Below, piece after piece: positions 1 through 38,928 of a DNA stretch of 38,928 nucleotides. The notes below the pieces were generated by a model. The model did no database searches. It was not told the origin of the DNA and saw only the letters and a list, made by a program, of their open reading frames with translations. Numbering within the stretch: the stretch's first letter is position 1; each line of letters starts with the position of its first letter. The position numbers and the translations under genes are program-made. Source of the stretch: Omnitrophica bacterium RIFCSPHIGHO2_02_FULL_46_20 (GTDB lineage Bacteria > Omnitrophota > Gorgyraeia > 2-01-FULL-45-10); NCBI GenBank assembly GCA_001804065.1, contig MHFG01000040.1:1-38928 (forward strand), given 5' to 3'.

Positions 1-65
1 GAGATTATCTTAAAGGTTGTTGATTTTATATTCATAGAAACTCTTCCCGTATTATCTATAGAAAG

Positions 66-94
66 AGTGTATCACACGTTTTCATATTTGTCAA
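66..94 (-). promoter_or_regulatory. Sigma70-type promoter firing off the left edge
   Basis: On the minus strand there is a consensus -35 TTGACA (89-94), a 17-base spacer and a -10 TACACT (66-71). Transcription would start near 59 and run out of the window to the left, so a minus-strand gene probably begins just outside. The same -35/-10 pair and spacing recur upstream of the pilin gene at 36921-36949. No coding region is visible in 1-236 itself. Confidence 0.55.
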
Positions 95-128
95 GAAAAA
101 TTTGATTTTTCATCAAATAAGACGGGCG

Positions 129-205
129 TGCATAATTCATAACACGTCATTGCGAGGACTGCGAGCGAAGCGAAGCAGGACGAAGGAATTATGCACACTG
201 CTCAA
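129..205. repeat. Short GC-rich repeat with inverted ends
   Basis: The unit at 145-185 (CGTCATTGCGAGG ... GACGAAG) is bracketed by an 11-bp inverted pair, GTGCATAATTC (129-139) and GAATTATGCAC (186-196). A related unit lies in the opposite orientation at 1373-1414 on the other side of the YchF-like gene. The 20 bases at 186-205 recur exactly as a reverse complement at 2386-2405. It is a dispersed intergenic repeat and may also act as a transcription end for the minus-strand gene at 237-1304. Confidence 0.6.
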
Positions 206-236
206 ATAACTAACGCGGGAGTTTTTTGCGGGGAGG

Positions 237-1304
237 TTAAACGTTGAATCTAATACTTAATATATCTCCGTCTTCTACTATATATTCTTTGCCTTTAAGA
301 TAAAATTTGCCCTGGGCCTTGACCGCGTCTTCGCCTCCTAACTTCTTGATGTCATCGAACTTAATAAGTTCGGCCCTTATAAACCCCTTCTGCAAGTCCG
401 AATGTATTGCGCCGGCGGCCTCGACAGCCGTAGAGCCGGCCCTGACGTTCCACTGCCGCACTTCATCCGGCCCGACTGTAAAAAAAGATACGAGTTTAAG
501 CGCGCCGAGACACAGGCGTGTTAATATGTTTATGGCCGGTTCATCAATACCGAGCGCGGCCAGAAATTCCTTCCTCTCCCGCTCGGACTCCAGCCCTGCT
601 ACTTCAGCCTCAACCTTTGCTGAAACCCGCATTGTGTTCGCCGTCGCGGCTTCATCCATCGATCCCTTTACCAGCTGCCTTTCCTTTAGCTGGCCTTCCG
701 ACACATTTAATACCCTTATCATCTCCTTACGTGTCAGAAACGGATAACCGGCAATCGCCTTCTTCTCGTCCGCGTTAAGCTCCAATAACCTTAAAGGCAG
801 TTCCTTGTCAAGGTGCGCTTTTAATTTGGCAAGCAGGCCCTTTTCCTTTATGGACGCCTCTTCCTTTGTCTGCTTGACCTTCTTATCCAACCTTTCAGAC
901 CTTTTTTCGATAAATATGAGGTCATGCAGTATAAGTTCAGAGTTTATCGCGTCTATGTCGCGACTCGGATCGACTGAACCGCTTACATGGTATATTGACT
1001 CGTCTTTAAACGCCCTTACCACATGGCACAGCGCGTCTAGCTGCGCGATGTCTTCGAATATCTCGCCTTTAGAGATCGCGTCTTTCTCTATTTTAGGCAA
1101 TAGCTCGATCTCTATCCTCGCCCTGACCTCTTTCTTCGGCTTATACATTCCTACAAGGTAATCGAACCGGCTATCGCGTATTTCAGCGATGCCGTGTATA
1201 GGTTTGCCGGAGGCGACTTCATTCTCTGAAGGCTTGTGCCCCGTGAGAAGCTCGAATAATGCCTTCTTCCCTGTTTGCGGTAATCCGATAATTCCAATCT
1301 TCAT
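237..1304 (-). CDS. YchF/Obg-family protein with degenerate GTPase motifs and TGS domain
   Basis: The 355-aa product has the length and layout of the YchF (OLA1) P-loop family: N-terminal G domain, helical middle and a C-terminal TGS/DUF933 domain (about residues 270-355, motif VRAGSTAVEAAGAIHSD). True YchF has GLPNVGKST; here it is GLPQTGKK, so the Ser/Thr that binds Mg-phosphate is Lys14. The usual DIAGL-type G3 motif is not recognisable, while an NVSE sequence fits the YchF nucleotide-specificity motif. It is probably a YchF paralogue with impaired or lost nucleotide hydrolysis; a genuine ychF may exist elsewhere. There is no Shine-Dalgarno, and a -10 box ends 9 bases before the ATG, so translation may be leaderless. 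Fold assignment is secure, activity is not. Confidence 0.85.
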   Translation of the reverse strand: MKIGIIGLPQTGKKALFELLTGHKPSENEVASGKPIHGIAEIRDSRFDYLVGMYKPKKEVRARIEIELLPKIEKDAISKGEIFEDIAQLDALCHVVRAFKDESIYHVSGSVDPSRDIDAINSELILHDLIFIEKRSERLDKKVKQTKEEASIKEKGLLAKLKAHLDKELPLRLLELNADEKKAIAGYPFLTRKEMIRVLNVSEGQLKERQLVKGSMDEAATANTMRVSAKVEAEVAGLESERERKEFLAALGIDEPAINILTRLCLGALKLVSFFTVGPDEVRQWNVRAGSTAVEAAGAIHSDLQKGFIRAELIKFDDIKKLGGEDAVKAQGKFYLKGKEYIVEDGDILSIRFNV

Positions 1305-1312
1305 ATGTAAAG

Positions 1313-1342
1313 ATTATAACTTAAAAACTATCATTTGCGCAA
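1313..1342 (-). promoter_or_regulatory. Promoter of the YchF-like gene (leaderless)
   Basis: The minus strand shows TTGCGC (1337-1342), an 18-base spacer and a perfect TATAAT (1313-1318). The start point would fall at about 1306, next to the ATG at 1304. This explains the lack of a ribosome-binding site. The -35 shares the palindrome TTGCGCAA with the divergent promoter. Confidence 0.5.
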
Positions 1343-1363
1343 TGTTTAATAGTCGATTATAAT
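1335..1363 (+). promoter_or_regulatory. Divergent promoter of the dihydrouridine synthase gene
   Basis: The plus strand has TTGCGC (1335-1340), 17 bases and TATAAT (1358-1363). Transcription would start near 1370 and pass through the repeat at 1373-1414 before the ATG at 1434. The -35 is only a partial match to consensus; the -10 is perfect. Confidence 0.45.
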
Positions 1364-1372
1364 AATGGGGTT

Positions 1373-1414
1373 GCTTCGTCCCGCCACCTTCGGTGGCGAG
1401 ACTCGCAATGACAG
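1373..1414. repeat. Dispersed repeat, inverted relative to 145-185
   Basis: GCTTCGTCCCGCC ... CTCGCAATGACAG matches the reverse complement of the unit at 145-185 at both ends and contains an inner hairpin (GCCACC / GGTGGC). It sits in the 5' leader of the dus gene and extends an open frame upstream of the true start. Confidence 0.6.
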
Positions 1415-1433
1415 TTTTTCAGCAATCTCTTTT

Positions 1434-2402
1434 ATGATTAAGATAGGCAGCGTTAATATAGACACAAATATGCTTCTGGCGCCGCTTGCCGGCTGTTCGG
1501 ACTTGCCTTTCAGGCTCATCTCCCGCGAGCACGGCGCGAGATTCTGTTTCTACGAAATGGTCGATTCTAATTCTTTGATCTACAAGCGCCGAGAAAGCTT
1601 TGGCATACTCAAAACAGATAGAAAAGACTCGCCTATAGCCGCCCAGCTTTTGGGAGCAGACCCGTCAGCCATGCTCGATGCCGCGCAAAAACTTTTTCAA
1701 CTCGTAGACGTGCCGTTCCTTGATATAAACTGCGCCTGCCCCGCTAAAAAAGTCATAAAGAAAAAAGCCGGCGCTCACCTATTGCGTGATACGCCGCGAT
1801 TATACAAAATATTAAAAACGCTTATCTCTTCTCTCCCCCTGCCTATTACGATAAAGATACGAACCGGTTATGACACAAAGGACTTAAACCATATCATAAC
1901 AATGGCCAAGCACTGCGAATCTTTAGGCGCGGCCGCGATATTTGTCCACGGCCGGCTCATGACACAGGGCTACGCGGGCGAGATCGATTACGATTCCATA
2001 AAGAGGATAAAAGATTCTGTCAATATCCCGGTCTTCGGCTCAGGTAATATTTTCTCGCCTGAGATGGCGAAAAAGATGTTCGACGAAACAGGTTGTGACG
2101 GCATACTGGTCGCCCGGGGCGCTCTCGGCAACCCTTGGATATTTAAAAAAATAGAAGAGTATCTGAAAAACGGCGGGGGATCAGATGAGGTATCTCTCGA
2201 GGAGAAAAAGAAAGTCTTAAAAAAGCATCTATGCTATGTAGATAAATATAAAGCCATAAGCCCATCCGGCAAGATAGGCATCATGCGCAAAATAGCCATC
2301 TGGTATCTAAAAAATATTCCACACGCCGCCCGAGTCCGTTCGCAGATTACCTCCGCCAAATCCTACACCGACCTGTTGGAAGTAATTGAGCAGTGTGCAT
2401 AA
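1434..2402 (+). CDS. dus: tRNA-dihydrouridine synthase (DusB-like)
   Basis: An FMN-dependent enzyme that reduces uridines to dihydrouridine in the tRNA D-loop. The 322-aa product shows the N-terminal FMN motif APLAGCSDLPFR, the active-site segment DINCACPAKKV with catalytic Cys102, the phosphate/FMN-binding TIKIRTGYD and HGRLMTQGYAG segments, and the C-terminal barrel motif FGSGNI...GILVARGALGNPWIF. The frame stays open up to 1365, but those 23 codons run through a dispersed repeat, and family members begin at the MIKIGSVNI segment, so ATG 1434 is chosen although no strong ribosome site precedes it. It is the only housekeeping gene on the + strand. Its last codons (2386-2402) lie within a 20-bp repeat that recurs inverted at 186-205. 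DusB subtype is inferred from motif style only. Confidence 0.93.
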   Translation: MIKIGSVNIDTNMLLAPLAGCSDLPFRLISREHGARFCFYEMVDSNSLIYKRRESFGILKTDRKDSPIAAQLLGADPSAMLDAAQKLFQLVDVPFLDINCACPAKKVIKKKAGAHLLRDTPRLYKILKTLISSLPLPITIKIRTGYDTKDLNHIITMAKHCESLGAAAIFVHGRLMTQGYAGEIDYDSIKRIKDSVNIPVFGSGNIFSPEMAKKMFDETGCDGILVARGALGNPWIFKKIEEYLKNGGGSDEVSLEEKKKVLKKHLCYVDKYKAISPSGKIGIMRKIAIWYLKNIPHAARVRSQITSAKSYTDLLEVIEQCA

Positions 2403-2405
2403 TTC

Positions 2406-2512
2406 TATCGTCATTCTCAAGGAGCGATAGCGACGAAGAATCTAAACAATTGAGATTCTTCGCCCCGGAGTTTACACTGAGCGAAGCGAACGTGGGGCTC
2501 AGAATGACGGTG
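2406..2512. repeat. Palindromic repeat between convergent genes
   Basis: An element of about 107 bp has ends CGTCATTCT (2409-2417) and AGAATGACG (2501-2509), and an inner perfect stem AAGAATCT (2436-2443) / AGATTCTT (2453-2460). It lies exactly between the 3' ends of dus (+) and the HAMP gene (-), so it could serve both as a terminator. It shares the CGTCATT...AATGACG ends with the units at 145 and 1373. Confidence 0.6.
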
Positions 2513-2519
2513 GAAGGTT

Positions 2520-3116
2520 TTACAGCTTATACTTTTCCATGCCCTTATTCACTTCTCTCAGCTCCTCGGACAACTTATCCACGATATCCTTCAGTTGAGA
2601 GCGGCTTATCGCGCCCGACTCCGCGATGCCTTTAAGTTCTTCTAAGAAAAAAGCCGCTTTTTCGAGATGCGTCTTTTCTCCCTTAAGCGTCTCTTTAAGG
2701 CTGCCCAAAACGCGGTTTATGCCGTTAACCAGCGATACAAGCTCGTCGTTTCTTCTCAATGTCAGTATCGATGAATAATCGCCTTTTGCCATATTATTCA
2801 GAAATTTTTCTATCCTATATATGGGGCCCGCTATCTTGTGTGAGGCGAATATTCCGATAGTGACTACAAGCGGCGCGATCAGGATCAAACTCAAAAACAT
2901 TCTAAAATTTACCATCCTGACTATAGAGATGAGCCGCCCCTGAGGATAGACATTCGCCAGTTTATCTCCCAGGTTAAGCATCATTGTATAATAGACAACG
3001 TAGGAACAAAGCGCGCCTACCAAGAATACGAGGAGCAATATTAAACCGATGTATTTTAACTGAAACCTTGCCGCTATTAAATACCGCGTCCTTCGGTATT
3101 TAGCTGTCTCCGCCAT
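2520..3116 (-). CDS. Membrane protein with HAMP domain
   Basis: A 198-aa protein with two transmembrane segments (about residues 22-43 and 73-93) enclosing a short extracytoplasmic loop of about 30 residues. A HAMP-like linker (about 94-142, motif KIAGPIYRIEKFLNNMAKGDY) follows, then a charged helical tail that could form a coiled coil. No kinase, cyclase or methyl-accepting output domain is present, so it is a HAMP-only signal relay or membrane adaptor; the partner is unknown. AAGGGGG lies six bases before the second of two adjacent ATGs, favouring 3116 over 3119; a longer frame to 3140 is unlikely because it lies inside the upstream gene. It is the last gene of the long operon. Confidence 0.7.
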   Translation of the reverse strand: MAETAKYRRTRYLIAARFQLKYIGLILLLVFLVGALCSYVVYYTMMLNLGDKLANVYPQGRLISIVRMVNFRMFLSLILIAPLVVTIGIFASHKIAGPIYRIEKFLNNMAKGDYSSILTLRRNDELVSLVNGINRVLGSLKETLKGEKTHLEKAAFFLEELKGIAESGAISRSQLKDIVDKLSEELREVNKGMEKYKL

Positions 3117-3118
3117 CA

Positions 3119-4111
3119 TTATCCCCCTTGTTTTCCCCACATGACAACTTCTCTTTGTAATACCAAACTAACCGTATTACCTTTTGATTTTTTGATCAGC
3201 TCGATTGCTCTTTTAAGAGCCATATAACGGGTAGAGTTCCCGCTTATTTCTACTATAAGATCATCCTGCTTCACGCCCTCTCCGGCCGCGGGGCTATCCT
3301 CTTTAACCGCGGATACCGTAAGGCCGTCGAATCGCATGTTTAAGGTTATCCCTACAAGGTCGTTAGTATTCGATAATAAATTTCTATTCTCATTTATCCT
3401 GATGTCAACCTTGCGGCTTATCGTGCATTTGGTCTCCAAGGATGTCTTTTCCAGGATGGTTTCCGCAACCTCGCTTAATGTAAGATACCCGACGAGCCTG
3501 CCCCAGACCGCTATCAATACATCGCCCGGCCTGATCCCGGCCTCATGCGCCGGAGAACCTGTCCCGACGCTGTCGATCTCCGTGACGCCGTCTTTTAACT
3601 TAAGCGCGAGGCCTGCCGTGTCCCGCAATTTCGCTATATCGCTTTTGAGCTTTTCCTCTTCGTTTCTGACGGCTGTTTCCGGTTTCGCGCCGAATTGCTC
3701 AAATTCGTTGTGGCGCTTTACAGCCTCTTCTTTTTGCGCCATGTCTTTTTTAAACATGTAGCCCTGCAGGAATACAATGCCGTCCTTCGCCTGTTTTGAA
3801 TTCGGGTTCAATTTAAACGCCTTGTCGTAATAGATGAACGCCTTTGTAAGATCATCCCTGTCTCTGGCTTGTTCGGCAAGCTTGACAAGGTTCTGTTCTT
3901 CGGTATCATAATATAATTCCTTTACGTCTGTTTTCATTATCGTCTGCTCGCCGTCTACCGTAGAAAATATCACCCTATCCTTGTAATCCTCGACCACGAT
4001 ACCCTTCAATTCTTTATTATCCCTGGTATAAATGGTATCGGCTATAGAGCCGCGGGACACAAGCTGCAAGCCATAAGCTGTAAAAAAAATAATAAGTATT
4101 GTTCGCTTCAT
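3119..4111 (-). CDS. Exported TPR-like/PDZ-domain protein
   Basis: A 330-aa product with an N-terminal hydrophobic signal segment (MKRTILIIFFTAYGLQLVS) and no clear lipobox. A beta-rich stretch follows, then a TPR-like helical hairpin (AFIYYDKAFKLNPNSKQAKDG) and two PDZ domains (about residues 165-230 and 250-318; motifs GSPAHEAGIRPGDVL and DSPAAGEGVKQDDLI). No protease domain is attached, so it is probably a periplasmic scaffold or substrate-binding adaptor. The ATG at 4111 has GAGGT just upstream and lies one base after the larC stop; the frame opens further upstream inside larC, which is less likely. It overlaps the HAMP gene at the stop/start (TAATG), suggesting coupled translation and perhaps a shared envelope function. 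Confidence 0.72.
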   Translation of the reverse strand: MKRTILIIFFTAYGLQLVSRGSIADTIYTRDNKELKGIVVEDYKDRVIFSTVDGEQTIMKTDVKELYYDTEEQNLVKLAEQARDRDDLTKAFIYYDKAFKLNPNSKQAKDGIVFLQGYMFKKDMAQKEEAVKRHNEFEQFGAKPETAVRNEEEKLKSDIAKLRDTAGLALKLKDGVTEIDSVGTGSPAHEAGIRPGDVLIAVWGRLVGYLTLSEVAETILEKTSLETKCTISRKVDIRINENRNLLSNTNDLVGITLNMRFDGLTVSAVKEDSPAAGEGVKQDDLIVEISGNSTRYMALKRAIELIKKSKGNTVSLVLQREVVMWGKQGG

Positions 4112-4112
4112 C

Positions 4113-5402
4113 TTATACCTCAACAGCTTTTTTTGCCTCTTCATAAACTCTTTTAAGCGGCACTTTTTTTGCCCTGGCTATACGAGCGCATTCTTCGTAT
4201 TCAGGCGCTACGGTCAGGATATTATCCGGCCCAGTGCTTAATTTTACCTTGATAGCGCCATATTGTGTATTAACTTTTACTATTTTTCTATCGAGCTTGA
4301 ACCTGTTAGATTCATGGTACCTTATTCCTATGGATGTCGTTTCGCTAAATATTATCGAGCACATCTCCTCCAATTTTGCCTCGTCGCATAGCACCGTTAG
4401 TTTAAAGGCCGGCCTTGCTTTCTTCATCTGGATAGACTCTGTGTAGGCGTCTAACGCGCCTTCTTTGAATAATTTTTCTAAAGTGTATTCGAAATTCTGC
4501 GGATTCATGTCGTCAATATTCGTTTCTATGATAAGTATTCTGTCTTCCTTAAAAGCGCGTTTCCGCTCGCCTATTATAACTCTCAGCATGTTCGGTATTT
4601 CGTTAAGTTCTTTCGCGCCTGCGCCGTAGCCTATATCTGATACCTTCATTTGCGGCATTTCACCGAAACCTTTTGACAGGGCATTCAATATGCCGGCGCC
4701 TGTCGGAGTGACTAACTCTGCCTCGATATCCGATATCCTTATTGGCGCGCCTTTGAGCAGCTCGAGACTTGCCGGACTGGGCGTTGGCAATGCCCCGCCC
4801 CTTGTATTGATAATGGTTCTGCCAAAATTAATAGGAGACGAATAAATCTTGTCTATGCCGAGTTCATCAACCGCTATCGCCATGCCGACTATATCGATTA
4901 TAGAATCAATGTCGCCAAGCTCATCAAGAAAAATCTGCCCTGCGGGCATAGGCTTTTGGTAGATTTTTCTTGATCCTGACCCCGCTTTGGCGGGGGAAGG
5001 ATCTAATATAGGCAACCGAATATAATTTCCCTTGCCATCGAGATGGAGGTCTTTCTTGTCTTGCGCGCCGTGAATCTTGCCCTCTACCCTGCCTATCGCG
5101 TTGAATATATTTTTAGCCGTTTCTTTCACCCTATTATTTAATGAACTTTCATCTATGAGTTTTAATATTTCATTAAGCGATCTATGCGCGTGTTTATCTT
5201 GGCATCCCTTTACCAGGCAGTCGAATTTTGTCCCTACAAGCTCCCCGCGTCTGACCTTGCTTCTCTTGAGTTCGTATCCTTTTAGATTTAATTTTTTCAG
5301 TTCTTTGGACAATACTGCCATATCAAGGCCGGCATCGAGCAATGCGCCCAGGGCCATGTCGCCCGCTATGCCGCTGAAACAATCAAAATAGGCTATTCTC
5401 AC
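4113..5402 (-). CDS. larC: Nickel-pincer cofactor nickel chelatase LarC
   Basis: LarC inserts nickel into pyridinium-3,5-bisthiocarboxylic acid mononucleotide, the cofactor of lactate racemase-type enzymes. The 429-aa protein begins with the family signature YFDCFSGIAGDMALGALLDAG and carries ELGDIDSIIDIVG, RGGALPTPSPA, LVTPTGAGIL and the C-terminal ETNIDDMNPQNFEYTLEKLF module. One frame encodes the whole protein, whereas Lactiplantibacillus makes it by frameshifting. Residues about 122-158 are not family sequence: they separate HGAQDKKDLHL from FLDELGDID, which are normally contiguous (HFHELG-type), and are encoded by two nested palindromes at 4923-5003. The insert interrupts a conserved His/Glu motif, so activity is uncertain. 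larB lies upstream; larE and larA are not in the window. Confidence 0.93.
   Translation of the reverse strand: MRIAYFDCFSGIAGDMALGALLDAGLDMAVLSKELKKLNLKGYELKRSKVRRGELVGTKFDCLVKGCQDKHAHRSLNEILKLIDESSLNNRVKETAKNIFNAIGRVEGKIHGAQDKKDLHLDGKGNYIRLPILDPSPAKAGSGSRKIYQKPMPAGQIFLDELGDIDSIIDIVGMAIAVDELGIDKIYSSPINFGRTIINTRGGALPTPSPASLELLKGAPIRISDIEAELVTPTGAGILNALSKGFGEMPQMKVSDIGYGAGAKELNEIPNMLRVIIGERKRAFKEDRILIIETNIDDMNPQNFEYTLEKLFKEGALDAYTESIQMKKARPAFKLTVLCDEAKLEEMCSIIFSETTSIGIRYHESNRFKLDRKIVKVNTQYGAIKVKLSTGPDNILTVAPEYEECARIARAKKVPLKRVYEEAKKAVEV
4923..5003. repeat. Palindromic element inside larC, in frame
   Basis: Two hairpins overlap by three bases. The first has perfect 14-bp arms ATCAAGAAAAATCT (4923-4936) and AGATTTTTCTTGAT (4961-4974), with an inner TGCCC-TGC-GGGCA (4936-4948). 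The second (4972-5003) has arms GATCCTGACCCCGC and GCGGGGGAAGGATC, with two mismatches. The stretch keeps the larC frame open and encodes residues that family members do not have. Confidence 0.75.
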
Positions 5403-5426
5403 AAGTTACCTCGTCGCCCTTATCTA

Positions 5427-5543
5427 TGGCGTAACTTGCGGGGGCGTTGCTGAAGCAACTACCCCGCAAGTTACGCCAATAGTTGAGACCTGTCCCCTTG
5501 GGACCTGACCCCAATCAAAAAGAGAAACTCCCCCGAGGGGTCA
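5427..5543. repeat. Two hairpin repeats between larB and larC
   Basis: The first has perfect 17-bp arms (5427-5443 and 5462-5478, core GGCGTAACTTGCGGGG) with an inner GTTGC/GCAAC stem. The second has 7-bp arms TGACCCC (5506-5512) and GGGGTCA (5537-5543) and overlaps the larB stop codon. The word CTTGCGGGG...GTTGCTGAAGC recurs in the element at 18690-18856, so this is the same repeat family. It may modulate larB/larC readthrough. Confidence 0.65.
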
Positions 5544-6281
5544 ATTATTTATCATCGACGCGAAATACGCCGCGCCGAAACCATTGTCGATATTTACAAC
5601 CGCCACGCCAGGCGAACAGGAATTCATCATAGTGAGCAGCGGCGCTATTCCTGAGAAAGAAGCGCCGTAACCAACGCTTGTCGGCACTGCTATGACGGGC
5701 TTCGATACAAGGCCGCTGACTACGCTCGCTAACGCGCCATCCATACCGGCTATCACTATGATAACGCTCGCCTTCTCTAAACTATCTTTCTTGTCCAAAA
5801 CCCTATGCAGGCCCGCGACGCCTACGTCGTAAAGAGCCTCTACTTTATTGCCCATCAATTCCAGCGTAACTCTCGCTTCTTCCGCAACCGGCATATCCGC
5901 TGTCCCCGCCGTCACTATCAGAACTATTCCTTTTTTAGGGACAGCCAGTTTTTTTCTAAGATATATTATATTTGCCTTTTCTTCGAATACAGCCTTCGGA
6001 TAGATTTTTTTTAATTTTGAGCAGACTTTCTTATCGGTTCGCGTAATCAGCAATGTTCCGTCATGCGAGACTATTTTTTTGGCGATACTTATTATCTGCT
6101 CGGCAGTCTTGCCCTTGCCGAATATGACCTCCGGGAAACCCCGCCTCAAGGTTCTATGATGATCGACTTTCGCGAATCCAAGGTCCCTATAAGGTAATTC
6201 TTTTAATAGCTTAAGCGCCCTATTCAAAGAGATCCGCCCTGCCTTCACGCCCTTTAACATCCCCTGTATTCTTTCAGACAT
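5541..6281 (-). CDS. larB: Pyridinium-3,5-biscarboxylic acid mononucleotide synthase LarB
   Basis: LarB carboxylates and hydrolyses nicotinic acid adenine dinucleotide, the first step of nickel-pincer nucleotide synthesis. The 246-aa protein has full family length: an N-terminal helical segment ending in DLGFAKVDHHRTLRRGFPEV, then a PurE-like domain with VTAGTADMPVAEEA, YDVGVAGLHR, GMDGALASVVSGL and a C-terminal MMNSCSPGVAVVNIDNGFGA, in which Cys222 corresponds to the catalytic cysteine of the family. Its ATG lies four bases after the stop of the membrane HTH gene. larC follows after a 138-bp repeat-bearing gap, so the two steps are probably co-transcribed. Confidence 0.95.
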   Translation of the reverse strand: MSERIQGMLKGVKAGRISLNRALKLLKELPYRDLGFAKVDHHRTLRRGFPEVIFGKGKTAEQIISIAKKIVSHDGTLLITRTDKKVCSKLKKIYPKAVFEEKANIIYLRKKLAVPKKGIVLIVTAGTADMPVAEEARVTLELMGNKVEALYDVGVAGLHRVLDKKDSLEKASVIIVIAGMDGALASVVSGLVSKPVIAVPTSVGYGASFSGIAPLLTMMNSCSPGVAVVNIDNGFGAAYFASMINN

Positions 6282-6285
6282 GGCG

Positions 6286-6684
6286 TTAGGATCTCAAGAT
6301 TATGAGAAGAAGCGCCGCTATGATTATTGCGGAAAGTATGTAGAAATCGTTATAGTAAAGAAAATCTTGTATCTTCTCCGCAAGATTATAATCATACTGC
6401 CGCGCCGCGGGTATTTTACGTTTGGCGTATTTCTCGCTTTCCGTGTAAACGTGAGTCTGTCGGCCTTTAGCGTCCAACTTCACTTCAACGCGGTTGGGGT
6501 CCTTCTCCTCTACGTCGGAGATCTCTTGCTTAACGGCATCGATCTGCTCTTTACGGAATCTTAAGAATGAATCGCCTATCTTGTAAGCCGGTATCTCGCC
6601 TATATCGACTAGGCGCTTCACTTCCTCTTCTGAGACACCAAGATACTCCGCCACTTCTTTAATATTCAACAGATGTTCCGGCAT
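6286..6684 (-). CDS. Membrane-anchored helix-turn-helix (excisionase-type) protein
   Basis: The 132-aa protein has an N-terminal HTH_17/MerR-like domain (about residues 4-52, LLNIKEVAEYLGVSEEEVKR...GEIPAYKIGDSFLRF), a charged linker of about 60 residues, and a single C-terminal transmembrane helix (about 112-130, FYILSAIIIAALLLIIL) that leaves almost nothing outside. This predicts a cytoplasmic DNA- or protein-binding head tethered to the inner membrane. The gene sits between a bactofilin carrying the same kind of HTH and larB, with short gaps; AGGT lies six bases before the ATG. The HTH could bind DNA or could be a protein-interaction module; sequence alone does not decide. I do not know a named family for this architecture. 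Confidence 0.75.
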   Translation of the reverse strand: MPEHLLNIKEVAEYLGVSEEEVKRLVDIGEIPAYKIGDSFLRFRKEQIDAVKQEISDVEEKDPNRVEVKLDAKGRQTHVYTESEKYAKRKIPAARQYDYNLAEKIQDFLYYNDFYILSAIIIAALLLIILRS

Positions 6685-6695
6685 TCTTTACCTAT

Positions 6696-7232
6696 TCACT
6701 TTATCTTTCCCGATGCTACCCACTCCTCAATTCTCGAACGTTCGAATTTCCAGGAATTCCCATCTCGAATCCCGGGAATCTTTCCGGAGTTCGCCCATTC
6801 ATGGACGAGACTCATGTCCACCTCGAGATATTTCGCGAGTTCCTCCGGCGTCATCGCAGCCTGGCCCTGATCGGTTCCTTTAGAATCCGCCAGCATCCTG
6901 CAGCTGCCGTCGAATGTGGCGCCCTCGGCTATGCTCAATAGGGGGGCCCGTATGTCCCCAACCACGCGGGCGGGCGATATTAGTTTAAGCTCCTTAAGAG
7001 CGTTGACATTTCCCGTCACCTTACCCGCGATGATGATAGATTCCCCGATAATGTCGGCATTCACTACGGCTTCCTCGCCGATCATCAGGTTCCCTTTTGT
7101 GTTCAATACGCCTTCGAAACTGCCATTAATCTTCAAATTAACCGAATCCTTAAAGATGAGAGTGCCCTGCATCGAAGCGTCAACATCTAAAACTTTTTCA
7201 CCTTCATGCTTTTTATCCCTTCTCGTCATCAT
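6696..7232 (-). CDS. Bactofilin with C-terminal helix-turn-helix domain
   Basis: The 178-aa protein has a beta-helical bactofilin (polymer-forming cytoskeletal) domain at about residues 16-112, with repeating motifs such as INGSFEGVLNTKGNLMIGEEA and ARVVGDIRAPLLSIAEGATF. An excisionase-type HTH follows at about 126-178 (MTPEELAKYLEVDMSLVHEW...GNSWKFERSRIEEW). Bactofilins assemble into filaments that organise cell shape, polarity or chromosome partition proteins. A fused DNA-binding-like domain suggests attachment of filaments to DNA or to a partner. ATG 7232 is chosen because AAGGAGGTGA lies five bases before it; the open frame to 7289 starts inside mgtC. The next gene encodes a membrane-tethered protein with a similar HTH, which points to a joint role. 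Confidence 0.85.
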   Translation of the reverse strand: MMTRRDKKHEGEKVLDVDASMQGTLIFKDSVNLKINGSFEGVLNTKGNLMIGEEAVVNADIIGESIIIAGKVTGNVNALKELKLISPARVVGDIRAPLLSIAEGATFDGSCRMLADSKGTDQGQAAMTPEELAKYLEVDMSLVHEWANSGKIPGIRDGNSWKFERSRIEEWVASGKIK

Positions 7233-7273
7233 ACAAATCACCTCCTTAAAGAACGCGAAGCAAATTAGCTCCC

Positions 7274-7945
7274 CTATTCCGCTTCCCACTTAACGCTCTT
7301 GATACCTTCTAAATGAGCCATCTCCTGTATCAACTGAGCGTTATGTCGGGCTGTGGAAAGTTTTATCCCCACTTTCAAAACCATATTAGCGCCGTCCTTT
7401 GAGCGCTCGACTTCAAAATCGGTTATTTCACTGTCGTATTCTGACAAGACATCTCTTATACCTTTTAATTGTTCCATACCGTCTTTCATCTCTACCACGA
7501 CCGTCTTGTACCAGTCCTTTCTTATCATCACATGCTCTAATCTGCCAAAGAACATGAGCGCTATGACGGCTATGCCCGTAGTAACGATAGCGCCGAAATA
7601 CAATCCTGTCCCGACTGCAAGGCCTATGCCTGTGACAACCCAAAGACTTGCCGCCGTAGTTAACCCTCTCACCGAAGCCTTGTAGCGCATAATAGTGCCC
7701 GCGCCTAAGAAGCCTATGCCTGTGACAACGCCGGCCGCAAGCCTGGCGGGGTCGAACGTCGCCCGGCCTGAATATGCGTCAAATATATGCATTGATGCAA
7801 GCATGATCAATGTTGAACCGACGCACAGAAGGATGTGCGTCCTGAAGCCGGCTGCCCGGCCATGAAATTCCCTTTCAAAACCGACTACTCCGCTTAAGAC
7901 CGCGGCCAATACAAGACGAAATAACACAATCCATTCGTTAAGCAT
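7274..7945 (-). CDS. MgtC/SapB-family membrane protein
   Basis: The 223-aa product has the MgtC N-terminal membrane domain, with about four to five transmembrane helices, ending near residue 140 (motifs GVVGFEREFHGRAAGFRTHILLC split over helices 1-2, GIGFLGAGTIM and VRGLTTAASLWVV). A soluble C-terminal ACT-like domain follows. MgtC proteins modulate magnesium homeostasis and ATP synthase or virulence traits in some bacteria; no specific role can be read here. The start overlaps the tsaD stop by eight bases, implying coupled translation. Confidence 0.88.
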   Translation of the reverse strand: MLNEWIVLFRLVLAAVLSGVVGFEREFHGRAAGFRTHILLCVGSTLIMLASMHIFDAYSGRATFDPARLAAGVVTGIGFLGAGTIMRYKASVRGLTTAASLWVVTGIGLAVGTGLYFGAIVTTGIAVIALMFFGRLEHVMIRKDWYKTVVVEMKDGMEQLKGIRDVLSEYDSEITDFEVERSKDGANMVLKVGIKLSTARHNAQLIQEMAHLEGIKSVKWEAE

Positions 7946-9002
7946 TCGCCACCTCCAAATTCGGCTCGGCGCTCAAATAAAGGTCAGATCTATATCCTCG
8001 CTTATACAATTCTTCTCCCAGAACGCCGATCATGGCCGCATTATCCATGCAATATTCTTTTTTCGGGAAATACGCTTTTATCCCGCCGGAAAATTTCGCG
8101 GCATTCTCAAATTTTTCTCTCAGCCTGGAATTGGCGGCAACGCCCCCGCCCACAACTATCCTTCTAACCTTATAAAGTTCGGCCGCCAAAAATGCCTTAT
8201 CCACCAATGAATCTAATACTGTTTCCTGAAACGAGTAACAAATATCATTAATCTCTTGGCGCCTGGCCCTGCCTGTTCCTCTAATCCCGAATGGCGAGAG
8301 GGGAGCCCCTGGCGCCAAAGCCGGCATGCCTCTCACGTAATATAATACCGCAGTTTTAATCCCGCTGAAACTAAAATCCAGCGAATCTTTCCCAAGATAA
8401 GCCTTCGGAAATTTTATCTTATTTCGATTTTTTGAAAGTTGAGCGCTTTTTTCAATAACAGGCCCCCCCGGATAACCTAGTTTCAATATCTTAGCGACCT
8501 TATCGTAAGCCTCTCCTGCGGCATCATCCTGTGTCTGGCCTAATAGTTTCTGTTTATAACCATCGCTGCAATAGAATAATGCCGTGTGCCCCCCGGATAC
8601 TACAAGCCCCACAAATGGATATTTCGGCGCTTTTTCCTCGCTTAAGAAAGCGCTGTACAAATGAGCGAGGACATGATTTACGCCTATAAGCGGCACGGAT
8701 AAGCTGTAGCTTAAAGACTTCGCTAATGATATTCCCGTAAGCAGCGCGCCGACCAGTCCGGGGCCATTCGTCGCGGCTATCAATCTTATATCTTTTATCT
8801 CTTTTCGCGCGGACTTTAATGCCTTTGTCAACGCTCCTAAAATATACTCAACATGAAATCTCGAAGCTATCTCAGGCACTACCCCTCCGTACTTTTTATG
8901 AAGATGGACGCTTGACGAAACTATGTTTGAATAAATAAGCCTGCCTGACGTAACCGAGACGCCTGTCTCATCGCAGGAAGTCTCTATGCCTAAAGTGAGC
9001 AT
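7938..9002 (-). CDS. tsaD: tRNA N6-adenosine threonylcarbamoyltransferase TsaD
   Basis: TsaD transfers the threonylcarbamoyl group to A37 of ANN-decoding tRNAs. The 354-aa protein shows the ASKHA start GIETSCDETGVSV, the metal ligands His110 and His114 (NHVLAHLYSA), the SGGHT motif, DDAAGEAYDKVAK, FSFSGIKTAV, GGGVAANSRLRE and YCMDNAAMIG. Residues about 225-249, between LYYVR and EINDICYSFQE, are longer than the usual linker and are encoded by a palindromic sequence at 8256-8318. The insert falls in a surface loop between conserved segments, so the enzyme is probably functional. ATG 9002 lies one base after the stop of the upstream deacetylase gene. Confidence 0.95.
   Translation of the reverse strand: MLTLGIETSCDETGVSVTSGRLIYSNIVSSSVHLHKKYGGVVPEIASRFHVEYILGALTKALKSARKEIKDIRLIAATNGPGLVGALLTGISLAKSLSYSLSVPLIGVNHVLAHLYSAFLSEEKAPKYPFVGLVVSGGHTALFYCSDGYKQKLLGQTQDDAAGEAYDKVAKILKLGYPGGPVIEKSAQLSKNRNKIKFPKAYLGKDSLDFSFSGIKTAVLYYVRGMPALAPGAPLSPFGIRGTGRARRQEINDICYSFQETVLDSLVDKAFLAAELYKVRRIVVGGGVAANSRLREKFENAAKFSGGIKAYFPKKEYCMDNAAMIGVLGEELYKRGYRSDLYLSAEPNLEVANA
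8256..8318. repeat. Palindromic insert inside tsaD, in frame
   Basis: Perfect 8-bp ends TTGGCGCC (8256-8263) and GGCGCCAA (8311-8318) enclose 47 bases that contain CCTCT / GAGAGG. The word GAATGG(G)CGAGAGGGGA inside it recurs in the intergenic element near 14609-14625, which supports a repeat origin. It encodes the extra loop of TsaD. Confidence 0.55.
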
Positions 9003-9003
9003 T

Positions 9004-9846
9004 TTATTTAACCATATCTGATAAGCGCACGAACACGATCCCGTCAGCCGCCAGTTCCGGCATCATTTTGCTTAAAACGGCTATGGTATTTTTTCTATCA
9101 TGACAAATCGCTATAGCGCGTCCATTTTTAAAAGCAAATTTTCGTAATGCCAGGGCTTGCCTCTCTATGTAATCCGCGGAATTTGTGTTATCCAGGAACA
9201 TATCCCTCTTGGCGTAAGGTACGCCTAGGGCGGCGGCAACATCACGGCATATTGATTTTTGGGTTACTAAGCTGTCGAAAAAGAATAAGTTTCTTTTCTT
9301 TAGATCTTTTAGGATGATCGTCATCAAGGCCTTGTTCTCTGTGGCCTTTGAGCCCTGATGATTCGAAGTTCCTCTCAAGCCTGTAATATTTTCTATATTC
9401 TTTTCCAGAATAGCGATAACTTCTTTCTCATCCATGCCGGTCTTTATTGTGCCTGCTTCCAGAGGAGCCGATTTATCATTTGCCTCCAAAGGCAAGTGTA
9501 ATATCACTTCGTAGCCTTTCGAGCTGGCGAGTTCAGCCAAACGGCGGGAATAAGGCAAGTTCGGCAATATTGAAAAGGTTATCGGGCTCTTCGCGGCAAA
9601 TAACTCTTCGAGGTCATTCATATTGTAGCCAAAATCGTCCATTACGATAACGACTTTTGGGTGAGGGTGTTTTTTTTGTATGGACGGCAGGACGCTTTTC
9701 TTTATGGTTTCTTTGATAACAGCGCGCTTTGGGATTACAACTTTTTTTCCCGGAACATGCGCCCAGCGCCAATAGATAAGTCCTATCGCGGTAGTTAGAA
9801 TTAAAATTACTGCGGCAGTGATTATTATTATTATTTTAGTTTTCAT
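9004..9846 (-). CDS. Divergent polysaccharide deacetylase (YibQ/DUF610 family)
   Basis: A 280-aa protein anchored by one N-terminal transmembrane helix (about residues 4-25). Its periplasmic domain has the YibQ-type motifs VVIVMDDFGYN, ITFSILPNLPYS, VILHLPLEA, GTSNHQGSKAT, FFFDSLVTQKS and a late ICHDRKNTI. The family has a NodB-like barrel; substrate and activity are poorly defined, but genes commonly neighbour C-terminal processing proteases and murein factors, as here. The ATG lies 20 bases after the S41 peptidase stop and the stop is one base before tsaD. Confidence 0.9.
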   Translation of the reverse strand: MKTKIIIIITAAVILILTTAIGLIYWRWAHVPGKKVVIPKRAVIKETIKKSVLPSIQKKHPHPKVVIVMDDFGYNMNDLEELFAAKSPITFSILPNLPYSRRLAELASSKGYEVILHLPLEANDKSAPLEAGTIKTGMDEKEVIAILEKNIENITGLRGTSNHQGSKATENKALMTIILKDLKKRNLFFFDSLVTQKSICRDVAAALGVPYAKRDMFLDNTNSADYIERQALALRKFAFKNGRAIAICHDRKNTIAVLSKMMPELAADGIVFVRLSDMVK

Positions 9847-9866
9847 ATCTTATCACTTATCTCTTT

Positions 9867-11150
9867 TTACTGATTACTTTTTCTATAGATCTTTAGCGCT
9901 TTCATTAAATCGACGGCCCTCTCCAGCTGGCTGTCGCGCTCAATCTCCTCTTTTGCTTTAGGCCGCTTTTCTTCTAATTTAGCCGCGTTTTCTCCCCCTA
10001 TCTTCTCAAAAATATCCGATGGCGATTTTTTCTTATCTTTTAACTCGTAACGCTCAACTATAAGATCAGGCATAACGCCCTGGTTCATTATACTCTTCCC
10101 GCTGGGTGTAAAATATGCCGCCGTTGTGAGCTTTAATGCTGAGGAGTCCTTTAGCGGAATAACGGTCTGGACGGATCCTTTTCCGAAAGTTTTTGCGCCG
10201 AGGATCACAGCGCGCTTGTTATCCTGCAATGCGCCTGCCACTATCTCGGAAGCGCTTGCAGAACCTTCGTTCACGAGTACGACGATAGGATAATTTGGAT
10301 GTTGGGAATTTACCTTAGATTTATAAAGCATGTCTTGTGATGCTTTTCTGCTTTTTGTGGAGACAACCGCAGTATCTTTGGGCAGGAATTTCTCGCAAAC
10401 CTCGATGGCGGAATCGAGCAGGCCCCCGGGATTATTCCTTAGATCAAGGATTAGCGAATCCATCCCTTGCGCCTCAAGTTTTTTCAAAGCCCCTTCCAGT
10501 TCTTGCGCGGCTTTTTCCTGAAATTCGATAAGTTTTACATAGCCTATTTTTTCGTCTATAAGATATGCGTCTTTGACGCTGTTTATTTTAATGATGGCGC
10601 GTTTTACCGGAATATCGAAAACCCTCTCCTCTTTTTCTCTCCATACAGTAAGCGTCAACTGCGTCCCAGGGTCGCCGCGCATCATCTTCACAGCGTCATT
10701 CAAAGTCATATCTTTTGTAGTCTTGCCATTTATTTTAACTATCCTATCGCCGGATTTTATGCCGGCCGCGTCTGCCGGTGTGCCGGCCATTGGAGCGATT
10801 ATGGTAATGATGCCGTCTTTCGATGTTATCTCAATGCCTATACCACCGAACTCTCCCTTCGCTCCGACCGTTATCTCTTTATATTCATCCGGGTCCATGA
10901 ATTGACTGAAGTCATCGAGCGATGACAGCATACCCCTGAGGGCTCCATATATCATCTTCTTCGAGTCAACCTCACCGACATAATCATTTCGTATAGCGCT
11001 TATGGCGTCTGAGAATAATTCGACCTGATTATAGAGGTCCTCCTTGGATTTGGCCTTGCTATCCTTCTGGGCCTCATAACCGCCCATCGTCAAAGAAGAG
11101 ATTAGTATGGCCGCTGTGACAAGAAAAGCTATTCTCAGCCTTTTTGACAT
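9867..11150 (-). CDS. ctpA: S41-family C-terminal processing peptidase
   Basis: The 427-aa product starts with a signal peptide or anchor (KRLRIAFLVTAAILISS) and continues with an N-terminal helical cap and a PDZ domain (about residues 95-170, GGIGIEIT...GTPADAAGIKSGDRIV). The S41 tail-specific protease domain has Ser299 (EGSASASEI) and Lys324 (KTFGKGSVQ), spaced 25 residues apart as in Prc/CtpA, and LDLRNNPGGLLDSAIEV. It would cut periplasmic proteins from their C-termini. A charged C-terminal tail follows the core. The gene sits four bases after gatB and is followed by the yibQ-like gene, a common pairing. Confidence 0.93.
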   Translation of the reverse strand: MSKRLRIAFLVTAAILISSLTMGGYEAQKDSKAKSKEDLYNQVELFSDAISAIRNDYVGEVDSKKMIYGALRGMLSSLDDFSQFMDPDEYKEITVGAKGEFGGIGIEITSKDGIITIIAPMAGTPADAAGIKSGDRIVKINGKTTKDMTLNDAVKMMRGDPGTQLTLTVWREKEERVFDIPVKRAIIKINSVKDAYLIDEKIGYVKLIEFQEKAAQELEGALKKLEAQGMDSLILDLRNNPGGLLDSAIEVCEKFLPKDTAVVSTKSRKASQDMLYKSKVNSQHPNYPIVVLVNEGSASASEIVAGALQDNKRAVILGAKTFGKGSVQTVIPLKDSSALKLTTAAYFTPSGKSIMNQGVMPDLIVERYELKDKKKSPSDIFEKIGGENAAKLEEKRPKAKEEIERDSQLERAVDLMKALKIYRKSNQ

Positions 11151-11154
11151 AAGG

Positions 11155-12591
11155 TCATTCCGCTAAATGTTTTTTGAGTATCTCATTGACAATGGACGGA
11201 TTGGCCTTGCCTTGAGTCTGGCGCATTACCTGCCCCACTAAAAACGTCATTGCATTCTTCTTTCCATTTTTATAATCATTGACCGATTTTCCATTTTTGG
11301 ATAAAACATTTTTTATTATCTGATCTATTCTTTCTCTATCGCTGATCTGCAACAATCCTTTTGACTCCACTATCTCATAAGCGTTTTTTTTAGTTTCAAT
11401 CATCTCGATTAATACGTCTTTTGCCGTCTTACCGCTTATCTCTTGACTATCGATCATCTCTAACAGCCCGATAAGGTTTTTAGACAGTACGCCGAGTTCT
11501 ATTATGCCTGAATTTTTAATATTCATCTGCGCCATGATGTCGCATGTGATCCAGTTTGCGATCGTCTTTTTATTTTCATATTGTTTAGCGCACTCTTCGA
11601 AATAATCGGCCAGATCGATCTGGCTCGTAAGTATCTTCGCGTCATATTCAGAGAGGCTGTAATCCTTTACGAATCTATTCGTCCTGGCCTCCGGAAGTTC
11701 GGGCAAAGCCTTCCTTATCTCTTCTATAATAGTCTTTTCTACCATAAAAGGGACCAGGTCCGGCTCCGGGAAATATCGATAATCCTGGGCCTCTTCTTTC
11801 GACCTCATGGAAATAGTCGCCATTTTTCCGGCGTCCCAAAGCCTCGTTTCCTGAATTATATTTTCTTTCGCTTCAAGCAGAGAAACCTGCCTGTCGGCCT
11901 CATACTGCAATGCCTCCCTTACCCATCTGAAAGAATTCATGTTCTTTACTTCGACCTTGACGCCGAGCTTCTTCTCGCCGGACTTTCTTATAGACGCATT
12001 TGCGTCGCACCGCAAACTGCCCTTCTCCATATCGCAGTCCGATATCCTAAGATATTGCAGTATGGCCTTTAAGGCTGTGAGGTAATCGTAGGCCTCTTGA
12101 GGAGAGCTTATATCAGGCTCCGTAACGATTTCGAGCAGCGGCATGCCCGCTCTATTAAAATCTACGAGGCTGTAACTAGCTTTGGCGGGATGCGTTAGTT
12201 TGCCGGCATCCTCTTCCAGATGGATGCGCTTTATCCTCACTCTTTTTCTATCGCCGCCGGAAGTTATCTCGAGCGATCCGTTATACGAAAGCGGCATATC
12301 ATATTGAGATATCTGGAAGTTCTTGGGCAGGTCAGGATAATAATAATTCTTCCTGTCGAATTTTACCAAACTCTGTATGGCGCAATTCAACGCAAGAGCG
12401 GCTTTAATAGAATAAAGAAAAGCTTTCTCATTCAGGACCGGTAATGAGCCCGGGAACCCCAGACACACCGGGCAGGTCTGGCTGTTAGGCCTTGAACCGA
12501 ATTTTGTAGAACAGCCGCAGAACACTTTTGTTTCAGTCCGAAGTTGAAGGTGAACCTCTAATCCTATTACTGTTTCATAAGTTGTGTTCAT
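11155..12591 (-). CDS. gatB: Asp-tRNA(Asn)/Glu-tRNA(Gln) amidotransferase subunit B
   Basis: The 478-aa GatB has full family length: signature [21 protein letters not shown], the zinc-site cysteines CGCSTKF and [45 protein letters not shown] and RYFPEPDL. The C-terminal YqeY-like tail ends in [20 protein letters not shown]. It binds the misacylated tRNA and performs its ATP-dependent activation. The start overlaps the gatA stop by four bases (ATGA). The complete gatCAB set implies that Gln-tRNA and/or Asn-tRNA is made by transamidation. Confidence 0.98.
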
Positions 12592-14024
12592 AGTTTCGGA
12601 TTTTCCCTGTGAAAGCCCGTGCTTTGCTCAAAAGTGTAAGCGGCCCTGAACAGCGTCTCTTCATCGAACGGTTTAGCTAATATCTGCAGTCCTATCGGCA
12701 GATTGCCTTTCGTAAATCCGCATGGTATAGAGATAGCCGGAATTCCCGCAAGATTCGCGGATATCGTGAATATATCCGATAAATACATGCTTAACGGATC
12801 ATCCATCTTTTCGCCTATCTTAAAAGCCGCTGTCGGAGAAGTAGGGGTGATTATACAGTCGCAATTTTTGAATGCGTTGTCGAAATCCTCTTTTATCTTC
12901 GTCCTTACCTTCTGCGCCTTGAGATAATAGGCGTCATAGTAGCCGGTAGACAGGCAATATGTCCCTAAAAGGATCCTCCTCTTAGCTTCGTTACCGAATC
13001 CTTTTGAACGTGTTTTTATATACATGTCGATGAGGTCGCTCGCATTTTCAAATCTAAATCCGTATTGCACACCGTCGAACCGCGCCAGGTTCGAGCTTGC
13101 CTCCGCAGGCGCCACTATGTAATATGTGCTTACCGCGTATTGAGTATGAGGCAATGATATCTCTACGATCGTAGCGCCGAGATCCTTTAAGAGAAAGACC
13201 GCCTTTTTGACGCTCGACTCAACTTCTTTATCTATTCCCTCTATGAAATATTCCTTCGGGACGCCGATGCGTAAACCCTTGATATCTTTGGTTAGCGATC
13301 TTGTGTAATCCGGAACAGCTATGTCGACGGACGTCGAGTCCATCTCATCGTAACCGGCTATTGTATTCATCATAAGAGCGGCGTCTTGGACATCTTTTGT
13401 GATAGGGCCTATCTGGTCCAGGCTGGATGCAAAAGCTATCAAGCCGTATCGCGAAACTCTGCCATAAGTTGGCTTCAATCCTACGACCCCGCAGAGGCTC
13501 GCTGGTTGTCTTATCGATCCGCCTGTATCCGACCCGAGCGCTAAGATAGTTTCGTCGCTAGCGATAGCCGCGGCAGAGCCTCCGCTTGAACCGCCGGGTA
13601 TCCTTTCCAGATCCCACGGATTTTTAGTCGGGCCGTAGCAAGAGGTTTCACATGAGGAACCGAAGGCGAACTCGTCCATGTTAGCCTTGCCGATGGGTAT
13701 AGCGCCCTCATCTTTAAGCCTCTTTATGACAGTGGCATCGTAGGGAGGTTTAAAACCTTTCAGTATCTTCGATCCACAGGTAGTTTCTTCATCCTTGACG
13801 CAGATATTATCTTTTACTAGAACAGGAATGCCGTATAATTTACCTTTTTTATTTTCCGGAATCTTCAAAATACATTCTTCATTCAATCTTACAAAAGCTT
13901 TTATCCTTTTATCTAAATCTCCTATCCTTTTGAAAAGACTTTCCAGAATTTTAGAAGGGCTGATTTCGTCCTTACCTATCTTGGCCTGCAGTTCGTGAGC
14001 CGTTAATAAATACGGTTCTTGCAT
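12588..14024 (-). CDS. gatA: Asp-tRNA(Asn)/Glu-tRNA(Gln) amidotransferase subunit A
   Basis: GatA is the amidase that releases ammonia from glutamine. The 478-aa protein has the amidase signature with the Lys-cisSer-Ser triad: Lys71 (GIPVLVKDN), Ser146 ([13 protein letters not shown]) and Ser170 ([11 protein letters not shown]), with the expected spacing. The glutamine/ammonia-channel region [16 protein letters not shown] and the C-terminal [19 protein letters not shown] are also present. It overlaps gatC by one base (TAATG) and gatB by four, so the subunits are translationally coupled. Confidence 0.98.
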
Positions 14025-14320
14025 TATTTACACTCTATGATCTGCGGAACCTTGAAGGAGTCCCCTTCCTTAGAAGGAGCATTCTTCAACACATCATCAA
14101 GCTCAAGAGATTTTTTCAATATATCTTTTCTGAAAACATTTTTAAGCGCGGCCATAGGATGGCTTGTCGGCGGGACGGTCTTGGTGTCTATTTCCTTTAA
14201 TTTGTTTATATATGATACTATAGACGCTAATTGCCTGGAATAAATCTCTAATTCCTTCTCATCCAATTCTATCCGCGAGAGAAAGGCGACGCTCTTAACT
14301 ATCTTTTTATCAATGCCCAC
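14024..14320 (-). CDS. gatC: Asp-tRNA(Asn)/Glu-tRNA(Gln) amidotransferase subunit C
   Basis: A 98-aa GatC, the clamp that holds GatA and GatB together, with [20 protein letters not shown] near the N-terminus and [16 protein letters not shown] in the middle. The reading frame is open to an ATG at 14374, but that codon lies in the predicted -10 region and the extra residues cross a palindrome. The GTG at 14320 has GGGAG eight bases upstream and gives the family's usual length, so it is preferred. It is the first gene of the long operon running left to about 2520. Confidence 0.9.
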
Positions 14321-14331
14321 GCGCGTAACTC

Positions 14332-14351
14332 CCTGCCTGCCGGCAGACAGG
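14332..14351. repeat. Palindrome in the gatC leader
   Basis: A near-perfect 20-base palindrome (CCTGCCTGCC / GGCAGACAGG, one mismatched pair) lies between the predicted transcription start (about 14358) and the GTG start of gatC. It would form a hairpin just upstream of the ribosome-binding site and could influence translation of the first gene of the operon. Confidence 0.55.
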
Positions 14352-14364
14352 CTTATTTTAATAT

Positions 14365-14393
14365 AACTTACCACACGTCATCAACTTTGTCAA
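14365..14393 (-). promoter_or_regulatory. Promoter of the gatCAB operon
   Basis: The minus strand has a consensus TTGACA (14388-14393), a 17-base spacer and TAAGTT (14365-14370), followed by an AT-rich start region. Predicted start is about 14358. The position rules out the upstream ATG of the gatC frame. Confidence 0.5.
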
Positions 14394-14435
14394 ATCATCG
14401 CTTAGCCCCCGCAGCATTTCTACGATCAGGCGTTT

Positions 14436-14836
14436 ACTTTTGTGGCTGGCCACAAAAGTTCCGCCAAATCAATATACAAAAGACTCACTCGCGTCACCCG
14501 TAAAATCTTGCACCAGGTACAGAATTACGATGCAACCTGTCCCTAAATTAAGCTTCAACCTGTCCCCATGGAAAATTCGAGGGGTGACACTGCTATAGCC
14601 TTTTGGTGAATGGGCGAGAGGGGACTATCGGCTAAAAGACTTGCTACCTATGATCTATGGACAAGCTACTAAAGCTAAAATTGGATGAACACTGCCACCC
14701 TCGAGCCCTAAAAACAAAAGGCTGTAGCAGTGGCAGGACCCCTCGAATTTTCAATGGCCCTTCGGCACCTATGCTTTGCTCGGTGCCGATGGTGAGCATA
14801 GTCGAACCATCGGCAGGCTTGAGAGCCCGTGAAATC
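14436..14836. repeat. Repeat-filled intergenic gap between gatC and ksgA
   Basis: No gene is visible in 14394-14836. It holds a 24-base palindrome (14436-14459, ACTTTTGTGGC arms), two direct copies of AACCTGTCCC (about 14533 and 14556), and a large inverted repeat with arms of about 40 bases (14566-14605 and 14715-14757, core GAAAATTCGAGGGGT). Hairpins CGGCACC/GGTGCCG and CCGATGGT/ACCATCGG follow near 14764-14812. GCGTCACCCGTAAAA (14491-14505) recurs inverted at 18575-18589. These look like dispersed non-coding repeats; the hairpins just past ksgA could also end its transcript. Confidence 0.65.
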
Positions 14837-15676
14837 TTAACTCAATTCGTTTGAAATTTTTGCGAAGGATTGGAGCGGCATATCCTCGGGGCGGGAGTGA
14901 GGATCGACGCCTGCCTTACTAAAAATATCGGCCAATTCCTTCTTCGTAACGGCTAAAACTTCTTTACGCGACAAAGAATTGATGATGGATTTGCGCTTCT
15001 GATTAAAAGAGCCCCTTATTATTTTAAAAAACAACTCTTCGTTCTTAACGCTGACCGAAGGCTTGTCGAGAATGACGAGTCTCACCAAGCTCGAATCGAC
15101 TTCCGGCGCGGGATAAAATGAGCCGCGTTTTATCGTATAGATATAGCGCGGCTTCGTATAATACTGGACAAAACAACTGATAGAGCCGCGATCTTTCAAA
15201 CCCGGCTGCGCAAGGAGCCGATCCGCGACCTCTCTTTGCATCACGATTAGAATCGAATCTATTAAATGCCCATTCTTGATTAAATATTCTATTATCGGCG
15301 TTGTAATATAATAAGGAAGGAGGCCTATGACCTTTATCCTTTTCTTTCCCGATATTATTTTTAGATCGAATTCCAGGATATCATCGTTAAAAAGTTTTAG
15401 GTTTGGATAATCATCCCTAATCAGCTCTTTAAGGATCGAGAAGGCCTTTTTGTCTTTCTCTACGGCAAAAACCTTCGCGCCGGACGAAGCAAGGTCTATT
15501 GTAAGCGCGCCGAAACCCGGGCCGATCTCCAGAACCGTATCGCCTTTTCCTATATAGGCCTCGCTGATAATCTTATCCTTGATATTCCCGTCTATGAGAT
15601 AATTTTCGCCGAGCCTCTTCAGGGGTGAGAAGTTATAAATTGAGAACAGCTCTTTTAGCTGGTTTTGTGTAAGCAT
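14837..15676 (-). CDS. ksgA: 16S rRNA dimethyladenosine transferase (KsgA/RsmA)
   Basis: KsgA dimethylates two adjacent adenosines in 16S rRNA helix 45 during 30S assembly. The 279-aa protein has family length, with SPLKRLGENYLIDG, the SAM motif VLEIGPGFGALT, AVEKDKKAF, the acidic NDDILEFD and the PAPEVDSSLVRL/SFNQKRKSI C-terminal region. The catalytic motif normally reads NLPY; here it is LLPY (residues 119-122, codon CTC at 15320-15322), so the Asn that contacts the target N6 is Leu119. It is the last gene of its operon, two bases after pdxA. Confidence 0.93.
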   Translation of the reverse strand: MLTQNQLKELFSIYNFSPLKRLGENYLIDGNIKDKIISEAYIGKGDTVLEIGPGFGALTIDLASSGAKVFAVEKDKKAFSILKELIRDDYPNLKLFNDDILEFDLKIISGKKRIKVIGLLPYYITTPIIEYLIKNGHLIDSILIVMQREVADRLLAQPGLKDRGSISCFVQYYTKPRYIYTIKRGSFYPAPEVDSSLVRLVILDKPSVSVKNEELFFKIIRGSFNQKRKSIINSLSRKEVLAVTKKELADIFSKAGVDPHSRPEDMPLQSFAKISNELS

Positions 15677-15677
15677 A

Positions 15678-16631
15678 TTAATTTTCAGAAAGCCGGCATG
15701 CTAATAGGATGGCCTCTTTCATTGAGGCGGGATCGGCGATACCCTTTCCCGCAATATCGAAGGCTGTGCCGTGGTCAGGAGAAGTCCTTATGAATGGCAG
15801 GCCCAAAGTCAGATTCACTCCGTCTCTAAAATACAGCGTCTTGAACGGCGCAAGCCCCTGGTCATGATACATCGCGATAACAGCGTCAAACTTACCTCTA
15901 ATCGCCTCGTAGAATATCGCATCCGGCGAAATCGGGCCGTAAATGTTCTTTATATCCCCGAGAGACAATTTTATCCCCGGTATTATTACCTTTGCCTCTT
16001 CATCACCGAACAATCCGTTGTCTCCCGCATGAGGATTTAAGCCTGCTACGCCTATCTTGGGATCCTTGATCTTGAAATATTTTCTTAAATAGCCCGCGGC
16101 AAGCATTATCGTTTTGTGGACGGAGTCTGTCGAGATAGAACGCGAAACATCCTTTAGCGCGACGTGGCGTGTAACAAGCGCGACCTTCAGCCTCTTTCCG
16201 ACGAACATCATGGCAAATTCCTTCGTATCCGTCTTAGCCGCAAGATATTCTGTGTGGCCCTTAAAATCATTGAACCCTGCGCTGCGGACAGAGGTTTTAT
16301 TGATAGGGGCCGTGACAAGCGCGTCCGCTTCTCCCTTCTTTAGCATTGTAACGGCTCTATCGATATATTCTACCGCTGCTCTTCCGAAAGAAGGTTGATG
16401 TTGGCCATAAGAAAAATTATTTTGCGGAACGTTGGACAAATCTAAAAGAGACAGCTCCGGCTTTGTCCCTAAATCTTTTTTGCTCTTTTCTATTATGAAA
16501 CGGTCTCCTATAACCGTAATATTGGCGAGGCGCGAAAATATTTTATCGGAAAGCGCTTTAACTATAACCTCCGGACCAATGCCGGAGGGGTCTCCCATGG
16601 TAATTATGACGCGAGGCTTATTTGAATTCAA
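15678..16631 (-). CDS. pdxA: 4-hydroxythreonine-4-phosphate dehydrogenase PdxA
   Basis: PdxA oxidises 4-phosphohydroxy-L-threonine in the DXP-dependent pyridoxal phosphate pathway. The 317-aa product has PRVIITMGDPSGIGPEVIVKA, the metal-binding histidines in FKGHTEYLA, VTRHVALKDVS and MYHDQGLAPFK, and the substrate motif GLNPHAGDNGLFG. The start is a TTG at 16631 that overlaps the upstream chaperone gene by 14 bases; no ATG leaves the conserved N-terminal strand intact. PdxA next to SurA-like and KsgA genes matches the surA-pdxA-ksgA order known from proteobacteria. Confidence 0.95.
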   Translation of the reverse strand: MNSNKPRVIITMGDPSGIGPEVIVKALSDKIFSRLANITVIGDRFIIEKSKKDLGTKPELSLLDLSNVPQNNFSYGQHQPSFGRAAVEYIDRAVTMLKKGEADALVTAPINKTSVRSAGFNDFKGHTEYLAAKTDTKEFAMMFVGKRLKVALVTRHVALKDVSRSISTDSVHKTIMLAAGYLRKYFKIKDPKIGVAGLNPHAGDNGLFGDEEAKVIIPGIKLSLGDIKNIYGPISPDAIFYEAIRGKFDAVIAMYHDQGLAPFKTLYFRDGVNLTLGLPFIRTSPDHGTAFDIAGKGIADPASMKEAILLACRLSEN

Positions 16632-17592
16632 TGTAGGCGCTTTTGGCGAGAGAAGATATCCAGCCCTTTAATTTCTCGTTTGCCTTTTCTCTATACAGAT
16701 ATTCTTCTATTTCCTGGCGCACTTCGGAAAATTCTTTACTCCTCGGCGCCCTCTTTTCTTCCACTTTGAATATATGGTACCCGAGCTGTGATTGTATAAT
16801 ACCGCTTGTCTGTCCTTCTTTCAGATTATATACTATGCCCTCTATCTGCGGGAGAAGGTCGCCTTTTTTTACATAGCCCATTAATCCGCCTTCGCCGGCC
16901 CAGGGGCCGTCAGAGTATTCTTTCGCAAGGCCTTCAAAGTCACAGCCCTCTTTAAGCCTCTTTAATATATCTCGCGTAAGTTCGAGCGATTTCACGCTCC
17001 CGCCTTCTTGTTCATTCTTTGGTTTTATCAATATAGCCCTTAATTTAATCTCTTCCGGCTGCAAGAATTCGTCCTTATGCGCATTATAAAAATTCTTTAC
17101 TTCTAACGGGGTGATGATGATCTTGGCGCCTACCTTCTGGTCTATGAGCTTACGAATGATTATCTTTTCTTTGTAGCGCTCGGACAGCTCCTTCAGCGTG
17201 AGGTTCTGCTCATTAAGCATATTCTCAAGATCTCCTTCGGAGCCCATCTTCTTTTTTAATTCATTTATTTTAGCGTCGACCTCTTTTTGCTCGACGGCTA
17301 TATTTTGTTTCTTCGCCTCGCTTAAGATGAGCCTGTCCTCTATAAGCTGCTTCAATATCAGCTCCCGCGCCTCTTCAAGCCTTCGTATGAGCTCCTCGCC
17401 TTTGTACGTTGTCCTGTACTGCCCGTAGATTGGCGACAGTATAACGTCTATTTCGCGCTGCGTTATAATTTCATTGTTGACGACGACTACAATCTTGTCT
17501 ACGACCTCGGCATCAGTTGCCTTCGCTATACACGCAAAAAGCGCGCAAAATAAAATTATTAAAAATAAAAACTTCTTCATAAATCCATTCAT
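16618..17592 (-). CDS. SurA-like periplasmic peptidyl-prolyl isomerase
   Basis: The 324-aa exported protein has a signal peptide (KKFLFLIILFCALFACIAKA) and an N-terminal chaperone domain starting DKIVVVVNNEIITQREID, with helices through residue 170. One parvulin domain follows (about 175-275; LRAILIKPK, LAKEYSDGPWAGEGGLMGYVKKGDLLPQI, SQLGYHIFKVEE). SurA assists outer-membrane protein folding; this one has one rotamase domain rather than two. The first ATG (17592) overlaps the previous gene by four bases; an internal ATG at 17580 would give a more typical signal peptide, and the choice is open. Confidence 0.9.
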   Translation of the reverse strand: MNGFMKKFLFLIILFCALFACIAKATDAEVVDKIVVVVNNEIITQREIDVILSPIYGQYRTTYKGEELIRRLEEARELILKQLIEDRLILSEAKKQNIAVEQKEVDAKINELKKKMGSEGDLENMLNEQNLTLKELSERYKEKIIIRKLIDQKVGAKIIITPLEVKNFYNAHKDEFLQPEEIKLRAILIKPKNEQEGGSVKSLELTRDILKRLKEGCDFEGLAKEYSDGPWAGEGGLMGYVKKGDLLPQIEGIVYNLKEGQTSGIIQSQLGYHIFKVEEKRAPRSKEFSEVRQEIEEYLYREKANEKLKGWISSLAKSAYIEFK

Positions 17593-18461
17593 TCCTTGAA
17601 TTTCTTTTTTGCGTCTATCGCCCCAAGGGTCTTCATGGCATCATCCTCCACCCTGACGCGATATTTATGCTTGAGGTCTAAAACCAGCTTTTCGAAAAGT
17701 TCATTTCTTTTCTTTAGTTTTAGCTCATTTTCCATCATAGGCCTTGCCTCTTCAAACGATTCCACTGCCTCGCTCTTCTTGTCAGTCAATCTTATTATAT
17801 GATATCCGAATTGTGTGTGGACGATCGAGCTGGTCTCGCCTATTTTCAAATTGAAACATGTATTTTCAAATTCCGGTATGACCTGCCCTTTTCTAAAATA
17901 TCCGACATCGCCGCCCCGGCTGGCAGTGGCATCAATCGATTTCTCTTTAGCGAGCTCTCCGAAATCATTACCCTTGGAAAGCTCAATTAAAATATTCTCG
18001 GCCTCGCCCTCGCTTGCAACCAATATATGGGAAGCGCGCCACATCTCGGGCTTCTTAAAATTATCCTTATGCTCCTCATAAAGCTTTTTTATGCTCTCTT
18101 CGGAGATCTTGACCTTGTCGTCGACCTCCGTCTTTACATATTTCGCTATTATTATTTTCTTCCTCGCCTCTTCCAGTATCTCCCGTATTTCTTTGTCCCG
18201 GTCTATACTCTTTCTAATGGCGTCTTCAAGAAACAGCGACTCCACTATCATGTCGTCGAGGAGTATTTTCTTGTTATTGTCCGCCATCCCCTGATAATAG
18301 GAGGGCAGCCGTGAGAGCTTATGCTTGAATTCGTTGAGTGTTATGAATTTATTGGCTACGGCGGCAAGTATCTTATCCTGCGAAAAGGGCTTGGCACCGC
18401 AACCCTGTAAACTTAGCGAAGAAACCGCCATGAGTAATATAATATATCTTAATCTATGCAT
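17589..18461 (-). CDS. Parvulin-type peptidyl-prolyl isomerase lipoprotein
   Basis: The 290-aa protein starts with a lipoprotein signal ending in the lipobox LQGC (SSLSLQGCGAK), so it is probably membrane-anchored at Cys21. A SurA_N-like helical region (NKFITLNEFKHKLSRL...) precedes a parvulin domain (about residues 140-235; RASHILVASEGEAE, LAKEKSIDATASRGGDVGYF, TQFGYHIIRLTDKK). It resembles PrsA/PpiC foldases. Together with the next gene it forms a tandem pair of envelope foldases. The predicted -10 ends only 12 bases before the ATG, so the mRNA is almost leaderless. Confidence 0.9.
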   Translation of the reverse strand: MHRLRYIILLMAVSSLSLQGCGAKPFSQDKILAAVANKFITLNEFKHKLSRLPSYYQGMADNNKKILLDDMIVESLFLEDAIRKSIDRDKEIREILEEARKKIIIAKYVKTEVDDKVKISEESIKKLYEEHKDNFKKPEMWRASHILVASEGEAENILIELSKGNDFGELAKEKSIDATASRGGDVGYFRKGQVIPEFENTCFNLKIGETSSIVHTQFGYHIIRLTDKKSEAVESFEEARPMMENELKLKKRNELFEKLVLDLKHKYRVRVEDDAMKTLGAIDAKKKFKE

Positions 18462-18472
18462 AAATTCATATT

Positions 18473-18501
18473 ATTATAACATAAGGCGCGTATCTCTTCA
18501 A
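18473..18501 (-). promoter_or_regulatory. Promoter of the foldase-pdxA-ksgA operon
   Basis: The minus strand has TTGAAG (18496-18501), 17 bases and a perfect TATAAT (18473-18478). Start would be near 18466, about five bases before the ATG at 18461. It separates this operon from mfd, whose stop lies beyond the repeat gap. Confidence 0.5.
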
Positions 18502-18555
18502 TCAAGTATCTCTCTCTCAACACGGAGCGCTATCGCGAAGCGCATAGCCGGGACT

Positions 18556-18922
18556 TTTGCGGCTCACCGTAAATTTTTACGGGTGACGCTGGATAAAGCC
18601 TTTTTCTTATGGGGGCACTATGGCGCGGTGGTAACGTATGCCGCCAACTAATATCGCTGTGCATTTTGCCGCGCTTATCGATGGTGGAGCTTGCGGGGCG
18701 AGTTGCTGAAGCGGCGTTGAAAATTTTGACACATTATGGCGATTTAGAAAAGAATTTTAAATTCCTGAAAGAAGTTAAAATTCTGTCAAAATTTTTCCGA
18801 ATAAATTGGCATGCCCAATGCCAATTTATGTCCGCGGAGGCAACTCGCCCCGCAAGTTTCACCTATCTCGCGGATTGCGCTATGCCTCGGCTCATTGATG
18901 CTTCGGCAGGCTCAGCATCAAC
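18556..18922. repeat. Repeat-filled gap between mfd and the foldase operon, with a 167-bp MITE-like element
   Basis: No gene is visible in 18502-18924. At 18690-18856 perfect 17-bp ends (CTTGCGGGGCGAGTTGC and its complement) enclose a second inverted pair of 11 bp (18721-18731, 18784-18794, AAATTTTGACA) and a perfect 12-bp hairpin (18801-18812 / 18818-18829, ATAAATTGGCAT). To the left is TCACCGTAA/TTACGGGTGA (about 18563-18586), and GGGTGACGCTGGATAAAGCC there resembles 14581-14603. To the right is TTGATGCT/AGCATCAA near 18895-18921, immediately after the mfd stop. It is a non-coding repeat cluster of the same family as the gap at 14.4-14.8 kb. Confidence 0.7.
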
Positions 18923-18924
18923 CC

Positions 18925-20820
18925 TCAAGCTTTTGCCTTATAAGTTTCAATGGCGCTTTTCAATAATCTGCAATATAAGTCGAACCCGACTGAATATATG
19001 TATCCATGCTGTTCAACGCCTAAAATGTTGCCTGCGCCGCGCAATTCCAGATCCTCCATTGCGAGCTTGAAACCCGAGCCCAGCTCCTGAAACTTCTTTA
19101 TCGCATGCAATCTTCTTTGCGACTCCGCGCTCAATACGAATTGTTTCGGTATCAATAGATACGCGTAGGCTGCTCTCGTAAATCGGCCCACCCGGCCGCG
19201 CAGTTGGTATAGATCCGCAAGGCCGAACATGTCAGCCCTGTTTATTATAAGCGTATTCGCATTCGGTATATCTATGCCGGATTCGATTATCGTAGTCGAA
19301 ATAAGGCAATCTACCTCGCCTTTTATGAATTTCATCATGGTATCTTCGAGGATCTTCTCGGGCATTCTCCCATGTCCTACGGCGATTTTTACCTCCGGCA
19401 CTAATTCAGAAATTTTTTTCGCTATTTTTTCTATGCCTTTTATCCTGTTGTGGACGAAGAAAATTTGCCCGCGCCTTCCCTTCTCTTTTAGTATCGCATC
19501 CCGTATAAGCGAATCACTGTAATAGGCAACGCGCGTCTCTACGGGGAGCCTGTCTGATGGAGGAGTATTTATTATCGATATATCCCGCCCGCCCATAAGC
19601 GCTAAATACAAGGTTCTTGGTATTGGCGTTGCGGTTAAAGTCAGGACGTCGACACTAAGATGGATTTTTTTAAGATACTCCTTGTGGCGTACTCCGAAAC
19701 GCTGTTCCTCATCTATTATTACAAGGCCGAGATCTTTAAATTTTATATCTCCCGACACAAGACGGTGCGTCCCGATGACCACATCTACATTACCTTCCGC
19801 TATCCCTTTAACTATATTGATCTGTTCGGGCTTACTCCTGAAACGAGAGAGCATCTCTACCCTTATCGGATAAGCCTTCATCCTGTTAGAAAAAGTATTG
19901 TAATGCTGTTCGGCCAAGATCGTCGTAGGAACTAATATGGCCGCTTGTTTATTATCCATTACAGCTTTGAATGCCGCCCGCAGCGCCACCTCGGTCTTAC
20001 CATATCCGACATCGCCGCACAAGAGCCTATCCATAGGCTTGGTAGATTCCATATCTTTTTTGACTTCTATGGTAGAGCGCGCCTGGTCAGGCGTCTCCTT
20101 ATAGGGAAACTCTCTTTCAAACCTTTCCTGCCACTCGGTATCGGAGGAAAATTTAAAACCTTGAGCCGCGGAGCGCTTCGCCTGTAATTCAAGAAGTTCA
20201 ACCGCCATTCTTTTTACGCCTGACCTTACGCGCTCCTTGGCATTCTTCCATAGCTTCGTCCCGAGTTTATAAAGCTTGGGCGGCTTTCTTTCAAAGCTCA
20301 CATATTTCTGGACCTTATTCAGGTCCGCGAATGGGACATAAAGTTTGTCGCCGGCGGCATATTCTACTACATAGTGCTCGATATATTGCTTCTCAATCTT
20401 AATCTTTTCGATGCCCAGGTATTTGCCTATGCCATGATCCACGTGTACGACATAATCTCCCGGCTCGATATCGACAAAGTTGCCTATGGGCGGCTCCCCG
20501 CCTGCCTCCAAAATCCTTTTATTCAATTTTCTCTTCGCGATCCCTCTTAGGGGAAGGATTATAGCCGCGTTGTGTTCCTCTATGGGATCGTATGTGACAG
20601 GGTCGAGGCTCCGTATCCTCGCGACTTTGGTATCTTCCAGCTCGAGCCTTAATGGGTACGCGAAAGTGAGGGGATATATCGTTATCGTATCGCCGAGCCT
20701 CGCAAAATCGCCTTCCTCGGAAACGCGAGAACAGGCGCGGTAACCGTACTCGACGAGGCCGGCCAGCAATCTTTCGATATCGATTTCTTCGTTGAGATAA
20801 ATTTTTATAGTTTCAAACAT
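18925..20820 (-). CDS. mfd: Short Mfd-type transcription-repair coupling translocase
   Basis: Mfd removes stalled RNA polymerase and recruits UvrA. The 631-aa product has a short N-terminal piece of the UvrB-like region (residues 1-95), the CarD-like RNA polymerase-interacting domain (about 110-180, DYVVHVDHGIGKYLGIEKI) and the complete RecG-like helicase: Walker A GDVGYGKTE, DEEQRFG, TATPIPRT and QLRGRVGR. It ends just after GAGNILGVEQHGYIYSVGFDLY. Standard Mfd is about 1100 aa; the UvrA-binding D1a-D2 part and the autoinhibitory D7 domain are missing. The stop is followed directly by repeats, so C-terminal truncation by repeat insertion is possible, but the flanking DNA shows no leftover D7 coding. 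ArgS lies 27 bases upstream. Confidence 0.9.
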   Translation of the reverse strand: MFETIKIYLNEEIDIERLLAGLVEYGYRACSRVSEEGDFARLGDTITIYPLTFAYPLRLELEDTKVARIRSLDPVTYDPIEEHNAAIILPLRGIAKRKLNKRILEAGGEPPIGNFVDIEPGDYVVHVDHGIGKYLGIEKIKIEKQYIEHYVVEYAAGDKLYVPFADLNKVQKYVSFERKPPKLYKLGTKLWKNAKERVRSGVKRMAVELLELQAKRSAAQGFKFSSDTEWQERFEREFPYKETPDQARSTIEVKKDMESTKPMDRLLCGDVGYGKTEVALRAAFKAVMDNKQAAILVPTTILAEQHYNTFSNRMKAYPIRVEMLSRFRSKPEQINIVKGIAEGNVDVVIGTHRLVSGDIKFKDLGLVIIDEEQRFGVRHKEYLKKIHLSVDVLTLTATPIPRTLYLALMGGRDISIINTPPSDRLPVETRVAYYSDSLIRDAILKEKGRRGQIFFVHNRIKGIEKIAKKISELVPEVKIAVGHGRMPEKILEDTMMKFIKGEVDCLISTTIIESGIDIPNANTLIINRADMFGLADLYQLRGRVGRFTRAAYAYLLIPKQFVLSAESQRRLHAIKKFQELGSGFKLAMEDLELRGAGNILGVEQHGYIYSVGFDLYCRLLKSAIETYKAKA

Positions 20821-20847
20821 CTTTTCGGTAAGAGTTGATACTTAAGA

Positions 20848-22530
20848 CTACATCTTCTTAGGGAGGGAAACTCCGAGAAGTTTAAGACCGTTCGCCAAGA
20901 CTATCCTGACACAATCCACTAAGATCAACCTTGCCTTCGCAAGGCCAGGCTCGCCGCACACAACCCTATGTTTCGCATAGAACGAATGAAATGCCCTCGC
21001 GAGGTCCTCCATGTACTGAAGGACAGTGTAAGGTTCCAGTGAATTCGCGCTCAAGACGACTATCAACGGGAATTGGCGCAATATCCTGAGCATATCCAGC
21101 TCTTCCTTTTCTTTAAGAAGATCGGACTTGAATCCTGAAGAAAGACTGGCTTTCTTACTATATTCAAGTATAGACCATATCCTGGCGTGAGCGTACTGTA
21201 TGTAATATACAGGATTTTCCATGGATTGCTCTTTAACCTTGTAGAGGTCGAATTCAAGATGGCTAGACACTCTTCTCATGAGAAAACAGAACCGCGCGAC
21301 ATCTTTGCCGACTTCATCGATGACTTCGCGAAGCGTGACAAATTCACCGGCTCTCGTCGACATTGAAACTAGTTTGCCTCCTTGATAAAGGGTAACAAGC
21401 TGCGCTATCAAGACCGACAGCGAAGACTTCTCATATCCCAGCGCCTGCACTGCCGCCTTTATCCGCGGTATATAACCGTGGTGGTCGGGCCCCCATATGT
21501 CTATGATCGTTTTAAATCCGCGCCTATATTTATCGAGATGGTATGCTATGTCTGGAGCCAAGTATGTATAAGAACCGTCTGATTTTATTATGACCCTATC
21601 CTTATCATCTCCGAAATCGGTAGAGCGGAACCACGCCGCGCCTTCTTTCTCATATATATAGCCCTTGTCCTTGACTATCTGGAGGGCCTTATCTATCTTG
21701 CCTGATTTTCTGAGGGCTTTCTGGCTATACCAAACATCGAAATTCACGCCGAAATCTTTTAAATCCTTTCTTATGTCATTAAGTATCCATTTAAGCCCGA
21801 ATTCCCGGAAAATCTTTATATCCTTCTCTCCGACATATTTTTTACCTAACTTTTCCTTGAAATCCTTTGCTATGTCGATAATATACGCGCCCTTGTATCT
21901 ATCGGCGGGAAATTCCTCTTTTATTCCACAAAGTTCACGATAGCGCGCCCTTATGGAATTTCCCAGAATATTCATCTGGGTGCCCTCGTCATTTATATAA
22001 TATTCGCGTTTAACCGCACAGCTTAAGAAAGATAATATCCTGGCAAGTGAGTCTCCTATGGCTGCCTGCCTGCCATGCGCGATGGTCAGCGGGCCCGTAG
22101 GATTCGCGCTCACAAACTCTATCTGCATAGTCTTGCCCCGGTATATACTGCTCCTGCCATAATTATGTTTTTCCCGCTGTATCGCTAATAAAACCTTATA
22201 TAGATGAGAACTGCTTAAAAAGAAATTTATGAAACCTGGATTTTTTACCTCGATCTTCTCTATGTCATTTTTTATTGGTGACGAGGGGAGCGCGGCATTC
22301 ATCTTATCCCAGATCGATATAGCAAACCGCATCGGAGGCATTGAAACCAATCTAGACGCTTTCATGGCGATATTCGTGGAGATGTCGCCGTGGGTTCTCT
22401 CTTTGGGAATTTCTAATTCTGGTATTATTTCGCGGGATCTGGCGGCGGGTTTTTTAAGGTCAAAAAGTACTCCCTTTACGGATTTTTCAATAAACGAAAC
22501 GAGCTCTTTTTCAATTCCGCCATGATGCAT
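20848..22530 (-). CDS. argS: Arginyl-tRNA synthetase
   Basis: A 560-aa class Ia synthetase that charges tRNA-Arg. Visible are the N-terminal tRNA-binding domain (EIPKERTHGDISTNIAMKAS), FVSANPTGPLTIAHGRQAAIGD, which carries the HIGH-equivalent motif with the first His replaced by Thr, and GTQMNILGNSIRARY. WGPDHHGYIPRIKAA, the KMSKS-region equivalent KLVSMSTRAGEFVTL, and the anticodon-binding domain with YAHARIWSI follow. Length and order are normal. AGAGG lies four bases before the ATG. Upstream are rsfS and a hairpin; mfd follows. Confidence 0.97.
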   Translation of the reverse strand: MHHGGIEKELVSFIEKSVKGVLFDLKKPAARSREIIPELEIPKERTHGDISTNIAMKASRLVSMPPMRFAISIWDKMNAALPSSPIKNDIEKIEVKNPGFINFFLSSSHLYKVLLAIQREKHNYGRSSIYRGKTMQIEFVSANPTGPLTIAHGRQAAIGDSLARILSFLSCAVKREYYINDEGTQMNILGNSIRARYRELCGIKEEFPADRYKGAYIIDIAKDFKEKLGKKYVGEKDIKIFREFGLKWILNDIRKDLKDFGVNFDVWYSQKALRKSGKIDKALQIVKDKGYIYEKEGAAWFRSTDFGDDKDRVIIKSDGSYTYLAPDIAYHLDKYRRGFKTIIDIWGPDHHGYIPRIKAAVQALGYEKSSLSVLIAQLVTLYQGGKLVSMSTRAGEFVTLREVIDEVGKDVARFCFLMRRVSSHLEFDLYKVKEQSMENPVYYIQYAHARIWSILEYSKKASLSSGFKSDLLKEKEELDMLRILRQFPLIVVLSANSLEPYTVLQYMEDLARAFHSFYAKHRVVCGEPGLAKARLILVDCVRIVLANGLKLLGVSLPKKM

Positions 22531-22549
22531 TTTGCCTCTATATCCTTAA

Positions 22550-22586
22550 AAGACGAGACTACCTTAAACTAAGGCAATCTCGTCTT
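22550..22586 (-). terminator. Hairpin between rsfS and argS
   Basis: Perfect 9-bp arms AAGACGAGA (22550-22558) and TCTCGTCTT (22578-22586) enclose an inner CCTTA/TAAGG stem. On the minus strand it is followed by a short T-run (TCTTTTAAGG). This fits a weak terminator or attenuator that would reduce readthrough from rsfS into argS, since no separate argS promoter is seen in the 69-base gap. Confidence 0.5.
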
Positions 22587-22599
22587 ATAAGTAAAGTGA

Positions 22600-23007
22600 T
22601 TATTTATACCGTTTCCTTTTCGTGGCGCGGGGACTCTTGACCGCTTTTAAACGTTTCTTTCTCGGCTCCACGAACTTCTCCTGCGGAACATCGCCCCAGA
22701 GTCGCTCTAATTCGTAAAATTTACGCGTTTCATCAATAAATACGTGGGCTATAACATCTCCGTAATCAAGTAGTATCCAAAGAGCTTCGCGCTCGCCCTC
22801 CGCGTGCCGGAGCTTCTCACCCTTTATTTTCAGCTTTTCTACTATATTATCGGCTATAGCCTTGGCCTGCGTAGTAGATGTGCCGCTTACAATAACAAAA
22901 TAATCGGAGACACTCGGGATCTTCCGCATATCTAAAATCACTGCATCGAGCGCCTTTTTGTCTGAAGCGGCCTTAGCTATGACCAAGGCCTTCGACTTAG
23001 CTTCTAT
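22600..23007 (-). CDS. rsfS: Ribosomal silencing factor RsfS
   Basis: RsfS binds L14 and blocks subunit joining when nutrients are scarce. Family motifs: LVIAKAASDKKALDAVILDM, VSDYFVIVSGTSTTQAKAIAD, HAEGEREALWILLDYGDVIAHVF and FYELERLWGD, with a basic tail. The first standard start codon is a TTG at 22986, which has no well-spaced ribosome site. Seven codons further upstream (IEAKSKA), still matching the family's N-terminal helix, an ATA at 23007 has GAGGTGA six bases before it, and an in-frame TGA closes the frame beyond. I therefore place the start at AUA, giving 135 aa; TTG 22986 (128 aa) is the conservative alternative. Confidence 0.9.
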   Translation of the reverse strand: MEAKSKALVIAKAASDKKALDAVILDMRKIPSVSDYFVIVSGTSTTQAKAIADNIVEKLKIKGEKLRHAEGEREALWILLDYGDVIAHVFIDETRKFYELERLWGDVPQEKFVEPRKKRLKAVKSPRATKRKRYK

Positions 23008-23037
23008 AAACCTTCACCTCTTTCCAAAAAGAGAATG

Positions 23038-23181
23038 CTACTTTATTATCTTATACATCCCTGTGTTGCAAGTGGTGCATTTCCCCTTCATAGCCTGTCT
23101 CTTGTTCTTCATCGTAACATTCTGTGTATCTTTCATCTCTTTCTTGGATTTACACTTTACGCAATAGCCTACTTCTGCCAT
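23038..23181 (-). CDS. DUF5679-type zinc-ribbon mini-protein
   Basis: A 47-aa protein with two CxxC knuckles: YCVKCKSKKEM near the N-terminus and GKCTTCNTGMYKI at the C-terminus, separated by a basic VTMKNKRQA strand. This matches the small zinc-ribbon family DUF5679 as I recall it; function is unknown, and the size and charge suggest nucleic-acid or ribosome binding. The start is certain: AAAAGGAGGTGA ends five bases before the ATG. It is the first gene after a strong promoter and is followed by rsfS 30 bases later, so a link to translation is plausible but inferred. Confidence 0.85.
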   Translation of the reverse strand: MAEVGYCVKCKSKKEMKDTQNVTMKNKRQAMKGKCTTCNTGMYKIIK

Positions 23182-23255
23182 TTATTTCACCTCCTTTTAT
23201 CCACGCGCCTGACGCGTATGGTATTATTCCGCGCACAGAAGTGCGGGTTTGACAA

Positions 23256-23284
23256 ATTATACACTACAAAACGCGCTTGGTCAA
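23256..23284 (-). promoter_or_regulatory. Promoter of the zinc ribbon-rsfS-argS-mfd operon
   Basis: The minus strand has TTGACC (23279-23284), 17 bases and a perfect TATAAT (23256-23261). Start near 23249 gives a leader of about 68 bases with a GCGC-rich hairpin (CCCGCAC / GTGCGCGG) before the strong ribosome site. Confidence 0.65.
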
Positions 23285-23301
23285 GGTTACCACTATAGAT
23301 A

Positions 23302-23344
23302 GAGTCAGCTAAGCTTCGGCAACATTTATTTATGAGGCATTAGG
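23302..23344. mobile_element. Solo end of the insertion sequence found at 37 kb
   Basis: These 43 bases match the right end of the insertion sequence (38294-38337) at all but about six positions, including GAGTCA-CTAAGCT-CGG, AACATTTA and the outer CATTAGG. No transposase or left end accompanies it. It overlaps the nadD stop codon and supplies the last NadD residues, so it is a relic or solo terminal repeat fixed at the gene's 3' end. Confidence 0.65.
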
Positions 23345-23914
23345 TAGACGATATAGATTGTGCTCCAATATATATTTACGCACCTTCTCAGAAACTAGAT
23401 ACCGTATCGACCTGCCTTCTTTGAGGCGTTTTCTTATATCTTCTGAAGATACTTCTATGGGGGTTATCACTACGGTATCGGCCTCTTTTGGGATATCCTT
23501 TAAGGGATAACCCGGCCTATTCGCGACTATGAATTTGGAAATCTTGAAGATATCATTTATATTTTTCCAAGAGAATAAGTCTTTAAGCGAGTCCGAGCCC
23601 GTTATAAAACAAAGCTGCGCGTCATCTCCATAGATCTTCCGAAATTCTTTCAAGGTGTCTATCGAATATGATTTCTTCTTAGAATCTACCTCATATGTCG
23701 ATATCTCAAAAGCGGGATTATCTTCTATAGCAAGGCGTACCATCTCGAGCCTGTCTTTAGCATCTATTACATCTGATGTGTTCTTGTGGGGGGGCATGAA
23801 CGCCGGCACTAATATCAGTTTATCCAGCCTCAGCTTGAAGCGAGCCTCTTCTGCCAGTATAAGATGTCCGATGTGGATCGGATTAAAAGTACCGCCGAGT
23901 ATTCCTATACGCAT
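23330..23914 (-). CDS. nadD: Nicotinate-nucleotide adenylyltransferase
   Basis: NadD adenylates nicotinate mononucleotide in NAD synthesis. The 194-aa protein has the nucleotidyltransferase signature GILGGTFNPIHIGHLILAEE, PAFMPPHK, TGSDSLKDLFSW and the late SSEDIRKRLKEGRSIRYLV followed by YILEHNLY. Full length. The last few residues (LPNAS) and the TAA are encoded by an insertion-sequence end (23302-23344), which seems to have replaced the native stop without harming the core. GGAG lies six bases before the ATG. It is the last gene of the rplU operon, 25 bases after proA. Confidence 0.95.
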   Translation of the reverse strand: MRIGILGGTFNPIHIGHLILAEEARFKLRLDKLILVPAFMPPHKNTSDVIDAKDRLEMVRLAIEDNPAFEISTYEVDSKKKSYSIDTLKEFRKIYGDDAQLCFITGSDSLKDLFSWKNINDIFKISKFIVANRPGYPLKDIPKEADTVVITPIEVSSEDIRKRLKEGRSIRYLVSEKVRKYILEHNLYRLPNAS

Positions 23915-23939
23915 AGTGCTCCGTTAACTTAATTCTTAT

Positions 23940-25190
23940 CTATTTTCTTATTTGCCCTTTTCCGTATATAACGTACTTATATGACGTGAGTTCCTCAACG
24001 CCCATCGGGCCGCGAGCGTGTATCTTATCAGTCGATATCCCTATCTCCGCGCCTTTCCCGAATTCGCCTCCGTCGGTAAACCGCGTCGAGGCGTTTACAT
24101 ATACGCATGCTGAATCCACTTCATTCAAAAACTTTTCGGCCATTTTTTTATTTCTAGTAACTATGGCGTCGGAGTGGCGAGAACCGTATTTCATGATATG
24201 TCCTATCGCCTCATCAATATTGTTTACTATTTTCACCGACAGTATCAGATCCAGATACTCTTTATACCAGTCATCCTCGCACGCTCTTTTTATATCTGTT
24301 ATTATCTTCATTGTTTCGCCGCAGCCGCGAATCTCGACGCCTGCGGCCTTGAATCGCTGTATCATGGGAACTAAGAATTTTTTCGCTATCATCCTATTTA
24401 CGAGCATAGTTTCCATGGCGTTACAAACACCCGGCCTCTGAACCTTTGCGTTGAAACATATATCTTGCGCTATTTTCAGGTCCGCCGATTCGTCAACATA
24501 GGTATGGCATACGCCCTTATAATGCTTTATAACTGGGATTCTGGAATTTTTCGACACCTCCCTTATCAAGGACTCGCCGCCTCTAGGCATTACAAGGTCT
24601 ATCAAGCCTTCTTGCATGAGAAGCTCGCTCACGACGTTCCGATCCGTGCCCTTGATAATCGTTATAACACCGTTGGGGAGCTTATGTTTTAAAACCTCTC
24701 TTTCCAAAGTTTCGAATATAGCGATGTTGGAATGTATAGCTTCGCTGCCGCCTCTCAATATTACACAATTACCGGCCTTTAAACAAAGGGCTATGCAATC
24801 GCTTGTCACATTGGGCCGCGATTCATAAATTATCAAGATTACGCCGATGGGCACCCTGACCTTTTTTATCACCAGGCCGTTAGGCCTAACCCTGGTTTCT
24901 AATATTTCTCCTACGGGATCCTTCAATTTTGAGATTTCAAGAATCGAATCCGCCATTCCCTTTATCCGCTTTCTATTTAATAATAACCGATCGATAAGCG
25001 CTGCCGACAGCTTATCCCTTCGGCCATATTCAATGTCTTTTTTATTTTCTTCTATTAGGTGCGTTGAATTAGCCATGAGGGCCTTTGCCATATCTTTAAG
25101 CGCTCTTTCCTTCGCCTTCGAATCGACGATCGCCATTTCGCGTGAAGCCTGATTAGCCTTCCGGCATAAACTTTTTATATAGGCGCTCAT
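23940..25190 (-). CDS. proA: Gamma-glutamyl phosphate reductase
   Basis: ProA reduces gamma-glutamyl phosphate to glutamate semialdehyde, the second step of proline synthesis. The 416-aa aldehyde-dehydrogenase-fold protein has VRVPIGVILIIYESRPNVTSD, CLKAGNCVILRGGSEA, the catalytic cysteine in KVQRPGVCNAMETMLV, HYKGVCHTYVDESAD and the C-terminal FGKGAEIGISTDKIHARGP. Length is typical. The start overlaps the proB stop by four bases, so both enzymes of the glutamyl phosphate channel are coupled. Confidence 0.97.
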   Translation of the reverse strand: MSAYIKSLCRKANQASREMAIVDSKAKERALKDMAKALMANSTHLIEENKKDIEYGRRDKLSAALIDRLLLNRKRIKGMADSILEISKLKDPVGEILETRVRPNGLVIKKVRVPIGVILIIYESRPNVTSDCIALCLKAGNCVILRGGSEAIHSNIAIFETLEREVLKHKLPNGVITIIKGTDRNVVSELLMQEGLIDLVMPRGGESLIREVSKNSRIPVIKHYKGVCHTYVDESADLKIAQDICFNAKVQRPGVCNAMETMLVNRMIAKKFLVPMIQRFKAAGVEIRGCGETMKIITDIKRACEDDWYKEYLDLILSVKIVNNIDEAIGHIMKYGSRHSDAIVTRNKKMAEKFLNEVDSACVYVNASTRFTDGGEFGKGAEIGISTDKIHARGPMGVEELTSYKYVIYGKGQIRK

Positions 25191-26338
25191 AGTATCACCA
25201 AATTATTTTTATGGACGACCTCATCTTCGCGCTTTTCGCCTAACGCGCCTTTTACCTGGCCCGTCTTAAGGCCCTTTATTTTTAAGAGTTCGAACGACGA
25301 GTAATTGGCTAAGCCCCTTGCAAACTCCTTAAGGTTTTTGTCGGTAATTTTAATGACGTCGCCTATTACAAAGTCTCCGTCTACTTCAACGATGCCGGAT
25401 GCAAGCAGGCTCTTATTCTTATTTGAGAGCGCGTCTTTCGCGCCATTATCTACAATTATAGTCCCTTTAGGATTTGATGAAAAGGCTATCCATCTCTTCC
25501 TGGCAATAAGTTTTGCGCCTGAACTTCCGAACCTTGTCCCGACCTTTCCCCCGTTCACGATATCGATGATCACATCCTTGGCCTTGCCATTTGCTACAAC
25601 GCACTCGATGCCTGAGGCCGTTGCCCTTTTAATAGCCTCCAATTTTGAGCACATGCCGCCTGTCCCAAACTCACACTCACTAGACTTGGCTAATCTTAGA
25701 ACCTTTGAATTAATATCGTCGACAAAATCTATTACATCGCCCTTTTCGTTTAGAAGTCCGTCCACATCAGTTAAAATTATCAAAAGATCAGCGTGACACA
25801 GGTCGCTTACGAGAGTTGAGAGCCTGTCATTATCTCCGCATTTTATCTCTTCAGTGGATACCGTATCGTTCTCGTTTATTATGGGGACTGCCTTGTGATG
25901 AAACAATGTCTGAGTAGTATATTTTATATTTAGGTATCGCATTCTGTCGTTAAAATCTTCCTGTGTAAGCAGGAACTGCCCGACGAGATATCCGCGCTTC
26001 TTAAAATAATGACTATACAACTGCATCAGGGCGCTCTGGCCTATGGAAGCTGCCGCCTGAAGTTCCCGTAATTTAATAGGCCTCTTCTTTAGGCCTAACA
26101 GCCCCATACCCGCGCCGATAGCGCCTGATGTGACTATGACGACCTTCATGCCCCTGTCGAGCACATCGGCAATATTATTGACTATGCTCTTCAACCTGTC
26201 CTTGTCAATCCCTCGACGCGCTTCGTCCCTCGACTTCGCTCGGGATTGATCCTGATCTCTTGCCGAAGGAACGAGCGTCTTGCCAGACGAGGCCATAACC
26301 TTCGTTCCGATCTTTATAACTATTGTCCTATTTTTCAT
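25187..26338 (-). CDS. proB: Glutamate 5-kinase with a repeat-encoded N-terminal insert
   Basis: ProB phosphorylates glutamate for proline synthesis. The 383-aa protein has the amino-acid kinase domain (TIVIKIGTKV, VIVTSGAIGAGMGLLG, INENDTVS, DNDRLSTLV, LTDVDGL, GTGGMCSKLEA) and a C-terminal PUA domain. Residues about 21-43 (TLVPSARDQDQS...RRG) separate GTKVMASSGK from IDKDRLK, which are normally adjacent. They are encoded around a palindrome at 26205-26249. The insert lies in a loop after the first strand near the substrate site; function is probably kept because the rest is intact. The ATG overlaps the obgE stop by 11 bases. Confidence 0.95.
   Translation of the reverse strand: MKNRTIVIKIGTKVMASSGKTLVPSARDQDQSRAKSRDEARRGIDKDRLKSIVNNIADVLDRGMKVVIVTSGAIGAGMGLLGLKKRPIKLRELQAAASIGQSALMQLYSHYFKKRGYLVGQFLLTQEDFNDRMRYLNIKYTTQTLFHHKAVPIINENDTVSTEEIKCGDNDRLSTLVSDLCHADLLIILTDVDGLLNEKGDVIDFVDDINSKVLRLAKSSECEFGTGGMCSKLEAIKRATASGIECVVANGKAKDVIIDIVNGGKVGTRFGSSGAKLIARKRWIAFSSNPKGTIIVDNGAKDALSNKNKSLLASGIVEVDGDFVIGDVIKITDKNLKEFARGLANYSSFELLKIKGLKTGQVKGALGEKREDEVVHKNNLVIL
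26205..26249. repeat. Palindromic insert inside proB, in frame
   Basis: Inverted ends TCAATCCC (26205-26212) and GGGATTGA (26242-26249) enclose TCGACGCGCTTCGTCCCTCG-type sequence rich in GAAGCG/CGCTTC words like those of the intergenic repeats at 145-185 and 2406-2512. It encodes part of the 23 extra ProB residues. Confidence 0.6.
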
Positions 26339-27302
26339 ATTGCACTATTTTTTTATACACAGCGCTTAATAATTCCTTTACGCCTTCCCCTGTAACCGCT
26401 GATATAGGATATACCTTCTTGCCGCGTAAATGTTTTTTGAACTTCTTTATATTCTCTTTTGCCTGCTCTAAATCGCTCTTATTTAAGGCTATGAATTGGC
26501 CTTTTCTTATCAGCGCTTTGCTATAAAGCCCTAATTCTTTATTTAAACCTACGTAATCCTTATACGGGTCGCGGCCTTGGCATACAGCGATATCTACAAG
26601 ATGTATCAGGACCTTGGTTCTCTCTACATGCCTTAAAAATCTGTCGCCTAAGCCCTTGCCGAGGTGGGCGCCTTCTATCAGGCCCGGTATCTCTGCCACA
26701 ACAAAAGCTGCTCCGCTGTAAATCTTAACTACGCCCAATACGGGCGCCTTTGTCGTAAACGGATAATCGGCTATCTTAGGCCTTGCGCTGGATATCTTCG
26801 ATATAAGCGTCGATTTTCCCGCGTTCGGGTAACCGACTATCCCGACATCGGCTATCAGCTTTAATTCTAAAAGAACTATTTTTTCTTCACCGGGCGAGCC
26901 GGGTTCTGCCGAGCGGCCTCTTGAATTGCCTTTACCGCCTGCGCCGCCTTTAGCGACAATAACATGGTCTCCGGGCTTTATCAACTCTCTAAGAACAAGG
27001 CCGCTTTGGGCGTCCTTTATCACTGTCCCTTGAGGCACTTTTATATGAAGATCCTCGCCATGCCCGCCCTTTTTATGATTGGAGCTGCCGTGGATTCCCC
27101 GTTCGGCCACAAAATGTTGACGGTATTGAAAATCCAACAGAGTATGGATATTTGGGTCGGCTTCGAAGATCGCATCCCCTCCCTTACCGCCGCCGCCGCC
27201 GTCCGGCCGGCCGTACCTATGATACCTGTCGCGGTACATGCTATTACAACCGTCGCCGCCGCCGCCGGCCTTGACATTGATTTTGGATTGATCTACGAAC
27301 AC
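26328..27302 (-). CDS. obgE: GTPase Obg (CgtA)
   Basis: A 324-aa Obg protein that acts in 50S assembly and stress signalling. The glycine-rich Obg fold (KAGGGGDGCNSMYRDRY, PDGGGGGKGGDAIF, GGAGGKGNSRGR) occupies residues 1-155, followed by the G domain: G1 GYPNAGKST, G2 YPFTTKAPVLG, G3 region AEIPGLIEGA, G4 NKSD, G5 SAVTGEG. The G3 aspartate (normally DIPG) is Glu204. The optional C-terminal OCT domain is absent. The start is GTG at 27302 with only a weak ribosome site. The place after rplU-rpmA is the classical arrangement. Confidence 0.97.
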   Translation of the reverse strand: MFVDQSKINVKAGGGGDGCNSMYRDRYHRYGRPDGGGGGKGGDAIFEADPNIHTLLDFQYRQHFVAERGIHGSSNHKKGGHGEDLHIKVPQGTVIKDAQSGLVLRELIKPGDHVIVAKGGAGGKGNSRGRSAEPGSPGEEKIVLLELKLIADVGIVGYPNAGKSTLISKISSARPKIADYPFTTKAPVLGVVKIYSGAAFVVAEIPGLIEGAHLGKGLGDRFLRHVERTKVLIHLVDIAVCQGRDPYKDYVGLNKELGLYSKALIRKGQFIALNKSDLEQAKENIKKFKKHLRGKKVYPISAVTGEGVKELLSAVYKKIVQYEK

Positions 27303-27326
27303 TCTATTTTATCCGATCGGGATCAC

Positions 27327-27554
27327 TTACTCTGAAGATATGACGCTCACGATCCTTCGCGGATCAAATTCTATCTTTCCATCGACGAGAGCGTATAGTG
27401 TGTGGTCTTTTGAGACGCCGACGTTTGAGCCCGGCTTGAAATGCAATCCCCGTTGTTTTAAAATTATATTTCCAGCCCTGACCGTTTGGCCTTCAAACTT
27501 CTTAACGCCGAGTGTTTTTGGCTGGCCGTCGCGGCCATTCACTACGTGTGCCAT
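27327..27554 (-). CDS. rpmA: 50S ribosomal protein L27, short N-terminal tail
   Basis: The 75-aa L27 has [39 protein letters not shown] and a regular beta-barrel end. Typical L27 begins AHKKGGGSSRNGRDS; here it begins AHVVNGRDG, so about six to eight residues of the flexible basic tail that reaches the peptidyl-transferase centre are missing and two lysines become valines. The ATG has AAAGGGG eight bases upstream and no upstream extension is open, so the short tail is not a start-site artefact. Confidence 0.95.
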
Positions 27555-27597
27555 GATATCTACCCCTTTTTAAGACTATCGAAAAAACAACACATTT

Positions 27598-27912
27598 TCA
27601 ATTTATTTCTATTGATTTTATTTTAAGCTTCAATAGATTCTGACGATGCCCGATCTTCTTCTTCTCGCTCTTGCGCTTTTTGTACTTATAGGCTATTATC
27701 TTATCATCGCGCACAATACCTAACACTTCGCAATTGACATGCGAGCCTTTTAGATACGGCGTTCCTACATGAACTGAATTGCCTTCTTTCACGAGAAGAA
27801 CCTTGTCTAGTTTCACGGCGCCGCTTTCTTTGGCCTCCAGCTTCTCTATGAAGATTATGTCGTCTTTGGCCACCTTATATTGTTTACTGCCTGTTTCGAT
27901 TACAGCGTACAT
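27598..27912 (-). CDS. rplU: 50S ribosomal protein L21
   Basis: The 104-aa L21 has the full family pattern: YAVIETGSKQYKVAKDDIIFIEKL, LLVKEGNSVHVGTPYLKGS and the basic KYKKRKSEKKKIGHRQNLLKLKI that binds 23S rRNA. GGAGG lies seven bases before the ATG. It is the first gene of the rplU-rpmA-obgE-proB-proA-nadD operon; no terminator separates it from rpmA. Confidence 0.97.
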   Translation of the reverse strand: MYAVIETGSKQYKVAKDDIIFIEKLEAKESGAVKLDKVLLVKEGNSVHVGTPYLKGSHVNCEVLGIVRDDKIIAYKYKKRKSEKKKIGHRQNLLKLKIKSIEIN

Positions 27913-27943
27913 CTAGAACCTCCGTATAGTTAATAGGCGGTAT

Positions 27944-27972
27944 AATATATCACACCGCTCCGATTCCGTCAA
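27944..27972 (-). promoter_or_regulatory. Promoter of the rplU operon
   Basis: The minus strand has TTGACG (27967-27972), 17 bases and TATATT (27944-27949). Start near 27937 gives a leader of about 25 bases before the rplU ATG. The rng stop lies only 30 bases upstream of the -35 box. Confidence 0.6.
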
Positions 27973-28002
27973 GCCTCCCAACAAATCCATCCTTCCAACA
28001 AA

Positions 28003-29508
28003 TCACCGCTTCTCATCGATCTTTATCTCTTCTATGTGTTGGTTGGGATCTTCGATGATGCGCACATACTTCCTGAATCGCTTTTCAAGCGGTTTTATCA
28101 TATTTTTATCAGGCGCGAGCACATAAGTCGCTACGTCCGGATGGAGCGATACGAATATTTCTCTGCCCTTCGTCTCCGATAAAATATGCGCTAACTGCCG
28201 CGCAAGGTCAGTTGCTATCGTAGAGGGCGATTTTATAGTGCCCCTGCCGCTGCAATAAGGACATTTCTGATAACTTTTAGCTTCAATGCTGCGCCTGGCC
28301 CGTTGTCTCGTCATCTCAACAAGGCCTATGCTCGATATATTAAGGATCTTCGTCTTGGCTTTGTCGTTCTCAAGGGCTTTCTCAAGCGCATTGAACACAG
28401 CCTTCCTGTGTCCGTGCGATTCCATATCTATAAAATCTATGATTATGATGCCCCCGATATCGCGAAGCCTAAGCTGCCTTGGTATCTCCTCCGCGGCCTC
28501 CATGTTTGTCCGAAAGGCAGTCTCTTCCAGATTCCTATGCCCTACGGATTTACCCGAATTCACATCGATAGCGACTAAAGACTCGGTCTCATCGAACACC
28601 AGATATCCTCCGCTCTTTAGCTGTATGATCCTATTATATACCTTATCTATCTGGCGCTCTATGTCATATCTTTCGAATATCGGCGTTATTTCTCTATATA
28701 GCTTTAGCCTGTTTCGTAAGTGGGGCGAGGTCATTTTTAGAAATCTCGATATCCTTTTAAAGTCGTTCTTCGAATCTATTTCCAATTTATTAACATCGTT
28801 GGTGAACATGTCACGGCCTGCCCTCAATATAATATCGTATTCCTGATGAATGATCTGCGGCGGCTTGGCCTTCCTTGCCTTATATCTTATGTGCTGCCAC
28901 AATCTGATGAGATAGCGCGTCTCGCAAAAAAAGTCCTTTTGGCTTGCGCCGATAGCAGCGGTCCTTATTATAAAACCCATGTCCTTGGGCAGTTTTAATT
29001 CCTCTATTATCTTGCGGATCCTGTCGCGCTCTTTCGAATCTTCTATCCTTTTCGATAAACCTATACGGTTGTCGAAAGGCATCAACACAAGAAATCTGCC
29101 TGGGATAGATATATGCGTAGTCAGCCTGGCGCCTTTAGAGCCGATAGGTTCTTTTACTATCTGGACTAAAACCTCATCTGCCTTTTTCAAAACTGTGCTT
29201 ATCGATCGTTTTTTCTCATCTCGCGTTTTTTCGGCATATTCACCCGCTTCCTCGGCCAATAATCTGTCGAAGTCCGACGCGTTCTTCTCTACGTCTGAGA
29301 CATAAAGAAAGCCGTTTTTTTCTATCCCTATATTTACAAAAGCCGCGTCTATGCCTGGCAGAACGGACTCGATTTTTCCTTTATAAATATTTCCTACCAG
29401 ATTAAAGGAATCTGCCCTCTCTACGTAGAACTCCTCTATCTTCTTATTATCGAGCACTACGACTCTTTTCTCATGAATATCAACATTTATATATATATCT
29501 TTTGACAT
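28003..29508 (-). CDS. rng: Ribonuclease E/G family endoribonuclease
   Basis: The 501-aa protein has an S1-like RNA-binding domain (residues about 35-125, GNIYKGKIESVLPGIDAAFVNI), the RNase H-like and 5'-sensor regions, and the DNase I-like catalytic domain with Asp315 (LVAIDVNSG) and Asp358 (IIIIDFIDMES), spaced 43 residues apart as in RNase E. The Zn-link CPYCSGRG supports tetramer assembly. The long disordered RNase E scaffold tail is absent, so it is RNase G-like in size. It processes rRNA and turns over mRNA. Its position beside rplU and a DUF2344 gene is a recurrent bacterial arrangement. Confidence 0.95.
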   Translation of the reverse strand: MSKDIYINVDIHEKRVVVLDNKKIEEFYVERADSFNLVGNIYKGKIESVLPGIDAAFVNIGIEKNGFLYVSDVEKNASDFDRLLAEEAGEYAEKTRDEKKRSISTVLKKADEVLVQIVKEPIGSKGARLTTHISIPGRFLVLMPFDNRIGLSKRIEDSKERDRIRKIIEELKLPKDMGFIIRTAAIGASQKDFFCETRYLIRLWQHIRYKARKAKPPQIIHQEYDIILRAGRDMFTNDVNKLEIDSKNDFKRISRFLKMTSPHLRNRLKLYREITPIFERYDIERQIDKVYNRIIQLKSGGYLVFDETESLVAIDVNSGKSVGHRNLEETAFRTNMEAAEEIPRQLRLRDIGGIIIIDFIDMESHGHRKAVFNALEKALENDKAKTKILNISSIGLVEMTRQRARRSIEAKSYQKCPYCSGRGTIKSPSTIATDLARQLAHILSETKGREIFVSLHPDVATYVLAPDKNMIKPLEKRFRKYVRIIEDPNQHIEEIKIDEKR

Positions 29509-29515
29509 ATTTTAT

Positions 29516-29821
29516 TTAAAACTCCTCTACCCTTTTGATCCTTATGCCGTTAGGCAAATTTTTATTTAACGACTCTATAAAGAAGTTTTGTTCGATTCTT
29601 TCCGCCATGCAAACATCCAATTCCTCGTTCTCGCTTTCGATCCCAAGCCTTAGCGCCCTTTTAACGCTGACTTTAAGGCGCGGGCTGAAGCCCTTTGTTA
29701 TCCTTACAGGCAGAACGGCCCTGCGCAAAGCTCTCGAAAAAAGCCGCATGAGGTCTAAGTGCGAAATGAAACGCATGTCGCCTGATTTTGAAAATGTCGC
29801 TCTTATCTTCATAAAAATCAT
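29516..29821 (-). CDS. DUF2344 (radical SAM-associated) protein, half length
   Basis: The 101-aa product matches the N-terminal half of the TIGR03936/DUF2344 family: IRATFSKSGDMRFISHLDLMRLFSRALRRA, VRITKGFSPRLKVSVKRALRLGIESENEELDV and LPNGIRIKRVEEF. Family members usually run to about 200 aa or are fused to a B12-binding radical SAM protein; neither is present. It is often encoded beside RNase E/G and L21, as here; function unknown. An AAGG eight bases before ATG 29821 sits in the loop of a hairpin (29823-29844), whereas ATG 29812 lacks a good ribosome site. Confidence 0.85.
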   Translation of the reverse strand: MIFMKIRATFSKSGDMRFISHLDLMRLFSRALRRAVLPVRITKGFSPRLKVSVKRALRLGIESENEELDVCMAERIEQNFFIESLNKNLPNGIRIKRVEEF

Positions 29822-29822
29822 C

Positions 29823-29844
29823 GCCGGTACCTTATGATACCGGC
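29823..29844 (-). promoter_or_regulatory. Hairpin presenting the ribosome site of the DUF2344 gene
   Basis: Perfect 7-bp arms GCCGGTA / TACCGGC flank the loop TCATAAGG on the minus strand. The loop holds the only AAGG near the start codon, two bases from the stem. It could tune translation or serve as an RNase processing site between the secretin and rng messages. No T-run follows, so it is not a typical terminator. Confidence 0.4.
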
Positions 29845-29871
29845 ATAAGAAGACATAAGCCCCAAACTCTA

Positions 29872-31542
29872 TTATTTAATCTTCCTCTTCTTAACCGTCT
29901 TCGGCCATTCTTCCTGAGTCAGGTCATAGTTAGGGACATATGATTTACTTGCAAGCGGAACGTCTGATAATTCCGTTCCCTTCCTCATAAGTCTTACGGT
30001 AACGAAGAATATGAGCTCGGTCTTCCGTTTTGTTTTTTCTTTCTTGCTAAATAATAATCCTACGCCCGGCACATCTCCGAGCAAGTCTCCTATAAAAGGC
30101 ATGGGCTTTTTAACATCGATAATATTTTCCTTTATGAGCCCGCCGATAAATATCGTGTCGCCGTCTTTTATCATGACCTTCGTATTGGCCTGCCTTGAAG
30201 AAAAGACAGGCGCTACAATGCCGTTTGCCGGATCGATCATGTCGTATCTGACAAGATCGCTTATTTCCGGGGCAAGCTCTATGACTATCTCTTCTTTCTC
30301 GTTTATGTGGGGCGTTACCTTTAATTTTATTCCAAGGTTCTTCGCCTCATAGCCGGTTATCTCAATCTTTCCTGTCGCAGAGTTCCTTTCGTATTTAGGC
30401 ATATTAAATGTTTGCCCTACGAGCATATTAGCCTCCGTATTATTCAGCGTGGCTATGCGCGGATTTGAAACGATGTTCGTATCAGACCTCTGTTTTAACA
30501 TTTCCAAAATAGCGCTGAATTGCGAAAAATCGAGCGTTCCGAATTTAAATGTATCTTTAAACATATCCTGGGCAAAGTCAACGAAAGGAAAGCCTTTGGC
30601 GTAATTAGTAGCGGCAGGAGATGTGGGATAACCCGCTGGCGTCGTTGTTGTTGTAGTATCAGTGCCGGCCACAGGAGTAGTCGCTACACTGCCTGTCTGA
30701 ACCAGGGGCGTATACTGGTCTAGAAACCTCATTCCTGTCCCACCAAAATAGTTGAACGGGAAAGTAATCGGCCTTTTCGCGCCGCTTATCTCAAACTTTA
30801 GGTTCCAGTCTATGCCGAGTTTTTCATCATCGCCTAAGGTGGTTTCCAAGATGCGCGCTTCTATTAAAACCTGACTGGTCTCCTTATCGAGTTTTTCTAT
30901 GATCTGCCCTATCTTGTATACGCTCGTAGGGATATCCGTGACGATGACCATGTTGGTCCTGTCGTCGTATTTGATCTTACCTCTGCCGCTTACAATCTTC
31001 TTTATGGAAGCGACGACATCTTTTGCTTTTCCATAATTTAGGCTGAACGTCTGAGTAACGACCTCTTCCTGTTGTAGCTTATCCAATGTGACTACGCGGA
31101 TTATATCGCCTTCTCTCTCGTATGCAAAGCCATGGTTTCTGACTATTATGTCGAGCGCCGCTTTCCACGGCTTATCCGTTAGCTTCAGATCAATAGCCCC
31201 TTTAACGTCGGGAGCGGCTACTATATCTACGCCCGCCACTTCTGAAATATAAGCCAGCACTACCCTAATGTCCGCGCCTCTAAAATTCATTGTAACATTA
31301 CCCGGCGTGAGATCAGCTGTCTCTTCCGCTTCTTTCTGCTGCTCCGGAGAAGCAGCGCCCGTTTCTTCGGGTTTTTGCGCCGGAGCGGATTGCCCTACTT
31401 GCTGTATCTCGGTTTTAGCAGATTGCTCTTGGACATTTTCAGATGGAGCAACGGACGCCCCTTTTTCCTCCTCCGAAAAAGTGTTTAGAGATAATGCTGT
31501 CAATGCTATAACTATGGACAATATTTTATATTCAAGTCTCAT
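29872..31542 (-). CDS. pilQ: Type IV pilus secretin (second tandem copy)
   Basis: A 556-aa exported secretin that would form the outer-membrane pore for the pilus. It has a signal peptide, a low-complexity Glu/Ala/Gln linker to about residue 75, an STN-like domain (GNVTMNFRGADIRVVLAYIS), a secretin N1 domain (VVTQTFSLNYGKAKDVV, VIVTDIPTSVYKIGQII) and the pore domain (VLIEARILE, SNPRIATLNN, VTPHINEKEEIVIELAPEI, SRQANTKVMIKDGDTIFIGGL). A Thr-rich insert near residues 285-310 differs from the sister gene. No AMIN domains are present. It ends in KTVKKRKIK, like the preceding copy, and most aligned core residues are identical. Confidence 0.93.
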   Translation of the reverse strand: MRLEYKILSIVIALTALSLNTFSEEEKGASVAPSENVQEQSAKTEIQQVGQSAPAQKPEETGAASPEQQKEAEETADLTPGNVTMNFRGADIRVVLAYISEVAGVDIVAAPDVKGAIDLKLTDKPWKAALDIIVRNHGFAYEREGDIIRVVTLDKLQQEEVVTQTFSLNYGKAKDVVASIKKIVSGRGKIKYDDRTNMVIVTDIPTSVYKIGQIIEKLDKETSQVLIEARILETTLGDDEKLGIDWNLKFEISGAKRPITFPFNYFGGTGMRFLDQYTPLVQTGSVATTPVAGTDTTTTTTPAGYPTSPAATNYAKGFPFVDFAQDMFKDTFKFGTLDFSQFSAILEMLKQRSDTNIVSNPRIATLNNTEANMLVGQTFNMPKYERNSATGKIEITGYEAKNLGIKLKVTPHINEKEEIVIELAPEISDLVRYDMIDPANGIVAPVFSSRQANTKVMIKDGDTIFIGGLIKENIIDVKKPMPFIGDLLGDVPGVGLLFSKKEKTKRKTELIFFVTVRLMRKGTELSDVPLASKSYVPNYDLTQEEWPKTVKKRKIK

Positions 31543-31578
31543 ATTTTTATATCCGATGATGCGAAACCCTGCCGCTTA

Positions 31579-33234
31579 CTATTTAATCTTCCGCTTCTTA
31601 ACGGTATCCTTCCATAATTCCTGACTTAACTTATAGTTAGGTTTATATGCCTTACTTGCGACAGGGATATCTTTCAACTCTCTATCTCTCTTCATAAGTT
31701 TAACGGTTATGAAGAATATCAACTCTGTCTTCTCTCTCGTCTTCTCTTTTTTTGTAACCAATAACCCGACATACGGTAGATCGCCGAGCAAATCTCCGAC
31801 AAATGGAAGCTTTTTCCTGCTCTCAACTATATCCTCTCTTATTAATCCGCCTATAAATATGGTATCGCCGTCTTTTATCATGATCTTTGTATTGGCTTGA
31901 CGAGATGAAAATATGGGCGCTACTACTCCGCTGGCAGCGTCAAGCGTATCGTATCTTAAGAAATCGCTTATCTCAGGCGCCAATTCAACCACTATTTCAT
32001 CTTTCTCGTTTATATGCGGCGTCACTTTCAATTTTATACCAAGATCCTTTGCCTCATAGCCGGATATCGACATCTTCCCCGTGGTAGAGTTTCTTTCGTA
32101 CTTAGGGAGGTTTATAGTCTGCCCAACCATGATATTCGCCGGATTATTATTTAGCGTGGCTATGCGCGGATTAGAAACGACGCTGGTATCGGATCTCGAC
32201 TTTATCATCTCTAAGACTGCTTTAAACTGCGAAAAGTCAAGCGTTCCAAATGTAAAAGTGGACTTAAATATATCTTGAGCAAAATCGACATAGGGGAAGG
32301 CCTTGCTTCCGTCAGCGCCCGCAGGATATCCTCCGGCAGTTGTAGAGCCTGTAGCGCCGCCAGATGTTGTAGTAGTAGTGTTTGCCCCTGTTTGCACTAA
32401 GGGATAATAGTTTTTAAGAGTCTGACTATCTGCCTTGAAATAATTAAACGGCGCCGTTATAGGCCTCTTCGCCCCGCTCGCCGCAATCTTTACGTTCCAG
32501 TCTATCCCGATCTTTTCTTTGTCACCCAAAACAGTCTCCAAAATCCTTGCCTCGATAAGGACCTGGTCAGTCTCCCTGTCCAGCCTTTCTATGATCTGCC
32601 CTACCTTATACGCGTTTGTCGGGATATCAGTTACTATAACCGTATTTGTCCTGTCGTCGAACATCACGCTGCCTCTTTCTCCGACATTGTCTTCTATCAC
32701 ACTTGCTATCTCTTTCGCTTTTCCATAGTTAATGGGGAAAGTCTGCGTTATGACCTCTTCCTGTTTCAGCTTATCCAATGTGACTACGCGGATTATATCG
32801 CCTTCTCTCTCATATGCAAAACCATAGTTTCTGACTATTATGTCGAGCGCCACTTTCCATGGCTTATCCGTTAGCTTCAGATCGATCGCGCCTTTAACGT
32901 CGGGAGAGGCTACAACGTCGATACCGGCTACTTCGGAGATATAGGCTAGGACGGTCCTGATATCCGCGTCTTTAAAGTTTACGGTTACATTGCCGGGTTT
33001 AGCCGCTTCTTCTGGAATGGCTTCAGGCTCTTTATCAGCTTCCGTTGCCTCCAATAGGCTTGCCGGAGCGTTCTCTTCCGTTTCTTTAGCCGGCGCTGGT
33101 GTCGGAACCTGTGTTTGGGCCTCGATAGGCTCAGGCGCAGCCTTTTCTTCCGCAGATAAAGCATTTACAGGCACCATTACGAAAAAAAGAAATAAAATCA
33201 ATAGTCTATAGAGAAGGGCTTTTTTATTCACCAA
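31579..33234 (-). CDS. pilQ: Type IV pilus secretin (first tandem copy)
   Basis: A 551-aa secretin with the same architecture as its downstream sister: signal peptide (LLILFLFFVMVPVNALSA), a Pro/Glu/Ala-rich linker, STN-like domain (GNVTVNFKDADIRTVLAYIS), N1 domain and secretin pore (VLIEARILE, SNPRIATLNN, DGDTIFIGGLI, LPFVGDLLGDLPYVGLL). The start overlaps pilP by 11 bases, the normal pilP-pilQ arrangement, so this is probably the ancestral copy. A Gly/Thr-rich loop lies near residues 280-300. Both copies are intact, so they may form mixed or alternative pores. Confidence 0.93.
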   Translation of the reverse strand: MVNKKALLYRLLILFLFFVMVPVNALSAEEKAAPEPIEAQTQVPTPAPAKETEENAPASLLEATEADKEPEAIPEEAAKPGNVTVNFKDADIRTVLAYISEVAGIDVVASPDVKGAIDLKLTDKPWKVALDIIVRNYGFAYEREGDIIRVVTLDKLKQEEVITQTFPINYGKAKEIASVIEDNVGERGSVMFDDRTNTVIVTDIPTNAYKVGQIIERLDRETDQVLIEARILETVLGDKEKIGIDWNVKIAASGAKRPITAPFNYFKADSQTLKNYYPLVQTGANTTTTTSGGATGSTTAGGYPAGADGSKAFPYVDFAQDIFKSTFTFGTLDFSQFKAVLEMIKSRSDTSVVSNPRIATLNNNPANIMVGQTINLPKYERNSTTGKMSISGYEAKDLGIKLKVTPHINEKDEIVVELAPEISDFLRYDTLDAASGVVAPIFSSRQANTKIMIKDGDTIFIGGLIREDIVESRKKLPFVGDLLGDLPYVGLLVTKKEKTREKTELIFFITVKLMKRDRELKDIPVASKAYKPNYKLSQELWKDTVKKRKIK

Positions 33235-33628
33235 TCCTATTTTCCTCTTCGGGTTTAGGGAGTTCCAATGTATAATCTTTCCCCTCTATTGAAAGCTGAA
33301 CTGTACTTTGTGAGATATTCTTTATGCGAAGCACGCCGAACAAATCATTATCCTTCACCATTCGGCCGTTCAGTATGGCGGCTTTCTTTCCGCCGGCGCC
33401 CATCGCTATACCCTCAAGCCTTATGTCTTCGATAGAAGTAATATCTTCTAATCCGGAAATTTTTTTTGCCTTTTCCTGCCATATTAAAGAAATGAATGGG
33501 TCGCGTTTTCCGCTAGATTCGTATTCAAACGCGACACCAGCCGGCTTCTCGCCATATGCATAAGGCGCGCTCAAGCCCTTGGCAATTAAATAGAGCGCGA
33601 TAATAATGGGTATTATTATTTTACGCAT
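33224..33628 (-). CDS. pilP: PilP-like pilus assembly lipoprotein-type protein
   Basis: A 134-aa exported protein with a signal peptide (residues 1-25), a disordered segment, SGKRDPFISLI, and a small beta domain (IEDIRLEGIAMGAGGKKAAILNGRMVKDND...). The RDPF motif and the GxAxxxGxxxAxxNG pattern match PilP, which links the PilNO inner-membrane complex to the PilQ secretin. It lacks a clear lipobox cysteine. Position between pilO and pilQ supports the call. Confidence 0.82.
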   Translation of the reverse strand: MRKIIIPIIIALYLIAKGLSAPYAYGEKPAGVAFEYESSGKRDPFISLIWQEKAKKISGLEDITSIEDIRLEGIAMGAGGKKAAILNGRMVKDNDLFGVLRIKNISQSTVQLSIEGKDYTLELPKPEEENRIGE

Positions 33629-33635
33629 ATATTTT

Positions 33636-34235
33636 TTATTTCTCCTTAAACAATATATAGGTGCATACTGTCAACTCAATGTCGTGTTGTTTCGGAGAAG
33701 TTTTATTTGACTTTATCCCTATATTAGTAACCTTCATAAACCTGTTTGAATTTTCGAGATTGCTCAAAAAACGTCCCAACTCGTGGTAGCCGGATCTTGC
33801 GGTTATGCGTATGGGTATCTCCTGATACATTTTACTTTGCCGCTGGGCGTTATTTTCCCGCGCCGCCGGCGCCGGCATTATACTAGTAATCTTTATATTC
33901 GAGGATTTAGCCATATCCGAGAGATTTTCCAGCAGATTCGGTATCTCCTGTTCTACCGGAAGCTTCTTCTCATACCATTCTACTTTTTCATTATACTCCA
34001 CGAGTTTCTTCTTCAGCCCTTCCATTTCCGCGCTCGTAGATTTTGCTGACTTTAGCTCAGCCGTTATCTTGCCTACCTTTCCTAAGAGCGTTGAAACCCT
34101 CGCGATCTGCGGCACAAATACAAAATATAAATAGAGCACAAAGGCTATTAAAAAAATAAGCCATATAGCTAATGTCTGTTTCGTCTGGATATTCTTAAAA
34201 TCTATGCTTTTAAAGTCGAGCGGGATTTTTATCAT
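33636..34235 (-). CDS. pilO: Type IV pilus inner-membrane protein PilO
   Basis: A 199-aa bitopic protein with one N-terminal transmembrane helix (LAIWLIFLIAFVLYLYFVFV), a coiled-coil region (about residues 45-95) and a ferredoxin-like periplasmic domain (IKITSIMPAP, IPIRITARSGYHELGRFLSNLENSNRFM). PilO pairs with PilN. The frame opens with TTG at 34253, but the ATG at 34235 forms a four-base ATGA overlap with the pilN stop and is preferred. Confidence 0.88.
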   Translation of the reverse strand: MIKIPLDFKSIDFKNIQTKQTLAIWLIFLIAFVLYLYFVFVPQIARVSTLLGKVGKITAELKSAKSTSAEMEGLKKKLVEYNEKVEWYEKKLPVEQEIPNLLENLSDMAKSSNIKITSIMPAPAARENNAQRQSKMYQEIPIRITARSGYHELGRFLSNLENSNRFMKVTNIGIKSNKTSPKQHDIELTVCTYILFKEK

Positions 34236-34918
34236 TTTATTTTGAATAAGCAAGTTATAGTGAATTTCATAACCTCTTGCTCGTCTACCTTCTCCCTTGT
34301 TATAGTCCCAAGCTCTATATCGCTAAAGTCCGAGTAGAACTCGCTATTTGATTTTAAACTCTTCATAAAGCGGCCTATCAATGCGGTCCCCTCCTCGCCC
34401 ATGCTTGATGCCATACCTGATATTGTAAGATATCTTAAGGCAACCTTCTCGACAAGCGGCGCAACCTCAACGCCGGGCTTTTGCTTCAATAGATTTATTT
34501 TTACAGGTCTTGATATTTCACCGAGTTTTTCGTAATAACCCAATTCGGTGAGCCAAGTGCCGGGCGTCATCGATTCGCTTAAGTCGCTAAGTTTCTTCAT
34601 CCAGCTGAGCCGCTTCACCATGAGTTCGTCTATGGCGATCACCTTTTTACTCATGTTATCAGCCTGCAATCTTAATTTTTCTGTTTCCTGCTTTCTCGGC
34701 AGGATCTCTTTGTAGTTTTTTTCTAACATACTATAATTTGTGCCGTATATAACGCCTGCTATGAATACCATTAGTTGTATCGCGAGAAGCCCGATAACGG
34801 CTATGGCGGCTATCTTAAGAAACGGAAGATTCTTCAAGCTTATCTGAGATATGGCCGTTGACGCTGCTTGGCGCTTCTTCTTTCCAAGTTCTTCCGGTAA
34901 AAGATTTATCTCTATCAT
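34232..34918 (-). CDS. pilN: Type IV pilus assembly protein PilN
   Basis: A 228-aa bitopic protein beginning with the hallmark IEINLLPEELGKKKR, the cytoplasmic peptide that docks in the PilM groove. A transmembrane helix (about residues 33-55, LKIAAIAVIGLLAIQLMVFIA), a coiled coil and a ferredoxin-like domain (TWLTELGYYEKLG...) follow. ATG 34918 starts the conserved motif and has AAAGG upstream; the frame extends three codons further to 34927. PilN links PilM to PilO. Confidence 0.9.
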   Translation of the reverse strand: MIEINLLPEELGKKKRQAASTAISQISLKNLPFLKIAAIAVIGLLAIQLMVFIAGVIYGTNYSMLEKNYKEILPRKQETEKLRLQADNMSKKVIAIDELMVKRLSWMKKLSDLSESMTPGTWLTELGYYEKLGEISRPVKINLLKQKPGVEVAPLVEKVALRYLTISGMASSMGEEGTALIGRFMKSLKSNSEFYSDFSDIELGTITREKVDEQEVMKFTITCLFKIK

Positions 34919-34954
34919 AAAACCCATACCTTTATAGGCACGATACCTTTATTT

Positions 34955-35001
34955 ATCCGCCGTAGTCTTCTTGCTATCGCATGTTGAAGACGTAGGCGGA
35001 T
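34955..35001. repeat. Imperfect hairpin between pilM and pilN
   Basis: Arms ATCCGCCGTAGTCTTC (34955-34970) and GAAGACGTAGGCGGAT (34986-35001) pair except for a three-base internal loop. The hairpin sits directly after the pilM stop. It may attenuate or stabilise the operon transcript; no T-run suggests termination. Confidence 0.45.
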
Positions 35002-36033
35002 TTATCTCAAAGCCAATCCTGCCGCTATGGCGAAAGAGCCCTTGATCTTCTCTGATATATCAGCATCTGTGTTCGGCGCGCTTTTATCCAAAAATTGTAA
35101 TGGGTCCCAAAAACACGGACTCGAATCGAAAGCATCCTTAAATAATGCCTCTAAGCCGACAAGGCCCGCGCTGCCGCCTGAGATATAAATCTTGTCGACA
35201 CTGCAGCCAGACTGGTTCTCATAGTAGCTGAATGACAGCCTCATCTCGTCTAATAGATTATTGACGACGCCCTTTGAGCAGTTTACAATATCCTGCTCTC
35301 TTTCCTTCGGACAGATTTTTATGCCCTCTGCCGATCTTGCATCGATATTTAATGCCTTTGAGATGACGCCATCAAAATCGTCGCCGCCTATTGTTATATC
35401 TCTCAAAAAGCAGAGCGTGCTATCTTTAATAATGCTTACATTGGTAAGAGTGGCGCCTATATTGATAAGCGCCGCTGCCTTATCAGTATTGGCGGAAGGA
35501 AGATTTTTCAAGAATGCGTTTGCCGCCGCGAAACCATCGACATCGATGAGGCTTACCAAAAACCCTGCCTCTTCGACGATCCGAACCCTCTCTAGCACAA
35601 AAGCCTTTCTTACCGCAACAAGAAGTATGTCCAACTTGCCTTCTTTCTCATTTTTCTTCAACACCTGATGATCAACTATGCAATCGTTAATGGGAAAAGG
35701 CACGTATTTTTCCGCTTCGAAACGCATAGCGCTCTTTAGCTCATCGTCCTTCATCTTAGGCATTGAGACGAACCTTACAATAACAGACGGCCCGGAAACG
35801 GATATGTTGACATCTTTCGTGGTAATCTTGATCTCTTCTGCCAATGACCTTATCGCTCCTATCAAAGTCTCGCGCACAGCGCTTGGCGCGTTTTTTAAAC
35901 CCATACATACTAATGATGGCTTATCGCCGAGCATAGATACCTCGAGCATCTTTATCGCGGAACTGCCGATATCGAGGCCTATTTTATTTTTCGGCTTGGC
36001 TTGAAATCTTTTCTTTATATCGAAATCTAACAT
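35002..36033 (-). CDS. pilM: Type IV pilus assembly protein PilM
   Basis: A 343-aa actin-like ATPase-fold protein that forms the cytoplasmic ring of the pilus machine. It has IGLDIGSSAIKMLEVS (phosphate-1 motif), FEAEKYVPFPINDCIVDHQVL, LIDVDGFAAANAF, ALINIGATLTNVSII (phosphate-2) and IYISGGSAGLVGLEALF (adenosine motif). Length is standard. It follows the 61-aa pilin-like gene by three bases and starts the pilMNOPQ block. Confidence 0.95.
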   Translation of the reverse strand: MLDFDIKKRFQAKPKNKIGLDIGSSAIKMLEVSMLGDKPSLVCMGLKNAPSAVRETLIGAIRSLAEEIKITTKDVNISVSGPSVIVRFVSMPKMKDDELKSAMRFEAEKYVPFPINDCIVDHQVLKKNEKEGKLDILLVAVRKAFVLERVRIVEEAGFLVSLIDVDGFAAANAFLKNLPSANTDKAAALINIGATLTNVSIIKDSTLCFLRDITIGGDDFDGVISKALNIDARSAEGIKICPKEREQDIVNCSKGVVNNLLDEMRLSFSYYENQSGCSVDKIYISGGSAGLVGLEALFKDAFDSSPCFWDPLQFLDKSAPNTDADISEKIKGSFAIAAGLALR

Positions 36034-36036
36034 TTT

Positions 36037-36222
36037 TTAAAAGCGCGCTCTAAGGTAGTTTATGCCCTTCGTCCTCTCAAGATTGGTTATGCGCACCGTC
36101 TTCTGGGAGGCCTTGGCTGATTTGAGATCATTAGGGATAGCTGCGGCGAGAATAATCGCGATTATCATAACCACGATCATCGCTTCGAATAAGGTAAACG
36201 CTCTACGGAAAATTATAACCAT
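36037..36222 (-). CDS. Short prepilin-like peptide
   Basis: A 61-aa peptide with a class III prepilin N-terminus: basic leader MVIIFRRA, then FTLFEAMIVVMIIAIILAAAIPN with Glu at position 5 of the predicted mature helix. The processing site has Ala instead of the usual Gly at -1. After the helix only about 30 polar residues follow, so no globular pilin head is present. It could be a minor pilin reduced to the helix, a truncated pilin, or an assembly peptide. It has its own promoter and precedes pilM by three bases. Confidence 0.65.
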   Translation of the reverse strand: MVIIFRRAFTLFEAMIVVMIIAIILAAAIPNDLKSAKASQKTVRITNLERTKGINYLRARF

Positions 36223-36246
36223 ACTTTAATATATATATTGCATACG

Positions 36247-36275
36247 AATTTATCATAATAATATAGCTTTGTCAA
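36247..36275 (-). promoter_or_regulatory. Promoter of the pilM operon
   Basis: The minus strand has a consensus TTGACA (36270-36275), 17 bases and TAAATT (36247-36252). Start near 36240 lies about 18 bases before the ATG of the short pilin-like gene. It follows the pilin terminator, so the assembly genes can be expressed separately from the major pilin. Confidence 0.6.
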
Positions 36276-36290
36276 GGGCAGCATCAGATT

Positions 36291-36348
36291 TAAAAACAAA
36301 ACCCCGCATATTCTTCAAATAAATTGAGCGTTGAAGAATGTGCGGGGT
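36291..36348 (-). terminator. Rho-independent terminator of the pilin gene
   Basis: 18-bp arms (36301-36318 and 36331-36348, ACCCCGCA ... TGCGGGGT) with one mismatch and a 12-base loop are followed on the minus strand by TTTTGTTTTTA. It lies 28 bases after the pilin stop and before the pilM promoter, a textbook intrinsic terminator for an abundant monocistronic message. Confidence 0.85.
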
Positions 36349-36375
36349 AAACTGCTCTTTCCAAACGTCATCAAA

Positions 36376-36708
36376 TTAAAGCGTGTGGTCCGCAACGCTA
36401 TTCGGACAAACCGGGTCCGTATCAACATCCGCAGCTACCGCATAAGCCGTGCCTTTACACTTCGGCCATGACTTTACATAGTTTGGCGTCAGGTCGCTTG
36501 TGGCTGGCGTATCGGTGCCGGCCTTATTGCCGTCCAGCGCCCAGACCTGGATCGCGCCCTGAATCTGCTTCAGGTTAGCTATACAAGCCTGCTTCTCGGC
36601 TGTCTGCCTAGCTTTGATGAAATTCGGAATGGCTATCGCCGCCAATAAACCTATAATTGCTACTACTATCATTATTTCAACGAGCGTAAAACCTTTCCGT
36701 CTTAACAT
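36376..36708 (-). CDS. Type IV major prepilin-like protein
   Basis: A 110-aa prepilin with a six-residue leader MLRRKG cut before FTLVEIMIVVAIIGLLAAIA, Glu5 present, the long N-terminal helix (IPNFIKARQTAEKQACIANLKQIQGAIQVW) and a short head with Cys residues near WPKCKG and DPVCPNS that could form a D-region disulphide. It is small for a major pilin but resembles type II/IV pseudopilins of uncultured bacteria. A very strong ribosome site (GGAGGAGGGGGG), own promoter, structured leader and terminator indicate high expression, so it is the probable major subunit. Confidence 0.88.
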   Translation of the reverse strand: MLRRKGFTLVEIMIVVAIIGLLAAIAIPNFIKARQTAEKQACIANLKQIQGAIQVWALDGNKAGTDTPATSDLTPNYVKSWPKCKGTAYAVAADVDTDPVCPNSVADHTL

Positions 36709-36837
36709 GTTAACTCACCCCCCTCCTCCGCTTCTGAATATATTTTCTTTCGGGTCCAATCTTGGAGAATATATATACAAAAAATCCCCCAAAAGACCCA
36801 TTATTGCATTCTTACTTTTTCTTCTCTTGCCTTTACA

Positions 36838-36910
36838 GGTCTTGCTGGAGATTCACACCTACCATAAGTATTTATTATGGCAATTTAATATTATTCTCCT
36901 CTCCAAGACC
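36838..36910 (-). promoter_or_regulatory. Structured 5' leader of the pilin message
   Basis: The pilin transcript should begin near 36914 and carry about 206 untranslated bases. Its first 75 bases can fold as nested stems: CAAGACC (36904-36910) with GGTCTTG (36838-36844), then TCTCC with GGAGA (36847-36851), then a hairpin CCATAA (36862-36867) / TTATGG (36875-36880). A stem at the very 5' end is typical of stabilised, abundant mRNAs; a ligand-sensing role cannot be excluded. Confidence 0.4.
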
Positions 36911-36920
36911 ACTACTATAA

Positions 36921-36949
36921 AGTGTACCCTATAAATCGGCCTTTGTCAA
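36921..36949 (-). promoter_or_regulatory. Promoter of the major pilin gene
   Basis: The minus strand has a consensus TTGACA (36944-36949), an ideal 17-base spacer and TACACT (36921-36926). It lies between the insertion sequence's left end (about 36971) and pilin, so pilin expression survives the insertion. Confidence 0.7.
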
Positions 36950-36970
36950 CCCCGCGCATAGCAAACGAAT

Positions 36971-38337
36971 TGACTCACATTAAATGTTACCGAACGTAGA
37001 TCCGGAATGCTTCGTTGACTCATAATTGATGTTACCGAATAATATAGCCCTCTAAGGGGGGTTATATCATGAGTCCCGAGGCAAGAATGGAATGCGTTGA
37101 GTCTATTTATCTACGCTATAAAAGAGCGTCTCGTAAAGAGAAGTCGCTGATACTGGATGAATTCTGCGCCACTTGCGGCTATCATCGTAAACACGCTATA
37201 CGGGTATTAAAGAACTTTAAGCGATTTACCAAGCCGAAGCCAAAGAGACGCGGAGCGCCATCAATATATAATAAGCCGTCTATCACAGAGCCACTTAAGC
37301 GTATATGGCTTGCCGCGAATCTGCCCTGCTCCAAACGGCTAAAGGTTATAATAGGCTTATGGATGCCGGGCTATGTCAAAGAATACGGTGCGTTAACGCT
37401 TGATGCCATAAAAGCTCTTTACAGAATATCGCCGCCTACCATCGATAGAATACTTAAGCCGCTGAGAGCTAAATATAGATTGAGAGGCCGGTGCACGACA
37501 AAGCCCGGAACTTTACTCCGTAAACAGATACCGATCAAGACCGATCAATGGAACGAATCCAAGCCAGGATTCGTGGAAGCCGATACTGTCGCCCACTGCG
37601 GAGATAAGATTGAGGGCGACTACGCGAATACTGTAGACCTCGTCGATATAGCCACGGGGTGGACCGAGCAAGGAGCGGCTTGGGGCAAGGGCGAGACCGG
37701 CGTATTGGCCGCTCTTAAAGACATGGAGTCGCGTATTCCCTTCCCCGTTCTTGGCTTTGACGCCGATAACGGAGGCGAGTTCATCAATCATCATCTTTGG
37801 CGCCACTTCGCCGACAGGGTTAAACCTGTCCAGTTTACACGCTCTCGTCCTTACCACAAGGACGATAATGCCCATGTCGAGCAGAAGAACTGGACTCATG
37901 TCAGGCAGTGGTTCGGATACCACAGGCTCGATAAGAAAAGGATTGTCGATATGATGAATGAGCTATATCGAAGCGAGTGGAGGCTCTATCACAACTTCTT
38001 CCAGCCTTCTACGAAACTCATCGAGAAGAAAGTTATTGCCTCAAAGACAGTCAAGCGATATGATAAGCCAAAGACGCCTTACGAGAGGGTATTAGAATCG
38101 AAGCACATCGATCCATCCGTTAAGCGGTCTCTCAAAGAACAGCTTGAAACGTTAAATCCCTTCCAATTACGGAAGGCTATTGAGGCCAAGATGAAGAAAA
38201 TATTCGACTATCTGAACCGATGAATTATCCACAGTATCAAAGTTATTCACAAAGAGAAAGAGTCGTCCAAAAAGAGAAAATTACTACTACTAAGAGTCAA
38301 CTAAGCTACGGTAACATTTAGCTATGAGTCATTAGGC
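36971..38337 (+). mobile_element. Insertion sequence within the pilus locus
   Basis: A single transposase gene is bracketed by inverted ends: TGACTCACATTAAATGTTACCG at the left (36971-36992) and the complement of TGACTCATAGCTAAATGTTACCG at the right (38309-38331). The left end holds a second, directly repeated copy (37016-37037, TGACTCATAATTGATGTTACCG). The outer right border extends at least to CATTAGG, because the solo copy at 23302-23344 shares it. No target duplication is evident. It separates pilC from the pilin gene. Confidence 0.8.
37069..38223 (+). CDS. DDE transposase with integrase core domain
   Basis: The 384-aa protein has an N-terminal helix-turn-helix region (residues about 20-55, LDEFCATCGYHRKHAIRVL), a second helical DNA-binding part and an rve-type catalytic core. 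The DDE triad is Asp172 (VEADTVAH), Asp233 (FDADNGGEFIN) and Glu271 (HVEQKNW), the last two 38 residues apart as in retroviral-type integrases. A basic C-terminal tail follows. The frame is intact, so it is probably active or recently active. AAGGGGGG lies eight bases before the ATG. I cannot assign the IS family with certainty. Confidence 0.92.
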   Translation: MSPEARMECVESIYLRYKRASRKEKSLILDEFCATCGYHRKHAIRVLKNFKRFTKPKPKRRGAPSIYNKPSITEPLKRIWLAANLPCSKRLKVIIGLWMPGYVKEYGALTLDAIKALYRISPPTIDRILKPLRAKYRLRGRCTTKPGTLLRKQIPIKTDQWNESKPGFVEADTVAHCGDKIEGDYANTVDLVDIATGWTEQGAAWGKGETGVLAALKDMESRIPFPVLGFDADNGGEFINHHLWRHFADRVKPVQFTRSRPYHKDDNAHVEQKNWTHVRQWFGYHRLDKKRIVDMMNELYRSEWRLYHNFFQPSTKLIEKKVIASKTVKRYDKPKTPYERVLESKHIDPSVKRSLKEQLETLNPFQLRKAIEAKMKKIFDYLNR

Positions 38338-38385
38338 AAAAACGTTTAAGAAGGGGCCAAGCTCAAGGCAAGCGCCAATAGCCTA

Positions 38386-38928
38386 TTACCCGCCCATCAC
38401 TGAAGTTATCTTGAATATCGGAAGGAACATACATATAACTATGGAGCCTATTACAATACCGAGAAAGGCTATTATAAGCGGTTCGATAAGGCTTGTAAGA
38501 GAGCTGACTGAGACGTCTACCTGCTCATCATAAAAATCCGCTATTTTTGAAAGCATCTTCTCAAGTTCCCCGGACTGCTCCCCTACCGAAACCATCCTGA
38601 CGACCATAGGAGGAAATAATTTTGATTTAGCGAGAGGCCCGGCAACGCTTTCCCCTTCCCGAACGCTAGCCCTGACTGTCTCAACAGCCATCTCTATGGC
38701 CTTATTGCCCGCGGTCCTGCCTACTATCTCGAGCGAGGTGAGGATCGGAACGCCGCTCTTTATGAGGGTTGATAATGTCCTGGTAAATTTACTTATCGCG
38801 ACCTTTTTAAATAAAATACCGAATATGGGCAATTTTAACAGAAATGAATCATATCGAAGCCGGCCTTTTTCGGTCTTACTATAACGTATCGCGAAAAACA
38901 TGATCACTGCAAGAGCAACTATTAAATA
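38386..38928 (-). CDS. pilC: Type IV pilus/type II secretion platform protein PilC/GspF, C-terminal part
   Basis: The frame is open to the right edge of the window, so only the 3' part is present. About 180 residues show the second half of PilC/GspF: a transmembrane segment (LIVALAVIMFFAIRY), the repeated cytoplasmic domain (RFTRT-type motif KFTRTLSTLIKSGVPILTSLEIV, FPPMVVRMVSVGEQSGELEKML) and the final membrane helices (IIAFLGIVIGSIVICMFLPIF). This inner-membrane platform drives pilus polymerisation. The apparent GTG at 38907 is internal. An insertion sequence separates it from the pilin gene. Confidence 0.92.
   Translation of the reverse strand, partial: YLIVALAVIMFFAIRYSKTEKGRLRYDSFLLKLPIFGILFKKVAISKFTRTLSTLIKSGVPILTSLEIVGRTAGNKAIEMAVETVRASVREGESVAGPLAKSKLFPPMVVRMVSVGEQSGELEKMLSKIADFYDEQVDVSVSSLTSLIEPLIIAFLGIVIGSIVICMFLPIFKITSVMGG

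Follow-up and report, generated by a model that had tools for sequence, protein, structure and literature searches.

The window, that is, the whole stretch of 38,928 nucleotides of Omnitrophota DNA that was analyzed, contains a ksgA gene in a run of genes on the minus strand, as follows.

14837 to 15676, minus strand: ksgA (rsmA), encoding 279 amino acids and matching TIGR00755 and PF00398
15678 to 16631, minus strand: a gene upstream of ksgA that we take, from its translation, to be pdxA; the adjacency is kept in relatives
16618 to 17592 and 17589 to 18461, minus strand: two adjacent genes upstream of pdxA, presumably encoding SurA-like peptidyl-prolyl isomerases, as judged from their translations; the order is kept in relatives

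The order surA-like, surA-like, pdxA, ksgA, gatC, gatA was retained, up to the contig ends, in most of the family to which the window belongs (family f1), and E. coli also has the order surA-pdxA-ksgA. The approximately 460 bases between gatC and ksgA (14375 to 14836) contained no conserved gene, and the gap is far shorter in several relatives; self-complementary stretches were observed within this gap near 14760 to 14815. Elsewhere in the window, two adjoining and similar secretin-like genes (29872 to 31542 and 31579 to 33234, minus strand) are apparently a tandem duplication, and a transposase/integrase-like gene located on the strand opposite to most of its neighbors (37069 to 38223, plus strand) is probably a mobile element.

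The 279-amino-acid product was identified as KsgA/RsmA by its score of 217.9 bits against TIGR00755 (cut-off, 171), and it also matched PF00398. A broad Erm model gave 144 bits, below its cut-off of 212, and an Erm identity was rejected. An AlphaFold model, built from the window protein and 27 relatives, was confident along the entire length (mean pLDDT, 94.5) and exhibited an N-terminal Rossmann domain and a C-terminal helical domain, the top Foldseek match being B. subtilis KsgA with SAM (6ift; TM, 0.92; rmsd, 1.9). The named genomes nearest to that of the window belong to Candidatus Omnitrophota. A match search of the whole genome (a 1.31-Mb draft in 92 contigs) detected one copy of ksgA; a compensating second KsgA or Erm copy was, therefore, rejected.

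The active-site features of this protein were located at the following positions.

15599 to 15610, minus strand: motif X, GENY, residues 23 to 26 (Glu24 and Tyr26), which is GQNF elsewhere
15509 to 15529, minus strand: motif I, EIGPGFG, residues 50 to 56, SAM binding, intact
15458 to 15460, minus strand: Glu73 of motif II, SAM ribose ligand, intact (role from TFB1M Glu85; PMC6698656)
15380 to 15382, minus strand: Asp99 of motif III, SAM adenine ligand, intact (role from TFB1M Asp111; PMC6698656)
15311 to 15325, minus strand: motif IV, GLLPY, residues 118 to 122, codons GGC CTC CTT CCT TAT
15320 to 15322, minus strand: codon CTC, Leu119, replacing the Asn present in 170 of 193 aligned loci

A preliminary description of this DNA had reported GLLPY in place of GNLPY, and the codons from 15325 to 15311 do read G118, L119, L120, P121 and Y122. 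Its further statement that everything else was intact held for the SAM motif, as well as for Pro121, Tyr122 and Phe187 in the alignment, but not for motif X, whose GENY is found throughout family f1.

In order to follow motif IV among relatives, as the preliminary description had suggested, a class-wide sample of 193 KsgA loci was aligned, some of these being repeat entries for the same genome and about 25 coming from outside the Omnitrophota. The position was occupied by Asn in 170 loci, by Ala in 19 and by Leu, Cys, Thr and Met in one each. Within family f1, 22 of the 24 genomes with ksgA had Asn, the exceptions being the window (Leu) and a genome of a different genus, G016 (Cys). The two f16 members both had Ala, which was also seen in f51 and accounted for 16 of the 20 f10 genomes that could be read; the others in f10 had Thr (one), Met (one) and Asn (two). 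On a maximum-likelihood tree built without motifs IV and X, a minimum of eight changes among states was required, and a minimum of six between Asn and non-Asn, these counts being approximate as the tree was quick and had many weak forks. The window and G016 were not sisters on this tree, and so the changes to Leu and Cys look independent; the sequences suggest that Leu, Cys and Ala are independent replacements, with Thr and Met derived within the Ala clade. The Asn-bearing f10 loci (L200 from G065 and L209 from G220) nested in the clade of Ala, Thr or Met, a placement that looks like regain of Asn or gene exchange. Almost every other conserved active-site residue was retained in the KsgA proteins lacking Asn. 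Two further observations were made on this sample. Locus L177 (G129, family f43) has the motif IV sequence GNISYH, in which Asn is kept and Ser takes the place of the NLPY Pro. No ksgA match was detected in G019, a 93% complete draft of family f1, although ksgA is present in two other genomes of its genus; this absence could be a real loss or a draft gap.

Decay of the gene was examined using 35 columns that are kept in 90% or more of the KsgA proteins with Asn. The window protein deviated at two of these, the motif IV Asn and R227K. Its end branch was 0.19 (f1 median, 0.24), and it ranked 9 of 24 in distance from the f1 ancestor. As branch length, conserved columns and gene order were all normal or kept, a decaying gene was rejected. 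A 16S rRNA was not found in the genome of the window by covariance model or 3′-end pattern. The helix-45 loop read GGAA in six genomes whose KsgA lacks Asn (G154, G266, G190, G178 and G037, with Ala, and G031, with Thr), as it does in Asn-bearing relatives, and GGAA was also present in two f1 genomes.

In rRNA adenine dimethylases, a catalytic role is often assigned to the motif IV Asn, and the preliminary description had it contacting the target amino group. Published structures describe contacts of this Asn with SAM. In ErmC′, the Asn101 side chain hydrogen-bonds the SAM carboxylate, a bond predicted to be missing in ErmE, which has Ala at this position and is an active dimethylase of A2058 (PMC6787224); the ErmE sequence in PDB 6nvm reads GAIPYGIT in our alignment. 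In the complex of human TFB1M with h45 and SAM, Asn141 touches SAM mainly via its main chain and also contributes to the pocket that receives the target adenosine (PMC6698656). An amino-group contact is better suited to the D/NPPY monomethylases, in which the Asp or Asn is catalytic and RlmJ D164A is inactive (PMC3814359), and may have been carried over from these enzymes. Ready tolerance of a change at this site is argued against by human DIMT1, in which replacement of NLPY by AAAA abolishes activity (PMC8463865), although this mutant has lost the Pro and the stacking Tyr as well as Asn. A paper describing the N132A mutant of P. horikoshii Dim1 (PDB 8x4l) was not found. The published dimethylase consensus for motif IV is (A/S/N)(L/I/V)P(Y/F) (PMC6787224, PMC3814359); LLPY misses at the first residue and fits at the other three. 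This consensus is no strict membership rule, as Leu, Cys, Thr and Met, all of them outside it, occur in clear members of the family. Leu119 may, nevertheless, reduce activity, given that Leu is outside the consensus.

Because this position has been repeatedly and stably replaced in relatives, the enzyme is probably working rather than broken. The reading that we favor, with moderate confidence, is that the window encodes a single-copy KsgA that still dimethylates helix 45 of 16S rRNA. The motif IV Asn would then not be strictly required in the KsgA family; the reaction would be carried by the backbone of motif IV together with Tyr122, which stacks, and the residues that bind SAM, while the Asn side chain would chiefly pack the pocket and supply one hydrogen bond to SAM, at its carboxylate. 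Leu119 would forfeit the carboxylate contact and perhaps some efficiency. We observed the substitution, its recurrence, the kept residues, a normal rate of change, the kept gene order and an intact target in relatives that likewise lack Asn, and from these we infer retained activity.

On the aligned sequences, the change in motif X stands out as an anomaly more strongly than Leu119 does, and Asn-keeping relatives have it too. Glu24 and Tyr26 were present in all 24 f1 KsgA proteins (e.g., loci L002 to L021), whereas Gln24 was present in 159 of 159 other aligned KsgA proteins, including that of a genome from the same order (G023); the GQNF that forms motif X in KsgA and Erm is replaced by GENY in the window protein. 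The f1 changes Q24E and F26Y correspond to ErmS Q65E and F67Y. In ErmS, activity was wholly lost with Q65E, Q65N, Q65R or Q65H, and about three quarters (about 75%) of activity was lost with F67Y (PMC7998614). In TFB1M, the residue equivalent to Gln24 is Gln35, which forms a bond with the target adenosine at its ribose hydroxyl (PMC6698656); Glu24 could still be able to accept such a bond. Either KsgA, unlike ErmS, tolerates the change from Gln to Glu, or all of family f1 has altered catalysis.

Assembly-only function and altered methylation retain some probability mainly because motif X is changed and Leu is outside the consensus. The preliminary description had proposed either a poor methylase acting mainly as an assembly factor or compensation by another residue. 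It was right that the lost Asn is real and unusual; poor activity is countered by the Ala of ErmE, by the recurrent and stable replacement and by the other residues kept. An inactive or very weak KsgA, retained mainly as a 30S assembly factor, is unlikely in our judgment. Such a role would fit the retention of Asn in most KsgA proteins, the presence here of the same Glu that is dead in ErmS (PMC7998614) and reports that KsgA acts in assembly beyond methylation, the latter being dispensable in several organisms (PMC7897474). However, the SAM-binding and adenine-stacking residues, needless for an assembly-only protein, are all kept; overexpressed catalytically dead KsgA harms E. coli (PMC3534330); catalytically dead KsgA remains 30S bound in H. 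volcanii (PMC7897474); and the Ala-bearing families are old and stable, with Asn apparently regained within one. The reading of an inactive assembly factor was, hence, weakly supported. A family-wide version, in which the f1 active site was remodelled by ancestral changes of Gln to Glu and Phe to Tyr, followed by loss of Asn on at least two occasions (to Leu and to Cys), with helix-45 dimethylation altered or absent and KsgA kept for 30S assembly, seems distinctly unlikely.

An active KsgA with an altered product, e.g., one that monomethylates or modifies one of the two adenosines, arises as a reading because the window protein is altered at two contacts, that with the SAM carboxylate and that of motif X with the target ribose. 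Natural incomplete methylation of helix 45, e.g., in H. volcanii, provides a precedent, but Leu120 is the normal residue at the position following the Asn site that separates mono- from dimethylases (PMC3814359), and we regard such a product as very doubtful. An assembly or sequencing error at 15320 to 15322 is extremely improbable, even in a 92-contig draft that is the one genome available for its species, as two bases separate CTC from AAC, such that a single sequencing error is insufficient and two adjacent wrong bases with the frame intact are needed, and as this residue varies across many independent genomes.

These results caution that one motif letter is no ground for calling a KsgA dead. 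The natural Leu, Cys, Ala, Thr and Met proteins, together with the Glu24 family, are ready variants for testing which residues are required.

In comparison with known systems, the window protein shares with KsgA/RsmA (TIGR00755; e.g., 6ift) the family-level score, the fold, motifs I, II and III, most of motif IV, the single copy and the gene neighborhood seen in relatives. It differs in motif IV, with Leu instead of Asn, and in motif X, where Gln is changed to Glu and Phe to Tyr. ErmE (PDB 6nvm) likewise lacks the motif IV Asn (GAIPY) and is a proven dimethylase; it differs in having Ala rather than Leu, a different RNA target and a motif X that keeps GQNF. The f10 KsgA proteins (e.g., L185 to L208) likewise lack Asn in nearly all sampled genera, with the other catalytic residues mostly kept and the GGAA target kept where readable, but none of them has Leu, the residue being Ala, Thr or Met, and they keep the Gln of motif X. 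The mtTFB/TFB2M transcription factors are relatives of KsgA in which the active site has been lost or changed; they have lost many pocket residues (PMC6698656 among the sources), whereas the window KsgA keeps them.
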